Of a stretch of 64,000 nt of DNA, positions 1 to 64,000 are shown one piece after another (the first letter of the stretch is position 1; each line of letters begins with the position of its first letter). The DNA comes from Ditibartonella choladocola. GTDB taxonomy: Bacteria > Pseudomonadota > Alphaproteobacteria > Rhizobiales > Rhizobiaceae. The translations under genes were made by a program, and so were the position numbers. Under the pieces are notes generated by a model, which was given only the letters and a program-made list of their open reading frames with translations, searched no databases and was not told where the DNA came from. The stretch is from positions 1,302,001 to 1,366,000 of the forward strand of contig NZ_CP015625.1 of the NCBI RefSeq assembly GCF_002007565.1, given 5' to 3'.

Positions 1-756
1 ACCGAAACCGCCGCCTCGACCTGATCCGAGGAACCACAACACAAATACAATGCCAAGCCAGCGATAGCGCCGCGGACCAACCTTGGTTCCGAAAATGGAG
101 GCGAGTATCGGAAGTACGACAAAAATAAAAAAGATGGCAAAGGTTACAAAATTGGCGAGGAATTCCTGTTTTCTCTGTTCCTCGATCTTTTGCTGTTCAA
201 TTTGTTGATAGGCTTTTATACGCGACTCAAAATCCGCTTTATTGCCCGTTAAAACCTCTTCGATCGCCGTGACACCGTCTTTTATTCCTTTATCAAAATT
301 TTCTTCGCGAAAATTCGGTAAAATTATAGCATTGATAATAGTCGCGGAGAGTGCGTCCGTCAGAACACCTTCTAATCCGTATCCGACCTCGATTCTCACC
401 GCACGTTCATTCGGCGCCACGAGGAGCATTACACCATTGTTAATTTGTTTTTGGCCTAATGCCCAATGTCTGAACAAACTGTTTGCATAGGTTTCTATAT
501 CGTAGCCGGAGAGGCTCGGTAAAGTCACCACAACTATCTGATCGCCGGTTTTTTCTTCAAGAGAGGCAAGTTCTGTTGTGATTGATTGTTGAGTCTCGCC
601 GGTAAGCAAGTTCGCATTATCGACAATCCGTCCTGTCAGGCGGGGAAAATTGTCCAAACCGCCAGCCAAAGCAACGGATAACATGCAAACCGTGCTCAGG
701 GCCAATCCCACAAAGAAAAATATCCTTATAAAAATTGGCCAACGAATGTGAATCAT
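1..756 (-). CDS. TPM-domain (YgcG-type) membrane protein, C-terminus cut off
   Basis: I translated this frame myself; it runs off the left window edge after 252 codons. Residues 1-32 form a hydrophobic signal or anchor. Residues about 37-165 look like a TPM domain: a lumenal start (DNANLLTGE), a strand QIVVVTLPS, and the NNGVMLLVAPNERAVRIEVGYGLEG core typical in shape of the family (split here as NNGVMLLVAP and RIEVGYGLEG). A basic Gln/Glu-rich helix (about 176-200) is followed by two hydrophobic segments and a glycine-rich tail. Proteins of this kind are membrane-bound, face the periplasm, and have been linked to photosystem repair or phosphatase activity in other organisms; the role here is unknown. 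Its ATG overlaps the stop of the lemA gene (ATGA), so the two are translationally coupled. The family call is firm, the function is not. Confidence 0.85.
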   Translation of the reverse strand, partial: MIHIRWPIFIRIFFFVGLALSTVCMLSVALAGGLDNFPRLTGRIVDNANLLTGETQQSITTELASLEEKTGDQIVVVTLPSLSGYDIETYANSLFRHWALGQKQINNGVMLLVAPNERAVRIEVGYGLEGVLTDALSATIINAIILPNFREENFDKGIKDGVTAIEEVLTGNKADFESRIKAYQQIEQQKIEEQRKQEFLANFVTFAIFFIFVVLPILASIFGTKVGPRRYRWLGIVFVLWFLGSGRGGGFG

Positions 757-1382
757 TTACCGAACTCGACCTTCGGGGCTTGTTGTGCAGCTTCGTCTAT
801 CGAGAATGTCGGCATCGGTTTAGCATTACGATACCATATCCATGTCCATATCATTGTAGGCATCGTCCTGATTGCAGTATTATAAACGCGAATCGCTTCG
901 ATATAGTCGCGCCGTGCAACTGCAATGCGGTTTTCGGTTCCTTCTAGTTGCGATTGAAGTGCAAGAAAATTCTGATTTGCCTTTAAGTCGGGATAGTTTT
1001 CAGCAACGGCCATCAAGCGTGAAAGCGCACCTGTCAAATTGGATTGATTATTGATGAATTGTTGCATGGCTTCAGGGTTGTTGAGCATATCGGCGTTGAT
1101 ATTTGTTTGTGTTGCCTTTGCACGCGCTTCAACAACACCGGTCAAAACGGCCTGTTCATGTTGTGCATATCCTTTAACAGTTTCAACGAGATTCGGTATT
1201 AAATCGGAACGGCGTTGATACTGATTCAATACCTCGCTCCAGGCAGCGTGAGCTTTCTCTTCATTGGTCGGGATTGTATTGAAGCCGCATCCGGTCAATG
1301 CTGGCAACAAAAATGAAAGTAGCAGCAAAATAAGAGGAAATTTTAGCGAATGAAGTTGGTATTTCAAATGGACTGCTTGCAT
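753..1382 (-). CDS. lemA: LemA family lipoprotein
   Basis: This 209-residue protein has an N-terminal hydrophobic stretch ending in a lipobox (ALTGC, Cys at about residue 32), so it should be lipidated and anchored in a membrane facing the periplasm. The rest is helical and matches the LemA family: AWSEVLNQYQRRSDLIPNL near the start of the mature protein, then VETVKGYAQHE and a late AVARRDYIEAIRVYNTAIR helix. LemA proteins are small helical-bundle proteins of unclear function. It is the first gene of a two-gene unit with the TPM-domain gene, a pairing seen in many bacteria. A GGAG ribosome-binding site lies just before the start. The family assignment is confident; the physiological role is open. 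Confidence 0.93.
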   Translation of the reverse strand: MQAVHLKYQLHSLKFPLILLLLSFLLPALTGCGFNTIPTNEEKAHAAWSEVLNQYQRRSDLIPNLVETVKGYAQHEQAVLTGVVEARAKATQTNINADMLNNPEAMQQFINNQSNLTGALSRLMAVAENYPDLKANQNFLALQSQLEGTENRIAVARRDYIEAIRVYNTAIRTMPTMIWTWIWYRNAKPMPTFSIDEAAQQAPKVEFGK

Positions 1383-1928
1383 AAAATTATCTCCGGGTAA
1401 TAAAGCCTTACAGTAGGAAATAGGAAAAATTCTTCCATTGAAAAGATCCTACTTGTGCTTTTAATTTGTTTTGGAAGATTTCCCCATCGAATCTATCATA
1501 ATAAGCATCGTCGTTATCAATTATTTTCGCCAGAGACCGAGCCGGTAGCGATATTTACACGCACGACCTTTTGGTAAGCCGAAAATTTCGCCGTCGATGA
1601 TATGAATATCTTGCTTCATACCGTTCAAAACATTTTTTCAAGAAGCCGCCGTCGCATATGACAATCCGCGCAAACAGCGCAGAAAACACATATCTGGCTG
1701 AAGTCTGGTGTCAGTTCAAAAGTGAATAAAAGAACATCTCGTAAAAATCTTCGTGCGCCACACATAAAAGCCACTGAACACCTTGGTTGGAGACTGTGGA
1801 ATCACAAGGATATAGAAGGGATAAGGATATAGACAGGATGAAGCAGCTTATCTAATTCCCGCCTTTTTCAAACTTTTCCTCATTTGAAAAAATTAAAAAC
1901 AGAATTACAAATTTCGGGAAAAATAAAG
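1383..1928. other. Intergenic region between lemA and tRNA-Val
   Basis: About 550 bases without a convincing gene. It must hold the promoter of the leftward lemA unit close to position 1400 and the 3' flank of tRNA-Val. I see no hairpin with a T-tract, no strong repeat and no open frame with a ribosome-binding site and recognisable product. Confidence 0.6.
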
Positions 1929-2004
1929 TGGTAGGCGATGAGAGACTCGAACTCCCGACATCCTCGGTGTAAACGAGGCGCTCTACCAGCTGAGCTAATC
2001 GCCC
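1929..2004 (-). tRNA. tRNA-Val (UAC)
   Basis: Read on the minus strand this is a 76-base cloverleaf. The acceptor GGGCGAT pairs with ATCGCCT (one G-U pair), the anticodon stem CCTCG/CGAGG encloses the loop TTTACAC with anticodon TAC, the T-arm carries GTTCGAGTC, and an encoded discriminator A plus CCA ends the gene. UAC reads valine GUA/GUG codons. Confidence 0.95.
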
Positions 2005-2177
2005 GCCGTTACCTTGAAGCGGTAACAACTGGAGCTCTCTTTAGGCAAAACTTTTCGCAAACGCAAGAGAAAGATTGCAAAGAAATCGTTTTTTTTATCT
2101 GAAATTTTTTTAAAGCCGGTTTTCCGGTCTTTTTTCAGGAAAAAACATTTTTTATGAAAAAACTCTACGCTTGTCGC

Positions 2178-2206
2178 TTGACAGATGCAAACGAACACCT
2201 TAAACG
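2178..2206 (+). promoter_or_regulatory. Sigma-70 type promoter of tRNA-Asp
   Basis: A perfect -35 hexamer TTGACA (2178-2183) is separated by 17 bases from TAAACG (2201-2206). This spacing places a transcription start near 2213, about 30 bases upstream of the mature tRNA-Asp. The -10 is weak, but a consensus -35 with ideal spacing directly before a stable-RNA gene makes the call reasonable. Confidence 0.65.
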
Positions 2207-2242
2207 ACCGCACACAGTCACAATGACTGAACTGAAAAGTGC

Positions 2243-2319
<77 letters not shown>

Positions 2320-2896
2320 TTTTTCATTTAGCTTATTCGCTAATGAAAATTGGCTTTAGTCTTATATCTTTCCTCAACGATTGTAGTTTCTTTATGTGAA
2401 GACGGATGTCTCCAAATGTAAAGACAGAATGTCACCTGTCCTTTGGCTGGCAGTATGTGATTCATCCGAATTCAATAAAGTTTTTGGATGATCGAAGAGA
2501 TGATCTGTTCCTTTTTGAGCCAGAGGCGCGGCAAAGATTTTTGCTCGCCAAAACGTGACCAAGTGACTAAATCGGGAAATATTCGTTTTTCAAATAGTGA
2601 CAGAATTTGACGAAAATGCACCAATGCATTGTTTTTGCAGGAATTTTTAAAAACAAAAATCTGTTTTACCTAAATAAGCTTACCTGTTTCCCGTTCCGAT
2701 TTTGCACAGCTTGTGGTTTTATGCTAGTGTTAGCTATTGCGTAACGGCGTTTGGTGGGGTAACGCTTAGCATAGATTTGTCGCACGGCATGCCCTTTAAG
2801 CTGCACGGGCGGGATTAACTTAGGAATCGACAAAATCGCTTTAATAGTGGATGTTGGTTCTGTTAGTTCGGCACCTTTAAAAGGCAGAAGTGAACC
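2320..2896. other. Intergenic region upstream of the nuo operon
   Basis: Nearly 580 bases with no supported gene. It includes the nuo promoter region described separately and a long leader between about 2745 and 2896. The leader has a repeated GTAACG (GCGTAACGGCG and GGTAACGCTT) and short GC-rich stretches that could fold, but I recognise no known riboswitch class. Confidence 0.55.
2711..2739 (+). promoter_or_regulatory. Candidate promoter of the nuo operon
   Basis: TTGTGG (2711-2716) is followed 17 bases later by CTATTG (2734-2739). This resembles the rhizobial housekeeping pattern CTTGAC-N17-CTATAT. It is the best such pair in the 580 bases before nuoA and would give a 5' leader of about 150 bases. 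No start-site data can be read from sequence, so this is tentative. Confidence 0.4.
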
Positions 2897-3262
2897 ATGG
2901 CTGATCTTATAAGTTCTTATTTGCCCGTATTGATATTTATCATTGTATCGGCATTAATAGCCGGCGTACTGCTGATAATGCCATATATCGTGGCTTATCG
3001 TTCTCCGGATCCGGAAAAATTATCTGCATATGAATGCGGTTTTAATTCGTTTGATGATGCACGTATGAAATTCGATATCAGATTTTATCTGGTTTCGATT
3101 CTGTTCATTATTTTCGATCTGGAAGTTGCGTTTCTTTTCCCCTGGGCAGTGTCATTTGATGCGGTGGGCTTGTTCGGCTTTCTTTCGATGATGGTATTTC
3201 TCGCTGTGCTGACTGTCGGTTTTATTTATGAATGGAGAAAAGGAGCACTTGAATGGGATTGA
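2897..3262 (+). CDS. nuoA: NADH-quinone oxidoreductase subunit A
   Basis: A 121-residue membrane subunit of respiratory complex I. Three transmembrane helices are visible: residues about 8-32, 64-84 and 90-113. The conserved matrix-side loop with the invariant cysteine ([25 protein letters not shown], here split as [10 protein letters not shown] and [11 protein letters not shown]) links helices 1 and 2 and forms part of the quinone site with NuoD, NuoB and NuoH. Length matches the family. It starts the operon, has ribosome-binding sequence AAAGGCAG upstream, and its 3' end overlaps the start of nuoB by 10 bases. Confidence 0.97.
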
Positions 3263-3834
3263 TTCATGACAATTCGGCATTGGTTGCTCCAAAACCGAAG
3301 GGTATTATTGACCCGAATACCGGAAAACTGATTGGTTCGGACGACGAATTTTTCAAGAATATAAGCGGCGAACTTTCCGATAAAGGGTTTTTGGTGACAT
3401 CGGTTGATGCGCTTGTAACTTGGGCGCGTACCGGTTCTCTTATGTGGATGAGTTTCGGTCTCGCATGTTGCGCAATCGAATTGATGCAATGTTCAATGCC
3501 TCATTATGATAACGAACGTTTCGGCTATGCGCCGCGTGCTTCACCGCGCCAATCGGATGTTATGATGGTGGCTGGTACTTTGACGAACAAAATGGCGCCT
3601 GCGCTAAGGAAAGTTTACGATCAGATGCCGGAACCGCGTTATGTGATCTCGATGGGATCCTGTGCAAATGGCGGCGGATATTATCACTATTCCTACTCCG
3701 TTGTTCGTGGATGCGATCGTATTGTACCGGTTGATATATATATTCCCGGATGTCCTCCGACGGCAGAAGCCCTGCTTTATGGTGTGCTTTTGTTACAGAA
3801 GAAGATACGTCGCACCGGCTCGATAGAACGGTGA
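3253..3834 (+). CDS. nuoB: NADH-quinone oxidoreductase subunit B
   Basis: A 193-residue peripheral-arm subunit that carries the terminal [4Fe-4S] cluster N2, which passes electrons to quinone. The ligands are visible: the tandem cysteines in GLACCAIEL, the cysteine in [16 protein letters not shown] and the cysteine in [12 protein letters not shown]. The start overlaps the nuoA end (frame +1), with AGAAAAGGAGC upstream as a strong ribosome-binding site. The Rhizobiales-type N-terminal extension before the conserved core is present. Confidence 0.98.
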
Positions 3835-3849
3835 TGAGGAGAGCACTCA

Positions 3850-4461
3850 ATGAGTACTGAAGCGCTAAAAGAATTACAATCATATCTCTCCGAACGCTTG
3901 GGGGATGTAATCGAGGATTCTGTTTTTGCTTATAATGAACTGACAATCATTTCCAAACTTGAAGCGATTGTTGATGTGCTGTCGTTTTTGAAAGATGATT
4001 CTCATTGTCAATTCGTCGGGATGATCGATATTTGTGGTGTGGATTATCCTGAACGTGAAAAGCGTTTCGATGTTGTCTATCATCTGCTCTCTCCACGCCA
4101 TAATTTGCGTTTGCGTGTAAAGGTGCACACCGACGAAGATACGGCCGTTCCTTCGGCTTGCAGTGTCTATCCGGGAGCGGAATGGTACGAGCGTGAAGCC
4201 TACGATATGTATGGTATTTTGTTCTCCGGTCATCCGGATTTGCGCCGTATTTTGACGGATTACGGATTTGAAGGACATCCGTTGCGCAAAGATTTTCCGA
4301 CATCAGGATTTGTTGAATGCAGATATGATAATGAAGTAAAACGGGTTATTTATGAACCGGTTGTTCTTCGTCAGGAAATGCGCAATTTCGACTTCATGTC
4401 ACCATGGGAAGGTACGGAATATGTATTGCCCGGTGACGAGAAGGCAGGGGGTGCCAAATGA
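3850..4461 (+). CDS. nuoC: NADH-quinone oxidoreductase subunit C
   Basis: A 203-residue stand-alone NuoC (30-kDa subunit), not the NuoCD fusion of enterobacteria. The family signature ERKAYDMYGI-like segment is present as [20 protein letters not shown], followed by [12 protein letters not shown] at about residues 139-150. It has no cofactor; it supports the NuoD/NuoB quinone module in the peripheral arm. The stop codon overlaps the ATG of a small downstream ORF (ATGA at 4458-4461). Confidence 0.97.
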
Positions 4462-4586
4462 ACGGGAAAATGACGTTTTTCAACATTGGCGATTGCAATT
4501 TTTGCGCGGGCTTGTTGAAAAAACCGGCTTTCGTCGAGTTCGATAGTTTTATGCCATTTCAAAACAGAGGAGTTGATCGTGGCTGA
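4458..4586 (+). CDS. Possible 42-residue micro-protein between nuoC and nuoD
   Basis: An ATG overlaps the nuoC stop (ATGA) and is preceded by AGGGGG at 4446-4451, six bases upstream, which is a good ribosome-binding site. The frame runs 42 codons to a TGA that overlaps the first bases of nuoD. The product contains a CxxC pair (DCNFC, about residues 12-16) and no membrane helix. I do not recognise a family. Coupled starts and tight packing argue for translation; short length and lack of a known homologue argue for caution. If it is not a gene, the nuoC-nuoD gap is 117 bases, unusually long for this operon. Confidence 0.4.
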
Positions 4587-5769
4587 GGTCAATGTCCGTA
4601 ATTTCAATATCAACTTTGGTCCGCAACATCCTGCTGCTCATGGTGTTTTGCGTATGGTGCTCGAACTTGATGGCGAGGTCGTCGAGCGTGTCGATCCGCA
4701 TATCGGGCTACTGCATCGCGGCACTGAAAAGCTGATGGAAACCAAAACATATTTGCAAGCGACACCTTATCTTGATCGGCTTGATTATGTTGCACCTATG
4801 AATCAGGAACATGCATTTGTTCTTGCTGTCGAGCGCTTGCTGGGAATCGAGGTTCCAAAGCGTGGCCAACTTATCCGCGTTCTGTTTTCTGAAATCGGAC
4901 GCATACTCAATCACCTCTTGAATGTTACAACGCAGGCGATGGATGTTGGCGCTCTCACTCCGCCATTATGGGGATTTGAGCAACGCGAAAAACTAATGAT
5001 CTTTTATGAACGTGCCTGCGGTGCACGTCTTCATGCAAATTATTTTCGCCCTGGCGGCGTCCATCAGGATTTGCCGGAAGAATTGGTTGAAGATATTGGC
5101 AAGTTCATTGATCCGTTTCTGGTGGCACTTGATAAGCTCGATGCACTGGTCACGCCAAACCGAATTTTCAAACAGCGTAACGTTGATATCGGTGTTGTGA
5201 AAATTGAAGATGCTTGGGTACGCGGATTTTCGGGAGTTATGATTCGTGGTGCCGGTGTTCCTTGGGATTTGCGCAAAAGCCAGCCATATGAATGTTACGA
5301 CGAGATGGATTTCGATATTCCTGTCGGTAAGAATGGTGACTGTTACGATCGTTATCTTATCCGTATGGAAGAAATGCGTCAGTCGGCACGTATTATGCGT
5401 CAATGTGTGGAACGTCTGTTAAGTACCGAAAAAGACGGTCCGGTTCTGGCTTTGGATCATAAGGTTACTCCGCCCAGAAGAGCTGCAATGAAAAGTTCTA
5501 TGGAGTCGCTTATTCACCATTTCAAATTATATTCGGAAGGCTTCCATGTCCCCGCTGGCGAAGTTTATGCGGCTGTCGAGGCTCCTAAGGGTGAATTTGG
5601 TGTCTATCTGGTTTCGGAGGGTAAAAACAAACCCTACCGCGTAAAGTTGCGTGCACCCGGTTATGCGCATTTGCAAGCTATGGACTTTCTGGCGAGAGGG
5701 CACTTGCTTGCAGATGTTACCGCGATATTGGGTTCTATTGATATTGTTTTTGGAGAGGTCGATCGCTGA
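4579..5769 (+). CDS. nuoD: NADH-quinone oxidoreductase subunit D
   Basis: The 49-kDa subunit (396 residues), which with NuoB forms the quinone reduction site. The N-terminus [20 protein letters not shown] and the [12 protein letters not shown] segment are hallmarks. I chose the GTG at 4579 because AGAGGAG (4566-4572) lies six bases before it and because the resulting start matches the family; the TTG at 4573 directly abuts the ribosome-binding site and is not credible. The C-terminal DIVFGEVDR is the usual ending. The stop overlaps nuoE (TGATG). Confidence 0.98.
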
Positions 5770-6428
5770 TGTCTGTGCGCCGTCTTGCCAATGAAGCTAT
5801 ACAGCCTAGCTCATTTTCTTTTAATAAAGAGAATTTGAAGTGGGCAGAGAAGACTATTGCAAAATATCCGGAAGGCCGCCAAAGATCAGCAGTCATTCCA
5901 TTGCTTATGCGTGCGCAAGAGCAGGAGGGGTGGGTCACCCGCGCGGCTATTGAATATGTCGCCGATATGCTTTCCATGGCCTATATTCGGGTTTTGGAAA
6001 TAGCCACTTTCTATACCCAGTTTCAACTGAAACCTGTTGGTACAAAAGCGCATGTACAGGTCTGCGGAACCACTCCGTGTATGTTAAGGGGTGCCGGAGA
6101 GCTTATCAAAGTTTGTAAAAACAAGATCAATAATGCACCGTTCGAGACCAATAAAGACGGTACACTTTCATGGGAAGAGGTGGAGTGTCTTGGTGCTTGT
6201 GCAAATGCGCCCATGGTTATGATCTTCAAAGATACTTATGAAGATTTGACACCTGAAAGGTTGGAAGAAATCATTGATGCATTTGAAGCAGGGAAGGGGA
6301 GTTCTGTTCCCGTTGGTCCGCAAAACGGCAGGAAAACGTCTGAACCGATTACCGGTTTAACGTCGTTGACTGACGGTGATGGAAATTCAACCAGGAAAAA
6401 ATCTTCTACGAAGAAAGTAGAGGAATGA
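5769..6428 (+). CDS. nuoE: NADH-quinone oxidoreductase subunit E
   Basis: A 219-residue thioredoxin-fold subunit that carries [2Fe-2S] cluster N1a. The four ligands are visible as C99 and C104 ([11 protein letters not shown]) and C140 and C144 ([10 protein letters not shown]). After about residue 175 comes a low-complexity, Ser/Thr/Lys-rich tail, as in other alphaproteobacterial NuoE. It works with NuoF in the NADH dehydrogenase module. A 104-base gap to nuoF contains no supported gene. Confidence 0.97.
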
Positions 6429-6532
6429 AATAACGCATGATTTTGAACTGACTGATAAACGGTTGGGTAACAACAATTAAAACAGTTTGAATGAAGCCGA
6501 ATAACGTGTTGGAAAAAAGGAAAAGGTGAGAA

Positions 6533-7840
6533 ATGCTGGCTGATAGTGATCGCATCTTCACCAATATATACGGGTTAAAAGACAAGTCTCTGAAAGGCGC
6601 GATGTCGCGTGGCTGCTGGGACGGAACCAAGGCTATCCTCGAAAAGGGGCGTGACTGGATCATCAACGAGATGAAAGCGTCCGGACTGCGCGGAAGAGGT
6701 GGTGCCGGTTTTCCAACGGGCATGAAGTGGTCTTTTATGCCCAAGCAAAATGACGGGCGGCCACATTATCTGGTTGTTAATGCTGATGAATCAGAACCTG
6801 GAACGTGTAAAGATCGCGAGATATTGCGTCATGATCCGCACACTTTGATTGAAGGGTGTGTCATTGCGACATTCGCAATGGGAGCTCACACCGCTTTTAT
6901 TTATGTTCGGGGCGAATATATTCGTGAACGTGAAGCCCTGCAGGCGGCAATCGATGAATGTTATGATGCCGGCCTTCTCGGTAAGAAAACTGTACACGGC
7001 CACGCTTGCGATATTATCGTTCATCACGGTGCAGGCGCTTATATTTGTGGTGAGGAGACAGCGCTTCTCGAAAGTCTGGAAGGTAAAAAAGGTCAGCCGC
7101 GATTAAAACCGCCTTTCCCTGCCAATATGGGTGTTTACGGTTGTCCGACAACGGTTAACAATGTGGAATCAATTGCCGTTTCACCGACAATTTTGCGGCG
7201 TGGTGCTGCATGGTTTTCGTCATTCGGAAGACCGAACAATGTTGGCACCAAGCTGTTTATGTTCTCCGGTCATGTCAATACACCATGTGTTGTCGAGGAA
7301 AGCTTGGGGCTGACATTCCGCGAATTGATCGAAAAACATGCAGGCGGCGTTCGTGGCGGTTGGGATAATCTCCTTGCGGTTATTCCGGGTGGTGCTTCCT
7401 GTCCGGTTGTACCGGGTGAAAAAATGCCTGATGCGATTATGGATTTCGACGGCATGAAAGCAATTGGTTCGTCGTTCGGTACAGGCGGCGCAATCGTGAT
7501 GGATAAATCGACCGATATTATCAAAGCAATTTGGAGAATTTCTGCGTTTTTCAAGCATGAGAGTTGCGGTCAATGCACTCCATGTCGGGAAGGCACAGGC
7601 TGGATGATGCGCCTTTTGGGACGTATGGTCGAAGGAAGAGCACAAAAGCGTGAAATTGACCTTTTGTTCGAGGTTTCAAAGCAGGTGGAAGGACATACAA
7701 TTTGCGCATTGGGGGATGCAGCAGCTTGGCCTGTTCAAGCTTTGATAAGAAACTTCCGTCCTGAAATTGAAAAACGGATTGATGATTATACACGTAACGC
7801 TGTCCAGAGTAAGAACATTGCTTTGGAAGCAGCTGAATAA
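6533..7840 (+). CDS. nuoF: NADH-quinone oxidoreductase subunit F
   Basis: The 51-kDa subunit (435 residues) that binds NADH and FMN and carries [4Fe-4S] cluster N3. The glycine-rich nucleotide loop [16 protein letters not shown] is at about residues 57-72, the FMN-site segment [19 protein letters not shown] at about 168-186, and the cluster ligands in [13 protein letters not shown] at about 343-355, with a fourth cysteine in [20 protein letters not shown] precedes the ATG. Confidence 0.98.
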
Positions 7841-7905
7841 AGTCGGTAGTGTTTGAGGAAATAAAGTTTAAAGGTTAAGCGGGTTGTCCGCGGACTGGAA
7901 TAACA

Positions 7906-9975
7906 ATGGCGAAGATCAAAATTAACGGAAAAGAGATCGAAGTACCGGATCACTATACGCTTCTTCAGGCTGCCGAGGCAGCCGGAGCGGAAGTGCCGCG
8001 TTTCTGCTTTCACGAGAGGCTTTCGGTCGCGGGAAACTGTCGCATGTGTCTTGTCGAGGTTAAGGGTGGTCCGCCCAAGCCGACGGCTTCTTGCGCAATG
8101 GGTGTTCGTGATCTGCGTCCGGGGCCGAACGGTGAGCCTCCGGAGATGTTCACCAATACCCCTATGGTCAAAAAAGCTCGTGAAGGGGTGATGGAGTTTC
8201 TGCTCATCAATCACCCGCTTGATTGCCCGATTTGCGATCAGGGCGGCGAATGTGATTTGCAAGACCAGGCTATGGCTTATGGCCATGATTTTTCACGTTA
8301 CACGGAAGATAAGCGCGCGGTCGAGAACAAATATATTGGACCGTTGGTAAAAACGGTAATGACACGTTGTATCCATTGCACAAGATGTGTGCGTTTTACA
8401 ACGGAAGTTGCCGGAATATCGGAACTTGGGTTAATCGGTCGTGGTGAAGATGCGGAGATTACCACTTATCTTCAGCAGGCTATGACATCCGAATTGCAGG
8501 GAAATGTCATTGATCTCTGCCCTGTCGGTGCTTTAACCTCCCGTCCTTACGCGTTCCATGCTCGTCCGTGGGAATTGACCAAGACCGAAACCATCGACGT
8601 TATGGATGGTATGGGTTGTGCCATTAGAGTTGATACGCGTGGACGCGAAGTCATGCGTATTATGCCTCGTGTTAATGACGATATTAATGAAGAGTGGATT
8701 TCGGATAAAACCCGTTTCATTTGGGACGGGCTCCGCACCCAGAGGCTTGATCGGCCTTATGTTCGCAAAAACGGAAAACTGGTGGAAGCCGGTTGGTCTG
8801 AAGCCTTTGCGGCGATAAAATCGGCTGTCGAGCTTGCATCGTCCGATAAAATCGGTGCAGTTGCCGGCGATTTTGCAACTGTGGAAGAGATGTATGCACT
8901 GAAAATGTTGCTTCAGTCTCTTGGTTCTACAGCTGTCGATTGTCGGCAGGATGGAAGTGCTCCTTCAAACGAGACGGGACGCGCTTCATATATCTTCAAT
9001 CCGACGATTGCGGGGATTGAAGCCGCTGATGCATTATTGATTATCGGCTCGAACCCGCGGTTTGAAGCTGCCGTGATGAATGCGAGAATCCGCAAGCGTG
9101 AACGGCAGAACAACTTCCCGATCGGTCTGATCGGCGAGCAAGTGGATTTGCGTTATCCTTATACCTATCTTGGTGCGGGGGCTGATACTCTTGCCCAGCT
9201 TATTGACGGCAAGAACGAGTTTTTCGAGGTTTTGAAAAAAGCTGAAAAACCGTTGATCCTTGTTGGGCAATCAGCATTGACCGGAGAGAATGGTGAAGCA
9301 ACTTTGAAGGCGATAGCCAAGCTTTGTGATGAAGTCGGCGCGTTTTCGGAAAATTGGAACGGTTTTGCTGTTCTGCAGACGGCTGCTTCCCGTGTTGGTG
9401 GATTGGATATCGGTTTCTCCTCGCCACTTGGTGCGGAAAATATCGTAAAATCATCCGACGTATTGTTCCTTCTCGGTGCTGATGAAATCAACCTCGATCA
9501 GAAAAAAGGGTTTACGGTTTATATCGGAAGTCATGGTGATAACGGAGCGCAGAACGCAGATGTTGTTTTACCGGCTTCTGCGTATACCGAGAAATCCGGT
9601 ATCTATGTCAATACAGAGGGGCGGGTGCAAATGACTGCCCGTGCAGCATTTGCTCCAGGTGAAGCGAAAGAGGATTGGGCAATTATAAGAGCTCTATCCG
9701 AAGTTCTCGGTCACAAATTGCCGTTTGATTCACTTGCTGAATTGCGAAAGAACCTGTTCGGTAATTTCCCTCATATGGCGAATGTGAACGCCATTAAGAC
9801 CGGTGACAGTAAAGAGTTGATAAAACTCGGTTCACATCCGGTGAAACTTGGCAAACAAACATTTTCGTCTTTGATAAAAGACTTCTATTTGACGAACCCG
9901 ATTGCCCGTGCGTCGGCTGTGATGGCTGAATGTTCAGCTCTTGCCAAAGCCCGACTGACAGAAGCGGCAGAATGA
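7906..9975 (+). CDS. nuoG: NADH-quinone oxidoreductase subunit G
   Basis: The 75-kDa subunit (689 residues), holding the chain of iron-sulfur clusters between FMN and N2. The N-terminal [2Fe-2S] ferredoxin domain shows CFHERLSVAGNCRMC plus a later cysteine (ASCAMG). The His-Cys cluster segment HPLDCPICDQGGECDLQD follows at about residues 104-121, then RCIHCTRCVRF with a distal cysteine (DLCPVGAL). The rest is a degenerate molybdopterin-oxidoreductase domain. Length is that of the alphaproteobacterial and mitochondrial type, lacking the extra cluster domain of longer forms. Confidence 0.98.
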   Translation: MAKIKINGKEIEVPDHYTLLQAAEAAGAEVPRFCFHERLSVAGNCRMCLVEVKGGPPKPTASCAMGVRDLRPGPNGEPPEMFTNTPMVKKAREGVMEFLLINHPLDCPICDQGGECDLQDQAMAYGHDFSRYTEDKRAVENKYIGPLVKTVMTRCIHCTRCVRFTTEVAGISELGLIGRGEDAEITTYLQQAMTSELQGNVIDLCPVGALTSRPYAFHARPWELTKTETIDVMDGMGCAIRVDTRGREVMRIMPRVNDDINEEWISDKTRFIWDGLRTQRLDRPYVRKNGKLVEAGWSEAFAAIKSAVELASSDKIGAVAGDFATVEEMYALKMLLQSLGSTAVDCRQDGSAPSNETGRASYIFNPTIAGIEAADALLIIGSNPRFEAAVMNARIRKRERQNNFPIGLIGEQVDLRYPYTYLGAGADTLAQLIDGKNEFFEVLKKAEKPLILVGQSALTGENGEATLKAIAKLCDEVGAFSENWNGFAVLQTAASRVGGLDIGFSSPLGAENIVKSSDVLFLLGADEINLDQKKGFTVYIGSHGDNGAQNADVVLPASAYTEKSGIYVNTEGRVQMTARAAFAPGEAKEDWAIIRALSEVLGHKLPFDSLAELRKNLFGNFPHMANVNAIKTGDSKELIKLGSHPVKLGKQTFSSLIKDFYLTNPIARASAVMAECSALAKARLTEAAE

Positions 9976-9999
9976 AGGTAGAGAGGAAAAATAAAGACA

Positions 10000-11046
10000 A
10001 TGGCTGATTTCTTTATGACCTGGCTGCTTCCCCTGCTGATTATTGTCGGCAAAGCGGTACTGCTTTTGGTAGTTTTGTTGGTTATTATCGCTTACCTTCT
10101 TTATGCCGATAGAAAGATTTGGGCGGCAGTCCAGTTGCGCCGCGGGCCCAATGTGGTTGGGCCTTGGGGTTTGTTTCAATCTTTTGCGGATTTGATCAAA
10201 TTTGTTGTCAAAGAGCCGATTATTCCTGCAGGTGCGAATAAGGGTGTGTTTTTGCTCGCTCCATTTATTTCCTCGACGTTGGCATTATCGGCATGGGCTG
10301 TCGTTCCGGTTAACGAAGGTTGGGCTGTAGCCAGTATCAATATCGGTCTTCTCTATATTCTCGCTATATCTTCTCTTGAAGTTTACGGCGTTATTATGGG
10401 AGGATGGGCTTCCAACTCGAAATATCCTTTTCTGGGTGCTTTGCGTTCCACCGCCCAAATGGTTTCCTATGAAGTTTCAATAGGCTTTGTTCTGGTAACT
10501 GTTATTCTGGTGAGCGGTTCACTTGATCTGACAACGATTGTTAATGGACAGAAAGCAGGACTTGGTACAAATATCGGGTTACCATTCAATACATTCCTTG
10601 ACTGGAACTGGTTGGCACTATTTCCGATGTTTATCATCTTTTTCATTTCGGCTTTGGCCGAAACGAACCGGCCGCCATTCGATTTGGTTGAAGCAGAGTC
10701 GGAACTGGTTGCCGGACATATGATCGAATATTCTTCGACACCCTATATGCTGTTCTTCCTTGGAGAATATGTTGCAATCGTTTTGATGTGCGCTTTGACA
10801 ACTATTCTTTTCTTAGGCGGGTGGCTGCCTCCACTTGATGTCTGGTGGCTCAATTGGGTTCCCGGAATTATCTGGTTTGTCTTGAAAGTTTGCTTTGTTT
10901 TCTTCTGGTTTGCCATGGTGAAAGCATTCGTTCCCCGTTACCGTTATGACCAATTGATGAGATTGGGGTGGAAAGTATTCCTGCCTATTTCACTTGCAAT
11001 GGTCGTTATTACGGCAGCCTATTTGAAATTTGTAAGTTTTAGTTGA
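10000..11046 (+). CDS. nuoH: NADH-quinone oxidoreductase subunit H
   Basis: A 348-residue membrane subunit with about eight transmembrane helices, connecting the peripheral arm to the proton-pumping arm. Diagnostic segments include [20 protein letters not shown] after the first helix and [20 protein letters not shown], the acidic loop near the quinone channel. The 3' end overlaps the region just before nuoI. Confidence 0.98.
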
Positions 11047-11057
11047 GGGTGAAGGAT

Positions 11058-11549
11058 ATGTCTGGTCTTTTTCGAGCTGCCAAGTCACTTCTTCTGATAG
11101 AATTCTGGAGTGCATTCTGGCTATCCATGCGCCAGTTTGTCGCTCCGAAACCGACGATCAACTATCCTTACGAGAAGGGGTATGTGTCACCACGTTTTCG
11201 CGGTGAACACGCCTTGCGGCGTTACCCCAATGGTGAGGAACGGTGTATTGCTTGCAAATTATGCGAGGCCATTTGTCCGGCACAAGCTATCACAATTGAA
11301 GCTGGTCCGAGGCGAAATGACGGAACCCGTCGCACAGTTCGTTACGACATCGATATGGTTAAATGTATCTATTGCGGTTTTTGTCAGGAAGCCTGCCCCG
11401 TGGAAGCCATTGTTGAAGGTCCCAACTTTGAGTTCGCCACTGAAACCAGGGAGGAGCTTTATTATGACAAGGAAAAACTGCTTTCAAACGGTGACCGGTG
11501 GGAGCGTGAAATAGCAAGAAATATTGCTATGGATGCGCCTTATCGGTGA
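11058..11549 (+). CDS. nuoI: NADH-quinone oxidoreductase subunit I
   Basis: A 163-residue ferredoxin-like subunit carrying [4Fe-4S] clusters N6a and N6b. Two complete motifs are visible: [12 protein letters not shown] and [12 protein letters not shown]. The ATG at 11058 is favoured over an upstream in-frame TTG at 11043 because GAAGGA sits at 11051-11056 and the resulting length is that of close relatives; the TTG lies within the end of nuoH without a ribosome-binding site. Confidence 0.97.
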
Positions 11550-11645
11550 AGTGGGAAATTCGCGTGGTCGCGTTTATTGACGCGGCAAAATATAAATCGG
11601 CGTAATTATTTGCGTCAACGTTTTGGTTTAACTTAGGGGAAACCA
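11550..11645. other. nuoI-nuoJ spacer with an imperfect inverted repeat
   Basis: This 96-base spacer is long for the operon. It contains TTGACGCGGCAAA (from 11577) and the matching TTTGCGTCAA (11609-11618), an imperfect inverted repeat that could form a hairpin in the mRNA. There is no T-tract behind it, so a terminator is unlikely; an RNA-processing or stability element between the peripheral-arm and membrane-arm genes is possible. Confidence 0.4.
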
Positions 11646-12266
11646 ATGTTAACAGGTATAGCAGCGGCATTCTTTTATTTGTTCGCTTTCATTATGCTGG
11701 CTAGCGCAGTTCTGGTTGTTGCCGCGCGTAATCCGGTGCATTCGGTATTGTTTCTAATACTTGCGTTTTTCAACGCGGCCGCGTTGTTCATTTTAACAGG
11801 AGCCGAATTTCTCGGTCTTATTCTGCTTGTTGTGTATGTGGGTGCGGTCGCTGTTCTGTTCTTGTTCGTCGTTATGATGCTCGATGTCGATTTCGCAGAG
11901 CTGAAAAGTGGCGCATTGAAATATGCTCCGATCGGCGCACTGGTCGGTATTATTATAGCGGTCGAACTGATTGTGGTGTTCGCAAGTTCGCATTTTTCGC
12001 CAACTTTGGCAGAACATGTGACCGAACCGATGCCAAGTTTGACAGAGCGAACCAATACTCAGGCTTTAGGCGACATTCTCTATACGGATTATGTTTTCTA
12101 TTTCCAACTTGCCGGTCTTGTTTTGCTTGTTGCAATGATTGGTGCGATTGTTTTGACCTTGCATCATCGTTCAGGCGTGAAAAGGCAATCAATTTCCAAA
12201 CAGGTTGCACGCATGCCTGAAGACACGCTTGAAATTAAAAAAGTTGAATCTGGTAAAGGTATTTAA
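11646..12266 (+). CDS. nuoJ: NADH-quinone oxidoreductase subunit J
   Basis: A 206-residue membrane subunit with five transmembrane helices. The segment [22 protein letters not shown] (helix 3, with the conserved V-Y-V-G-A core) is characteristic; this helix undergoes the pi-bulge transition linked to coupling in complex I. A soluble basic C-terminal tail follows the last helix. TTAGGGGAAACC provides the ribosome-binding site. Confidence 0.97.
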
Positions 12267-12279
12267 CGGGAAGAATAAT

Positions 12280-12588
12280 ATGCACATTGAAATTGCTCAC
12301 TATCTGACCGTTTCTGCATTGTTGTTCACAATTGGTGTCTTTGGCATTTTTCTGAACAGAAAAAACGTCATTATTATTTTGATGTCGATTGAGCTCATAT
12401 TGCTTTCAGTCAATTTAAATTTTGTGGCCTTTTCTTCGGTTCTGCACGATCTTGTGGGGCAAGTATTTGCGCTCTTTGTGTTGACCGTTGCTGCAGCAGA
12501 AGCTGCAATCGGCTTGGCTATTCTGGTTGTATTCTATCGTAATCGCGGTTCGATTGCGGTCGAAGATGTTAACGTGATGAAAGGCTGA
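12280..12588 (+). CDS. nuoK: NADH-quinone oxidoreductase subunit K
   Basis: A 102-residue, three-helix membrane subunit. Conserved acidic residues in the membrane are visible in [11 protein letters not shown] (helix 2) and [12 protein letters not shown] (helix 3). The ATG at 12280 follows nuoJ by 13 bases with GGGAAG as ribosome-binding site; a longer in-frame ORF beginning inside nuoJ is not the real start, because MHIEIAHYL is the family's usual N-terminus. Confidence 0.97.
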
Positions 12589-12594
12589 CGCGTT

Positions 12595-14559
12595 ATGTTT
12601 TACGCTATTGTCTTCCTACCTCTTTTAGGCTTTTTTATCGCCGGATTAGGTGGAAAAACGCTGGGAGCCCGCGCCGCCGAACTCGTAACATGTACCTTCA
12701 TGGTTATCGTTGCGGTTCTTTCATGGATAGCATTTTTCGATATTGCTATGGGAAGCGGGCAAACTGTTGATGTTCCAATATTCCATTGGATATTGGTTGG
12801 CGGTTTACAGTTCGATTGGGCTTTGCATATCGACGCACTCACGGCTGTAATGTTGATTGTTGTCAATACAGTGTCTGCATTGGTTCATATCTATTCGATA
12901 GGATATATGCATACTGACCCGTCGCGGCCAAGGTTCTTTGCCTATCTGTCATTTTTCACATTTATGATGTTGATGCTCGTTACGTCGAACAATCTTGTCC
13001 AACTCTTCTTTGGATGGGAAGGTGTCGGTCTCGCATCTTATCTGTTGATCGGATTTTGGTATCAGCGCCCGTCCGCATCTGCTGCTGCTATCAAAGCATT
13101 TGTTGTGAACAGGGTCGGGGATTTCGGATTTCTTGTAGGCGTGTTCAGTGTTTTTGCTCTGTTCAAATCGGTCAATTTCAATACGATTTTTTCAAGAGCT
13201 GGAGATCCCGGTTTTGTTGAACATATGACCTTCCTCAGTTGGCAAGTGGATGGCAACAAGGCAATAACCGTTGCCTGTTTCTTCCTTTTCATCGGGGCAA
13301 TGGCTAAATCGGCGCAGTTTTTTCTACACACATGGTTGCCAGATGCCATGGAAGGTCCGACGCCTGTTTCGGCTCTCATCCACGCTGCAACGATGGTTAC
13401 TGCCGGCGTATTCATGGTTACGCGCATGTCACCGATTTTCGAGCTTGCTCCAACTGCTCAGACAGTTATTGTGGTTATTGGCGCGACAACGGCATTTTTT
13501 GCAGCAACCGTGGGGCTGGTGCAAAACGATATCAAGCGCGTTATCGCCTATTCGACATGTTCGCAGCTTGGTTACATGTTTGTAGCGCTCGGTGTCGGCG
13601 CATATAGCGCGGGCGTTTTCCATCTTTTTACCCACGCATTTTTCAAAGCTTTGTTGTTCCTTGGTGCGGGTTCGGTTATCCATGCCGTTTCGGACGAACA
13701 AGATATGCGCAAGATGGGTGGTTTGCGCAAATACATTCCAACCACATACTGGATGATGGTTATCGGCACGCTTGCACTAACCGGTGTCGGTATTCCGGAA
13801 ACTGTATTCGGTACGGCGGGCTTTTTCTCGAAAGACGGCATTATTGAATCGGCGTTTGCTTCCCATAATGTCGCTAGCGGCTATGCCTTCTGGTTGCTTG
13901 TTATTGCTGCATTGTTTACGAGCTTTTATTCGTGGCGTCTGATTTTCCTGACATTCCACGGCAAACCGCGGGCAACAGCAGATATTATGCACCATGTCCA
14001 TGAATCCGGAGCAGTGATGATTGTGCCGTTGATTATTTTGGCGATCGGTGCAGTTTTTGCCGGTGTTATTTTCCAGCCATATTTTTCCGGCGGATTATAC
14101 GATGCTTTCTGGAAAGGCGCGATATTTACCGGAGCTGAAAACCATATCCTTCATGATGCTCATGGCGTTCCGGTATGGGTAAAATGGTCGCCATTCGTAG
14201 TAATGGTTGTCGGGTTTGTATTGGCTTATCTGTTTTACATTGTTGCAACTGCCATTCCAAAGGCATTGGCCAACGCATTTCCCTTCCTTTACCGTTTTCT
14301 ACTCAACAAATGGTATTTTGATGAACTTTATGACGTCGTGTTTGTCCGCTCGGCTTTTGTAATTGGCCGCTTCTTCTGGAAAGTGGGAGACGGAAAGATT
14401 ATTGATGGCCTTGGCCCGAATGGAGTAGCGGCCCGCGTCGTAGACATAACCAATAAGGTGGTTCGTATGCAGACTGGGTATCTGTATCATTACGCATTCG
14501 CGATGCTGATCGGTATCGCTGCGCTCATCACCTGGATGATGATCGGGAGCTTAAACTGA
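12595..14559 (+). CDS. nuoL: NADH-quinone oxidoreductase subunit L
   Basis: A 654-residue antiporter-like proton-pumping subunit with about 16 transmembrane helices and a long C-terminal lateral helix. Typical features are [20 protein letters not shown] (helix 5, with the essential Glu), the [20 protein letters not shown] segment (Lys in a broken helix), and [15 protein letters not shown]. Its stop overlaps the start of nuoM (TGATG), indicating coupled translation. Confidence 0.98.
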
Positions 14560-16028
14560 TGACCGACTGGCCTATTCTTTCTACGGTCACATTTTTGCCG
14601 CTTGTTGGCGTTGTTCTGATCCTTTTGATCAAGGACGATGGCGAGGCAGCAAAGCGCAATATTCGCAATGTGGCACTTTTTACGACTTTATTCGTATTTG
14701 TATTATCCCTCATTATCTGGGCAGGATTTGATAACAGCAATTCCGGTTTCCAGATGGAAGAGAAGATCAGTTGGCTCGGTGGCGGCATTAATTACCATAT
14801 GGGCGTTGATGGAATTTCGGTTTTATTCGTTGTTCTATCCGGCTTCCTGATGCCGTTCTGTGTTTTAGCTAGCTGGGAAACAGTGAAAGACCGGTTGAAA
14901 GCCTATATGATAGCTTTCCTTCTTCTTGAAGTTGCAGTTGTCGGTGTATTTTGTGCTCTCGATGCGGTTTTATTCTATGTCTTCTTCGAGGGAAGCTTGA
15001 TACCGATGTTCATTATTATCGGTGTCTGGGGTGGTCCAAGACGTGTTTATGCAAGCTTGAAATTCTTCCTCTACACGTTTCTGGGTTCGGTTCTGATGTT
15101 GGTTGCCATTATGGTTATGTATTGGCAAGCCGACACTCTCGATATTCCGACGCTTCTCCACTATAAGTTCCCGGCTCACATGCAATTCTGGCTGTGGTTT
15201 GCGTTTTTTGCGTCTTTTGCAGTCAAAATGCCGATGTGGCCTGTTCATACATGGTTGCCTGATGCCCACGTCGAAGCGCCGACAGCCGGTTCGGTAATAT
15301 TGGCCGGCATTCTTCTGAAACTCGGCGGTTACGGCTTTATCCGTTTTTCATTGCCGATGTTTCCGGTTGCTTCAGCAGATCTGGCGCCGTTTGTGTTCAC
15401 CCTTTCGCTGATCGCAATTATCTACACGTCACTTGTTGCACTTGTTCAGGAAGATATGAAAAAGCTGATTGCTTATTCGTCTGTTGCGCATATGGGCTAT
15501 GTGACGATGGGTATTTTTGCGGCGAATGAACTCAGTATTCAGGGTGCTATCTACCAGATGCTTTCCCATGGTATCGTGTCGGCTGCACTTTTTCTTTGTG
15601 TCGGTGTTATTTATGACCGGTTGCATACGAGGGAAATTGCCGCTTTTGGGGGACTAGCCAACAACATGCCCAAATATGCTGTTGCCTTCATGGTCTTCAC
15701 AATGGCGAATATCGCTCTTCCTGGTACGTCGGGATTCCTTGGTGAATTTCTCACGTTGATCGGCGTATTCCAGGTCAATAGCTGGGTTGCTGTCATTGGT
15801 ACAACCGGCGTTATTCTGTCAGCGTCTTATGCACTTTACCTTTATCGTCGCGTTATCTTCGGAAAACTCGACAAAGAAAGCCTGAAGACTCTTCTTGATT
15901 TGTCACCACGGGAGAAATTCATTCTATATCCGATGATTGCTCTTACCGTATTTTTCGGTTTCTATCCGACGCCGGTTCTCAATACAACGGCTGCGGCAGT
16001 AGAAGCTCTTGTTAACCAGCTGCACTGA
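14559..16028 (+). CDS. nuoM: NADH-quinone oxidoreductase subunit M
   Basis: A 489-residue antiporter-like subunit with about 14 transmembrane helices. The conserved acidic helix appears in [19 protein letters not shown] and the key lysine segment in [20 protein letters not shown], followed by [21 protein letters not shown]. It forms one of the three proton channels with NuoL and NuoN. Confidence 0.98.
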
Positions 16029-16036
16029 AGAGGCGA

Positions 16037-17503
16037 ATGTCCATGCATACTGATTTAATGGCTCAATTGCCGCTGATATTTCCTGAACTCCTTGTTGCCT
16101 TAGGAGCTTTGGTGCTGTTACTGATCGGGGTGTTTTCCGGTGCGCGTTCCTATGTAACGATAACCGGGTTATCCATTGCGCTGTTGGTAGCGACGATCTT
16201 TGTTGTCGTTTTATCGGCAAATGATAGCGCGTTTGCCGTAAACGCTCTGATTGTCGATAATTTTGCCCGCTATATGAAAGTGCTTATGCTGGTCGGTGCA
16301 ATATTCACATTGATAATGTCGGTTGGATTTGCGCGGTCGGATAAGCTTGCGAAATTTGAATATCCAATTCTGATGCTGTTTGCTGTTCTCGGTATGATGT
16401 TGATGATATCAGCCGGAAATATGCTGACGCTTTATATGGGGTTGGAACTTCACTCATTGGCTCTTTATGTACTGGCAGCTTTCAATCGCGATAACGTAAA
16501 ATCTTCCGAAGCCGGTTTAAAATATTTTGTCCTCGGTGCGTTGTCTTCGGGCATGCTTCTTTATGGTATAACTTTGATTTATGGCTTTACCGGACAAATC
16601 GGTTTTCGTGAGCTGGCAACGGTTCTCAACGGTCAGATACCGCAGCTCGGCGTTATTTTCGGTATCGTTTTCATCCTTGCCGGCCTTGCCTTCAAGATTT
16701 CGGTTGTTCCCTTCCATATGTGGACACCTGATGTCTATGAAGGTGCTCCGACACCGATTACTGCCTTTTTTGCCAGTGCACCGAAGGTTGCGGCTATGGC
16801 ACTTATCATTCGTGTCATTGTTGAAGGATTTCTTCCGCTTTCCGGTGTCCACGGCGCTTTGGCAGCGTGGCAACAAATTCTCGTATTCATGTCGATAGCC
16901 TCTATGGCTTTGGGAGCGTTTGCCGCAATAGGGCAGGCGAATATCAAACGCCTTATGGCTTATTCTTCAATAAGCCATATGGGTTATGCACTCGTCGGTC
17001 TTTCTGCCGGCACAGCATTCGGTATTGAAGGCGTAATCCTTTATATGACAGTTTACGTTGCAATGATTTTAGGCTCGTTTGCCTTTATTTTGGGTATGCG
17101 GACGCGTGATGGTAACGTTGAAAGCATATATGATCTTGCAGGATTGGCGAAAAATAGTCCTTTTATGGCATCTGTTATGACGATCATGCTGTTTTCATTG
17201 GCGAGTGTTCCGCCGATGGCCGGTTTCTTCGTTAAGTGGTATACATTTTCAGCCGCTGTTTATGCCGGATTGATACCGCTTGTTGTCATTGGTATGATCG
17301 CATCTGTCATCAGTGCGTTCTATTACTTGCGTGTTATCAAGATCATGTGGTTTGACGAGGCACAGCAGTCATCAAGCTTCTTGCCTCTAACAGGCGAGCT
17401 TAAATTTGTTCTCACGATAACCGGTATATTTGTGCTGTTTTATATTTTCTTCGGCATTTATCTTTCGCCATTGGCACAGAACGCTGCTGCATCACTTTTC
17501 TAA
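16037..17503 (+). CDS. nuoN: NADH-quinone oxidoreductase subunit N
   Basis: A 488-residue antiporter-like subunit that closes the complex I operon. Diagnostic are MLTLYMGLELHSLALYVL (acidic helix) and LAFKISVVPFHMWTPDVYEGAP (lysine helix plus loop). AAGAGG lies close before ATG 16037; a second in-frame ATG at 16043 has better spacing, so the true start could be two codons later. The biotin ligase gene follows after only five bases. Confidence 0.97.
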   Translation: MSMHTDLMAQLPLIFPELLVALGALVLLLIGVFSGARSYVTITGLSIALLVATIFVVVLSANDSAFAVNALIVDNFARYMKVLMLVGAIFTLIMSVGFARSDKLAKFEYPILMLFAVLGMMLMISAGNMLTLYMGLELHSLALYVLAAFNRDNVKSSEAGLKYFVLGALSSGMLLYGITLIYGFTGQIGFRELATVLNGQIPQLGVIFGIVFILAGLAFKISVVPFHMWTPDVYEGAPTPITAFFASAPKVAAMALIIRVIVEGFLPLSGVHGALAAWQQILVFMSIASMALGAFAAIGQANIKRLMAYSSISHMGYALVGLSAGTAFGIEGVILYMTVYVAMILGSFAFILGMRTRDGNVESIYDLAGLAKNSPFMASVMTIMLFSLASVPPMAGFFVKWYTFSAAVYAGLIPLVVIGMIASVISAFYYLRVIKIMWFDEAQQSSSFLPLTGELKFVLTITGIFVLFYIFFGIYLSPLAQNAAASLF

Positions 17504-17508
17504 GCAAG

Positions 17509-18306
17509 ATGGAATTTACACTTTCTGATCTTGCCCGGCGACATGGTTATAAAGTGGAGTCCTACGAAAGTGTGGACTCCACTAATCGTGTTGCTTTGGC
17601 CAAAGCGCATGAAGATGAAGATCGTCTTTGGGTTGTTTCCGACGAACAAACATCGGGAAGGGCACGCAGAGGTCGTCAATGGAATAGTCCCAAAGGTGAT
17701 CTTTATGCCAGTCTTCTGCTGAGCCGAAATATTAATCCGGTCAACGCTGCACAATTGGGGTTTGTTGCAGGTGTTTCTCTGGCAGATGCAATTGCAGCAC
17801 TTTTGCAAAAAGCGGGAATTTCGAGCGACGTTTTAGGTCTCAAATGGCCTAATGATATGTTATTGAAAGACGCAAAAGCGTCCGGAATATTGCTGGAGCT
17901 TGAACGGATCGATGAAACGCGTTTTGCATTGGTCATAGGGATTGGCGTCAACATAATCCATAAATATGAAGACGCCCCTTATCCGACCGAAGCATTAAAA
18001 AATATTATACCGAACGCTGATAGCGCAACTCTTTTCAAGTTGCTTGGCGATTATTGGGCGATAAATTATGACATATTTCTTGCATCCGACGGAACAGAAA
18101 TAATCAGAAAAAAATGGCTCGAACACGCTGCCCGTCTCGGTCAGGAATTGACAATTACCGGCAACAATAAAGTCATTCGCGGGATTTTTTCGGGTCTTGA
18201 TGGAAACTATAATTGCATCGTTACCGATGATGACGGGCATGAAATAAAAGTGTCGGCTGGTGATGTCCATTTCGGTAATATTGCATCTTCGGTTGCTGGC
18301 CGATAA
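17509..18306 (+). CDS. birA: Biotin--[acetyl-CoA-carboxylase] ligase
   Basis: A 265-residue monofunctional biotin protein ligase that attaches biotin to the carrier subunit of biotin-dependent carboxylases via biotinyl-AMP. The DSTNRVAL segment (about 24-31) begins the catalytic domain, and SGRARRGRQWNSPKGDLYAS is the family's biotin/ATP loop, with Ala replacing the second Gly of the usual GRGRRGR. The lysine-bearing KWPNDML segment is present. There is no N-terminal winged helix, so unlike E. coli BirA it is not expected to be a repressor. It sits directly behind nuoN, probably in the same transcript. Confidence 0.95.
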   Translation: MEFTLSDLARRHGYKVESYESVDSTNRVALAKAHEDEDRLWVVSDEQTSGRARRGRQWNSPKGDLYASLLLSRNINPVNAAQLGFVAGVSLADAIAALLQKAGISSDVLGLKWPNDMLLKDAKASGILLELERIDETRFALVIGIGVNIIHKYEDAPYPTEALKNIIPNADSATLFKLLGDYWAINYDIFLASDGTEIIRKKWLEHAARLGQELTITGNNKVIRGIFSGLDGNYNCIVTDDDGHEIKVSAGDVHFGNIASSVAGR

Positions 18307-18366
18307 TAAGAAGAGAAGATAAGTCGGGTAAGCGCTGTCCGGAAGTCGTATATCAGGGAGTCCCTA

Positions 18367-20043
18367 ATGGCATCACGCAAAAATAATGAGTTGGTTTTTC
18401 TACCACTTGGGGGCGTAGGCGAGATCGGTATGAATCTCGGCGTTTATGGGTACGGTCCTGAAGATAACCGGAAATGGCTGATCGTTGATCTCGGTGTCAG
18501 TTTTGCAGGTCCCGAGTTACCGGGTGTTGATCTTGTCATGCCGGATATACGTTTTCTGGAAAACGAACGCCCGAATATATTAGGGTTGGTCGTAACGCAC
18601 GCCCATGAAGACCATTTCGGCGCGATATTGGATTTGTGGCCGAAATTGAAGATACCTGTTTACTGTACCGCATTTACCGCAGGCTTGTTGGAAACAAAGC
18701 GCGAAATTGATTACAATTCTTATGATGTGGCGGTTACTCTGTTCAAAGCCGGTGATCGTTTTGAACTGGGGCCGTTTTCAATCGAAGCAATAGCTGTTGC
18801 CCATTCTATTCCCGAACCGGTAGCATTGGCAATTAAAACGCCGCTCGGAACGGTTGTTCACACCGGCGATTGGAAAATTGATCTTGAACCGTCACTTGGC
18901 GCCTTAACTGATGAAAAGCGGTTTAGAGAATTGGGCAAAGAGGGCGTACTTGCACTCGTCTGCGACTCGACAAATTCGATGCGGGACGGCGTATCACCGA
19001 CAGAACATGACGTTTTTAAAAGCCTGACCGAAATAATCTCAGGTGAAAAAGGACGCGTCGCGATTACAACTTTTTCATCCAATGTCGGGAGGATTATTTC
19101 AATAGCAAAGGCGGCCAAGGAAGCTGGCCGACAGGTTTTACTGGTAGGCCGCTCGATAAAACGGAGTGTCAATGTTGCCGAAGAACTCGGCTATCTTGAA
19201 GGCATTGATCCGTTTCTGAGTGAGGAAGACTATCCATATATTCCGCGCGATAAAATCGTTATGGTTTTGACGGGAAGTCAAGGAGAGCAAAGAGCAGCAC
19301 TTGCCAAATTGTCTCGTGATGAAATGCGTTCGCTTGCGTTAACGGCTGGCGATACGGTTATTTACTCTTCGCGCAGTATTCCCGGAAATGAAAGAGCTAT
19401 TATCGATACGCAAAACCGCCTGACAGACATGGGTGTGAAGATTATCACCGATCATGACGCACTTGTTCATGTTTCCGGACATCCACGTCGTAACGACCTC
19501 AAGAAAATGTATGAGTGGGTAAAACCGCAGATTTTGGTTCCGGTTCATGGTGAGGCTCTTCATCTGGCAGCACAAACGGCTTTGGGGCGTCAGGCGGGTA
19601 TCAAACAAGTGGCAGAAATACGCAATGGCGATATGTTGAAGCTTGCGCCTGAACCAGCCGAAATTGTTGATGAAGTTCCGGTTGGACAAATTTATAAAGA
19701 CGGAAATCTCATTGGCAATGAAGAAGAATTGGGGATTAGTCAAAGGCGAAAATTAAGCTATGTAGGGCAGGTATCAGCGTCATTCCTGTTGGACAAGCAC
19801 CACAATCTCGTCGATGTGCCTGAAGTTGTCTGTTTCGGTTTGCCGGAAACAGATGACGAGGGGAATCTTTTTGATGACATTATTACAGACGCAATCGAAA
19901 CGACGATTGAAAGTATTCCCCGTGTAAAGCGTAAAGATGACGATATGGTTCGGGAAGCTGTTCGACGGGCGGTCAGAGCATCTGTTAACGAAATATGGGG
20001 CAAAAAACCGGTTTGCACAATTTTCTCCCACAGGTTGAGATAA
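18367..20043 (+). CDS. rnj: Ribonuclease J
   Basis: A 558-residue metallo-beta-lactamase/beta-CASP ribonuclease for rRNA maturation and mRNA decay. The metal-binding HAHEDHFGA motif is at about residues 78-86, with further ligands in VHTGDWK and CDSTN. The beta-CASP part carries TTFSSNVGRI and SGHPRRNDL; a C-terminal RNase J domain follows from about 450. The nuoN-birA-rnj order is common in Rhizobiales. GGGAGTCCCTA precedes the ATG. The start MASRKNNELVFLPLGGVGEI is typical. Confidence 0.96.
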   Translation: MASRKNNELVFLPLGGVGEIGMNLGVYGYGPEDNRKWLIVDLGVSFAGPELPGVDLVMPDIRFLENERPNILGLVVTHAHEDHFGAILDLWPKLKIPVYCTAFTAGLLETKREIDYNSYDVAVTLFKAGDRFELGPFSIEAIAVAHSIPEPVALAIKTPLGTVVHTGDWKIDLEPSLGALTDEKRFRELGKEGVLALVCDSTNSMRDGVSPTEHDVFKSLTEIISGEKGRVAITTFSSNVGRIISIAKAAKEAGRQVLLVGRSIKRSVNVAEELGYLEGIDPFLSEEDYPYIPRDKIVMVLTGSQGEQRAALAKLSRDEMRSLALTAGDTVIYSSRSIPGNERAIIDTQNRLTDMGVKIITDHDALVHVSGHPRRNDLKKMYEWVKPQILVPVHGEALHLAAQTALGRQAGIKQVAEIRNGDMLKLAPEPAEIVDEVPVGQIYKDGNLIGNEEELGISQRRKLSYVGQVSASFLLDKHHNLVDVPEVVCFGLPETDDEGNLFDDIITDAIETTIESIPRVKRKDDDMVREAVRRAVRASVNEIWGKKPVCTIFSHRLR

Positions 20044-20333
20044 AGCAACGACTTGAGCTTTATAATCTTGTTGTCGATTGCACAAAAATGTTGGTGCGAA
20101 AACGCATAAATCAGGGGGTATTGTTTTATTTGGCAAGCGTAGAAATTGTTTGAAAACAATTGTTTTTATGTTTCGGTTTCTATCTGTTTCTTATGTTCCT
20201 GAAGGACAATTTTTATAAAAAGCTTTCGATCTTCGATTGTTTCTATTTTCAAGCGTTACGTTAGCCGCTATGGTTAACAAATACTGATAAATCTGCTCCG
20301 ATTCGAGGAGCTTAGCTGGAATTTTAATAGTCG
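20044..20333. other. Spacer between rnj and proS
   Basis: A 290-base AT-rich gap. AATTGTTT (20144-20151) and AAACAATT (20154-20161) form a tight inverted repeat followed by GTTTTT, which might terminate rnj transcription but has only a two-base loop. The last 100 bases, with a TATGGT near 20271, probably hold the proS promoter. No small ORF is supported. Confidence 0.45.
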
Positions 20334-21659
20334 ATGCGTCTATCTCGTTATTTTTTACCCATATTGAAAGAAAATCCGAAGGAAGCAGAAATTGCTTCCC
20401 ACCGCCTCATGTTACGTGCCGGAATGATACGCCAACAGGCAGCCGGCATATATGCCTGGCTACCGCTCGGCAAAAAGGTGCTGGATAAAGTTTGCAACAT
20501 TATCCGCGAAGAGCAAAATCGCGCAGGCGCTCTCGAAATATGGATGCCAACCATACAATCAGCGGATTTGTGGCGGGAAAGCGGCCGTTACGATGCGTAT
20601 GGGCAGGAAATGCTGCGTATTAAAGACCGGCAGGAACGTGAGCTTCTTTATGGTCCGACCAACGAGGAAGTCATTACCGATATTTTTAGAGCCCATATCA
20701 AGTCTTACAAAAATCTCCCGCTTAATCTTTATCATATTCAATGGAAATTCCGCGATGAAATTCGCCCGCGCTTCGGCGTTATGCGCTCACGCGAGTTTTT
20801 GATGAAGGACGGGTATTCTTTCGACATTGATTATGAGGGGGCGAAGGCGGCTTATAACCGTGTATTTGTTTCATATTTACGGACATTTGCAAGAACAGGT
20901 CTTAAAGCAATTCCGATGCGCGCGGATACCGGTCCGATCGGTGGAAATTTGAGCCACGAATTTATTATTCTTGCCGATACCGGCGAGAGCGCGGTCTACT
21001 GCGACAAGCATTTTCTGGACATGACCATTCCTCCGGCTGATGTCGATTTTTCTGATGATGCGGCAATCGCCGATATAGTCAAGGAATGGACAACACCCTA
21101 TGCTGCAACCGACGAAATGCACGATGAAGCGCTTTGGGCGAAAGTTCCGCAATCCGACCAGATAGCGGCAAGGGGTATTGAAGTCGGTCATATCTTCCAT
21201 TTCGGTACCAAATATTCGCTTCCGATGCATGCAACTGTCATGGGATCCGACGGTCAGGAACATCCGGTTTCGATGGGTTCTTACGGCATTGGTCCGTCAC
21301 GTCTGGTGGCTGCGGCTATTGAAGCTTCGCATGATGAAAACGGCATTATCTGGCCGCGTGCTATGTCGCCATTTGATTTTGGTATCATCAATATGAAACC
21401 GGGTGATCCAAAGTGCGACGCATTGAGTGAAAGGGTCTACCAATCATTAATCAATGCAGGTTTTGATCCTTTGCTTGATGATACACAGGAACGTGCAGGT
21501 TCCAAATTCGCAACGATGGATCTTATCGGACTTCCTACGCAAATTGTTATTGGTCCGAAAAATGCCGCACAGGACGAGATAGAAATAAAAGACCGGAAAA
21601 CCGGTCATAAGCAAGTCCTTTCGTTCGATGCGGCTTTGAGGCGACTAACGGAGGCTTGA
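20334..21659 (+). CDS. proS: Prolyl-tRNA synthetase (short alphaproteobacterial form)
   Basis: A 441-residue class II synthetase that charges tRNA-Pro. Motif 2 ([20 protein letters not shown]) and motif 3 ([16 protein letters not shown]) are visible, and the anticodon-binding domain covers the last about 95 residues ([11 protein letters not shown] onward). The INS editing domain of the long bacterial form is missing, as expected for Rhizobiales ProS. Its stop overlaps the lolC start (TGATG). Confidence 0.97.
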
Positions 21660-22939
21660 TGAGTACGAGAGCCAGAAGCGGTAGCCGGTCAGGATTTTCA
21701 TCTTATGAATGGATGATTGCATTTCGGTATATGCTTCCGAACCGGAAACAGATGTTCACCTCGATCATATCGATTATATCGCTGATCGGTATCATGCTTG
21801 GTGTTTTCGCTTTGATCGTTGTCATGGCCGTTATGAACGGTTTCAGAACAGAATTGCTTGATCGCATTCTCGGCATGAACGGTCATCTCGTTATTCAGGC
21901 AATTGATAGCGATTTTACCGATTACAACAGTTTGATACCACGTATTGAATCCGTCGACGGTGTCAAGTTTGCGCTTCCCGTTGTCGAGGGGCAGGCTCTA
22001 GCCCAAGGCGATGCAACCGGCGGAACCGGAGCATTGGTTCGCGGAGTGCGCGAAACGGATCTTGATAAACTCACAACTGTCACTAAAAATATAAAATTTG
22101 GCAGCCTTGAAAATTTTGACAAGCAGGACGGCGTTGCAATTGGCAGCGGCATGGCAGAAAAACTGGGACTATCAGTGGGAAGCGACATCCGGATTATCAC
22201 ACCGGATGGCGATGTTACGCCTTTTGGTGTCAATCCTCGTGTTAAAGCTTATAAAGTTACGGCTATTTTCACCGTCGGTATGTCGGAATATGATACGATT
22301 TTCGTTTTCATGCCGTTAAAAGAAGCGCAGGCTTTCTTTAATTTGGGCAATAAAGTTCAATCACTGGAAATCTTTTTGAATAATCCCGATGCCGTATCGT
22401 CAATGACTCCGGAAGTTGAAAAAGCGGTCGGCAGACAGGTATATTCGATTGATTGGCGATCTCGAAATCAGGCTTTCTTTTCCGCACTACAAGTCGAGCG
22501 CAATGTGATGTTTTTCATATTATCGCTGATTGTTCTGGTGGCAGCTTTGAATATCATTTCCGGTTTAATCATGTTGGTCAAAGACAAGGGACATGATATT
22601 GCGATTTTGCGCACTATGGGGGCAAAACAAAGTGCTGTCATGCGCATATTCATCATGACAGGCATGGTCATCGGTGTGATAGGAACGATCTTCGGACTTT
22701 TGTTGGGTGTGTTGACATGCGAAAATATCGGCCACATTCAGGACTTTGTGTCATGGCTGTTTAATGTCGATGTTTTCAACCCGCAACTTTATTTCCTGAC
22801 AAAATTACCTGCGCGTCTGGAATGGGGACAAACGTTGATGGTTGTCTTTATGGCGCTTTTTCTTTCCTTTCTTGCAACGCTCATACCGGCGTGGCGCGCT
22901 GCAAAGCTCGATCCGGTTCAAGCCTTGAGGTATGAATAA
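21659..22939 (+). CDS. lolC: Lipoprotein-releasing ABC transporter permease (LolC/LolE type)
   Basis: A 426-residue inner-membrane protein that helps extract outer-membrane lipoproteins. One transmembrane helix (about 35-60, [20 protein letters not shown] region) precedes a large periplasmic domain (about 60-270), and three helices plus the FtsX-type permease end follow ([38 protein letters not shown] at the C-terminus). I chose the ATG at 21659, which overlaps the proS stop; CGGAGG lies four bases before it, while the TTG at 21656 is too close. It is coupled to lolD. A single permease gene is typical where LolC and LolE are not split. Confidence 0.95.
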
Positions 22940-23619
22940 TGGCGTCGTTGTTGCAACTCGTAAACATTGACCGGCGCTATCTGGACAGTGACAAGCCTCT
23001 TGTTATTCTTGATAAAGCCAATTTTTCTCTTGAACAGGGGCAGACTGTTGCCCTTGTGGCGCCGTCCGGTGCCGGTAAATCGACACTTTTACATATTGCC
23101 GGTCTTCTTGAGCGCCCCAATGGCGGAGATGTCGTTTTGCGCGGGCATTCCTGTTCCAATTTATCGGATAATGACCGCACAGCTATTCGTCGTAACGACA
23201 TCGGTTTTGTCTATCAATTTCACCATTTGCTGCCTGAATTTACAGCCTTGGAAAATGTGATGATACCGCAAATGATTGCCGGTCTTAAGCGTTCCGAAGC
23301 GGCTGACCGCGGATTGAAATTGCTGACTTACCTGCGCGTAGGCCATCGCGCCAAACACCGGCCATCCGAACTTTCCGGCGGCGAACAGCAACGTGTGGCC
23401 ATTGCCCGTGCCGTTGCCAATGCTCCGTCAATTTTGCTGGCAGATGAACCGACAGGTAATCTTGACCCTGTGACCTCGGCTTATGTTTTTCAGGCACTCG
23501 CTGCTTTGGTTCGTCAATCGGGGCTTTCTGCTCTTATTGCGACACACAATCTTTCGCTTGCCAAACAGATGGATCGGCGCATAACGCTGAAAAGCGGAAA
23601 AATTATCGAGCTTCCTTGA
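22939..23619 (+). CDS. lolD: Lipoprotein-releasing ABC transporter ATPase LolD
   Basis: A 226-residue ABC ATPase that powers lipoprotein release. Walker [13 protein letters not shown] is at about residues 41-52, the Q-loop in [16 protein letters not shown], the LolD/ABC signature [14 protein letters not shown] at about 143-156 and Walker [13 protein letters not shown]. Its ATG overlaps the lolC stop (TAATG), so the two are coupled. Confidence 0.97.
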
Positions 23620-23677
23620 AGAGGAAATAGCGCAGAACATCTGGATGGTTGAGATATTCTCCAGACAAAATCCGGTG

Positions 23678-23992
23678 CTAGATATTCTGGAATAGCAGAT
23701 AGCCTAATATGCTGACAATGACGGTCACGAACAGGCTTCGCGTTGCCATGCCGGCAATGAGAGAAACAATTGTGCTTAGTAAAGCCACTGAAATACCGAA
23801 ACTCGTCGTTTGAGGTTTTTCAAGGATTTCGGCGACAATAATTGCAGAAAGCACTGCAGCCGGTACAAAGTTCAGCCAATAGCGGAAAAGTTTGGGAAAT
23901 GGACGGTGTGCAAGCGTCATGACAGGGACGATTTTAATCAATCCGGTGACAACCGCTGCAATTGCTATACCCAACCCGACATGTTCCATCAT
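23678..23992 (-). CDS. azlD: AzlD family branched-chain amino acid export subunit
   Basis: A 104-residue protein with four hydrophobic helices, matching the small subunit AzlD (KIVPVMTLAHRPFPKLFRYW, a basic loop after helix 1, then WLNFVPAAVLSAIIV). With AzlC it forms a two-component transporter implicated in branched-chain amino acid export in other bacteria. It overlaps the end of azlC by one base. Two adjacent ATG codons are possible starts (23992 or 23989). It converges on lolD with only about 58 bases between. Confidence 0.93.
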   Translation of the reverse strand: MMEHVGLGIAIAAVVTGLIKIVPVMTLAHRPFPKLFRYWLNFVPAAVLSAIIVAEILEKPQTTSFGISVALLSTIVSLIAGMATRSLFVTVIVSILGYLLFQNI

Positions 23993-24714
23993 TATATTTT
24001 GCTACTCCCCGACTTGAGAAGCATAAACATGCCAATTGTTGCGGCGATCAAAGTGGCGATGATTGACGATGCATTTGCGGCAATAATACCATGTGAAAAG
24101 GTAACAATAGCCATAGCGACAACAATCACAACAATATCTATTTTTTTAGTCTGGCTTGCATACCAACCGAGCAGAAGCAGCCCGATAAACATACCGACAA
24201 GACTGAAACTCAAGCTATCCTTTAGCCAATCGGGGAGCGATGTTGCAAAAACGCTGCCGACGAGTGTTGCAAAAATCCAGCTGAACCAAGCTGTTAAATT
24301 CAATCCTAACAGCCATGAAAATGGCAGAATATTATTATGCAAACGGGCGTATTGTGATGCCACGCCGAAGGTTTCATCAGTCATCAGAAAGCCGCCGACG
24401 AGTTTTTCAAACCGGTTGGCGTGAGAAAAAAACTGCGCCATATAGGTGTTGATTAAAAGATAGCGCATATTGATAAAGAGGACGCCCAGAGCGATTTGCA
24501 TCAGTCCGGCTCCTGTCGAGGCCATTGAATAAAACAGGAATTGTGCAGAACCGGCGTAAACAAATGTGCTTAGACAAAAAATCTGCAAAACAGAAAATCC
24601 GGATACCGAGCCGATTGCACCGCAGGCGAAACCGATCGCCCAATATCCTAACAATGTCGGGATGCAGGCGACGATCCCCTGTTTGAACAGATGCCAATGA
24701 TTTTTCTGTATCAT
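23992..24714 (-). CDS. azlC: AzlC family branched-chain amino acid permease
   Basis: A 240-residue membrane protein of the AzlC family with about five to six helices. Recognisable parts are the N-terminal PTLLGYWAIGFACGAIGS segment, STFVYAGSAQFLFYSM, and FLMTDETFGVAS. It forms a pair with the overlapping azlD. The substrate here is inferred from the family only. The pair is encoded opposite to its neighbours lolCD and sdhE-mfd, so it is an independent transcription unit. Confidence 0.94.
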   Translation of the reverse strand: MIQKNHWHLFKQGIVACIPTLLGYWAIGFACGAIGSVSGFSVLQIFCLSTFVYAGSAQFLFYSMASTGAGLMQIALGVLFINMRYLLINTYMAQFFSHANRFEKLVGGFLMTDETFGVASQYARLHNNILPFSWLLGLNLTAWFSWIFATLVGSVFATSLPDWLKDSLSFSLVGMFIGLLLLGWYASQTKKIDIVVIVVAMAIVTFSHGIIAANASSIIATLIAATIGMFMLLKSGSSKI

Positions 24715-24868
24715 TCAAAGACTCAAATTTGCGTTCAACGCCTTTTGGAACGACGTCTTGATATACATGTTTACATATTTGGACTATTGTCAAACAACGA
24801 ATTATTGAAACATAGTCGAGAGCGTAATATAGGACGAAGTCCCATATCGTGTTGAATTGGAGGATAGG

Positions 24869-25162
24869 ATGACAGGCTCAAGAGTCGATAATAGTAAGCT
24901 GAATGTAAGGCAACGCCGACTTGTCTTTCGTGCCTGGCATCGGGGGATCCGTGAAATGGATCTGGTTTTCGGGCAATATGTTGACGCGCATATCATGAAT
25001 CTTGATGAAAAGGCCATGGACGAGCTTGAATATATTATGTCTTTTGAAGATAGAGATTTATTGACGTGGGTTACCGGCGAAGTCAAAGTACCTTATGACG
25101 TGGATACGCCGCTTTTTCGCGACATTCTCGATTACCGTACACGCATGGATTTTAACGCTTAA
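24869..25162 (+). CDS. sdhE: FAD assembly factor SdhE (DUF339)
   Basis: A 97-residue protein that assists covalent flavin attachment to the succinate dehydrogenase flavoprotein. The RGxxE motif is seen as RGIRE within FRAWHRGIREMDLVFG, followed by LMxxxDxDLxxW-like sequence in IMSFEDRDLLTWVTG. I chose ATG 24869 because TTGGAGGA (24857-24864) is the ribosome-binding site; an upstream TTG at 24857 lies inside it. mfd begins three bases after the stop, the usual Rhizobiales arrangement. Confidence 0.95.
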   Translation: MTGSRVDNSKLNVRQRRLVFRAWHRGIREMDLVFGQYVDAHIMNLDEKAMDELEYIMSFEDRDLLTWVTGEVKVPYDVDTPLFRDILDYRTRMDFNA

Positions 25163-25165
25163 GTT

Positions 25166-28100
25166 ATGTCGATATTCAAAAAAAATTTCAGTCCGGAGAA
25201 ATTGCCTCGATATGTCAGCTTTGACGGCATCGTTTCCGGTTATGAACCGTTTGCAATTTATAAAATAGCGGCTGAAATCGGCAATAAAGGACCAATTCTT
25301 TATATTGCTCGTGATGGACAAAAACTTGATGATCTGACACACGCACTCGCTTTTATAGAAGCGCAGATGCCGGTTGTGCAATTGCCGTCGTGGGATTGCC
25401 TCCCTTACGATCGGGTCTCGCCCAATCCGGCGATTTCGGCCAAGCGTATGTCGGCACTTGCGAATATTTACAGTCTTTTAGAAAATCCGCATCCGGCAAT
25501 TATTCTTACAACGGCAAATGCTGTGATGCAAAAATTGCCACCCCGTGCGGCCGTTGCAGGACAATCGATTACTGCAAAGCCAGGGCAGAGCCTCGATATG
25601 GACAAGCTTATCCATCATCTTGAGCACAATGGCTTCGAGCGGGTTTCGACAGTCCGTGAAGTCGGTGATTTCGCTGTTCGCGGCGGAATTGTCGATTTGT
25701 TTGCACCAGGAAGCGATGCACCTGTAAGACTGGATTTTTTTGGCGATAGTCTTGAAACAGTACGTGCTTTTGACCCAGCCAGCCAACGAACAGTGAAAAC
25801 GCTTCAAGAATTTTCGTTGGAACCGATGAGCGAGATAACGCTGACACCGGAATCGATAAGCAAATTCAGAACGAATTACATCCGCTCTTTCGGTGCAGCC
25901 AAACCGAATGACGCACTCTACGAAGCGATTTCGGAAGGCCGGCGTTTTTCCGGAATGGAACATTGGCTACCACTTTTTTACGACAAGCTTGATACCATTT
26001 TTGATTATATTGGCGATATTCCGGTTGTGTTCGATCATCTTGTGGAAGAGGCAATGATCGAGCGCAATAAACTTATTGAAGATTATTATCAGGCGCGTTT
26101 GGAAAATCATGATCCGAAGGACTCTTCAACCCCCTACAATCCTGTAAAACCGGCCGCACTTTATCTCACTCCACAAGATATTGATGCGCTCTCGGAAAAA
26201 GCCACCCACAGAATCGACTTCACGCCTTTTGCCGAGCCGGAAACATCCGGTCACTATGTGCTTCACAGCAATGTCACAACCGGTCGGGATTTTGTCGAGG
26301 AACGGACCTCGGAAAACAAGAATTTGTTTGAAAGTGTTGTCGAGCATGTTGCTCAACTCCGTTTCCGTGGGAACAAGGTTTTGCTTACCGGCTGGAGTGA
26401 AGGCTCGTTAGAACGTCTGGTGCAGGTGCTTGACGAACATGGCCTCAAAAAAATTGAAAAAGTTGGTTCTCTCAATACGGTAAAGGCTACGCCACGCGAT
26501 CACATTACTGCTGCAGTCGTCACTATCGAACATGGATTTGTTGCCGAAGATCTGGTCGTTGTTGCCGAACAGGATATATTGGGCGACCGGTTGGTAAGGT
26601 CTGCGCGCCGACGCAAGCGCAACGCCGATTTTATTTCCGATATGACAACATTGAACAGCGGAGATATTGTCGTTCACGTCGATCACGGTATCGGCCGGTT
26701 TGTCGGTTTGAAGACGATTGTAGCTGCCGGCGTGCCAAGAGATTGTCTGGAAATACATTATGCAGATGAAGACCGGCTTTTCCTGCCTGTCGAAAATATC
26801 GAGTTGCTCTCGCGTTACGGTGGAGAGGGCACAAATGTTGTTCTGGATAAGCTTGGTGGTGTGGCGTGGCAGGCGAGAAAAGCAAAACTCAAAAAACGTT
26901 TGCTCGAAATTGCCGGACATCTCATTCATGTTGCTGCCGAGCGCGAAATGCGAAAAGCACCGGTTCTTGTTCCGCCGACCGGTAGCTATGATGAATTTGT
27001 TGCCCGTTTCCCATATGACGAGACAGACGACCAATTGCGCGCCATTGATGCGGTCCTCGGCGACCTTGCTGCCGGAAAGCCGATGGATCGGTTGATTTGC
27101 GGTGATGTCGGGTTCGGAAAGACAGAAGTTGCAATCAGAGCTGCATTTGTTGCCGCATTAAATGGCTTCCAGGTTGCGGTCGTGGTGCCAACAACGCTTT
27201 TGGCACGTCAACATTATAAAACGTTTCAAGCGCGTTTTCAGGGTTTACCGGTAAAAATCGGGCAAGCATCACGCCTTGTGGGCGCAAAAGAACTTGGCGC
27301 GGTTAAAAACGGGGTGCGCGACGGAACAATCGATATTGTCATCGGCACACATGCGCTTCTTGGATCAACAATGCAATTTTCGCGGCTCGGCTTGTTGGTT
27401 GTTGATGAAGAACAGAATTTCGGTGTCAAACAGAAAGAACGTCTGAAGGAATTGAAGACCGACATTCACGTATTGACCCTTTCGGCAACTCCTATTCCGC
27501 GCACTCTACAACTGGCTTTGACCGGCGTCAGGGAGTTATCACTCATTACGACGCCACCGGTAGACCGTATGGCGGTGAGAACATTTGTCTCGCCGTTTGA
27601 CCCTTTGATCGTGCGGGAAACGCTAATGCGTGAACATTATCGGGGTGGGCAAAGCTTCTATGTCTGCCCGCGAATTTCCGATTTGAAAGTTGTAGAGGAA
27701 TTTCTTTCCAATCATGTTCCGGAACTGAAGGTCACCACCGCCCACGGGCAAATGCCGCCCGGCCAACTTGACGATATTATGAATGCTTTTTATGACGGGC
27801 AATATGACGTGTTGCTTTCAACCAGTATCGTTGAATCGGGCCTTGATATTCCCTCCGCTAATACATTGATTGTCCATCGTGCCGATATGTTCGGTCTTGC
27901 GGCGCTTTATCAGTTACGCGGGCGGGTAGGGCGTTCCAAGCAGAGAGCCTATGCTTTGTTTACACTTCCCAACCAGAAGGTTTTGACACCGGGTGCAGAT
28001 CGGCGGCTGAAAGTCTTGCAATCTCTCGATACTCTCGGAGCAGGATTCCAGCTCGCAAGTCACGATATGGATATAAGAGGAGCGGGTAATCTTCTCGGCG

Positions 28101-28669
28101 AGGAACAATCCGGACATATCAAAGAAGTCGGTTTCGAGCTTTATCAACAAATGTTGGAAGAAGCCGTTGCCGAATTGAAAGACGGAACAGCTATTAACGA
28201 TAGTCAGTGGTCACCGCAAATCTCTATAGGAACAGCTGTTATGATTCCGGATAACTATGTTCCCGATCTGCCTTTGCGCCTGTCGCTTTATAGACGGCTC
28301 GCCGAAATCGAAGAGCTTGGCGATATTGATGCATTCGGTGCCGAGCTGATTGATCGATTCGGTCCTTTACCGGTTCCGGTTCAGCATTTGCTCAAGGTTG
28401 TTTATATCAAATCGCTATGTCGGCAGGCGAATGTCGAGAAACTGGATGCCGGCCCCAAAGGTGTCGTTATCCAATTCAGGGAAAACAACTTTGCCAACGG
28501 TGTCGGTCTTGTCAAATGGATTGGCGAGCAGGGGAGCATGGCAAAAATACGCCCCGATCAAAGCGTGGTCTTTATCCGCGATTGGCCAAACGCCGATCAA
28601 CGTCTGAATGGTGCTGCCACAGTCATGACGCAGCTCGTAAAATTGGCGAAAGAAGGCGCAAAGAAATAA
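25166..28669 (+). CDS. mfd: Transcription-repair coupling factor
   Basis: An 1167-residue translocase that removes stalled RNA polymerase and recruits UvrA. The N-terminal UvrB-like region (about 1-450) is followed by the RNA-polymerase-interacting CarD-like domain (SGDIVVHVDHGIGRFVGL, about residues 493-510). Then come the RecG-like helicase motifs: Walker A DVGFGKTEVA, the DEEQ box (LLVVDEEQNFGVKQ), motif III LSATPIPRTL and motif VI QLRGRVGRS. The C-terminal TRCF domain (about 1010-1150) is intact. Full length for the family. Confidence 0.98.
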   Translation: MSIFKKNFSPEKLPRYVSFDGIVSGYEPFAIYKIAAEIGNKGPILYIARDGQKLDDLTHALAFIEAQMPVVQLPSWDCLPYDRVSPNPAISAKRMSALANIYSLLENPHPAIILTTANAVMQKLPPRAAVAGQSITAKPGQSLDMDKLIHHLEHNGFERVSTVREVGDFAVRGGIVDLFAPGSDAPVRLDFFGDSLETVRAFDPASQRTVKTLQEFSLEPMSEITLTPESISKFRTNYIRSFGAAKPNDALYEAISEGRRFSGMEHWLPLFYDKLDTIFDYIGDIPVVFDHLVEEAMIERNKLIEDYYQARLENHDPKDSSTPYNPVKPAALYLTPQDIDALSEKATHRIDFTPFAEPETSGHYVLHSNVTTGRDFVEERTSENKNLFESVVEHVAQLRFRGNKVLLTGWSEGSLERLVQVLDEHGLKKIEKVGSLNTVKATPRDHITAAVVTIEHGFVAEDLVVVAEQDILGDRLVRSARRRKRNADFISDMTTLNSGDIVVHVDHGIGRFVGLKTIVAAGVPRDCLEIHYADEDRLFLPVENIELLSRYGGEGTNVVLDKLGGVAWQARKAKLKKRLLEIAGHLIHVAAEREMRKAPVLVPPTGSYDEFVARFPYDETDDQLRAIDAVLGDLAAGKPMDRLICGDVGFGKTEVAIRAAFVAALNGFQVAVVVPTTLLARQHYKTFQARFQGLPVKIGQASRLVGAKELGAVKNGVRDGTIDIVIGTHALLGSTMQFSRLGLLVVDEEQNFGVKQKERLKELKTDIHVLTLSATPIPRTLQLALTGVRELSLITTPPVDRMAVRTFVSPFDPLIVRETLMREHYRGGQSFYVCPRISDLKVVEEFLSNHVPELKVTTAHGQMPPGQLDDIMNAFYDGQYDVLLSTSIVESGLDIPSANTLIVHRADMFGLAALYQLRGRVGRSKQRAYALFTLPNQKVLTPGADRRLKVLQSLDTLGAGFQLASHDMDIRGAGNLLGEEQSGHIKEVGFELYQQMLEEAVAELKDGTAINDSQWSPQISIGTAVMIPDNYVPDLPLRLSLYRRLAEIEELGDIDAFGAELIDRFGPLPVPVQHLLKVVYIKSLCRQANVEKLDAGPKGVVIQFRENNFANGVGLVKWIGEQGSMAKIRPDQSVVFIRDWPNADQRLNGAATVMTQLVKLAKEGAKK

Positions 28670-28789
28670 CCGTTGCGTCTTCGCTTCCCGTCGAATTCGG
28701 GCATTTATCGAGTCCGGGCGTTTATCAAACAGTTTTTGAAGATGATAGAGTGCTAAAAAACCGGCATTCTATTTGTTTTCAGATCGGCG
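28670..28789. other. Convergent spacer between mfd and the DsbA-like gene
   Basis: A short convergent gap. It contains two similar segments, CGGGCATTTATC and CGGGCGTTTATC, about 20 bases apart, but no clear hairpin with a T-tract in either direction. Confidence 0.4.
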
Positions 28790-29464
28790 TTAACGATCTT
28801 CACTTGCTCCCGGTTCATAACCGTCAGCAATCTGTTCGATAGTGTCTATTAAAACCTCGGTAGGTTGTGCCCCCATGACAACATATTTCTTGTCGATAAT
28901 AAAAGAAGGGACACCACGTACACCGATATAATATGAATGGGCACTGTCCTGTTTGATCGTATCTTTATCAATGTCCGTCTCAAGCAATTTTTCCACAACA
29001 TCAAAACGCATTCCGACACTTTTGGCTGCGTCAACGAGTATCGCATGATCGCCAATATTCTGTCCCTGCTCGAAAAAGCGGGAAAACAGTTCGGCGATAA
29101 GTTTGTCCTGCATTCCTTCTTTATCTTGAGATGCCCAGTAGACGACACGGTGGGCATCAAGCGAATTCGGCTCGGTTTTGATTGCAGCGAAATCGAATTC
29201 GATGTCTTCCTGTTTGCCAAGCTCGATCAACGTTCTTTCGGTTTCATCAATTGTATTCTGATTACCTGAAACTTTCTTCATATGGGTGGCATAAGGAATG
29301 CCTTCCGCTTTCATATTCGGATAGAGCTGGAAGGGCGTCCATGTGAGTTTGATGTCAATTTCGGGAAGTGATTTTATTGCCTTGAAAAGCCGTTTGCGAC
29401 CGATAAAACACCATGGGCAAACAAGATCCGAAATCATATTGATATAAAGGTTCGAGCTCATCAT
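28790..29464 (-). CDS. DsbA family oxidoreductase, FrnE-like
   Basis: A cytoplasmic thioredoxin-fold protein of about 224 residues. The active-site CPWC lies at about residues 15-18 (MISDLVCPWCFIGRKRL), followed by a helical insertion and the cis-proline loop GVRGVPSFIID near the C-terminus, which is the FrnE/2-hydroxychromene-carboxylate-isomerase-like subgroup. No signal peptide is present, so it is not a periplasmic DsbA. AAAGGATAGG precedes two adjacent ATG codons (29464 and 29461); an ORF start further upstream would overlap the preceding gene. It follows the solute-binding protein gene by eight bases and is probably co-transcribed. Confidence 0.9.
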   Translation of the reverse strand: MMSSNLYINMISDLVCPWCFIGRKRLFKAIKSLPEIDIKLTWTPFQLYPNMKAEGIPYATHMKKVSGNQNTIDETERTLIELGKQEDIEFDFAAIKTEPNSLDAHRVVYWASQDKEGMQDKLIAELFSRFFEQGQNIGDHAILVDAAKSVGMRFDVVEKLLETDIDKDTIKQDSAHSYYIGVRGVPSFIIDKKYVVMGAQPTEVLIDTIEQIADGYEPGASEDR

Positions 29465-29472
29465 CCTATCCT

Positions 29473-31299
29473 TTAGCGGTGCCACCAGGCCGGCAGGCGA
29501 TATCCATAAAGCGGGGTATAGGCCGGATATTCTATGCGTGACCAACGTGCAACCCATTGATCGGGCAAATGATAGAGCGGAAGATAATAATTCCCTGAAA
29601 TGAGAACACGGTCAAGCGCACGGACAGCGGCAGTAAAATCTTCATCGGAGCGGGCATCCAACAGTGCCGAAATCATGGCGTCGATTGCCGGATCGGCGGT
29701 TCCTGCAAAATTGAAACTGCCTTCGAGATTGCGCGAAGCAGAACCCCAACGATTGAGCTGCTCGTTGCCGGGCGATAAGGAAGCCTTGAGTTTTCCGATA
29801 ATCATATCGTAATCAAATGAAGTCAGCCGATTTTGATATTGTGTATCGTCGACGGTTCGCACTTCCGCGTCAACACCGATTCGTGCAAGAGATCGCTGAT
29901 AGGCGAGGGCAATTTTCTCTTCTTCCAAAGATTGTGTCATAATTTCAAAATGAAGTGGTTGCCCATCCGCCCCCACAGCCTGCCGGTTTTGAAGTCTATA
30001 ACCGGCCTCGCGTAGTAACTGCCAAGCTTTTTCGGCTGCTGCACGGTCAATGCCTGATCCGTCGGTCTTTAAACTATGCCAGGTTCCATTCATCACGTCA
30101 GGTAAAACGGCGTCAGGATAAGGGCGTAAAAGTTGTTTTTCTTTTTCGGATGCGGGGCGGCCAACGGCCGAAAGCACAGAACCGCACCAATAACCTTCTG
30201 TCCGGCTATACACATCGTCAAACAGATTGTGATTGACCCATTCAAAGTCGAAAACAAGCGAAAGTGCCTGCCTGACTTTCCGATCTTTGAAAACGGATTT
30301 TCTGGTGTTGAATACAAAGCCGATCATATCGGCAGGTGTTTCTTTTTTAAAACTTTCTTTGATAACCTCTCCTGCACGAACGGCAGGAAAATTATAGGAT
30401 AGACGCCAGCGGTTCGGATTGGCGGGTTCTTCCAGAAAAACGTCAAGAATGCCTTTTTTGAATGCCTCAAACCGCGTATTATCATTGCGGAAGTATTCGA
30501 TCTGAACAATGTCGAAGTTATTGAACCCGCGGTTAACCGGTAAATTTTTTCCCCAATAATCGGGATTGCGCGTGTAAATGACGCGTTCCCCCGGATCAAC
30601 GCGCGAAATAATATAAGGTCCGCTTCCCGGAATTGGCGTCAGCCCGTTGTTCTCGAAAATTGCAGGATTGATTGCATGCTTTGGAAGAACCGGCATACTA
30701 CTTGCCAGAATGAAGGGAAATTCCCGATCTTTGGAATGAGGGAAATCCATTTTTATAGTGCGTTCATCCAGCTTTTCGATGTGTTCAATCCGCTTCATAT
30801 AACGATCAAAGGGGGGACGCCCCTTGTCTTTCAACAAATTGACCGTGAATAATACATCATCGGCAGTAATTGCGACGCCATCCGAAAACTTTGCTTCAGG
30901 ATTCAAATGGAAAACAATTTCAGTGCGATCATCATTCAATATCACATTATCGGCGATCAAACCGTAAAGTGTAAACGGCTCATCACGCGACCTTACCATC
31001 AAACTTTCGTAAACCAGACCACCAAATTGTTCGTCGGCAAATAGACCGCGCGCAGTCGTCCTGAAACTGCGAATAACAAAGGGATTGAGGCCATCGAATG
31101 TTCCAACGACGCCAAAAGTTATTTTACCACCTTTTGGCGCTTCAGGGTTGGCGTAGGGAAAATGGTCGAAACCGGGAGGAAGGGCAGGCATTCCATGCAT
31201 TGCAATCCCGTTTTGAGCGGCCTGACAATAGTGTCCCGATTGTCCAAAACTCAAACAGAGAATCACAAAGAAAAAACCGAGTTTATAGACAATATTCAT
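29473..31299 (-). CDS. Extracellular solute-binding protein, family 5 (peptide/oligopeptide type)
   Basis: A 608-residue periplasmic binding protein with a signal peptide (about 1-28, cleavage near YCQAA). Family 5 landmarks include the FDGLNPFVIRSF segment, DGVAITADDVLFTVNLL (about residues 140-156) and the C-terminal IEYPAYTPLYGYRLPAWW. Such proteins deliver peptides to ABC permeases; this form resembles the YejA group. No permease or ATPase genes adjoin it, so the transporter partner must be elsewhere. The start lies in a triplicated 19-bp initiation region described separately. Ligand unknown. Confidence 0.93.
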   Translation of the reverse strand: MNIVYKLGFFFVILCLSFGQSGHYCQAAQNGIAMHGMPALPPGFDHFPYANPEAPKGGKITFGVVGTFDGLNPFVIRSFRTTARGLFADEQFGGLVYESLMVRSRDEPFTLYGLIADNVILNDDRTEIVFHLNPEAKFSDGVAITADDVLFTVNLLKDKGRPPFDRYMKRIEHIEKLDERTIKMDFPHSKDREFPFILASSMPVLPKHAINPAIFENNGLTPIPGSGPYIISRVDPGERVIYTRNPDYWGKNLPVNRGFNNFDIVQIEYFRNDNTRFEAFKKGILDVFLEEPANPNRWRLSYNFPAVRAGEVIKESFKKETPADMIGFVFNTRKSVFKDRKVRQALSLVFDFEWVNHNLFDDVYSRTEGYWCGSVLSAVGRPASEKEKQLLRPYPDAVLPDVMNGTWHSLKTDGSGIDRAAAEKAWQLLREAGYRLQNRQAVGADGQPLHFEIMTQSLEEEKIALAYQRSLARIGVDAEVRTVDDTQYQNRLTSFDYDMIIGKLKASLSPGNEQLNRWGSASRNLEGSFNFAGTADPAIDAMISALLDARSDEDFTAAVRALDRVLISGNYYLPLYHLPDQWVARWSRIEYPAYTPLYGYRLPAWWHR

Positions 31300-31349
31300 A
31301 AAAAGACCTTGGGTTCATAAAAAGACCGTGGGTTCATAAAAACCTTGGG
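31295..31349. repeat. Three tandem copies of a 19-bp unit across a translation start
   Basis: Two 19-bp units (31295-31313 and 31314-31332) and one 17-bp unit (31333-31349) of TTCATAAAAAGACCTTGGG and variants. On the minus strand each unit carries an AAGG-like ribosome-binding sequence (GG in one copy) followed by an ATG. The downstream-most ATG (31299) starts the solute-binding protein gene. The ATGs at 31318 and 31337 are in other frames and give ORFs of about 11 and 13 codons; the stop of the latter overlaps the true start (ATGA). Confidence 0.85.
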
Positions 31350-31598
31350 ATCATAATATTCCCGATTCGCCGCGTTTTAACCTATTTCATAGATTTTGAG
31401 GGATTTTTATCATTAATTACAGGAAAAAATACTATTTTCAACCGCGTCGCTATATATGGGATGTGATTTAAAAAGCACAAAGATCGGTGCAATTTATATT
31501 TTGTTTGCTACTAATGCTGGATTTTTTGATTAATCTTGTGTAAATGCGGCTCTAATGGAAGGAAACGTCATCCTATCGCCCTAATTGTAAGTAGAGCT

Positions 31599-31613
31599 AT
31601 CCTCATAGAGGAT
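31599..31613 (+). promoter_or_regulatory. Small hairpin in the ialB leader
   Basis: ATCCTC-ATA-GAGGAT forms a six-base-pair stem with a three-base loop, 52 bases upstream of the chosen ialB start. It overlaps an alternative in-frame ATG (31612), which would be sequestered in such a hairpin. Structure only; no function shown. Confidence 0.35.
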
Positions 31614-31665
31614 GATATTTGCCTTTCGGGATTATTTTTTGCGCATTGAAAGGATTTGCCTGATC

Positions 31666-32280
31666 ATGTCCCATAAAAGAACCTACGCTGCTATTTCCGC
31701 ATTGGCTGGTGCTGCTGCTCTACTCGTTGCGTCACATAGCACCGCCAATGCTCAGGGCATGCCTCAGGGGTGGTATAAGGTTTGCAGCAAGCAACAGGAT
31801 GTTGATGTTTGTAACACAATGAATACCGTTGTTTCCAACACCGGACAACCGCTGACGGCTGTGAATTTGGTTGAAGTCAAAGGGAAACAGAACGAAAAAC
31901 GCATCGGTATTCAGGTACCGACAGGTCGTTTTATTCCGGAAGGCGTTCATATTCAGGTCGGTGACGGCCCTGTGAAGAAGATTCCCTATGTCATCTGCAA
32001 TGGCCCTAGCTGCATTGCCAATGATACATTTGATGACAAACTTATCAATGCTATGAAAACAGGACAGAAATTGGTGGTAACAACAATCAATTTCCGTGGC
32101 ACACCAAATCCGATCGAAATTTCGCTTGACGGTTTCAGTGCTGCTTATACCGGTCCTGGCATGCAGGAGAAAGATTTTGAAGCCGAGCAAATGAAGCTTC
32201 AGAAAGCTGTTCAGGCCAAAGAAAAGCAGTTTGAAGACAAGATGCGCGCTGAACAGGAAAAAGCCAAGTCCGGCAATTGA
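31666..32280 (+). CDS. ialB: Invasion-associated locus B (IalB) family periplasmic protein
   Basis: A 204-residue exported protein. A signal peptide covers residues 1-29 (MSHKRTYAAI start, cleavage after STANA). The mature part is the IalB domain: GWYKVCSKQQDVDVCNTMN with C40 and C49, then PYVICNGPSCIAND with a second cysteine pair, likely two disulfides. The last 45 residues are a charged coiled coil. In pathogenic Bartonella, ialB contributes to erythrocyte invasion, but the family is widespread in Rhizobiales and non-invasive members exist. AAAGGA lies 11 bases before ATG 31666; an in-frame ATG at 31612 would bury the signal peptide and is disfavoured. A terminator follows. Confidence 0.92.
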   Translation: MSHKRTYAAISALAGAAALLVASHSTANAQGMPQGWYKVCSKQQDVDVCNTMNTVVSNTGQPLTAVNLVEVKGKQNEKRIGIQVPTGRFIPEGVHIQVGDGPVKKIPYVICNGPSCIANDTFDDKLINAMKTGQKLVVTTINFRGTPNPIEISLDGFSAAYTGPGMQEKDFEAEQMKLQKAVQAKEKQFEDKMRAEQEKAKSGN

Positions 32281-32305
32281 TGCGATGCTTCATTTATGAC
32301 TATTC

Positions 32306-32329
32306 AAAAGGCCGCTTGCGGCCTTTTTA
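32306..32329 (+). terminator. Rho-independent terminator of ialB
   Basis: AAAAGGCCG and CGGCCTTTTT form a GC-rich stem around CTTG, with a run of five T on the 3' side. It lies 26 bases after the ialB stop. Confidence 0.9.
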
Positions 32330-32390
32330 TTTTGCTTAAAACTAAGATTTTTCCGGTTATTTAATAGCTTGTAAACGAAAGAGATTTTTT

Positions 32391-32589
32391 CTCAAAGCCT
32401 CAAAGCCTCAAAGCCTCAAAGCCTCAAAGCCTCAAAGCCTCAAAGCCTCAAAGCCTCAAAGCCTCAAAGCCTCAAAGCCTCAAAGCCTCAAAGCCTCAAA
32501 GCCTCAAAGCCTCAAAGCCTCAAAGCCTCAAAGCCTCAAAGCCTCAAAGCCTCAAAGCCTCAAAGCCTCAAAGCCTCAAAGCCTCAAAG
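32391..32589. repeat. Perfect 8-bp tandem array, 24.6 copies
   Basis: The unit CAAAGCCT is repeated without a single mismatch from 32393 to 32589 (24 full copies plus five bases), with two matching bases before it. It lies between the ialB terminator and the convergent gpt gene. Perfect identity implies recent expansion by slipped-strand replication, and copy number is likely to vary among strains. It encodes no ORF with a ribosome-binding site. The unit length is not a multiple of three. Confidence 0.98.
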
Positions 32590-32920
32590 TTCTGTTATCC
32601 TGAGCAGCGAAACGCTGACCTCGTCGTTCCAGCCAAACCGCTGCAATGAAGAAATGCTGCGCCGACGATTGGAAAATACGTTATTAGTATGGTAAAACAA
32701 TCTCTTATTATTGTTTTTTAATAATCCGGTTCATACGTCATGAATTCGATAACCGGAAAATCTGCTATAGCGAATCGGATTTCCTGTGTCTGCAAGATAA
32801 ATAAAAAGGCTCCAGAATGTCGACCATCATGGAGCCTGTTTTTTAATTCCTATTATCCGGATTGGGGATAAACGAAAACCGGATTAAAGAGTGAAACCAA
32901 TCGATTCACAAATTAAACCA
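32590..32920. other. Convergent spacer between the 8-bp array and gpt
   Basis: About 330 bases without a gene. AAACAAT (32695-32701) and ATTGTTT (32710-32716), followed by a T-run, make a weak AT-rich terminator candidate for the plus strand. A stronger bidirectional hairpin at 32807-32842 is listed separately. Confidence 0.5.
32803..32842. terminator. Bidirectional terminator downstream of gpt
   Basis: AGGCTCCA (32807-32814) pairs with TGGAGCCT (32830-32837) across a 15-base loop. The stem is flanked by AAAAA on the left and GTTTTTT on the right, so it can act on either strand; it most likely terminates the leftward gpt transcript. Confidence 0.8.
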
Positions 32921-33418
32921 TCAACCGGCATGTGAATCTGCAATCGGTTTTTGAAATGCATATCCCATATCCCACGGGAAATAGATCCAGGTGTCTTGGC
33001 TGACTTCTGTAACGAATGTGTCTATTAAAGCCCGCCCTTTCGGCTTTGCATAAACTGTTGCGAAATGTGCTTTCGGAATCATACTGCGAACGATTTGAGC
33101 AGTTTTTCCGGTATCGGTGAGATCATCTACAACCAGAACGCCTTCACCATCATTCACTCTGACATTGTCACTAATCCCTTTAAGGATTTCCATTTCCGAC
33201 TGGTGGCGATAATCATGATAAGAGGCAATACACACGGTTTCGATAAGCCGGATACCCAATTCACGACAAATAATTGCAGCGGGAACCAGTCCTCCGCGTG
33301 TGATAGCGACCATCGAACGCCATTCTTTTTTCTGGTCTGCAATGCGCCAAGCCAAAGCGCGGGCATCCCTGTGAAATTGATCCCAGCTTACGGGAAAAGC
33401 TTTATCCGGAAGCGACAT
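32921..33418 (-). CDS. gpt: Xanthine phosphoribosyltransferase
   Basis: A 165-residue purine salvage enzyme that converts xanthine and guanine with PRPP to the nucleotides. The PRPP-binding motif [14 protein letters not shown] is at about residues 94-107 and the flexible-loop region IASYHDYRH precedes it; [13 protein letters not shown] near the C-terminus is the base-binding segment of the XGPRT subgroup. Length equals that of rhizobial homologues. AGGAGCTTGGTATG-like spacing on the minus strand supports the start. Confidence 0.95.
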
Positions 33419-33902
33419 ACCAAGCTCCTAAAATTCTAAAAAACGATTTTGCCTTGTAATCCCATTTAATCCCCCATTTCAAGCATAACGGCGTCATCTT
33501 TTATGACGAATCGGTATAAGGCGGCTCATTCCACTTGTTCATAGTTCTGATGGAAATTCTTTCCACATAACGATTCGCGATCGACCCGACAGCAATTTTC
33601 TATGTTACACAGACATGGACATAATATCGAAGCCGAAAAGGCAGAATAACGGGAGACCGGCAATTTTTATATCCGGCGAAACATTTAAAGGACAAATGAA
33701 TAACCAATCATTTTGTTCCGCCCAAAGAATGTGAGGCTTTCATTTATCTTTTTGTTAAGCAGAACATATTTTTTAAAATGCTGTTTGAGAGGAATTGCAA
33801 ACAATAATAGCCGAACGCCGGTATTTTACCCTGATAACGCCGATGGGATTGCCAAAACTAAAGATTTTTTTCAAAACGAAAAAAATTTTTTGCTAAAAGG
33901 TG
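33419..33902. other. Intergenic region between gpt and the tRNA-Lys promoter
   Basis: About 480 bases, AT-rich, with no supported gene. One open frame on the plus strand (33713-33952) runs through the tRNA promoter and has no family resemblance. The gpt promoter should lie near 33440-33500 on the minus strand. Confidence 0.55.
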
Positions 33903-33931
33903 TTGACCTGAAGCGATCTCGCCCGTATGTT
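33903..33931 (+). promoter_or_regulatory. Promoter of tRNA-Lys
   Basis: TTGACC (33903-33908) and TATGTT (33926-33931) are separated by exactly 17 bases, and the predicted start near 33938 is about 29 bases before the mature tRNA. Confidence 0.7.
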
Positions 33932-33966
33932 CCGCCCACTTTCATCAGGTAACCACCTTCATGAAA

Positions 33967-34042
33967 GAGCGCGTAGCTCAGCCGGTAGAGCAACTGACTT
34001 TTAATCAGTAGGTCCAGGGTTCGAATCCCTGCGCGCTCACCA
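33967..34042 (+). tRNA. tRNA-Lys (UUU)
   Basis: A 76-base cloverleaf with acceptor GAGCGCG/CGCGCTC, anticodon stem ACTGA/TCAGT around CTTTTAA (anticodon TTT), T-arm GGTTCGAATCC, and encoded ACCA end. Confidence 0.97.
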
Positions 34043-34553
34043 CTTTCCCAACAACAAACTCATCCTGTTATTGTCGCGTTCCGCATTGTCTGCGATTAAA
34101 GTTGTCGGCAGTTAAAGCTTCAGTGCGCCTACCTGATTTTTAATGATTACTGACAAGACCGTTTCATTTCTTACGACAATTTGCTCTGCTTACGACAATT
34201 TGCTTTGCTTACGACAATTTGCTTTGCTTACGACAATCCGCTTTGCTTACGACAATCCGCTTTGCTTACGACAATCCGCTTTTTCCAGAGCCATTATTTC
34301 CGGTGGCCGTCGTCAATCATGAAGGCGGTCAAATGATACCAACGTCGACTGACGATTGAGCCGCGTTAACGATGTTTTAATAAACAAGGCGAACTGGCAT
34401 ATACGCTTCTTAAACAATTATTAAAGATGTGTTAATCGGACAACAGAAAACGTTTCCGCCAAGGCGGCGAAGTCAAAAACGGGTGTTGTTCATTCAAAAT
34501 AACATATTCCGATTTTGCTTCGTCATCAGTGGCATAACAGGACGGTGTAATTG
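34043..34553. other. Intergenic region between tRNA-Lys and rlpA
   Basis: About 510 bases with no gene. It contains the six-copy 19-bp tandem array at 34170-34282 and, downstream, the rlpA promoter region. No typical T-tract terminator is seen right after the tRNA. Confidence 0.6.
34170..34282. repeat. 19-bp tandem repeat, six copies in two sequence blocks
   Basis: The unit CTTACGACAATTTGCTTTG recurs at 34170, 34189, 34208, 34227, 34246 and 34265 (last copy degrades at its end). Copies 1-3 contain AATTTGC, copies 4-6 AATCCGC, so two variant units were each amplified. No spacers separate the copies, ruling out a CRISPR array. Confidence 0.95.
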
Positions 34554-35708
34554 ATGTTGTCAGAAGCTAGAAAGAACGCGCAGAAAAAAGGCGTTGTATT
34601 TGTTCGCGGAATTGTTGTTTCAATATCCACAATGATGCTTGCGGCTTGTGCCAATCATGCAAAAGATATAGCGGCTACAGCACCAACGAAGACCGGTAGC
34701 GAGCAAGTCAAAGCCTATTCGGTTATACCTGCGACAAAGCCGGCAATCGCCCGTTTCAAGAAAACTGCAGAACGAGAGAACGGAATCCATAACAAGATCA
34801 AGGAAATAGGGGAGGTTGCCTATCTTTCTCCATCCGAAAGGGCCTATAAAAAGGTCGGGCGTGCTTCCTGGTATGGTGCGGCTTTCAATGGCCGTCTGAC
34901 GGCAAATGGTGAAATTTACGATATGCATAATCTCACCGCTGCCCATCCGACAATGCCTTTACCAAGCTATGCGCGGGTAACGAATTTGGAAAATGGAGCT
35001 TCTCTCATTGTTCGAGTCAATGATAGAGGACCTTTCGCGGCCGATCGGGTGATTGATTTGTCAAAACAGGCTGCAACGATGCTTGATTATAAAGATGACG
35101 GTTTGGCAGATGTGAAAGTGGAATATGTCGGAAGGGCGCCGATTGAAGGAAATGATAATGAATTTCTGATGGCTTCCTATAAGCCTGGCAATATTACACC
35201 GGATACATTGCTTGCAATGGCGGGTGTAAATTTGAATTCACAGGTTGCCGACAGTGCTACACAGGCGATGGAAGGCTTTGCTCCGGCATCCGTTCAAAGC
35301 ACGTACAGGCCGGAAATTATGCGTGTAACTTATCCGGAATTGCCAGAAATAGGACCTCTTCCGGCATTCAAACCGGATAATTCGCAACTGTTGGCATTTG
35401 CTGATGAAACCTCGACCAATTCACGACAGGAGGTTTTCAACAGTGTTCTGAATTCCGCAGGCAATGATAAGCCTTCAGGAAATATCATGCATTCCAAAAC
35501 CGGCGCTTCGGCAAAAACGGCAAAGCCGGTTATGAAAGGCGAGATGAACGACGCGACCCATAAAACGATTGATGATGAGAATGTCAGGAACCCTGCAAAG
35601 TCTATGAGTGATGTGGCCGAAAATAGTGGCAAAAAAGCTGATCGGGCATTGGAACTTGCATGGGCGACAGGTGTGAGCGAAGCTTTCAGCATCGGTAGTG
35701 AACATTAG
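34554..35708 (+). CDS. rlpA: Septal ring lytic transglycosylase RlpA family lipoprotein
   Basis: A 384-residue protein with a lipobox LAAC (Cys about residue 32), so probably an outer-membrane lipoprotein. The double-psi beta-barrel domain lies at about residues 100-190: GRASWYGAAFNGRLTANGE, then LIVRVNDRGPFAADRVIDLS, with the catalytic-type Asp in VNDRGPF. Members cleave denuded peptidoglycan strands at the division site. The C-terminal 180 residues are low in complexity and lack an SPOR domain that I can recognise. ATG 34554 is preferred over TTG 34551. It heads the rlpA-dac-tmk-holB-metG-tatD block common in Rhizobiales. Confidence 0.9.
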   Translation: MLSEARKNAQKKGVVFVRGIVVSISTMMLAACANHAKDIAATAPTKTGSEQVKAYSVIPATKPAIARFKKTAERENGIHNKIKEIGEVAYLSPSERAYKKVGRASWYGAAFNGRLTANGEIYDMHNLTAAHPTMPLPSYARVTNLENGASLIVRVNDRGPFAADRVIDLSKQAATMLDYKDDGLADVKVEYVGRAPIEGNDNEFLMASYKPGNITPDTLLAMAGVNLNSQVADSATQAMEGFAPASVQSTYRPEIMRVTYPELPEIGPLPAFKPDNSQLLAFADETSTNSRQEVFNSVLNSAGNDKPSGNIMHSKTGASAKTAKPVMKGEMNDATHKTIDDENVRNPAKSMSDVAENSGKKADRALELAWATGVSEAFSIGSEH

Positions 35709-35760
35709 ATACTTGAGTGAACCGTTGGTTTGTGCTGAAAACAAACCACGGAGACGATTT

Positions 35761-36924
35761 ATGCGCGCAGTCATCATCTATTTGTTTGGATCCTTTTTGT
35801 TTGGTTCTATAGCAACGCAGTCATTTGCTCAAAATTTCCAGATTACTGCCACGCAAGCGATTATGGTAGATGGCGAGACCGGCTCGATATTATACCAGAA
35901 AAGTCCCCGAACCAGATTTGAACCGGCTTCCCTTGCGAAATTGATGACGGCCGAAGTTGTGTTTCATTTGCTTGAAAGTGGAGCATTACGTGAGGACCAA
36001 CTTTTCCACATCAGCGTCAATGCCTGGCGAACAGGGGGAGCACCGTCGCGTACAAACACAATGTTTGCGCCGGTTAATAGTGACATAAGTGTGCTTGATC
36101 TTTTGCGCGGTATGATTATCGTCAACGGCAATGACGCAGCAATTGCTTTAGCCGAAGGCATTTCGGGAAGTGAAGAAAAATTTGCCGATTTGATGAATGA
36201 ACGCGCCAAAGAATTGGGGCTTAATTCGAGTCATTTTGTCAATGCAACGGGCTTGCCGGAAAATGGGCAATATACAAATGTGAGTGACGTTATCCGCTTG
36301 TCACGTCATATTGCGCATAGTTATCCAAAATATTTCAAGATTTATTCGGAACCGGAAATAAGTTGGAGCAAAATTACCCAACGTAACAAAAATCCGCTTT
36401 TTGCTTTGAATATCGGAGCCGAAGGGTTTGCGAATGCGTTCAGCGAAAGTTCCGGATTTTCGACCTCTGCCGTTATTCAAAATAATAATCGACAACTGTT
36501 TCTGGTTTTGAATGGTATTAAAAAAGAAAAAGACAGACCGGCGGAAGCAGCAAAGCTCTTCAACTGGGGAATGACTGCATTTCAATTCAAGCAGGTTTTT
36601 CCGAAAGATGTCATTGTCGGATATGCACATGTATTCGGAGGTAAAAAACCGCTGGTACCACTGTTAGTCAAGGAGCCTGTCGATATTCTGATGAATGTCG
36701 AGAAGAAGTCTGTTATATCTGCAAAAATTATCTATCATGGCCCGTTGGATGCTCCTGTAAAAGCCGACGTGGAAGTTGGAAAACTGCAAATATTGGCTGA
36801 TAAAACCGTTTTATTGGAAAAGCCGGTCTTTACCGCTGATGAAGTCGCCGAGACAGGACTTGTCGGAAAAGCCAAAGATGCTTTATATGAACTGACATTA
36901 GGTTGGTTAAGAAAATATCTTTAA
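35761..36924 (+). CDS. D-alanyl-D-alanine carboxypeptidase homologue with degenerate active-site motifs
   Basis: A 387-residue S11-type penicillin-binding protein with a signal peptide (about 1-23, ending SFAQ). The SxxK motif is intact (SLAK, S57 and K60). The second motif, normally SxN, reads NGN (122-124), and the third, normally KTG, reads ANA (224-226; bases 36430-36438) within an otherwise well-aligned segment GAEGFANAFSESSGF. The C-terminal PBP5-like domain and amphipathic tail (LGWLRKYL) are retained. ATG 35761 follows CGGAGAC; an upstream in-frame start lacks a signal peptide at the right place. Loss of KTG suggests reduced or absent peptidase activity, but the reading frame is whole. 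Confidence 0.9.
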   Translation: MRAVIIYLFGSFLFGSIATQSFAQNFQITATQAIMVDGETGSILYQKSPRTRFEPASLAKLMTAEVVFHLLESGALREDQLFHISVNAWRTGGAPSRTNTMFAPVNSDISVLDLLRGMIIVNGNDAAIALAEGISGSEEKFADLMNERAKELGLNSSHFVNATGLPENGQYTNVSDVIRLSRHIAHSYPKYFKIYSEPEISWSKITQRNKNPLFALNIGAEGFANAFSESSGFSTSAVIQNNNRQLFLVLNGIKKEKDRPAEAAKLFNWGMTAFQFKQVFPKDVIVGYAHVFGGKKPLVPLLVKEPVDILMNVEKKSVISAKIIYHGPLDAPVKADVEVGKLQILADKTVLLEKPVFTADEVAETGLVGKAKDALYELTLGWLRKYL

Positions 36925-36952
36925 TCGTTGTTTATGAAATCGGGATGTTATT

Positions 36953-37606
36953 GTGAGTGGTTATTTTTTCACATTCGAGGGCGGGGAGGGTGCTGGAAAA
37001 TCCACTCAAATCAATATAGTGGGAGAATTTCTTAAACAAAAAGGTTATGAAGTTGTAGTCACTCGCGAACCCGGTGGTACGACGGGCAGCGAGGCGATAA
37101 GGTATGTTCTCCTTTCAGGGAATGCTCAAAAGATGGGAAGGTGTTTTGAAGCTGTGCTTTTTGCTGCAGCGCGCATCGACCATATTAATGAAGTGATTGC
37201 ACCGGCCTTGAAACAGGGAAAAATCGTATTGTGCGACCGTTTTATTGATTCGACCCGCGTATATCAGGGTGATGAAAAGGACAATAATCGCTGTAAACTT
37301 GAGCTGCTCGAAAAAACAGCCATTGTCGGTTATATGCCCGATATTACATTCATATTGGATTTACCGGCGAAAATCGGAATGGCAAGAGCGGATAAACGTC
37401 GGGAAAAAACGGTAACAGTCGACCGGTTTGAAAAAGACGATCTGGCTGTTCAGGAGGCGCGAAGGCAAGCATTTCTTGAAATAGCAGCAGCTGAACCGGA
37501 ACGTTGTCGTGTTATTAACGCAAACCGTAATATTGACGAAATTGCCAAGGACATCGAACAAATTACTTTAAATTTTCTGAAAAGGAAAAATGATGCAGGA
37601 AATTGA
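36953..37606 (+). CDS. tmk: Thymidylate kinase
   Basis: A 217-residue enzyme that phosphorylates dTMP to dTDP. The P-loop FEGGEGAGKST is at about residues 8-18, the TREPGGT substrate loop at about 38-44 and the DRx motif in LCDRFIDSTRVYQG. It uses a GTG start (36953); the length and N-terminus MSGYFFTFEGGEGAGKS are standard. It overlaps holB by 17 bases. Confidence 0.96.
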   Translation: MSGYFFTFEGGEGAGKSTQINIVGEFLKQKGYEVVVTREPGGTTGSEAIRYVLLSGNAQKMGRCFEAVLFAAARIDHINEVIAPALKQGKIVLCDRFIDSTRVYQGDEKDNNRCKLELLEKTAIVGYMPDITFILDLPAKIGMARADKRREKTVTVDRFEKDDLAVQEARRQAFLEIAAAEPERCRVINANRNIDEIAKDIEQITLNFLKRKNDAGN

Positions 37607-38636
37607 GACGCCGCGCCAATATGATGATATTGATGGCGTTATCCGTCCTGCACAAAATACCTGTATTTTTGGTCATGAGGATGTCGTCTCGTCAATTACC
37701 CGAATGCTTGAAGACGGACGCCTGCACCATGCACTATTGTTCGAGGGGCCACTTGGTATCGGGAAAGCAACGCTAGCCTATCATCTGGCTTGGAATATTC
37801 TGGTATCGTCTTCGGGCGAGTTCAAGTCACCTGATGAAACATCACCGGTCTGGCGCCAAATTGCACAAGGCAGCCATCCTTCTGTTACCCATATATCAAG
37901 ACGATTCGATAATAAAACCGAACGCTTCAATACGGGTATAACCATTGATGATATAAGAGAAATCAACCGTTTTCTGGCACAGACTTCCTATAATGGAGGC
38001 TGGCGCGTTGTCATTATTGACACAGCCGATGACATGAACAGAGCAGCCGCCAACGGTATTTTAAAAACTCTTGAAGAGCCGCCTCAGAAAACGCTTTTTA
38101 TTTTGGTCTCACATTCTTCGGGGCGTTTATTGCCCACAATTCGCTCACGTTGTCATCTCGTCAAATTTCGCCCGCTCGATTATGATAATATGCAAAAAGC
38201 GCTTCATCACGTATTGGCAAATCAATTGCCGAAACCGGCGGAATTGGATGCAATTATCAGCGAGTCCGAAGGGAGTGTGCGCAAAGCGGCTTTATTGGTT
38301 TGTTATGGCGGGATGGAAATTATCCGTGTACAAAGAGAGATATTGAATCAACCCGTTTTTGATGTCGTCAAAGCGCAGACAATTGCACAAGCTTTGTCCG
38401 GTCGCGACGCTATCGTACAGTTTCACCAATTTTGTGATAATCTTCTTAATATCGTATCAGGAAAGGCGATGCGAGCAGCAATTGACGGGCGTTCTGCTTT
38501 GAGCAATCGCTACGCTGAAGCTTGGAAAAATATTGCTGAAGAGGTTGCGCAAACGGAAGCATTTAACCTCGATAAAAAACAATTTGTGATTAATGTTCTT
38601 TATAAACTTCATAAATTGATTGCGGAAAATACCTGA
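37590..38636 (+). CDS. holB: DNA polymerase III subunit delta prime
   Basis: A 348-residue AAA+ clamp-loader subunit. The N-terminal part carries a Walker A-like GPLGIGKAT (about residues 53-61), the [27 protein letters not shown] segment (split as [11 protein letters not shown] and [11 protein letters not shown]) and the SRC motif ([10 protein letters not shown]) that serves as the arginine finger. The zinc-binding cysteines of E. coli delta prime are not seen. Two adjacent ATGs are possible starts, with AAAGGA upstream. tmk-holB-metG order is typical of the order. Confidence 0.93.
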
Positions 38637-38716
38637 ATAGTTGGTTTTTCCGTGACAACTGCTTCAACTACCGCTATGTCAGGTTGAAAGCTGATATTGA
38701 TATAGTTGGGTATCCT

Positions 38717-40264
38717 ATGCGTGAAAAATATTATATAACAACACCGATTTTTTATCCGAATGGTAATCCCCATATCGGCCATGCCTATAACGCTATCGCA
38801 ACAGATGCGATGGCACGTTTCCAGCGGGCCAATGGTAAAGATGTTTTTTTTCTCTCCGGCACCGATGAACATGGATTGAAAATGCAGCAGACTGCCGAAA
38901 AACAGGGGTTAACGCCACTGGAATTGGCCAACATTAACAGCGCTGTTTTTCAAAAAATGTTGAAGACGCTGAATGTGTCGAATGATGACTTTATTCGCAC
39001 CACTGAAAAACGCCATTACGAGGCCTGTCAGGCGATCTGGAAAATGATGGAAGACAATGGCGATATTTATCTTGATCGCTATTCCGGCTGGTATTCTGTG
39101 CGTCAGGAAGCTTACTATGACGAGAGCGATACTGAAGTAGGGGAAGATGGTGTCCGGCGGGAAAAAGAAGTCGGTTCGCCAGTGGAATGGAATGAAGAAG
39201 AAAGCTATTTTTTCCGCCTTTCCAAATATGAAGACAGATTATTGGATTTTTATGAAAAAAATCCCGACTTCATCGGGCCTAACGAACGTCGCAACGAGAT
39301 CATTAGCTTTGTGAAATCAGGCCTGAAAGACCTTTCAATATCGCGTACGACATTCGATTGGGGGATACCTGTTCCGGGCAATCCCAAACACGTCATGTAT
39401 GTTTGGGTCGATGCATTGACCAATTATCTGACTGCCACCGGTTTTCCGAAGAAAAATACACCGAGATCGGATTTTTGGCCGGCAAATGTCCATGTCATCG
39501 GAAAGGATATTATCCGGTTCCATGCAATTTATTGGCCTGCATTTTTGATGTCTGCCGGTATCGCCTTGCCCAAACGCGTTTTTGCACACGGTTTTTTGTT
39601 GAACCGCGGTGAAAAAATGTCGAAGTCGGTAGGAAATGTTATTGATCCGTTCAAAATGGTCGAACATTACGGCCTCGATCAGGTGCGCTATTTCTTTCTG
39701 CGAGAAGTTCCATTCGGGCAGGACGGAAGCTATAGCCACGATGCAATCGTCAATCGAACAAATGCAGATCTTGCCAATGATCTCGGTAATCTCGCGCAAC
39801 GTTCGCTTTCAATGATTATGAAAAATTGCGGCGGTCTCGTACCGAAGCCGGGCAAGTATCTCGATCAGGATAACGAGCTTCTGGAAAAATGCCGCAATGC
39901 GCTTCAAACTGCTCGTGAAACCATGGATAGACAGGCCCCCCATTTGGCATTATCGGCTGTTTTTTCAGTAATTTCGGACGCAAACCGTTATTTCGCGACA
40001 GAAGAACCTTGGGCGCTGAAGAAGACAGATCCGGAGCGGTTTTCGACTGTTCTATATGTGACTGTTGAAGTGTTGAGGCGCGTTGGCATTATGCTTTGCC
40101 CCTTTATCCCGCAATCAGCGGCAAAATTGCTTGATTTGCTGGCAATCGATCAAAATGAACGTATGCTGGATGATATTGTCAATAAAAAGATCATGCCTGA
40201 CATGAAATTGCCTACGCCTGAACCGGTTTTCCCTCGTTATATTCCTACGGAAGATGAAGACTGA
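38717..40264 (+). CDS. metG: Methionyl-tRNA synthetase
   Basis: A 515-residue class I synthetase. The HIGH motif is present as [12 protein letters not shown] (about residues 18-29) and KMSKS in [14 protein letters not shown]. The protein lacks the C-terminal dimerisation domain, as in other alphaproteobacterial MetG. ATG 38717 gives the standard N-terminus [16 protein letters not shown]; the longer in-frame ORF from 38684 adds 11 residues with no family support. Confidence 0.96.
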
Positions 40265-40266
40265 GC

Positions 40267-41040
40267 ATGCTTGTCGATACACACTGTCATCTGGATTTCG
40301 AGACTTTCAGCAATGAACTGGACGCGGTCGTCGAGCGCGCCCATCAAGCCGATGTCAAACGTATGGTGACTATTTCCACACTTGTTCGCGATATGGAGAA
40401 GTTGCTCGATATTACCCGACGGTTCGATGACGTTTATTGTTCGGTTGGAACCCACCCCAGTTCCTCGCATGAAGAGAATGACACAACTGCCGAAAAACTT
40501 CTACAATATGCAAAGAATCCGAAAGTTGTTGCGATAGGCGAGGTGGGGCTCGATTATCATTATGATGACGCGACTCCTCAGGAACAAAAACGTAATTTTC
40601 ATGAACATATTGTCGCGGCTCGCGAAAGCGGTTTGCCACTGGTTATCCATACGCGCGATGCCGATATTGATACGAGCGATATTCTCGTCGAAGAAATGAA
40701 AAAAGGAAAGTTTTCTTTCATTCTTCATAGTTTTTCATCGGGCGAAGAGTTGGCAAAGACAGCTCTCGAAATTGGCGGATATATTTCGTTTTCCGGCATA
40801 TTAACGTTCAAAAGTGCCGAAAATGTAAGAAATATTGCAAAAGCGGTGCCCGTTGATCGCGTTCTGGTCGAGACAGATTCACCCTATCTTGCACCTGTTC
40901 CGTTCAGGGGCAAGACAAATGAACCTTCCTTTGTCAAACAGACTGCGTTAGTATTGGCAGAAGTCCTTGGCGTTCCATTTGAAAAGGTGGCCAAGCATAC
41001 AACGGAAAATGCATTTCGTGTTTTCTCGAAGATGAAATAG
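40267..41040 (+). CDS. tatD: TatD family metal-dependent hydrolase
   Basis: A 257-residue TIM-barrel hydrolase. The metal-binding HCHLD is at residues 6-10 (LVDTHCHLDF), with further ligands in GEVGLDYHYD, IHTRDAD, LHSFSSG and the ETDSPYLAP segment. TatD proteins are 3'-5' DNA/RNA exonucleases implicated in DNA repair and quality control. It starts two bases after metG and is followed 10 bases later by the MBL-fold gene, implying one transcript. Confidence 0.95.
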   Translation: MLVDTHCHLDFETFSNELDAVVERAHQADVKRMVTISTLVRDMEKLLDITRRFDDVYCSVGTHPSSSHEENDTTAEKLLQYAKNPKVVAIGEVGLDYHYDDATPQEQKRNFHEHIVAARESGLPLVIHTRDADIDTSDILVEEMKKGKFSFILHSFSSGEELAKTALEIGGYISFSGILTFKSAENVRNIAKAVPVDRVLVETDSPYLAPVPFRGKTNEPSFVKQTALVLAEVLGVPFEKVAKHTTENAFRVFSKMK

Positions 41041-41050
41041 GACAGGATTT

Positions 41051-41863
41051 ATGCAAGATCGCTACAAGTTTACAATACTTGGTTGCGGCTCCTCGCCGGG
41101 TGTTCCCCGCGCTAACGGTGATTGGGGGGCTTGCAACCCCGATAATCCGAAAAACTATCGGTATCGCGCTTCAATATTGATTGAACGTATCAATGGCAAT
41201 GGCGAACGAACAACAATCGTCGTTGATACCGGTCCGGATTTCCGATCGCAAATGATCGAGCAGGGGGTTCGTGAAATAACGTCTGTTGTTTATACCCATC
41301 CCCATGCCGATCACATCCACGGCATTGATGATTTAAGAACCTATGCAATAAGTCAACATAGGTTGATGGATATTTATGCAGACGATGAAACATTTCAAAG
41401 GTTGAACGAAGCTTTCGGTTATTGTTTCAAGACGCCTGAAGGTTCAAATTATCCGCCGATATTGAATCGGAAAAAAATCACACCTTATGAAAAATTCACA
41501 ATAGACGGGAAGGGTGGGCCAATCACCTTAATGCCGGTTTTGCAAATTCATGGTGATATTCATTCCCTCGGTTTCCGGCTGGATAATGTGGCTTATTGTA
41601 CCGATGTGAACGAATTTCCGACGAAAACACCTCCATATCTGGAAAACCTTGACGTTCTTATTATCGGCGCACTGCAATATCGCCCCCATCCGAGCCATTT
41701 TTCTGTCGATCAGGCGGTTGAATGGGGCAAAAAGCTCAATGCGAAACGGGTTATTCTGACACATATGCATATTCCTCTGGATTATGATGAAGTGATGAAA
41801 TACACCCCGGACAACGTCGAACCGGCCTATCATGGTCTGACATTTGAAGTCGACGCAAAATAA
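41051..41863 (+). CDS. MBL-fold metallohydrolase, PhnP-like
   Basis: A 270-residue metallo-beta-lactamase-fold hydrolase. The metal motif HPHADHIHGIDDLR is at about residues 80-93; the N-terminal FTILGCGSSPGVPR is typical of the PhnP/cyclic phosphodiesterase-like subgroup, and the final ligand lies in RVILTHMHI. The true substrate is unknown; relatives include a phosphoribosyl cyclic phosphodiesterase. The tatD-MBL pair is frequent in Rhizobiales, but no phn genes are nearby. Confidence 0.92.
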   Translation: MQDRYKFTILGCGSSPGVPRANGDWGACNPDNPKNYRYRASILIERINGNGERTTIVVDTGPDFRSQMIEQGVREITSVVYTHPHADHIHGIDDLRTYAISQHRLMDIYADDETFQRLNEAFGYCFKTPEGSNYPPILNRKKITPYEKFTIDGKGGPITLMPVLQIHGDIHSLGFRLDNVAYCTDVNEFPTKTPPYLENLDVLIIGALQYRPHPSHFSVDQAVEWGKKLNAKRVILTHMHIPLDYDEVMKYTPDNVEPAYHGLTFEVDAK

Positions 41864-42317
41864 AAGTACATTTGAAGATAAATGGTTGGCGAGGTTCCGG
41901 CTCTCTGCGCGAGTCCCTTGCCAGCGGTTTTAAAAATTGATCGTCAATTGATTTACCGTCAGTCCTGAAAAATAATTCCGGTCTGAAACCGGAAAAGACA
42001 TTTTTCTTATCAAACCGGTTCCGGATAATATTAATTTTATAAATATTTTTTATTGAAAATAATTTTCTATTGAAACAATCTTTTAATATTGAATTCGACA
42101 TTATTTTTATATATAAAATGACATAAATTTACAATTAAACGTCGTTTTAAATGGAAAGATTTATTTTTGAATGAAATTATAGATAATAGAGAATTTATAA
42201 AATAAATAAAATTCGTTTTCTCTATCATATTTAGTATTCGGCTCATTTAATTGATTGCTTAAAATAATTGATGAAAAGTTCACCCGATTTTTCTGAAAAG
42301 GTCGGCTGGGGCGCATC

Positions 42318-42345
42318 GGGATGATGCCCAATCCCTTATTTTTTT
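42318..42345 (+). terminator. Candidate terminator or attenuator before the siderophore operon
   Basis: GGGAT (42318-42322) pairs with ATCCC (42331-42335) around an eight-base loop, followed by TTATTTTTTT. A competing pairing, GGGC/GCCC with CATC/GATG, uses overlapping bases, so two alternative hairpins are possible. It ends about 60 bases before the first ABC gene. Confidence 0.5.
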
Positions 42346-42349
42346 GAGA

Positions 42350-42376
42350 TTGCAAACTTGATTATTTTTATATAGT
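42350..42376 (+). promoter_or_regulatory. Candidate promoter of the siderophore uptake operon
   Basis: TTGCAA (42350-42355) and TATAGT (42371-42376) with 15 bases between, or TTGAGA (42344-42349) with longer spacing. A start near 42382 would leave a leader of about 24 bases with CGAGGG as ribosome-binding site. I could not identify a clean RirA (TGA-N9-TCA), Irr or Fur box here. Confidence 0.35.
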
Positions 42377-42405
42377 TTAAGCCCTAAAATTAAATCGAGG
42401 GTGCT

Positions 42406-43206
42406 ATGAAACTGGATTTGCAGAATGTAAAAGCCGGATATGGCAAGTTGACGATCTTGCATGATATTTCCGTCAATTTCGTCCCCGGCGAGGTGACCGC
42501 CCTTATCGGACAAAATGGTTGCGGCAAATCCACCCTTCTCAAGACAATTATGGGGTTTCTCGATTTGCAAAGAGGCTCTATCACATTGGACGGTCGGGAT
42601 ATTCGGTCTTTTCATCGAAAAAAACTTGCCCAGCTCGTTTCTTATCTTCCTCAAGAGAGCTATTGTCCCGATTATTTGACATTAGGGCAACTTATCGAAC
42701 TTTCATCTTATGCCAGAAATTCTCTATTTTCAGGACCTTCTGATGAAGATCGTCAATATTTTCATGAGGTTCTTGAAATTGTAGGGCTCGGAGACAAAGC
42801 CCATTTGCCTGTTAATTCACTCTCTGGCGGGCAAAAACAAAGAGCCTGGCTTGCTTTGGTTCTGGCGCAAAAGACCGATATGATTTTGCTTGATGAACCG
42901 GTTAACCATCTCGATGTCAAATATCAATATGCCATTTTGAAGCTGGTTCGCGACTTGAGTTGCGAACTTAAAAAAACAATCATTGTTGTTCTGCACGACA
43001 TCAATCTGGCTACCTATTTTGCCGATTATGTTGTTATGCTGAAGGCAGGTAAAATTCACGCTCACGGGCGAACGCAGGAAGTCGTAACCGAGACGAATTT
43101 GCAGCAGGTCTTCGGCATTCCGGCAGAATTATTTATCCATAACGGGCATATTATTTGCCAGCCTTATCCCGCTTCAGCCCAATCAGTTCATCATATGGAA
43201 GAATAA
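42406..43206 (+). CDS. Siderophore ABC transporter ATPase (FecE/FepC type)
   Basis: A 266-residue ABC ATPase. Walker A GQNGCGKSTLLK is at about residues 36-47, the Q-loop in SYLPQESYCPDYLT, the signature NSLSGGQKQRAWLALVLAQ at about 136-154 and Walker B MILLDEPVNHLDVKYQ. The H-loop histidine lies in VVLHDINLA. It energises the two downstream permeases. First gene of a five-gene locus in which the ATPase precedes the permeases; the next gene begins one base after its stop. Confidence 0.95.
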   Translation: MKLDLQNVKAGYGKLTILHDISVNFVPGEVTALIGQNGCGKSTLLKTIMGFLDLQRGSITLDGRDIRSFHRKKLAQLVSYLPQESYCPDYLTLGQLIELSSYARNSLFSGPSDEDRQYFHEVLEIVGLGDKAHLPVNSLSGGQKQRAWLALVLAQKTDMILLDEPVNHLDVKYQYAILKLVRDLSCELKKTIIVVLHDINLATYFADYVVMLKAGKIHAHGRTQEVVTETNLQQVFGIPAELFIHNGHIICQPYPASAQSVHHMEE

Positions 43207-43207
43207 G

Positions 43208-44218
43208 ATGTATTTTTCCAAATTCTGGTTGAGCTGCATCATCATATTTCTTGTTGTTTTCTATCTCAGCATTGCGTGGGGCGGAACTTTTTCATCTCCT
43301 TCCGAAGTTTTTCGTGTCCTGATTTCGAGGAAGCCGGAAAGCTATGAACAGGCATCCATTCTTTATCAACGCTTTCCACGCGCAATGATTGCGATTTATG
43401 CCGGTCTTATCATGGCTAGCTCCGGACTGGTATTTCAAGGGCTTATACGCAATCCCCTTGCTTCTGCGTCATCACTCGGTGTCAATGCCGGTGCGACACT
43501 TTTTGTCGTCGGAAGCGCTCTGATATTCGAGGCGAATTTAGCAGAGCAGGGGAGTGCTGCGCTACTTGGCGGGCTTTTTGGTTTTCTGCTTTGTACCACT
43601 ATTGCAAGGATTGCGGGTGTCAGCGAAAAAACAACCGGACTTATGCTCATTTTATCAGGTTCGCTCACAACTATGCTGCTCATCGGTTTAAGCAATGCAC
43701 TTCTGCTTTCTTATGCAGATAGAAGGAGCGAATTTCTTTCCTGGATAGCCGGTAATATCAACCATGCCTATATTGATCGCCTTTACGAATTCTGGTGGAT
43801 TGGTCTGATCGCACTGGTTTTTGTTTTTCTACTATCGAAGCCGCTTACGCTTATTCTTCTCGGTAACGAGAAAGCCTCCTCTATGGGGGTAAGAACGGTA
43901 GCAATTTCACGTTTCGCAATGGCATGTGCGATTGTTGCATCTTGTTCGGCAACGGCTGTGTGTGGACCAATCAGTTTCATAGGTCTTATCGTTCCCCATA
44001 TGGTCAAACCGCTTGTTGGACAGGATTTCCGGCTGACATTACCGGCATCGGCATTGATAGGTGCTATATTATGCCTGTTGGCAAGCAGTGTTTCGCAAAA
44101 TGCGTTTCAGCCTTATGTCGTCAATACCGGCATTATTCTGGATTTATTCGGTGGCATAGTTTTCATCCTTTTGATTCGGAAATTCTATGTTTCTCCCCAA
44201 AACAGGAGAGATATATGA
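43208..44218 (+). CDS. Siderophore ABC transporter permease 1 (FecCD family)
   Basis: A 336-residue inner-membrane permease with about nine to ten helices. FecCD hallmarks are RFPRAMIAIYAGLIMASSGLVFQGLIRNPLASASSLG (split as RFPRAMIAIYAG and GLIRNPLASASSLG) near the N-terminus and CGPISFIGLIVPHMVKPLVG, which contains the ATPase-coupling loop. Paired with the next permease as a heterodimer. Its stop overlaps the following ATG (ATGA). Confidence 0.95.
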   Translation: MYFSKFWLSCIIIFLVVFYLSIAWGGTFSSPSEVFRVLISRKPESYEQASILYQRFPRAMIAIYAGLIMASSGLVFQGLIRNPLASASSLGVNAGATLFVVGSALIFEANLAEQGSAALLGGLFGFLLCTTIARIAGVSEKTTGLMLILSGSLTTMLLIGLSNALLLSYADRRSEFLSWIAGNINHAYIDRLYEFWWIGLIALVFVFLLSKPLTLILLGNEKASSMGVRTVAISRFAMACAIVASCSATAVCGPISFIGLIVPHMVKPLVGQDFRLTLPASALIGAILCLLASSVSQNAFQPYVVNTGIILDLFGGIVFILLIRKFYVSPQNRRDI

Positions 44219-45276
44219 TGATGTCACGCACGCTTGACGGGCGGTTATCAATCCGCTTTTTTAACGGTAAAGAGCTTATCCTACGCAATCTCGTTACCGG
44301 ATTGTTTCTCATAATTTCGATATTCATTCTCTTTCTCATATCGTTGAACCTTGGTACGATTGACACCGGCCTTCATGACTTCTGGAGGTTGGTGAGAGGA
44401 GAGGAGATCGAACAGCAATCCTATTTTGCACTATGGGATGTGAGATTGCCACGTTTGGCTTTGGCATTCCTGATTGGTTGGTGTGTTGCTGTGTCAGGCG
44501 CTATACTACAACCGATTGCGCGCAATCCTTTGGCAGATCCCGGATTGTTCGGCATCAGCCATGGATCGCTGACAACGACCATTTTGTTACTGGCTTTTGT
44601 CCCCGCAGCCTCGCGCGTACTAATCGCATTTGCTTCCCTTGCAGGAGGGCTGGGAACAGCAATACTGTTGATTGTTCTGGTCGGTAACCGTCATGCGGGA
44701 GGTTTGGTCATTCTGTTAATGGGAATTGCCGTTGCCACAGTCTTGGCATCGGTCAACTCTTTTCTTATTCTCTACCTGCCTACCGAAGCTTCGTATAATG
44801 CATCAAGCTGGATGGCGGGGTCGCTTTTTCAGGCAAACTGGCTGAGTGTTACGGCATTTATCCCCTTATTCCTGTTCAGCCTTGTTGCAATGCTGATGGC
44901 CGGTCATTCGCTTAACCGTTATGATCTGGGAAGTGAATTGGCGTTGGCGCTCGGCGAACCGGTTATCGTTTCTCGTCCATTGTTACTCCTATTCGCGGTG
45001 CTCTTGAGTGCCGCTTCGGTGACAATTGTTGGCCCACTTGCTTTTCTCGGTATTCTTGCCCCCCAACTTGCCCAATTTTTGACAGGGGCAAATGGCAGCG
45101 GCCGACTTTATCTTTCTGGCCTTGTCGGCGCCAATCTTGTCATCGGTGCCGATATTATTTCCAAAAACGCAACCACGATTTCAATGCCTCTGGGGCTAAC
45201 GACCACCATTCTGGGCGTCCCGTTATTCATCGTGGTTTTGCGACTTAGAACTCTCCGGCAATATTTTCACAAATAG
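44215..45276 (+). CDS. Siderophore ABC transporter permease 2 (FecCD family)
   Basis: A 353-residue permease with about nine to ten helices. Hallmarks are RLPRLALAFLIGWCVAVSGAILQ with IARNPLADPGLFGIS and the coupling segment VGPLAFLGILAPQLAQFLTG. Three ATGs lie in a row (44215, 44218, 44221); I chose the first because AGGAG (44204-44208) lies six bases before it and it overlaps the previous stop. A much longer in-frame ORF extending back into permease 1 is a shadow. Confidence 0.94.
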   Translation: MMMSRTLDGRLSIRFFNGKELILRNLVTGLFLIISIFILFLISLNLGTIDTGLHDFWRLVRGEEIEQQSYFALWDVRLPRLALAFLIGWCVAVSGAILQPIARNPLADPGLFGISHGSLTTTILLLAFVPAASRVLIAFASLAGGLGTAILLIVLVGNRHAGGLVILLMGIAVATVLASVNSFLILYLPTEASYNASSWMAGSLFQANWLSVTAFIPLFLFSLVAMLMAGHSLNRYDLGSELALALGEPVIVSRPLLLLFAVLLSAASVTIVGPLAFLGILAPQLAQFLTGANGSGRLYLSGLVGANLVIGADIISKNATTISMPLGLTTTILGVPLFIVVLRLRTLRQYFHK

Positions 45277-45287
45277 GGAAATATCTC

Positions 45288-46250
45288 ATGCGTATCTTAT
45301 CCTTTTTTATTTTCATGCTTGCTCTTCCATTGACAATACTTTGCAACACGGAGGCGCGGGAAGTTGTTGATACGATGGGGCGAACCGTCGATATTCCCGA
45401 CAAGCCGGATAGGGTGGTGGTGATGAGCGAGCCGGCCATCGGTGTTCCGATGATTGAACTGGGCGTTAATCCCGTCGGTAGTTTCGGTCGTGCTGATGAT
45501 GGTACTTATCAAGTCGGTGCGGACTTCATTGATATTCTGTTCGGACCCGACCAGAAGAAACCCCAAGGCATAGGAAATAATCGTCAAGTTGATCTTGAAA
45601 AGCTTTACGCGATGAAGCCTGATCTTATTATCGGCACCGAGTTCGACGTTGACAAGCTCAAGCAGCTATCTTCGGTTGCTCCGGTCTATATGCAGCATTA
45701 CACAACCGGACATCTGGATAATTTTGCGATCGAAGAAAATCTTGCGAAACTCTTCGGTAAGGAAAATGCTTTTCAAGCATTGAAAACTGATTACCAGCAA
45801 GATGTTGAAGAAACCAAAAAACAATTGCCGGAAAGTCTGGAAAACAAAACCTATCTACCCGTTATCATTATGGATCAGATCAATATTGTGGGTGAAGGAA
45901 TCGGCGTTTCCCAACCACTTAATGATCTCGGCATGAAACCGTTCGAGGTATCGAAAGATAAAACGCATTCGGATGGTTCGCCCAAAATTGTGCTGCCAAT
46001 CAGCGCCGAAGCATTCGGCTCGCTCGATCCGGATATTCTCGTCGTTATCATCAATTGGGGAGCACCTGATAAAAGTGCTGAAGCCACACGCGAAGCTCTG
46101 AACAAACTGGTTCCGGGATGGGAAAATTATATGAAGCCGGCACGTGAAGGACGTGTCATTTATCTCGATGGATCGAAAGTTTTCACCCCCAGCTTCAAGA
46201 GTGCGCACTACACTTTAAGCGAGGTTAGAAACTGGGCAAAAACCAAATAG
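45288..46250 (+). CDS. Siderophore-type periplasmic binding protein (FecB/FepB family)
   Basis: A 320-residue periplasmic protein with a signal peptide (about 1-21). The class III binding-protein pattern is clear: REVVDTMGRTVDIPDKPDRVVV at the mature N-terminus, a DLEKLYAMKPDLIIG segment, and the connecting long helix (AFQALKTDYQQDVEETKKQL). Some residues before the MGRTV region suggest no lipobox, so it is likely soluble. It captures a ferric chelate released by the TonB-dependent receptor encoded next. Ligand identity cannot be read from sequence. Confidence 0.93.
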   Translation: MRILSFFIFMLALPLTILCNTEAREVVDTMGRTVDIPDKPDRVVVMSEPAIGVPMIELGVNPVGSFGRADDGTYQVGADFIDILFGPDQKKPQGIGNNRQVDLEKLYAMKPDLIIGTEFDVDKLKQLSSVAPVYMQHYTTGHLDNFAIEENLAKLFGKENAFQALKTDYQQDVEETKKQLPESLENKTYLPVIIMDQINIVGEGIGVSQPLNDLGMKPFEVSKDKTHSDGSPKIVLPISAEAFGSLDPDILVVIINWGAPDKSAEATREALNKLVPGWENYMKPAREGRVIYLDGSKVFTPSFKSAHYTLSEVRNWAKTK

Positions 46251-46348
46251 GGATATTTTATTTCACTATATAAAATTAATGTTGACTTAGTTTATATCAT
46301 GAGTAATAAAGTCATATTTTCTTTGTTTGCCTAAAAAGGTTCCATCCG
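46251..46348. other. Spacer between binding protein and receptor genes
   Basis: A 98-base AT-rich gap with TTGACT (46284-46289 region) and TATATC/TAATAA elements downstream, enough room for a separate receptor promoter. TGA-N11-TCA is present, but the RirA consensus needs nine bases between, so I do not call a RirA box. AAAAAGG precedes the receptor ATG. Confidence 0.35.
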
Positions 46349-48466
46349 ATGTCAAAAGTGTTATCGAAAACTAGGTTTCTTCTATCGTCAGCCCATTACC
46401 AACTTTTTTGCGGGGTTATACTGGTATCGTCTGCAATTCCCTGTGCTTTCGCTGAGGATGGCAATGAACAGAAACAAGATCAGTCCAACACAACTGTATT
46501 GCAAAAGGTTGTTATCAGCGGTGAAAAATCACTGCGCTCGCTTCAGCATACTGCCAGTTCGGTCAGTGTGCTTAGCAGCGAAACAGTTGCGGAAAGACCG
46601 GCGGTGACAACGCTGACAGATCTTTTAAAGGGTACACCGAACGTACTTTATACGAACGACAGTGATGCGCCGATTATCCGCGGTGTCGACACCAAAGGCC
46701 CATTGGTTAAAGGCAATGCTTATCTGGCCAATCCTATACCTCGCGCCACGATCAGCGTTGACGGCCGCTATCTGAGTGCGGGCGAATTCGGAATTGGTGC
46801 AGCGCCAATTTGGGATGTCGAATCCGTCGAAGTATTCCGCGGCCCGCAGACCACAACACAAGGGGCAAACGCGATCGCCGGTGCCATTGTCATCAAGACG
46901 AAAGATCCGACATTTACGCCTGAAGCGGAAATACAAACTCTCTATGGCACCAGACAACAAAAACGTGGCTCTCTTATGGCTTCGGGGCCGATTACCAAAG
47001 AACTTGCCGGACGTATCGCCCTTGATTATAGCGGCCGTGATACTTTCATAAAATATACCAATCCCTACTTTCTGGATTCGGAAATGGATAACGACCCTCG
47101 GAATGTCAACGGTCGTGTAAAATTGCTTTGGCAGCCTTCCGAAATACCGGGATTGGAAGGTAAGCTCACCTATTCACACATGGATTCACGGCGTCCGGCT
47201 TTCGAGATTGCCTCACACCCTTATGACCAACTTCATGATACACGTAATAGCACAGACAACATCCAGACAAAAACCGATGTCGGTGTTTTCGACGTGAAAT
47301 ATGATCTTGGAAACACGGTTATTCTTTTTAACGAGTTGCAATATTCCAATGGCACTTACGATTATAATTTCGGGCGATCCTTCAATGGTACCGCATCAAG
47401 AGATTATGACAATATATCGAACGAATTCCGTGTCAACTTTGGTGATGAAACAACGACTCTAAGCGGCCTTGGCGGCGTTTTTTATTCAAAAAGCAACAAC
47501 GACAACCATATGTTACATGATTTTGCGTCGACTGACTTTACCGTCGATCAGGATAGTGTCGGTGTCTTCAGCGAGTTGACATACCGTTTTGCTGAAAAAT
47601 GGGCTCTGACAGGTGGTCTACGGTATCAATATGACGGCATCCGACATGACGGTGTTGCAAGCTATGTTCCCGGTGTTCGCCATATTTATGACGAAAGTTT
47701 TGACGCTGTACTGCCGAAGATCTCGCTGTCCTATGATATTCGTGACGATATAACCGTCGGTGTTATGGCATCTCGCGGCTACCTTCCGGGTGGTACAGGT
47801 TTGAACTTCTCAGGCAAACGTTATTATAATTTCGACGCTGAAAAAGCCTGGAACTATGAAATTTTCTCCCGTATTACAGTGCTTGATAGCAAGCTTTCAT
47901 TTACGCCGAATATTTTCTACACGCGTTATACGGACTCGCAGCGTTCTGTTACCGATTATATGAACGGCAAACAATTCGGTTCCATCATTGTTAATGCCGA
48001 TGAAGCAAAAACATATGGTGCAGAATTGGGGGCAGATTATCAGCTTCTCGATAACCTCCTATTGCGTGGTGGACTTGGGCTTCTCCACACAGACACCAGT
48101 GAATTCGGTGACACACGCGGCAATGTCTTTGACGGGAAAAAATTTGCAAAAGCTCCCGGTTACATGTTCAATGTCGGTGCCGATTGGGACATCATCGAAA
48201 ATCTTCGCTTGAGCGGCGATGTCCGTTATACCGATGATTATTATTCAACGGATGATAACGATCCTGCTTTGCGCGTCGGTTCTTATGCAATTGCCAATAT
48301 GCAGATTTCATATAAACCGAACGATCATATGGAGATTTTTGGCTATGCGAAGAATTTGTTTGACGAACGTGTACCAACGGAAAAAAACAGAGACCGTGTA
48401 GCCGGAATTCAGGCCTATATCACCGAACCGCGCGAATTTGGTGTCGGCCTCAAAATGAAGTTCTAA
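46349..48466 (+). CDS. TonB-dependent siderophore receptor
   Basis: A 705-residue outer-membrane receptor. A signal peptide (about 1-35, ending CAFA) is followed by a TonB-box-like TTVLQKVVISGE, a plug domain (about 60-175: TLTDLLKGTPNV, GAAPIWDVESVEVFRGPQTT, GANAIAGAIVIKTKDP) and a 22-strand barrel ending in the usual aromatic terminus (VGLKMKF). It would import a ferric chelate using TonB energy. No siderophore biosynthesis gene is present in the window, so the ligand is probably scavenged. A strong terminator follows. Confidence 0.95.
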   Translation: MSKVLSKTRFLLSSAHYQLFCGVILVSSAIPCAFAEDGNEQKQDQSNTTVLQKVVISGEKSLRSLQHTASSVSVLSSETVAERPAVTTLTDLLKGTPNVLYTNDSDAPIIRGVDTKGPLVKGNAYLANPIPRATISVDGRYLSAGEFGIGAAPIWDVESVEVFRGPQTTTQGANAIAGAIVIKTKDPTFTPEAEIQTLYGTRQQKRGSLMASGPITKELAGRIALDYSGRDTFIKYTNPYFLDSEMDNDPRNVNGRVKLLWQPSEIPGLEGKLTYSHMDSRRPAFEIASHPYDQLHDTRNSTDNIQTKTDVGVFDVKYDLGNTVILFNELQYSNGTYDYNFGRSFNGTASRDYDNISNEFRVNFGDETTTLSGLGGVFYSKSNNDNHMLHDFASTDFTVDQDSVGVFSELTYRFAEKWALTGGLRYQYDGIRHDGVASYVPGVRHIYDESFDAVLPKISLSYDIRDDITVGVMASRGYLPGGTGLNFSGKRYYNFDAEKAWNYEIFSRITVLDSKLSFTPNIFYTRYTDSQRSVTDYMNGKQFGSIIVNADEAKTYGAELGADYQLLDNLLLRGGLGLLHTDTSEFGDTRGNVFDGKKFAKAPGYMFNVGADWDIIENLRLSGDVRYTDDYYSTDDNDPALRVGSYAIANMQISYKPNDHMEIFGYAKNLFDERVPTEKNRDRVAGIQAYITEPREFGVGLKMKF

Positions 48467-48504
48467 TTTGAATCTGATTGAACCAGAACCAATCAAAAGC
48501 CAAG

Positions 48505-48544
48505 AAAGCCATACAGAACGCGAATTGTTGTATGGCTTTTTATT
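48505..48544 (+). terminator. Rho-independent terminator of the iron-uptake locus
   Basis: AAAGCCATACA (48505-48515) and TGTATGGCTTT (48529-48539) form an 11-base-pair stem with a 13-base loop and a T-rich tail, 38 bases after the receptor stop. Confidence 0.9.
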
Positions 48545-48948
48545 TTTATTCCAATTATCCGCCACTTCATTAGAAGCTGAAAGTTGAATAGGGGGGGAAT
48601 AAAATATAAAACGGGGAGGAGGTGCGCATTGATGCCGGAACGCTCGAAAAAATCACAAACAATCGGCTAAAGTTATCATTCTGAAACTCAACCGATATTT
48701 CCCTTTTTCGGCTGTTTTTGCTTGTCATAATAGATATGATTTGCTTGTCATAATAGATAAAAGATTAATACCGCGTCCGATTTAACTTTTCCGCAAAAAG
48801 ACAGCAAAATCTATTTCGCGCCATATGTTGGCCACCTTGTCACGTAATAAATAAGCTGTATCAGTAAAGACAGAACGCTTTGTTGTACCGTTCAATTATC
48901 CGTGATACATTTCTCGCTCATTCATAACAAACTCAGAAAATTGCTATA
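48545..48948. other. Intergenic region between receptor terminator and TetR gene
   Basis: About 400 bases with no gene. It contains a direct duplication (TTTGCTTGTCATAATAGATA at 48717-48736 and 48740-48759). A TATAAT sequence (48945-48950) overlaps the TetR start codon and is too close to serve as its own -10 element. Confidence 0.5.
48717..48759. repeat. Direct duplication of a 20-bp sequence, 23-bp period
   Basis: TTTGCTTGTCATAATAGATA occurs at 48717-48736 and identically at 48740-48759, separated by three bases. It lies about 190 bases upstream of the TetR regulator gene and could be a paired operator or a slippage product. Confidence 0.9.
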
Positions 48949-49581
48949 ATGACCCAATCGCCCAAAAAGCTCCCACGGGGGCGACCGCCTACAATCAGTC
49001 GTGACAGGATAGTGGAGGCCGCTATTGAAATTGGCATTCCCAAAATCACCTTTGTGGGGGTTGCTGAAAAGTTGGGTGTAAGCCATATGGCGCTCTATAA
49101 TCATGTTGACGGTCTCGAAGCTTTAAAGACTTTGGTTGCCGAAACAATTTTCTTGAAGTGGGAATTGCCTCATTGGACGCCCGAAATTGCGTTGCGCGAC
49201 TATCTTGTAAAGCTCTCTTCGTCTATGTGGAAGCTCGTAGAAACCCATCAAGGCATCACACCGTATCTCTTGCGCAGAGATATGATTACGCCGACAATTG
49301 AAGAGCGGATTTCAAATCACCAGCAAAGACTTGCAAAAGCCTACAATCTTTCTCTGATTCAAGCGCATTGGTTGGCATTCACTATTTCCTATCACACACT
49401 TTCAGTAGCCGATAGTGTTTTGCCGGATAATAGAGATGAAGCCGATTTAACACGTTATCAGTCCGATTTGGGTATTCCGGGGATTGATGACGAATACGCT
49501 ATCGGTATACAAGCGCTCATTATTGGATGTCTTTCAGTTCTTGACACGATTTCGGAGAAAGAGCAGGGAACTCACGCTTAA
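48949..49581 (+). CDS. TetR/AcrR family transcriptional regulator
   Basis: A 210-residue regulator. The helix-turn-helix lies at about residues 35-60 (ITFVGVAEKLGVSHMALYNHVDGLEAL), preceded by the basic arm PRGRPPTISRDRIVEAA. The rest is a helical ligand-binding domain with no recognised specificity. It follows the iron-uptake genes but is behind a terminator, so a regulatory link is only suggested by position. No clear ribosome-binding site precedes the ATG; translation may be weak. Confidence 0.9.
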   Translation: MTQSPKKLPRGRPPTISRDRIVEAAIEIGIPKITFVGVAEKLGVSHMALYNHVDGLEALKTLVAETIFLKWELPHWTPEIALRDYLVKLSSSMWKLVETHQGITPYLLRRDMITPTIEERISNHQQRLAKAYNLSLIQAHWLAFTISYHTLSVADSVLPDNRDEADLTRYQSDLGIPGIDDEYAIGIQALIIGCLSVLDTISEKEQGTHA

Positions 49582-50054
49582 ATTGGAAGCGTTTAAAAAG
49601 CCGATATTATCTCCAAAATTCGAGCAATTCTGAAAAGCAATAAAGGCGTGAAAAAACATTGCCTGTTACCGGAATTCAAAACCGGATTGATAAGATTGCA
49701 AATGTCTTAGTGTTTCATTGATTGACAGCCGATGATTATCGGAAAATCAAACGATCGTTTATCGGGCTTAACCTTTTCATAGGCCTTGGAGCTAACAGAT
49801 GTTAATGAACAAGCACCAGATGTCGAATATTAAAACATCTTCATAATATATTGAATAAATGGAACAATTTACCTTTCGACATTGATTTTGCAATATCGCG
49901 AAAAACTTCAAAGCTTTTTCGGATGGATTTTAAAATCGACAGCTCTTCAGAAAAATTTAAAGTCGCAATTTTATAGGAAGATAGGAAATGCAATTTGAAG
50001 ATGCATGGTAAAATCCGGCAAGTGAAACAAGCCCGAACGTTCACCAGCATTCGC

Positions 50055-50090
50055 CATTGATATTCACGTGTTATCATTGATATTCACGTG
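50055..50090. repeat. Direct duplication of a 16-bp sequence, 20-bp period
   Basis: CATTGATATTCACGTG is found at 50055-50070 and again at 50075-50090. Confidence 0.9.
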
Positions 50091-50145
50091 CTTGATCGAA
50101 AAATGGAAATTGAAATAGCCGCGGAATGATACCAAAACATCATCA

Positions 50146-50217
50146 AAACAGCATTCCGAACGACAATCGAAACAGCGTTCCGAACTATGACTGAAGCACT
50201 ATGCCGAACTATCGTTA
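50146..50217. repeat. Degenerate 24-bp tandem repeat, three copies
   Basis: Units at 50146-50169, 50170-50193 and 50194-50217 share the pattern AA(A/G)CA-(5)-CCGAAC; the first two are close (AAACAGCATTCCGAAC and AAACAGCGTTCCGAAC), the third has diverged. Confidence 0.75.
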
Positions 50218-50460
50218 AGACTTTTTTGTGAAATCGGGTTTCTAATGCAATTTAAAAGCCGAGGGAAGAGGTTTCACCAAAACTCGAAAGATATGGAAAA
50301 GAGGCGAAAATCCGTTTTCTCGCTGATCGATAAAAATTCTATACCGGTATTTGATAGCAGGATATGTCAGTCAAACTAACATTCTAACATTCTGGCATCT
50401 TGTCATTTTATCCATTCTATCGTTCTGCATTTGGTCATTTGGTCATTCGCTTATTCTGAC

Positions 50461-50528
50461 TTTTTGGCGCTTTGTCACGCGTTCATTCGTAATTTTTGGC
50501 GCTTTGTCATATTTTTGGCGCTTTGTCA
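50461..50528. repeat. Three copies of a 17-bp sequence in a T-rich degenerate tract
   Basis: TTTTTGGCGCTTTGTCA is found at 50461-50477, 50493-50509 and 50512-50528, within a 200-base tract of related TTTGGTCATTCG-like motifs (about 50365-50545). Spacing is irregular (32 and 19 bases). Confidence 0.9.
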
Positions 50529-51300
50529 TTTGGTCATTCGGGCTTTTTGCCGCTGGAGTTTTACTCTCGAATAATTGCATAAGATATATTATGGAACTTT
50601 TTGTATAGGAGGGGGCGAGAACCGTTAAAAAACAACAATTGTGCAACTATCACGTCAAGACGCTCAATTCCTTAAATCACATAGATGCCGTTTTCAAAAT
50701 GACATGGCCGCTTTCTTTTTCTATAATAACATATGGCCATTCACTCGAACAATCCACAATGCCTTCTATGCCAATATTCACCCGACAACGTATCGGCATT
50801 TCCAATGAAAACTTCGTCCTTTTCAGCTATGGAATTTTCGTCTTTGCCAGATGATGTCTCATTGCCGATTTGAAATGTCGCAGGTCAATTTAATTTAAAC
50901 CTTTTTCGTGAGCGTTTATTGTGTTCCAATTCGTCGGTTTTCATGGCTAGCCTATGAGTACGCTATTCCGCCTTGCGCAAACAATGTCGCACAGATGGAC
51001 AAATTCTGACTGCATCCCTTGCCATATTTACGGCCATATCGCTTTGCACTCGTCCATGACCTGTCAAAACTTAAATCGATTATCGGATCACACAAGTTTT
51101 TGAAAATAGAAAATTCATGCTCTTTAATCTTTGAAGCCCTATAGAAGACAAATGTATTTCTCATAAAAGTCACGATTTTCAGGTCGTATCGGGATGAATT
51201 TTATGTTGCAGAACTCGTTAGAAATAATTTTACCTTCTGTTAGATTGGATATTTGAACATAAAAATAAAAACACGAACATAAAACGCAAAATAACTTGTG

Positions 51301-51315
51301 GAACAATACTAGAAC
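51301..51315. promoter_or_regulatory. SOS box (LexA operator) of lexA
   Basis: GAAC-AATACTA-GAAC is a perfect GAAC-N7-GAAC direct repeat, the complement of the alphaproteobacterial LexA box GTTC-N7-GTTC. A second, imperfect site GTTC-TGGTTTT-GTTT is at 51327-51341. Both lie 30-70 bases upstream of lexA, which fits autorepression. Confidence 0.85.
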
Positions 51316-51370
51316 ATATAGTGTACGTTCTGGTTTTGTTTCTCGTTGATTCGCATCATTGGAGAGTTTT

Positions 51371-52090
51371 ATGTTAACACGCAAGCAGTATGAGTTGCTT
51401 CTGTTTATTCATAACCGGCTAAAAGAAACCGGTATACCCCCCTCTTACGACGAGATGAAGGATGCTTTGGATCTCGCTTCAAAATCCGGCATTCATCGGT
51501 TGATAACGGCATTGGAAGAGCGTGGTTTTATACGTCGCCTTCCCAATCGTGCGCGCGCTCTTGAAGTTTTGAAGCTGCCGGAAACAATGTCACCTGCGAT
51601 AAATAGCGTAAGGAAGTTTTCACCCAGTGTTATAGATGGCCAGAAAAACAAGAATATGAAGAATGTTGTTCGCAGGGAACTGTCGAGTGGCGAAAGTGGG
51701 CAGGCAGCCAATGTGAATGTTCCAGTAATGGGACGAATTGCGGCCGGTGTTCCTATTTCGGCAATCCAGAACCAGACAAATATGCTTTCTCTACCATCCG
51801 ATATGGTGGGCAGCGGTGAACATTATGCGCTCGAAGTCAAGGGCGATTCTATGATTAATGCCGGAATTTTCGATGGTGATACCGTTATAATCAGACGTGG
51901 AGATACAGCAAATCCCGGTGAAATTATTGTGGCACTTGTTGATGATGAAGAAGCAACCTTGAAACGTTATCGGCGAAAAGGTGCGTCTATTGCTTTGGAG
52001 GCTGCAAATCCTGCTTATGAAACAAGGATATTCGGTCCTAACCGTATCAAAATTCAAGGCAAGCTCGTCGGCTTGATACGCCGCTATTAA
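51371..52090 (+). CDS. lexA: SOS repressor LexA
   Basis: A 239-residue repressor-protease. The winged helix-turn-helix is at about residues 1-65 ([33 protein letters not shown]). The self-cleavage site is A125-G126 in [10 protein letters not shown], the catalytic serine S160 in [10 protein letters not shown] and the lysine K198 in EATLKRY. The linker between the two domains (about 70-118) is long, as in other Rhizobiales LexA. ATG 51371 follows GGAGAG; the TTG at 51359 lies in that site. Confidence 0.97.
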
Positions 52091-52412
52091 GCTCTCGTCA
52101 TTGAATGTTTTAAACGTTTATGGTGTAAAAAAATTCAATCATAATTGTCGGATAGTGTTTTTCAACGGGAATGACGGAAGTTCTATTAGAGCTGTTTTAA
52201 CGAGTTCGGGAGAGAAGCGGCGTTTGAGGTTTTTCGGGCGAGATTATCGTCCGGATATAATGAAAATGCGAATAGATGGATATGTCCTGCGGCAGGACTG
52301 GCGAAATTTTTGCAAAACAGCCTTGTATTTTTAACAAACTTGTATTTTTAACAAAATAGATTAGGTCTCATCTGATCGTTTTTAGAAATTCGTGTCTTCT
52401 ACAGGAAGTGAT
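52091..52412. other. Spacer between lexA and rimO
   Basis: About 320 bases. A 77-codon open frame (52101-52334) has no ribosome-binding site and no recognised family. A tandem duplication at 52322-52355 is listed separately. The rimO promoter should lie at its right end. Confidence 0.5.
52322..52355. repeat. Tandem duplication of a 17-bp sequence
   Basis: CTTGTATTTTTAACAAA occurs at 52322-52338 and immediately again at 52339-52355. Each copy contains TTGTxxxxxTAACAA-type inverted symmetry, so it could form a hairpin or serve as a doubled protein site. It lies about 60-90 bases before the rimO start, in the likely promoter region. Confidence 0.9.
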
Positions 52413-53726
52413 ATGTCAGCTCCTCGCGTTAGTTTTGTTTCTTTAGGATGTCCTAAGGCACTTGTCGATTCCGAACGCATCATTACAAAATTGCGCTCTG
52501 AAGGATATGAAATAGCACCCAGACATGATGGTGCGGATCTTGTTATCGTCAATACATGTGCTTTCATTGACTCGGCCCGCGATGAATCGCTGGCCAATAT
52601 CGGCGACGCATTAAAGAAAAACGGTAAAGTCATTGTAACCGGCTGCCTTGGTGCAGAGCCGGAAGTGGTAACAAAAACTTATCCGAATGTATTGGCTGTG
52701 ACAGGTCCTCAGGCGTATGAGAGTGTTATGGAGGCTGTTCATAAGGCTGCACCGCCTGTCCATGACCCGTTTGTTGATCTTGTTCCCCCTCAGGGAATAC
52801 GTTTGACGCCTCGTCACTATGCTTATTTAAAAATTTCCGAAGGCTGTTCAAATCATTGCAGCTTTTGCATTATTCCACAATTACGGGGAAATCTGGTTTC
52901 CCGACCGGCATCCGATGTGCTGCGGGAGGCGGAAAGGCTTGTGAAAGCAGGCGTCAAGGAAATACTTGTCATTTCCCAAGACACCAGTGCATACGGGCTT
53001 GATCTTAAATATAGCGAAAGTCCATGGAAAGACCGTACGGTTCGCGCACGGTTCTATGATCTCGCCAAAGAATTGGGCGATATGGGTGTTTGGGTGCGGA
53101 TGCATTATGTATATCCCTACCCCCATGTCGATGATGTCATCGAATTGATGGCCGATGGAAAAATTCTGCCCTATCTTGACATACCGTTCCAACATGCGTC
53201 CCCCAATGTGTTACGCAACATGAAGCGTCCTGCGCATTTGGAAAAAATTAATCAGCGCATCGAGAAATGGCGCAAAATCTGTCCTGATCTTGCTTTAAGA
53301 TCAACTTTCATTGTCGGTTTTCCGGGAGAAACCGAAGAAGATTTCAAAATGCTTCTTGATTGGATGAGTGAAGTAAAGATAGATCGGGCCGGATGTTTTA
53401 AATATGAGGCTGTTGAGGGTGCATCGGCCAATGATATGGGGCTGGAAATAGTCCCTGATGATGTCAAGAAAAGCCGTTGGGACCGTTTTATGGTTCATCA
53501 AAAATCCATTTCGGCCAATTTGCTCAAGAAGAAAGTCGGCAAACGTTTGCAAATTCTCGTAGACGAGGCCAATGGACATACAGGCATTGGACGCACGAAA
53601 TATGATGCTCCGGAGGTTGATGGTGTCGTGCATTTGACTTCACGTCGTCCCATACGGACGGGAGAACTCGTCACCGCAAAGATTGAACAGTCGGATGATT
53701 ATGATCTCTATGGTATGATAGTTTAG
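52413..53726 (+). CDS. rimO: Ribosomal protein S12 methylthiotransferase
   Basis: A 437-residue radical-SAM enzyme that adds a methylthio group to an aspartate of ribosomal protein S12. The N-terminal UPF0004 domain has its three cysteines ([31 protein letters not shown]). The radical-SAM motif is CSNHCSFC (about residues 147-154) and a TRAM domain ends the protein ([11 protein letters not shown] onward). [12 protein letters not shown] separates RimO from MiaB. ATG 52413 with AGGA six bases upstream is preferred to a GTG at 52392. Confidence 0.96.
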
Positions 53727-53843
53727 GCGGTATGATCGCTGTTTATTTAAAGATCATTCCTTGAAGGATCGGCGATTGCGCTATAGTTTTCTATGTAAAT
53801 GTAAATTTGTTTCAACTTGACGGTATCTTTAAATGCGATAAGC

Positions 53844-54590
53844 ATGACACACAGCGATAAAGATGAACCACAATTTTTCCTTACAGCTCCGGCGCCCTGC
53901 CCGTATCTCGCCGAGCATTGGGAGAGAAAAGTATTTACCTATCTCACCGGCCAATTCGCAAAAGATAAAAACACCGTTTTGACGCAATGCGGTTTTCGAC
54001 GTTCCCAAAATATTGCTTATCGCCCTGTTTGCGACGGGTGCAATGCATGCGTATCGGTGCGCATTGTTGTGGATGATTTTGTTCCTGATCGAACAATGAA
54101 ACGTATTATCAAAAAAAATGCCGATCTCGTCGGTGAAGTTTGCGGGAGTGAGGCAACAGAGGAGCAATATTCGCTTTTTAAAAATTATCTCGGCGTTCGT
54201 CATGCCGGTGGTGGAATGAGCGATATGACATTTCAGGATTACCGGATGATGGTTGAAGATACCGAGGTTGAAACGTCATTAATCGAATATAGAAGAAAGC
54301 TATCCGGTGACGCGAATAAGAAAAATAATTTTTCGCTTGTTGCCGCCGCTCTTACCGATAAAGTTGATGATGGTCTTTCGATGGTCTATTCTTTTTATTC
54401 GCCATTTGAGAAGCACGCTTCGCTTGGAGTTTTCATGATTTTGGATCACATCCGCAAAGCTCGTCAATTGGGGCTTCCCTATATTTATCTGGGATATTGG
54501 GTCAAAGGTTCACCGAAAATGGACTATAAATCCCGTTATCGACCGCAAGAACATTTGACATCCAGCGGATGGACGTTAACAAAAGAATAA
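53844..54590 (+). CDS. bpt: Aspartate/glutamate leucyltransferase
   Basis: A 248-residue N-end-rule enzyme that transfers leucine from leucyl-tRNA to N-terminal Asp or Glu, marking proteins for ClpS/ClpAP. The ATE-type domains are evident: the N-terminal cysteine pair in [14 protein letters not shown] and the C-terminal [19 protein letters not shown] with [22 protein letters not shown] 53844 is the most plausible start; an upstream in-frame TTG (53817) is possible but unsupported. Confidence 0.93.
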
Positions 54591-54619
54591 GACAGAGTTT
54601 ATCTGCCGAGGAAATTGAT

Positions 54620-55243
54620 ATGTTGTCTAAAGAGATGATCGAGTTGAAGGGGTGCAAGCCTCGTTTCAAGGGAAATGCACGTCTGGTCTTCGTTCATCCC
54701 GACAACCCCGACTTATTGGTGAAAGTGCTGCGCCCTGAATGGATTGCTAAAACCAGACAAGTAGCCGAATGGAAAAAGCGTTTTAAGCCGTTGGGTGCCA
54801 ATTCTGTCAATATGCACGAATTCTTCGAGATCGTCCGCGTCAATCCCCATGCTGAAACCTTGCTGCCGCACATGTTTTCGGTTGTCGGGCTTCAGCAAAC
54901 CGATCTCGGTTGGGGACTTGTTGTTAGAGCCGAAAAGGATGAGAACAACAACTATGCGCAACCGGTAGCTGCCTTTGCCAAGGATGTAAGCCCCATTCGC
55001 GATGCACTTGATGAATTCGAGAATTGGGTCAAACAAACCGATGTTATTTTATATGATTTGAATCCGTGGAATTTGGTTCTTGCCCATCGTAATGGCAAAC
55101 AGGAAATTGTTATTATTGATGGCATATCGGAAAAGTCCGCACTGAAATTCCGAACCTATTTTCCTTCGATCAATGCGAAGAAAAATCTTAAAGTTTATGC
55201 ACGTTTCCAGCGCTTTATGGAGCGAATAAAAAACGGAAAGTAA
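54620..55243 (+). CDS. YrbL-like (PhoP regulatory network) kinase-fold protein
   Basis: A 207-residue protein that resembles YrbL: a nucleotide-binding-lobe start (GNARLVFVHPDNPDLLVKVLRP), and a kinase-like catalytic loop VILYDLNPWNLVLAH with a metal-binding type IIDGISEK segment. In enterobacteria yrbL is a PhoP-regulated gene of unknown function; here neither PhoP control nor kinase activity is shown. ATG 54620 has CGAGGAA upstream and gives a YrbL-like length; the longer frame from 54569 overlaps bpt by 22 bases and has no ribosome-binding site. A perfect inverted repeat follows the stop. Confidence 0.75.
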   Translation: MLSKEMIELKGCKPRFKGNARLVFVHPDNPDLLVKVLRPEWIAKTRQVAEWKKRFKPLGANSVNMHEFFEIVRVNPHAETLLPHMFSVVGLQQTDLGWGLVVRAEKDENNNYAQPVAAFAKDVSPIRDALDEFENWVKQTDVILYDLNPWNLVLAHRNGKQEIVIIDGISEKSALKFRTYFPSINAKKNLKVYARFQRFMERIKNGK

Positions 55244-55251
55244 TGACAGGC

Positions 55252-55284
55252 TTTACAGCTATCAAAGCCTTTGATAGCTGTAAA
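55252..55284. repeat. Perfect 15-bp inverted repeat with a three-base loop
   Basis: TTTACAGCTATCAAA (55252-55266) and TTTGATAGCTGTAAA (55270-55284) are exact complements around GCC. The outer bases C and G extend it nearly further. No T-tract follows on either strand, so it is not a standard intrinsic terminator. It lies nine bases after the YrbL-like gene and 45 bases before queC. Confidence 0.95.
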
Positions 55285-55328
55285 AGATACCGGTCGCAGC
55301 CCACCCGGTTTTAAAAACAAGGGATAAA

Positions 55329-56036
55329 ATGAAAACCTATCTTATCTGTTCAGGCGGACTTGATTCCGTCACCCTCGCCTATCGTCTGGCTCACGAGAAA
55401 AGCCTTCAAGGTATCATTTCTTTCGATTACGGACAGCGGCATAAAAAAGAACTGTTTTTTGCGAAAGAATGTGCTCGTGCTCTTGGCGCGGACTATTATC
55501 CAATTGATATTTCGGCAATCGGAAAGAATCTCTCCGGATCATCACTCACCGATAATATTGATGTTCCCGATGGTTATTATGCCGAAGATAATATGAAATC
55601 CACGGTCGTTCCCAATCGGAATGCTGTCTTTCTCTCGATCGCTTTTGCTATTGCCTCGGCTAAACATGGCGATAGCGTTGCTATTGCAGTACACGGTGGA
55701 GATCATTTTATTTACGCCGATTGCCGTGAAAACTTTATCAATGCGTTCAACGCAATGGAACAATTATCACTGGAAGGGCAATGTCAGCTCTTTGCGCCCT
55801 ATGTGAGCTGCGACAAGTCGGACATTGTTAAAGATGGTGTAAAATACAACGTTCCTTTTACTAAGACTTGGTCTTGCTACAAAGGAGGAGAACACCATTG
55901 TGGGCGCTGCGGAACCTGCGTTGAACGGCGGGAAGCTTTCGCATTGGCCGGAGTGGATGATCCAACAATTTATGAAGATAATGAATTCTGGATTGAAGCT
56001 GTCAAGCGTAATAAAAATAGCAAGTTGTTAAAATAG
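55329..56036 (+). CDS. queC: 7-cyano-7-deazaguanine synthase
   Basis: A 235-residue enzyme that makes preQ0 from 7-carboxy-7-deazaguanine, ammonia and ATP on the queuosine pathway. The PP-loop SGGLDS is at residues 8-13, the VPNRNAVFLSIA segment and the zinc site CYKGGEHHCGRCGTC (about residues 187-201) are present. GGGATAAA precedes the ATG. It is next to queF, which reduces preQ0; queD and queE are not in this window. Confidence 0.97.
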   Translation: MKTYLICSGGLDSVTLAYRLAHEKSLQGIISFDYGQRHKKELFFAKECARALGADYYPIDISAIGKNLSGSSLTDNIDVPDGYYAEDNMKSTVVPNRNAVFLSIAFAIASAKHGDSVAIAVHGGDHFIYADCRENFINAFNAMEQLSLEGQCQLFAPYVSCDKSDIVKDGVKYNVPFTKTWSCYKGGEHHCGRCGTCVERREAFALAGVDDPTIYEDNEFWIEAVKRNKNSKLLK

Positions 56037-56078
56037 CATTCTTGTTTGTTTCAATTTCTGTTCTCAAGGTTCTTGTCG

Positions 56079-56549
56079 ATGACTTCAGACCATTCAATTT
56101 ATGAAAATTTAAAACAATTAGGAAAGAAGACCCCTTTTCCGGAGTCTCCTGAAGATGCCGTTCTGGAACGCGTTCCCAATCCGCAGGCGGATGTCGAATA
56201 TTGTGTGCGCTTTACTGCGCCGGAGTTCACATCTTTATGTCCAATCACCAGTCAACCCGATTTTGCTTATCTGATGATTGATTATGTTCCCGACAAATGG
56301 CTTGTCGAGAGTAAGTCGCTGAAACTCTATTTGGGATCATTCCGCAATCACGGTGCATTTCATGAAGATTGCACGGTCACGATAGCCCGTCGTTTGGTGG
56401 AATTATTGTCACCACATTGGCTACGCATCGGGGGGTATTGGTATCCTCGCGGGGGTATACCTATTGATGTCTTCTGGCAAACCGGACAAAAGCCGGAAAA
56501 CGTCTGGATTCCGGAACAAAATGTACCCAATTACCGTGGTCGTGGTTAA
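56079..56549 (+). CDS. queF: NADPH-dependent 7-cyano-7-deazaguanine reductase (type I QueF)
   Basis: A 156-residue unimodular QueF that reduces preQ0 to preQ1. The catalytic cysteine C54 ([12 protein letters not shown]) and D61 are visible, and the family's NADPH-binding motif is [19 protein letters not shown] 56079, nine bases after AAGG, gives the family length; an ORF start at 56046 would add 11 residues without support. Ends 95 bases before the convergent parC. Confidence 0.96.
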
Positions 56550-56644
56550 TAGATAAATGTCAAATAATCACTATGACAATTAATTAAAGCAAGTTAATTC
56601 CAACTATCGTTTACAGCGCGTAGACTTGTAAAAATTGTTTTGAA

Positions 56645-58894
56645 TTAGCCTGAAAACTTTCCGGACCTTGGAAAACCTTTTGGTACCATCCGCCCTGCAC
56701 TGCCGCGGGTTCCAAACCATTCAACGAGTTCGGCAGCGCCACGGGTAAAGTTTCTTTCTGCTGCATCACGCCATGTAAGGCCTTCGGATAGATCGAAAGT
56801 AATAGCGTCGCTGACGCCACCGTCTTTATAACGTTGCAGGCGCACGCCTTTGCCACGGGTCATTTCGGAAATTTGGTCGAGTGGGAAAATGAGCATTTTT
56901 CTGTTTTCGCCAACGATCGCCAAATGATCGCCGGTAACCGGCAAACACAGTTTTGCTTCGTCAGGCTGTTTTACATTCATAACCTGCTTACCCTTGCGCG
57001 TCGTTCCAAGCACATCGTTTTCAGACACGATAAATCCGTTTGCATGGTAAGAGACAAGCAGCAACTTCCTGTCTTCCTCGTGGACGAAAGCGGTTAATAT
57101 ATCCTCATCATTATCCATATCGACGAGAATACGAATAGGTTCACCATGCCCCCTTCCGCCCGGCAATGCATTCGCTGCAATGGTAAAAAATTTACCACCG
57201 GTGCTCATAACAATGATCTTATCTGTTGTCATAGCCGGAAATGCGATTTTTAATCTGTCATCTTCCTTGAAGGTAAGGCCGGAATAATCACTCAAGTGCC
57301 CTTTAAGTGCTCTTAGCCAGCCCTTCTCTGAAATAACGATTGTTACCGGCTCTTTCTCGATCATCGCTTGTTCGATATCTTTAATATCGTGATCGGGAGC
57401 GTCTTCAAAACTCGTGCGTCGCCTGCCAAGCGGGCTATCCGGGCCGAAAACTTTTTTAACCTTGGCAATTTCGCTTGCAATTGCTTTCCACTGTTTTATG
57501 TCGGATTGCAAGAGCGCATCAAGTTCGGCTTCCTCTGCCTTCAAAGTGTCGAATTCTTTACGAATCTCGACTTCTTCAAGCTTCCGCAACGATCTCAATC
57601 TCATATTCAGAATTGCTTCTGCCTGATTTTCAGTCAGAGAAAAGCTTGTCATGAGTTGTTTTTTGGGGTCATCTTCTTCGCGAATAATTCGGATGACTTC
57701 GTCAAGATTAAGATAAGCAATAAGGTAACCGCCCAAAATTTCGAGACGGCGTGTAATTTCATGCAGTCTGAATTCGGAACGGCGCACAAGAACACCTTTG
57801 CGGTGATCGAGCCATTGTTGCAAAGCCTGACCGAGTGAAAGAACATTCGGTATTTTTCCAAGGGTAAGCACGTTCAGGTTGAGAGGGACACGGACTTCAA
57901 AATCTGTAAGCTTGAAGATTGATTCCATCAACAATTCCGGATCCACTGTACGTGTTTTCGGCTCCAGAACAATGCGTATATCTTTTGTCGATTCGTCGCG
58001 AATATCGTCGAGCATTGGCAGGCGACGAGCGAGCAACAACTCGGCCGTCTTTTCAATCAGTCGAGATTTTTGTACCTGATAAGGAATTTCCGTAACAACG
58101 ATAGAATAGCTACCGCGACTTCCCTCTTCCTTATGCCAACGTGCACGAAGACGGAAGACACCACGTCCGGTTCTGTAGGATTCACTTATACTATCCGCCG
58201 GTTCCACCAACACACCGCCGGTGGGAAAATCGGGGCCTTTTACAAATTTAACCAGATCATCGTTGGTTGCGTCCGGATGGGCAATCAAAAATGTTGCGGC
58301 TTCGCAAAGCTCGGCTACATTATGGGGCGGAATTGACGTTGCCATACCGACAGCGATACCGGAAGATCCGTTTGCCAAAAGATTAGGAAAGGCAGCCGGT
58401 AAAACAACCGGCTCTTCGTCTTCTTCGTTGTAAGTAGGGCGAAAATCGACAGCATTTTCGTTGATACCGTCAAGAAGCAACGTCGCCACTTCTGTCATTC
58501 GTGCTTCGGTATAACGCATTGCAGCAGCATTATCGCCGTCAATATTGCCGAAATTCCCCTGCCCGTCTACAAGCGGATAGCGAACAGCAAAATCCTGAGC
58601 CAACCGCACAAGTGCATCATAGATAGATGAATCGCCATGCGGGTGGAATTTTCCCATCACATCGCCGACAATACGAGCGCATTTTGCGTAAGCCTGATCG
58701 GGGTTCAATTTTAATAGGCGCATTGCGTGGAGGATGCGCCGATGAACCGGTTTCAACCCATCGCGGACATCGGGCAATGCACGATCCATAATCGTAGAAA
58801 GTGCATAAGCCAAATAACGTTCCTGCAATGCAGAACGCAATTCTATCGGCTCAATATGGTCTTTTTCGGATAAACGAATCACTTTATTTGACAT
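56645..58894 (-). CDS. parC: DNA topoisomerase IV subunit A
   Basis: A 749-residue type IIA topoisomerase subunit. The catalytic tyrosine is Y128 in [11 protein letters not shown]. The quinolone-resistance region reads [12 protein letters not shown], retaining Ser at the E. coli S80 position and Asp at the E84 position, which does not suggest target-mediated resistance. The C-terminal beta-propeller is shorter than in GyrA and lacks the GyrA box, supporting ParC. parE is not in the window. Confidence 0.95.
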
Positions 58895-59025
58895 AGGTAT
58901 CGAATAGCAATTCGCAGAATCTACCGCAAGTCATGGACTTGTTTCCAGCCTTACTTAACTATGATAGGAATGACACCAAGACAGATCTAATCTTCAAAGC
59001 GTTCGAAGAGAGAAGGTATCTTCCA
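58895..59025. promoter_or_regulatory. Divergent promoter region of parC and the periplasmic protein gene
   Basis: The 131 bases between two divergent genes must hold both promoters. I cannot point to a convincing -35/-10 pair on either strand. An in-frame GTG/ATG further upstream of the rightward gene is not supported by a ribosome-binding site. Confidence 0.4.
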
Positions 59026-60303
59026 ATGAGACAATTCAAAAAAGCATTCTTACTAACAACTTGCACTTTTTTTGCTGCAACAACGGTTCACCTGAACTCA
59101 TGGGCAGTTGATCCGAATGCATTCAATTCCCGCTTGCAAGAAACTATCAAAAATACTCAACTATCGATTGATTCATCGAATTGTGAAGCTGACGGCAACG
59201 ATATCGTTTTGCGTGATGTAACTATAAAGCTTCGGGAGTTGCAAAATAGTGGAAAGGAAAACGATCAATCTTCACCGTCGGACAAACAATCGAAAGAACC
59301 GGATCAAAATGTGAGCACCGCCAAGGGCGTTGTTTTTGATAAAATCGACAGCTTGCGCTTTAAAAATGTAACGGAAGGTCAGGATGGCACTTATTTTGTA
59401 GAAAATGTTTCCATACCTCTGCTGAAGAGTACAAGTTCAGATGCTACAGGGAATTTGAAAGACATCTCTATAGATAAACTCAGGCTTACACCGAAAAAAG
59501 ACGCCAATCCCTTATTTGTTCAATTCCCCTATGAGAGTGTAAAAGTAGCTCAGATCTATTTGTCACCGTCCGACCAGACAGTTTTTAATGCCGAAGATCT
59601 GAAGATAGCATATCTCTTCAAAAACGGTACGAAAGGTGTAGACATTACAGTCGGCATAAAATCTTTCAGTTACGAGCCAAACAAGACCGGCATTTCCGAG
59701 GCGTCTAAATGGCTAACGGATATTGGCTATGACAAGCTGTCGGGTTCTTTGAATGTTCATGCCAGTTGGGATATCGAAAGCGGCAAATATATTGGCGACC
59801 AGAACGAGATTACCATTGATAACGGCGGAAAACTGGCGATCACCACAAATGTTGAAGGACTTACAGAAGATTTTGTCAAAAATATCGGCGTTCTGAAGCA
59901 GTTAGAGAGATCGAATAACTCGGATGATACAACGGCCGAGATGTTGAGTGTTTTTGGAATTATCCAACAGCTAAAATTTGGCGATGTCTCTATACGTTAT
60001 GATGATAATTCCCTTACCAATAGAATCCTCGACTATTATGCGAAAAAAAATGGTGTAACACGCGAAGATTTCATAAAGCAAACCAAGGCAATGTTGCCAT
60101 TATTGGGGAGCCAGATTGATGATCCGGATTTCGTCAAAGCGACATCGGAACAAATCGGAAATTTTCTTGATAATCCGAAGTCACTTACCGTCAGTGCTAC
60201 TCCCGACAAATCGGTTCCCTTGCCGGTGCTCTATGCTACCGGAAGTATCTCTATGGCTAAACTTATTGATTTGATAAAACTGAAGGTAGAAGCCAACAAA
60301 TAG
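59026..60303 (+). CDS. Exported hypothetical protein conserved in style with Rhizobiales periplasmic proteins
   Basis: A 425-residue protein with a signal peptide (MRQFKKAFLL start; cleavage after about residue 28, SWA). I do not recognise a named domain. The mature protein has alternating short beta strands with repeated patterns such as GDNIVLRDVTIKL-like (DGNDIVLRDVTIKL) and KLRLTPKKD, and later GNLKDISIDKL, suggesting a lipid- or envelope-associated beta-rich fold similar in feel to other Rhizobiales periplasmic proteins. A Ser/Asp/Lys-rich, low-complexity insert lies at about 75-100. GAAGG lies nine bases before the ATG. A terminator follows; it is monocistronic. Confidence 0.8.
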   Translation: MRQFKKAFLLTTCTFFAATTVHLNSWAVDPNAFNSRLQETIKNTQLSIDSSNCEADGNDIVLRDVTIKLRELQNSGKENDQSSPSDKQSKEPDQNVSTAKGVVFDKIDSLRFKNVTEGQDGTYFVENVSIPLLKSTSSDATGNLKDISIDKLRLTPKKDANPLFVQFPYESVKVAQIYLSPSDQTVFNAEDLKIAYLFKNGTKGVDITVGIKSFSYEPNKTGISEASKWLTDIGYDKLSGSLNVHASWDIESGKYIGDQNEITIDNGGKLAITTNVEGLTEDFVKNIGVLKQLERSNNSDDTTAEMLSVFGIIQQLKFGDVSIRYDDNSLTNRILDYYAKKNGVTREDFIKQTKAMLPLLGSQIDDPDFVKATSEQIGNFLDNPKSLTVSATPDKSVPLPVLYATGSISMAKLIDLIKLKVEANK

Positions 60304-60334
60304 CCTCCGCAATTACAAAATTGTTTCAATCATT

Positions 60335-60364
60335 AAAAAGCCCGGTAAAACCGGGCTTTTTTTG
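60335..60364. terminator. Bidirectional rho-independent terminator
   Basis: AAAAAGCCCGG and CCGGGCTTTTTTT form an 11-base-pair stem around TAAAA, with A-runs and T-runs on either side. It separates the convergent hypothetical gene and aspS and can serve both. Confidence 0.92.
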
Positions 60365-60381
60365 ATTGGCACTTCTATTTA

Positions 60382-62172
60382 TCAGTTATCTTTTTTCATC
60401 GGCGCAATACGCAGCGACAATTCGCTCAGTTGGGCTGCCGTCACTTCCGAAGGCGCTCCCATCAAAAGGTCAAGAGCCTGTTGATTCATCGGGAAAAGCG
60501 ATATTTCACGCAGGTTTTTGACACCCAGAAGCAGCATAACCATACGATCAATTCCGCAGGCCATTCCGCCGTGCGGCGGGGCTCCATAATGGAAGGCGCG
60601 GTAAAGTGCTCCGAAACGCTCTTCAACTGTTTCTCGTGAAAGTCCGGCAATCTCGAATGCACGAACCATCGTTTCAGGTGAATGGTTACGTATACCGCCA
60701 GATCCCAGCTCGAAACCGTTGCAGACGACATCATATTGATAAGCCTTGATATTTAATGGCTCTTCAGTATCCAATGCCTGTTTGCCACCCTGCGGCATAG
60801 AGAACGGATTATGGGAAAACTCGATCCGCTTTTCGTCTTCGTTCCATTCATAGAAAGGAAAATCGACAATCCATGCCAGTGCAAATTGGTCACGGTCAAT
60901 CAGGCCAAGCTCTTCGCCCGCACGTGTTCTTGCGGCTCCGGCAAATAAAACAAACTTACGGGGATCGCCCGCTACAAAAAAGCATGCATCACCATCGGCA
61001 AGCTTAAGCTGATTGCGTATGGCTTCGGTGCGTTCCGGTCCGATATTTTTTGCAATCGGGCCAGCACCTTCAATTTTGTCACCCTCTTTACGCCAGAAAA
61101 TGTAACCGAGCCCCGGTTGTCCCTCGCCCTGAGCCCAGGAATTCATGCGATCACAAAAAGCGCGGCTGCCACCTGTCTTGACTGGTATGCCCCAAACTTC
61201 GGCTTTATCGTCGCTTTCCAATATATGGGCAAATACTTTGAAACCGGATCCGCGGAAATGTTCGCTCACTTCTTCCATAACAATGGGATTGCGCAGGTCC
61301 GGTTTATCGGAACCGTATTTTCTCATTGCTTCATTATATGGAATACGTGGAAATTTCTGCGTGACGGGTTTACCATTGGAAAATTCCTCGAAAATGCCAC
61401 GGATGATCGGTTCCATAACCTGCAGGATGTCTTCCTGCTCGACGAAACTCATTTCCATATCCAATTGGTAGAACTCACCAGGAAGGCGGTCGGCACGTGG
61501 ATCTTCATCGCGAAAACATGGTGCGACCTGAAAATACCGGTCAAATCCCGACATCATCAAAAGCTGTTTATATTGCTGTGGCGCCTGTGGAAGAGCGTAG
61601 AATTTTCCCGGATGAATGCGACTCGGAACAAGAAAGTCGCGCGCACCTTCCGGTGATGACGCTGTCAAAATCGGCGTAGAAAACTCGGTAAAATTGGCTT
61701 CCTGCATACGCCGGCGAATGGCAGCGATTATTTTTGTTCTCTGCAAGATATTTTTATGCAATGTTTCGCGCCGCAAATCCAGAAAACGATATTTCAAGCG
61801 AATATCTTCGGGATAATCCGGTTCGCCAAAAACAGGTAATGGCAATTCGTCGGATTTCGACAAAATCTCGATTTCGTTGGCAAATACTTCTACTTCACCC
61901 GTTGGTAGATTGCTGTTTACCGTATCGTCGGAACGAGCGCGAACTTCTCCGTCAACACGCAAAACCCACTCGCTTCTAACCATTTCGGCAACTTTGAAGG
62001 CTGGCGAATCCGGATCAGCAACAATTTGCGTTATGCCGTAATTATCACGCAAATCGATAAACAATATTCCGCCATGGTCACGGACACGATTAACCCATCC
62101 CGAGAGACGAACTTTCGATTGAACATCGCTCTTACGAAGAGCGGCACAGTTATGACTGCGATACCGATGCAT
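60382..62172 (-). CDS. aspS: Aspartyl-tRNA synthetase
   Basis: A 596-residue class IIb synthetase. The N-terminal OB-fold anticodon domain ([15 protein letters not shown]) is followed by motif 2 ([19 protein letters not shown]) and motif 3 ([15 protein letters not shown]) and contains the bacterial GAD insertion (about 300-420). In organisms lacking AsnRS it may also charge tRNA-Asn; the window cannot decide this. Separated by 148 bases from the divergent rnd gene. Confidence 0.97.
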
Positions 62173-62320
62173 AGTCTTGCCTTTTTGTTACATGCATTCT
62201 GAAATAATAAACTTGTGCGAAAAAGCGCATTTTACCGCCCATTTGTCAAGCTATCGAAGGATTGTGTATGAAAAAATATAGCAAAAGACAAATACAATAT
62301 AATGCGTTATAGCCTGAAAT

Positions 62321-63472
62321 ATGAAACTTGTTACTGATACACATACGCTCGAAGACGTTATATCGACACTGTCAAAATCCGATTTTGTGACGGTAGACAC
62401 CGAATTTATTCGAGAATCCACCTATTGGCCGGAACTCTGTCTGATCCAGTTGGCCTCTCCCGATATTGCTGTGATCGTTGATCCGCTTTCACCTGAAATC
62501 GATTTGTCGCCATTGTTCAAATTAATGGCGAATACAAATGTGGTAAAAGTTTTCCACGCTGCGCGGCAGGATGTCGAAATCATATATAAACTCGGCAATA
62601 TTATTCCTACACCGCTATTTGATACGCAGATTGCCGGTTCTGTTTGCGGATTCGGTGAAAGTGTCTCCTATGAACAAATTGTCGAACGCATAACCGGCGA
62701 ACATATTGATAAATCCTCCCGCTATACCGACTGGAGTCGGCGTCCACTGAGCGATAAACAATTGTCTTACGCTTTGGCTGATGTAACCCATTTACGTGAT
62801 GTCTATAAATATCTTAAGGAAAGGCTTGAGAAAAACGGTAGAACTCATTGGATTGACGATGAAATGTCGATCCTCATCTCTCCAAAAACCTACATTATGC
62901 CGAATGATGAAGCTTGGAAAAGAATAAAGGGTCGCATACGTAAACCGAGGGAGCTTGCTGTCCTTCAACAAGTGGCAGCCTGGCGTGAACAGGAAGCTAA
63001 AAATCGCAATGTTCCACGGGGACGTATTTTAAAAGACGAATGTCTTGTCGAGATCGCCATACAACACCCTAAAGACGAAACGGCTTTATCCAGATTGCGC
63101 AGCATCCCGAAAGGTTGGGAACATTCCGGTAGTGCTGCCGAATTGTTGAAAGCGGTACAAAAAGGTCTTTCTGTTGATCTTGATAATTTGCCGACGATAC
63201 ACAAACATGTGGCAACGGGAAATGGCACAGCCGCCGCAATCGAACTGTTGCGTGTTCTTTTAAAGCTCGTGGCCGATGAGGAAGATATAGCTCCGCGCAT
63301 TATCGCAAATAATGACGAGCTGGAAAAAATAGCCAAACAAGACCACCTCGACACCTTATCCGCCATGCAAGGATGGCGGTATAATATTTTCGGAAAAAAG
63401 GCCGAAAAAATGTTGAATGGCCATTTGGGATTTTACTTTCATAACGGTAAAATATTGACAAAAGAGCTTTAG
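62321..63472 (+). CDS. rnd: Ribonuclease D
   Basis: A 383-residue 3'-5' exoribonuclease that trims tRNA and other stable RNA precursors. The DEDD motif begins with VTVDTEFIRE (about residues 26-35), continues with KVFHAARQDVEII and ends with YALADVTHLRDVY. An HRDC domain follows at about 205-285 (PRELAVLQQVAAWREQEA). Length is typical of alphaproteobacteria. Confidence 0.96.
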   Translation: MKLVTDTHTLEDVISTLSKSDFVTVDTEFIRESTYWPELCLIQLASPDIAVIVDPLSPEIDLSPLFKLMANTNVVKVFHAARQDVEIIYKLGNIIPTPLFDTQIAGSVCGFGESVSYEQIVERITGEHIDKSSRYTDWSRRPLSDKQLSYALADVTHLRDVYKYLKERLEKNGRTHWIDDEMSILISPKTYIMPNDEAWKRIKGRIRKPRELAVLQQVAAWREQEAKNRNVPRGRILKDECLVEIAIQHPKDETALSRLRSIPKGWEHSGSAAELLKAVQKGLSVDLDNLPTIHKHVATGNGTAAAIELLRVLLKLVADEEDIAPRIIANNDELEKIAKQDHLDTLSAMQGWRYNIFGKKAEKMLNGHLGFYFHNGKILTKEL

Positions 63473-63514
63473 CTGTAGAGAGATAATCAGACGAGCTTTA
63501 TATACAGCTTTTTT
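63471..63514 (+). terminator. Candidate terminator after rnd
   Basis: AGCTGTA (63471-63477, overlapping the stop) and TACAGCT (63503-63509) make a seven-base-pair stem with a long loop, followed by a run of T. The 25-base loop makes it uncertain. Confidence 0.4.
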
Positions 63515-63554
63515 AGTTCCGCAGAAAAGCGTGCTTTGTTTGCAGAGGCAGATA

Positions 63555-64000
63555 ATGGAAAAAGTCCTGACAGTTACGTTCAATCCTACCGTTGATGCAG
63601 CAAGTGAAGCTGAAGTGGTGCGCCCTACCCACAAGATCAGAACTTTTGACGAGAGTTTTCACCCCGGTGGTGGCGGTATCAATGTCGCACGGGTTATTCA
63701 TCGTCTTGGTGGTGACGTGAAGGCACTTTATGCCAGCGGCGGAATTATGGGGAATGTATTGAATCATCTTTTGGAAGATCGCGGCATTCAATGCATTAAA
63801 ATTTCTATTTCCGGAAATACACGCGTCAATAATGTTATTCATGAAAGAGCTTCCGGCATGGAATACCGCTTTGTAGCCGAAGGCCCTGTCATGGAAGAAA
63901 CTGAATGGAAAGCGGTAGTCGAAACAACCAAAGAGCTTGAATGGGACTGGATTGTCGTAAGCGGTAGTTTGCCACGTAATGTTCCAATTGATGTCTATGA
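63555..64000 (+). CDS. pfkB: PfkB-family sugar-phosphate kinase (6-phosphofructokinase II or 1-phosphofructokinase type), 3' end cut off
   Basis: I translated this frame from ATG 63555, preceded by AGAGG six bases upstream; it is open to the window edge (148 codons). The N-terminus EKVLTVTFNPTVDAASEAE and the PfkB signature GGGGINVARVIHRLGG are clear, followed by GNVLNHLLEDRGI and the VVSGSLPRNVP segment seen in 6-phosphofructokinase II and 1-phosphofructokinase. Details such as FHPGGGGINVAR resemble E. coli PfkB more than FruK, but the C-terminal anion-hole GAGD lies outside the window. Substrate is therefore provisional. Confidence 0.8.
   Translation, partial: MEKVLTVTFNPTVDAASEAEVVRPTHKIRTFDESFHPGGGGINVARVIHRLGGDVKALYASGGIMGNVLNHLLEDRGIQCIKISISGNTRVNNVIHERASGMEYRFVAEGPVMEETEWKAVVETTKELEWDWIVVSGSLPRNVPIDVY

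Follow-up and report, generated by a model that had tools for sequence, protein, structure and literature searches.

Background

Low-molecular-weight PBPs are usually taken as trimming enzymes. The closest described systems, PBP5 and PBP6 of E. coli and PBP5 of P. aeruginosa, share with the protein considered here a predicted fold, the domain order, the SxxK motif and the Asn of SxN. They differ from it in that its SxN Ser and the whole of its KTG are replaced, and enzyme activity, unlike in PBP5 and PBP6, would not be expected from such a sequence. PMC2909392 describes a dead E. coli PBP5, S44G, that neither took up a septal position nor complemented, which disfavours a simple dead-enzyme scaffold in that organism. 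K213R in the same protein abolished carboxypeptidase activity without abolishing penicillin binding, to go by a title cited in PMC9430164, and that result would make binding without cleavage plausible as a first step.

DipM of Caulobacter is presented in PMC10336132 as an inactive LytM-domain peptidoglycan-hydrolase fold that regulates autolysins and also binds CrbA, a putative carboxypeptidase. The likeness is a hydrolase fold without catalysis; DipM belongs to an unrelated family, and the partners known from that source are its own. According to PMC9790009, insertions in Atu1499 (annotated as a DD-carboxypeptidase) and Atu1500 (RlpA) were both detrimental in A. tumefaciens without YejABEF. 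This is a conditional fitness phenotype, and Atu1499 is likened to the present gene by its annotation and by its locus tag beside RlpA alone. PMC7327166 lists for S. meliloti four proteins with serine peptidase domains as putative DD-carboxypeptidases. No description of degenerate motifs in an rlpA-linked S11 gene was found among the titles and abstract openings listed by searches of the open PMC library.

Here we describe such a gene in a window of 64,000 nucleotides, the whole stretch of DNA analysed, from a host genome of one contig and 2.9 Mb. On balance we favour the view that it encodes a retained, non-catalytic protein of the PBP5 fold, which might act together with RlpA in wall remodelling. 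The motif loss is old and recurrent and is not specific to this gene.

Orthologue sampling

Loci were found by searches with the S11 protein of 35761-36924 as the query, and seven residues (a pair each from SxxK and SxN, and all three of KTG) were read in 266 orthologues. Bartonella contributed 63 of these, its family otherwise 115, the remaining families of the order 49 and the class beyond the order 31; the last eight were named records (seven Pseudovibrio and one Xanthobacteraceae). All 63 Bartonella matches were used. The family sample was 115 of 229 non-Bartonella matches, chiefly from the top of the ranked list, and is biased towards sequences resembling the query protein. The order sample was 49 of 136 matches, with one or two per family, and the 31 class matches were spread down the list. 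Orthologues were chosen before motif reading, apart from some loci already seen. The order of the sampled group was taken to be Hyphomicrobiales; the current NCBI name of B. apis is Ditibartonella apis (Hyphomicrobiales, Alphaproteobacteria).

Locus and domain structure

The initial annotation placed the gene between rlpA and tmk and read SLAK, NGN and ANA as its motifs, all of which is borne out by the sequence and by alignment (Table 1). Beyond tmk come genes for a DNA polymerase III delta'-type protein and for methionyl-tRNA synthetase, and then tatD. GGAG stands seven bases ahead of the likely ATG start, and Bartonella relatives align from residue 1, so that a wrong frame or start was rejected; an alternative GTG start at 35698 falls inside the 3' end of rlpA and would overlap it. 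A promoter and terminator scan of 34300-37100 returned sites no more numerous than in shuffled sequence.

Table 1. Coordinates of the S11 gene, its neighbours and its internal features within the window
Feature	Position	Strand	Detail or basis
Motif-degenerate PBP5-type (S11) protein, dacF-like, 387 aa	35761..36924	+	ATG 35761, GGAG 35750-35753
rlpA, DPBB_1, lytic transglycosylase family	34551..35708	+	Upstream neighbour
tmk, thymidylate kinase	36953..37606	+	Downstream neighbour
Signal-peptide-like hydrophobic N-terminus ending in SFAQ	35761..35829	+	Read by eye from sequence
SxxK, kept: SLAK (Ser57, Lys60)	35929..35940	+	Sequence
Segment 86-104 (AWRTGG...TMFA)	36016..36072	+	Column entropy
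SxN, degenerate: NGN (Ser122 to Asn)	36124..36132	+	Sequence and orthologue comparison
Segment 199-212 (WSKITQRNKN region), with good conservation in every group	36355..36396	+	Orthologue alignment
KTG, degenerate: ANA (residues 224-226)	36430..36438	+	Sequence and orthologue comparison
PBP5_C C-terminal domain, PF07943	36580..36852	+	Pfam, 8.7e-16, 58.3 bits against cut-off 21.2
C-terminal helix 367-386 of the model, which may anchor the protein in the membrane	36859..36918	+	Structure model

Membership in the Peptidase_S11 (PBP5-type) family is indicated by the predicted fold and by both Pfam domains, which score above their curated cut-offs (3.5e-53 and 181 bits against 27.6 for Peptidase_S11). 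The open frame and the PBP5_C match uphold the earlier statement that the frame and the C-terminal domain are intact. None of the NCBIfam profiles matched the product above its curated cut-off: the enterobacterial carboxypeptidase equivalogs DacD, DacA and PRK10001 gave 205.8, 157.6 and 156.1 bits against cut-offs of 610, 694 and 765, and segments of the three intact S11 paralogues of the same genome likewise fell far under these three cut-offs. By sequence, P. aeruginosa PBP5 (4k91) is the nearest relative of known structure. A structure predicted from 19 sequences (mean pLDDT 84.4, pTM 0.71) gave residues 20-366 the fold of PBP5 and PBP6, with a Z score of 39.7 to 4k91_B and an rmsd of 3.7 over 342 aligned residues. 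The last 18 residues are only moderately amphipathic (hydrophobic moment 0.33, rank 47 of the 370 windows of the protein).

In the alignment with 4k91, NGN stands opposite SGN and ANA opposite KTG, and the motif set of an active D,D-carboxypeptidase is represented by SxxK, with SxN and KTG absent. The initial annotation expected activity to be lost or much changed, and its loss is what the absence of two motifs would most naturally suggest. Sequencing error at 36430-36438, which that annotation had named as a possible objection, was rejected and is very unlikely, because seven further genomes at 76-85% protein identity read the same ANA with different synonymous codons (GCG/GCA, AAT/AAC and GCG/GCC/GCT), making eight genomes with ANA. 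The closest named relatives of the protein are Bartonella apihabitans, B. apis and their kin, at 84-85% protein identity, which we take to be bee-dwelling.

Catalytic motif residues in orthologues

The full set of seven motif residues was present in 31 of 31 orthologues outside the order, in 38 of 49 in the order's other families and in 60 of 115 in the family, and in none of the 63 Bartonella sequences or the eight named records. The SxN Ser, the KTG Lys and the KTG Thr were each absent from all 63 Bartonella orthologues, two of which (L147 and L148) are interrupted by stops, while Ser57, Lys60 and Asn124 were kept in every one. Asn occupied the SxN Ser position throughout Bartonella (codon AAT in 56, AAC in seven). 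The third motif was far more variable: GFG in 42, ANA in eight, VNA in three, AFG in two, and AIA, CSG, VSG, SSG, GSG, GLG, TFG and RLG once each. The ANA first noticed is thus real, but it is only one among 12 versions of the third motif in Bartonella, and the motif loss reaches further than had been noticed at first.

The genes read were orthologues for the most part. The upstream neighbour on the same strand was rlpA at 62 of 63 loci in Bartonella, 109 of 115 in the family, 42 of 49 in the order, 27 of 31 in the class and six of eight elsewhere, and tmk lay downstream on the same strand at 63 of 63, 113 of 115, 48 of 49, 31 of 31 and eight of eight, respectively. Some of the loci without a neighbour end at contig ends (L256 and L304). 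By these neighbours, mistaken orthology (a paralogue at the locus) was rejected for the bulk of the loci.

Lys224, Ser122 and Ser57 were all kept in 130 of the 266 orthologues, one of which (L266) is without the SxxK Lys. One or more of the three was missing from the other 136, and in 135 of these Lys224 was among the missing; loss of Ser57 was never seen with Lys224 kept. The pattern suggests that the KTG Lys is almost always the first to go and that the SxN Ser comes next, or the nucleophile in certain lineages. The nucleophilic Ser57 was lost in the seven Pseudovibrio and in eleven other orthologues. The residue after KTG is His in 30 of the 31 sequences from outside the order, and Phe or Tyr in the majority of those within it. 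The Phe or Tyr also occurs in intact copies and in paralogues, so that this change is not tied to motif loss.

In Pseudovibrio (L077-L083) the nucleophilic Ser is replaced by Asn (PANLTK) and KTG reads GAG, with SAN kept, a pattern that, as read from the sequences, looks like a different route to the same loss. Extremes were seen in three loci from other families of the order (L243, L244 and L246), where the nucleophile or the SxxK Lys is gone, Tyr or Ile stands for the SxN Ser and VLA or MVG for KTG, with rlpA and tmk still at the locus. Absence of the SxxK Lys from the order rows L246 and L266 is a genuine change in the raw sequence.

Recurrence of motif loss

Losses were counted on several trees. 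A FastTree of tmk plus rlpA for 263 loci, rooted with class sequences, required 19 irreversible losses of the KTG Lys, 22 of the SxN Ser and eight of the nucleophile, and a tree of the gene itself with the motif columns removed required six, 19 and seven. IQ-TREE, run on 147 of the 263 loci, gave 14, 17 and six; it left out 55 Bartonella rows on purpose and 61 others no longer than 350 residues (27 from the class, 20 from the order, 13 from the family and one other), so that its root was four class rows only. When its strongly supported branches alone were counted, five changes remained for the Lys, seven for the SxN Ser and four for the nucleophile. An earlier tree of the gene, with 186 rows and without the order and class samples, gave two, 13 and five changes, and on it one gain and one loss of the Lys would fit too.

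Because the trees disagree, losses of the Lys are given as a range, 6-19 (two changes on the 186-row tree); the SxN Ser has a range of 17-22 and the nucleophile one of 6-8. Repeated loss is firm for both of these residues, and for the Lys the number depends on the tree. Regain of KTG was considered and is not needed, as the irreversible count for the Lys equals the fewest changes on the gene's own tree (6 and 6) and on IQ-TREE (14 and 14); on the neighbour-gene FastTree the figures are 19 irreversible losses against 18 changes.

These counts bear on the first alternative, that catalysis is changed and that Ser57 and Lys60 still form an acyl-enzyme whose altered third strand confers another specificity (an esterase, an endopeptidase or slow acylation). 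Some acyl chemistry is possible because Ser57, Lys60 and Asn124 are kept throughout Bartonella, the first two despite synonymous codon changes. Lys210, which by eye would align with Arg198 of PBP5, varies across the 266 orthologues between Arg and Lys, with His in a single case, and the penicillin binding retained by PBP5 K213R, at least as that title puts it (PMC9430164), points the same way. Against this, the nucleophile itself has been lost 6-8 times in other lineages of the same orthologous group, and Lys60 may be structural, since it is kept in all 18 sequences without Ser57. Twelve forms of the third motif within Bartonella are also unlike a re-specialised site, and we regard changed catalysis as unlikely, though the strongest of the alternatives.

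Paralogous S11 genes

A search for a second intact copy, as suggested with the initial annotation, found three further S11 genes in the same genome, all three with SxxK, SxN and KTG intact. Two of these were used as queries against 61 family genomes and the best 29 new loci were taken for each; all motifs were kept in 58 of 58, a control that leans to similar sequences because best matches to intact queries were used. Bartonella paralogues were intact in 21 of 22 cases from 11 genomes and in 30 of 30 from 30 further genomes (one each), or 51 of 52 from 41 other genomes and, with the three of the own genome, 54 of 55. The total is 112 intact S11 paralogues among 113.

The exception (L093) has Gln for the SxxK Lys (SQ) and AAS for KTG, with SAN kept, and it shows that motif loss is not confined to the rlpA-linked orthologue. 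Its genome (G002) is a 1.5 Mb Bartonella genome from which the rlpA-linked orthologue has been lost and in which only one (L110) of two S11 genes is intact.

Selection and gene loss

Among nine bee-clade genomes the mean NG86 dN/dS was 0.066 for the S11 gene, 0.175 for rlpA and 0.152 for tmk (30 of 36 usable pairs for the first, 28 of 36 for each of the others), ratios that are rough because dS is near saturation. This low value is the outcome of the comparison with relatives that had been recommended. For the gene at 35761-36924 itself, dN/dS against seven bee-clade relatives was 0.036-0.057, and the eighth value was undefined. Median values over independent close pairs were 0.097 in family members with broken motifs (10 of 12 pairs) and 0.080 in those with intact motifs (17 of 17). 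The Bartonella medians were 0.191 for the S11 gene (28 of 29 pairs), 0.234 for rlpA and 0.154 for tmk; in the broken family set tmk, at 0.063, lay below the S11 gene. By these ratios the constraint on broken lineages is close to that on intact ones and roughly that on the neighbouring genes. Among the marks of a pseudoenzyme retained for another role, the loss of catalytic motif residues and continued purifying selection are both present here.

Mean column entropies (in bits) are to be compared between segments within one group only, because group sizes and depths differ, and are given here in the order intact family, broken family and Bartonella: 0.54, 1.30 and 1.10 for the KTG strand (219-240), 0.50, 0.46 and 0.33 for segment 86-104, 1.15, 1.86 and 1.02 for PBP5_C, and 0.42, 0.78 and 0.28 for the SxN helix (115-133). 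Segment 86-104 is the most conserved of ten segments in the broken family and the second in Bartonella, where the SxN helix ranks first. The KTG strand has been released, and segment 86-104 has not.

The gene was matched in 63 of 71 Bartonella genomes and, allowing for the two copies with stops, is free of internal stops in 61. In seven of the eight genomes without a match (L375-L381) the rlpA-tmk junction is preserved but contains no intact copy, and at four of the seven there are short, weak traces of the 5' part of the gene; the eighth genome is 85% complete and has no tmk match. The gene is therefore dispensable in nine Bartonella, being gone or broken there.

Such losses are what a second alternative would predict, namely that constraint is relaxed, the paralogues suffice and an unneeded gene is decaying slowly towards loss. 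It also agrees with broken family members being more variable than intact ones in nine of ten segments, and with the broken paralogue sitting in a genome that has lost the rlpA-linked gene. The low dN/dS against the bee-clade relatives, the similar dN/dS of broken and intact family pairs and the 61 uninterrupted copies argue against it, and we consider it a little less probable than changed catalysis. The view of the initial annotation that the gene is retained rather than decaying is supported by these ratios, by the synonymous changes at ANA and by the kept synteny, with the limit that in some Bartonella the gene is decayed or gone.

Proposed role

Parallel losses, the paralogue control and low dN/dS together argue that the S11 protein of 35761-36924 is non-catalytic, and from sequence this seems quite likely. 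That it would still be an ordinary D,D-carboxypeptidase, with other residues in the KTG and SxN roles, agrees with the kept fold and most of the S11 profile, but is very improbable: throughout Bartonella the SxN Ser is missing together with both the Lys and the Thr of KTG, and the Lys position is mostly Gly (44) or Ala (11). HTG or RTG variants of KTG can be functional, but the only Arg version here, RLG (L146), is without the Thr.

Under the retained, non-catalytic reading, a periplasmic protein of the PBP5 fold would no longer be able to cleave D-Ala-D-Ala (a pseudo-carboxypeptidase), and the trimming of pentapeptides would be left to the intact S11 paralogues. The protein might instead work as a binder of pentapeptide stems or of a partner (RlpA, for example, or an active carboxypeptidase), using the conserved segments 86-104 and 199-212, and it would do so where the wall grows or divides. 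A scaffold role at RlpA or a wall site is put forward tentatively, at somewhat less than even chances; the detrimental insertions in Atu1499 and Atu1500 of A. tumefaciens speak for it, and the behaviour of E. coli PBP5 S44G speaks against its simplest form.

More broadly, and a shade more doubtfully, the rlpA-linked S11 orthologue of Hyphomicrobiales could be a non-catalytic wall-growth protein that arose by many parallel losses, the KTG Lys going first. If so, the important work in the order would already be binding and not cleavage, even in intact-looking copies, and the binding role of the PBP5 fold would be separable from the catalytic one. The order would then hold a natural loss-of-function series for wall remodelling. 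The motifs of such genes should be looked at before they are annotated as carboxypeptidases.

Other genes in the window

An IalB-family (invasion-associated locus B) gene lies at 31612-32280, about 2.3 kb upstream of rlpA. Genes for an ABC-transporter ATPase, a FecCD-type permease and a TonB-dependent receptor occupy 42406-48466, a cluster that by its family names is of the iron or haem uptake type.
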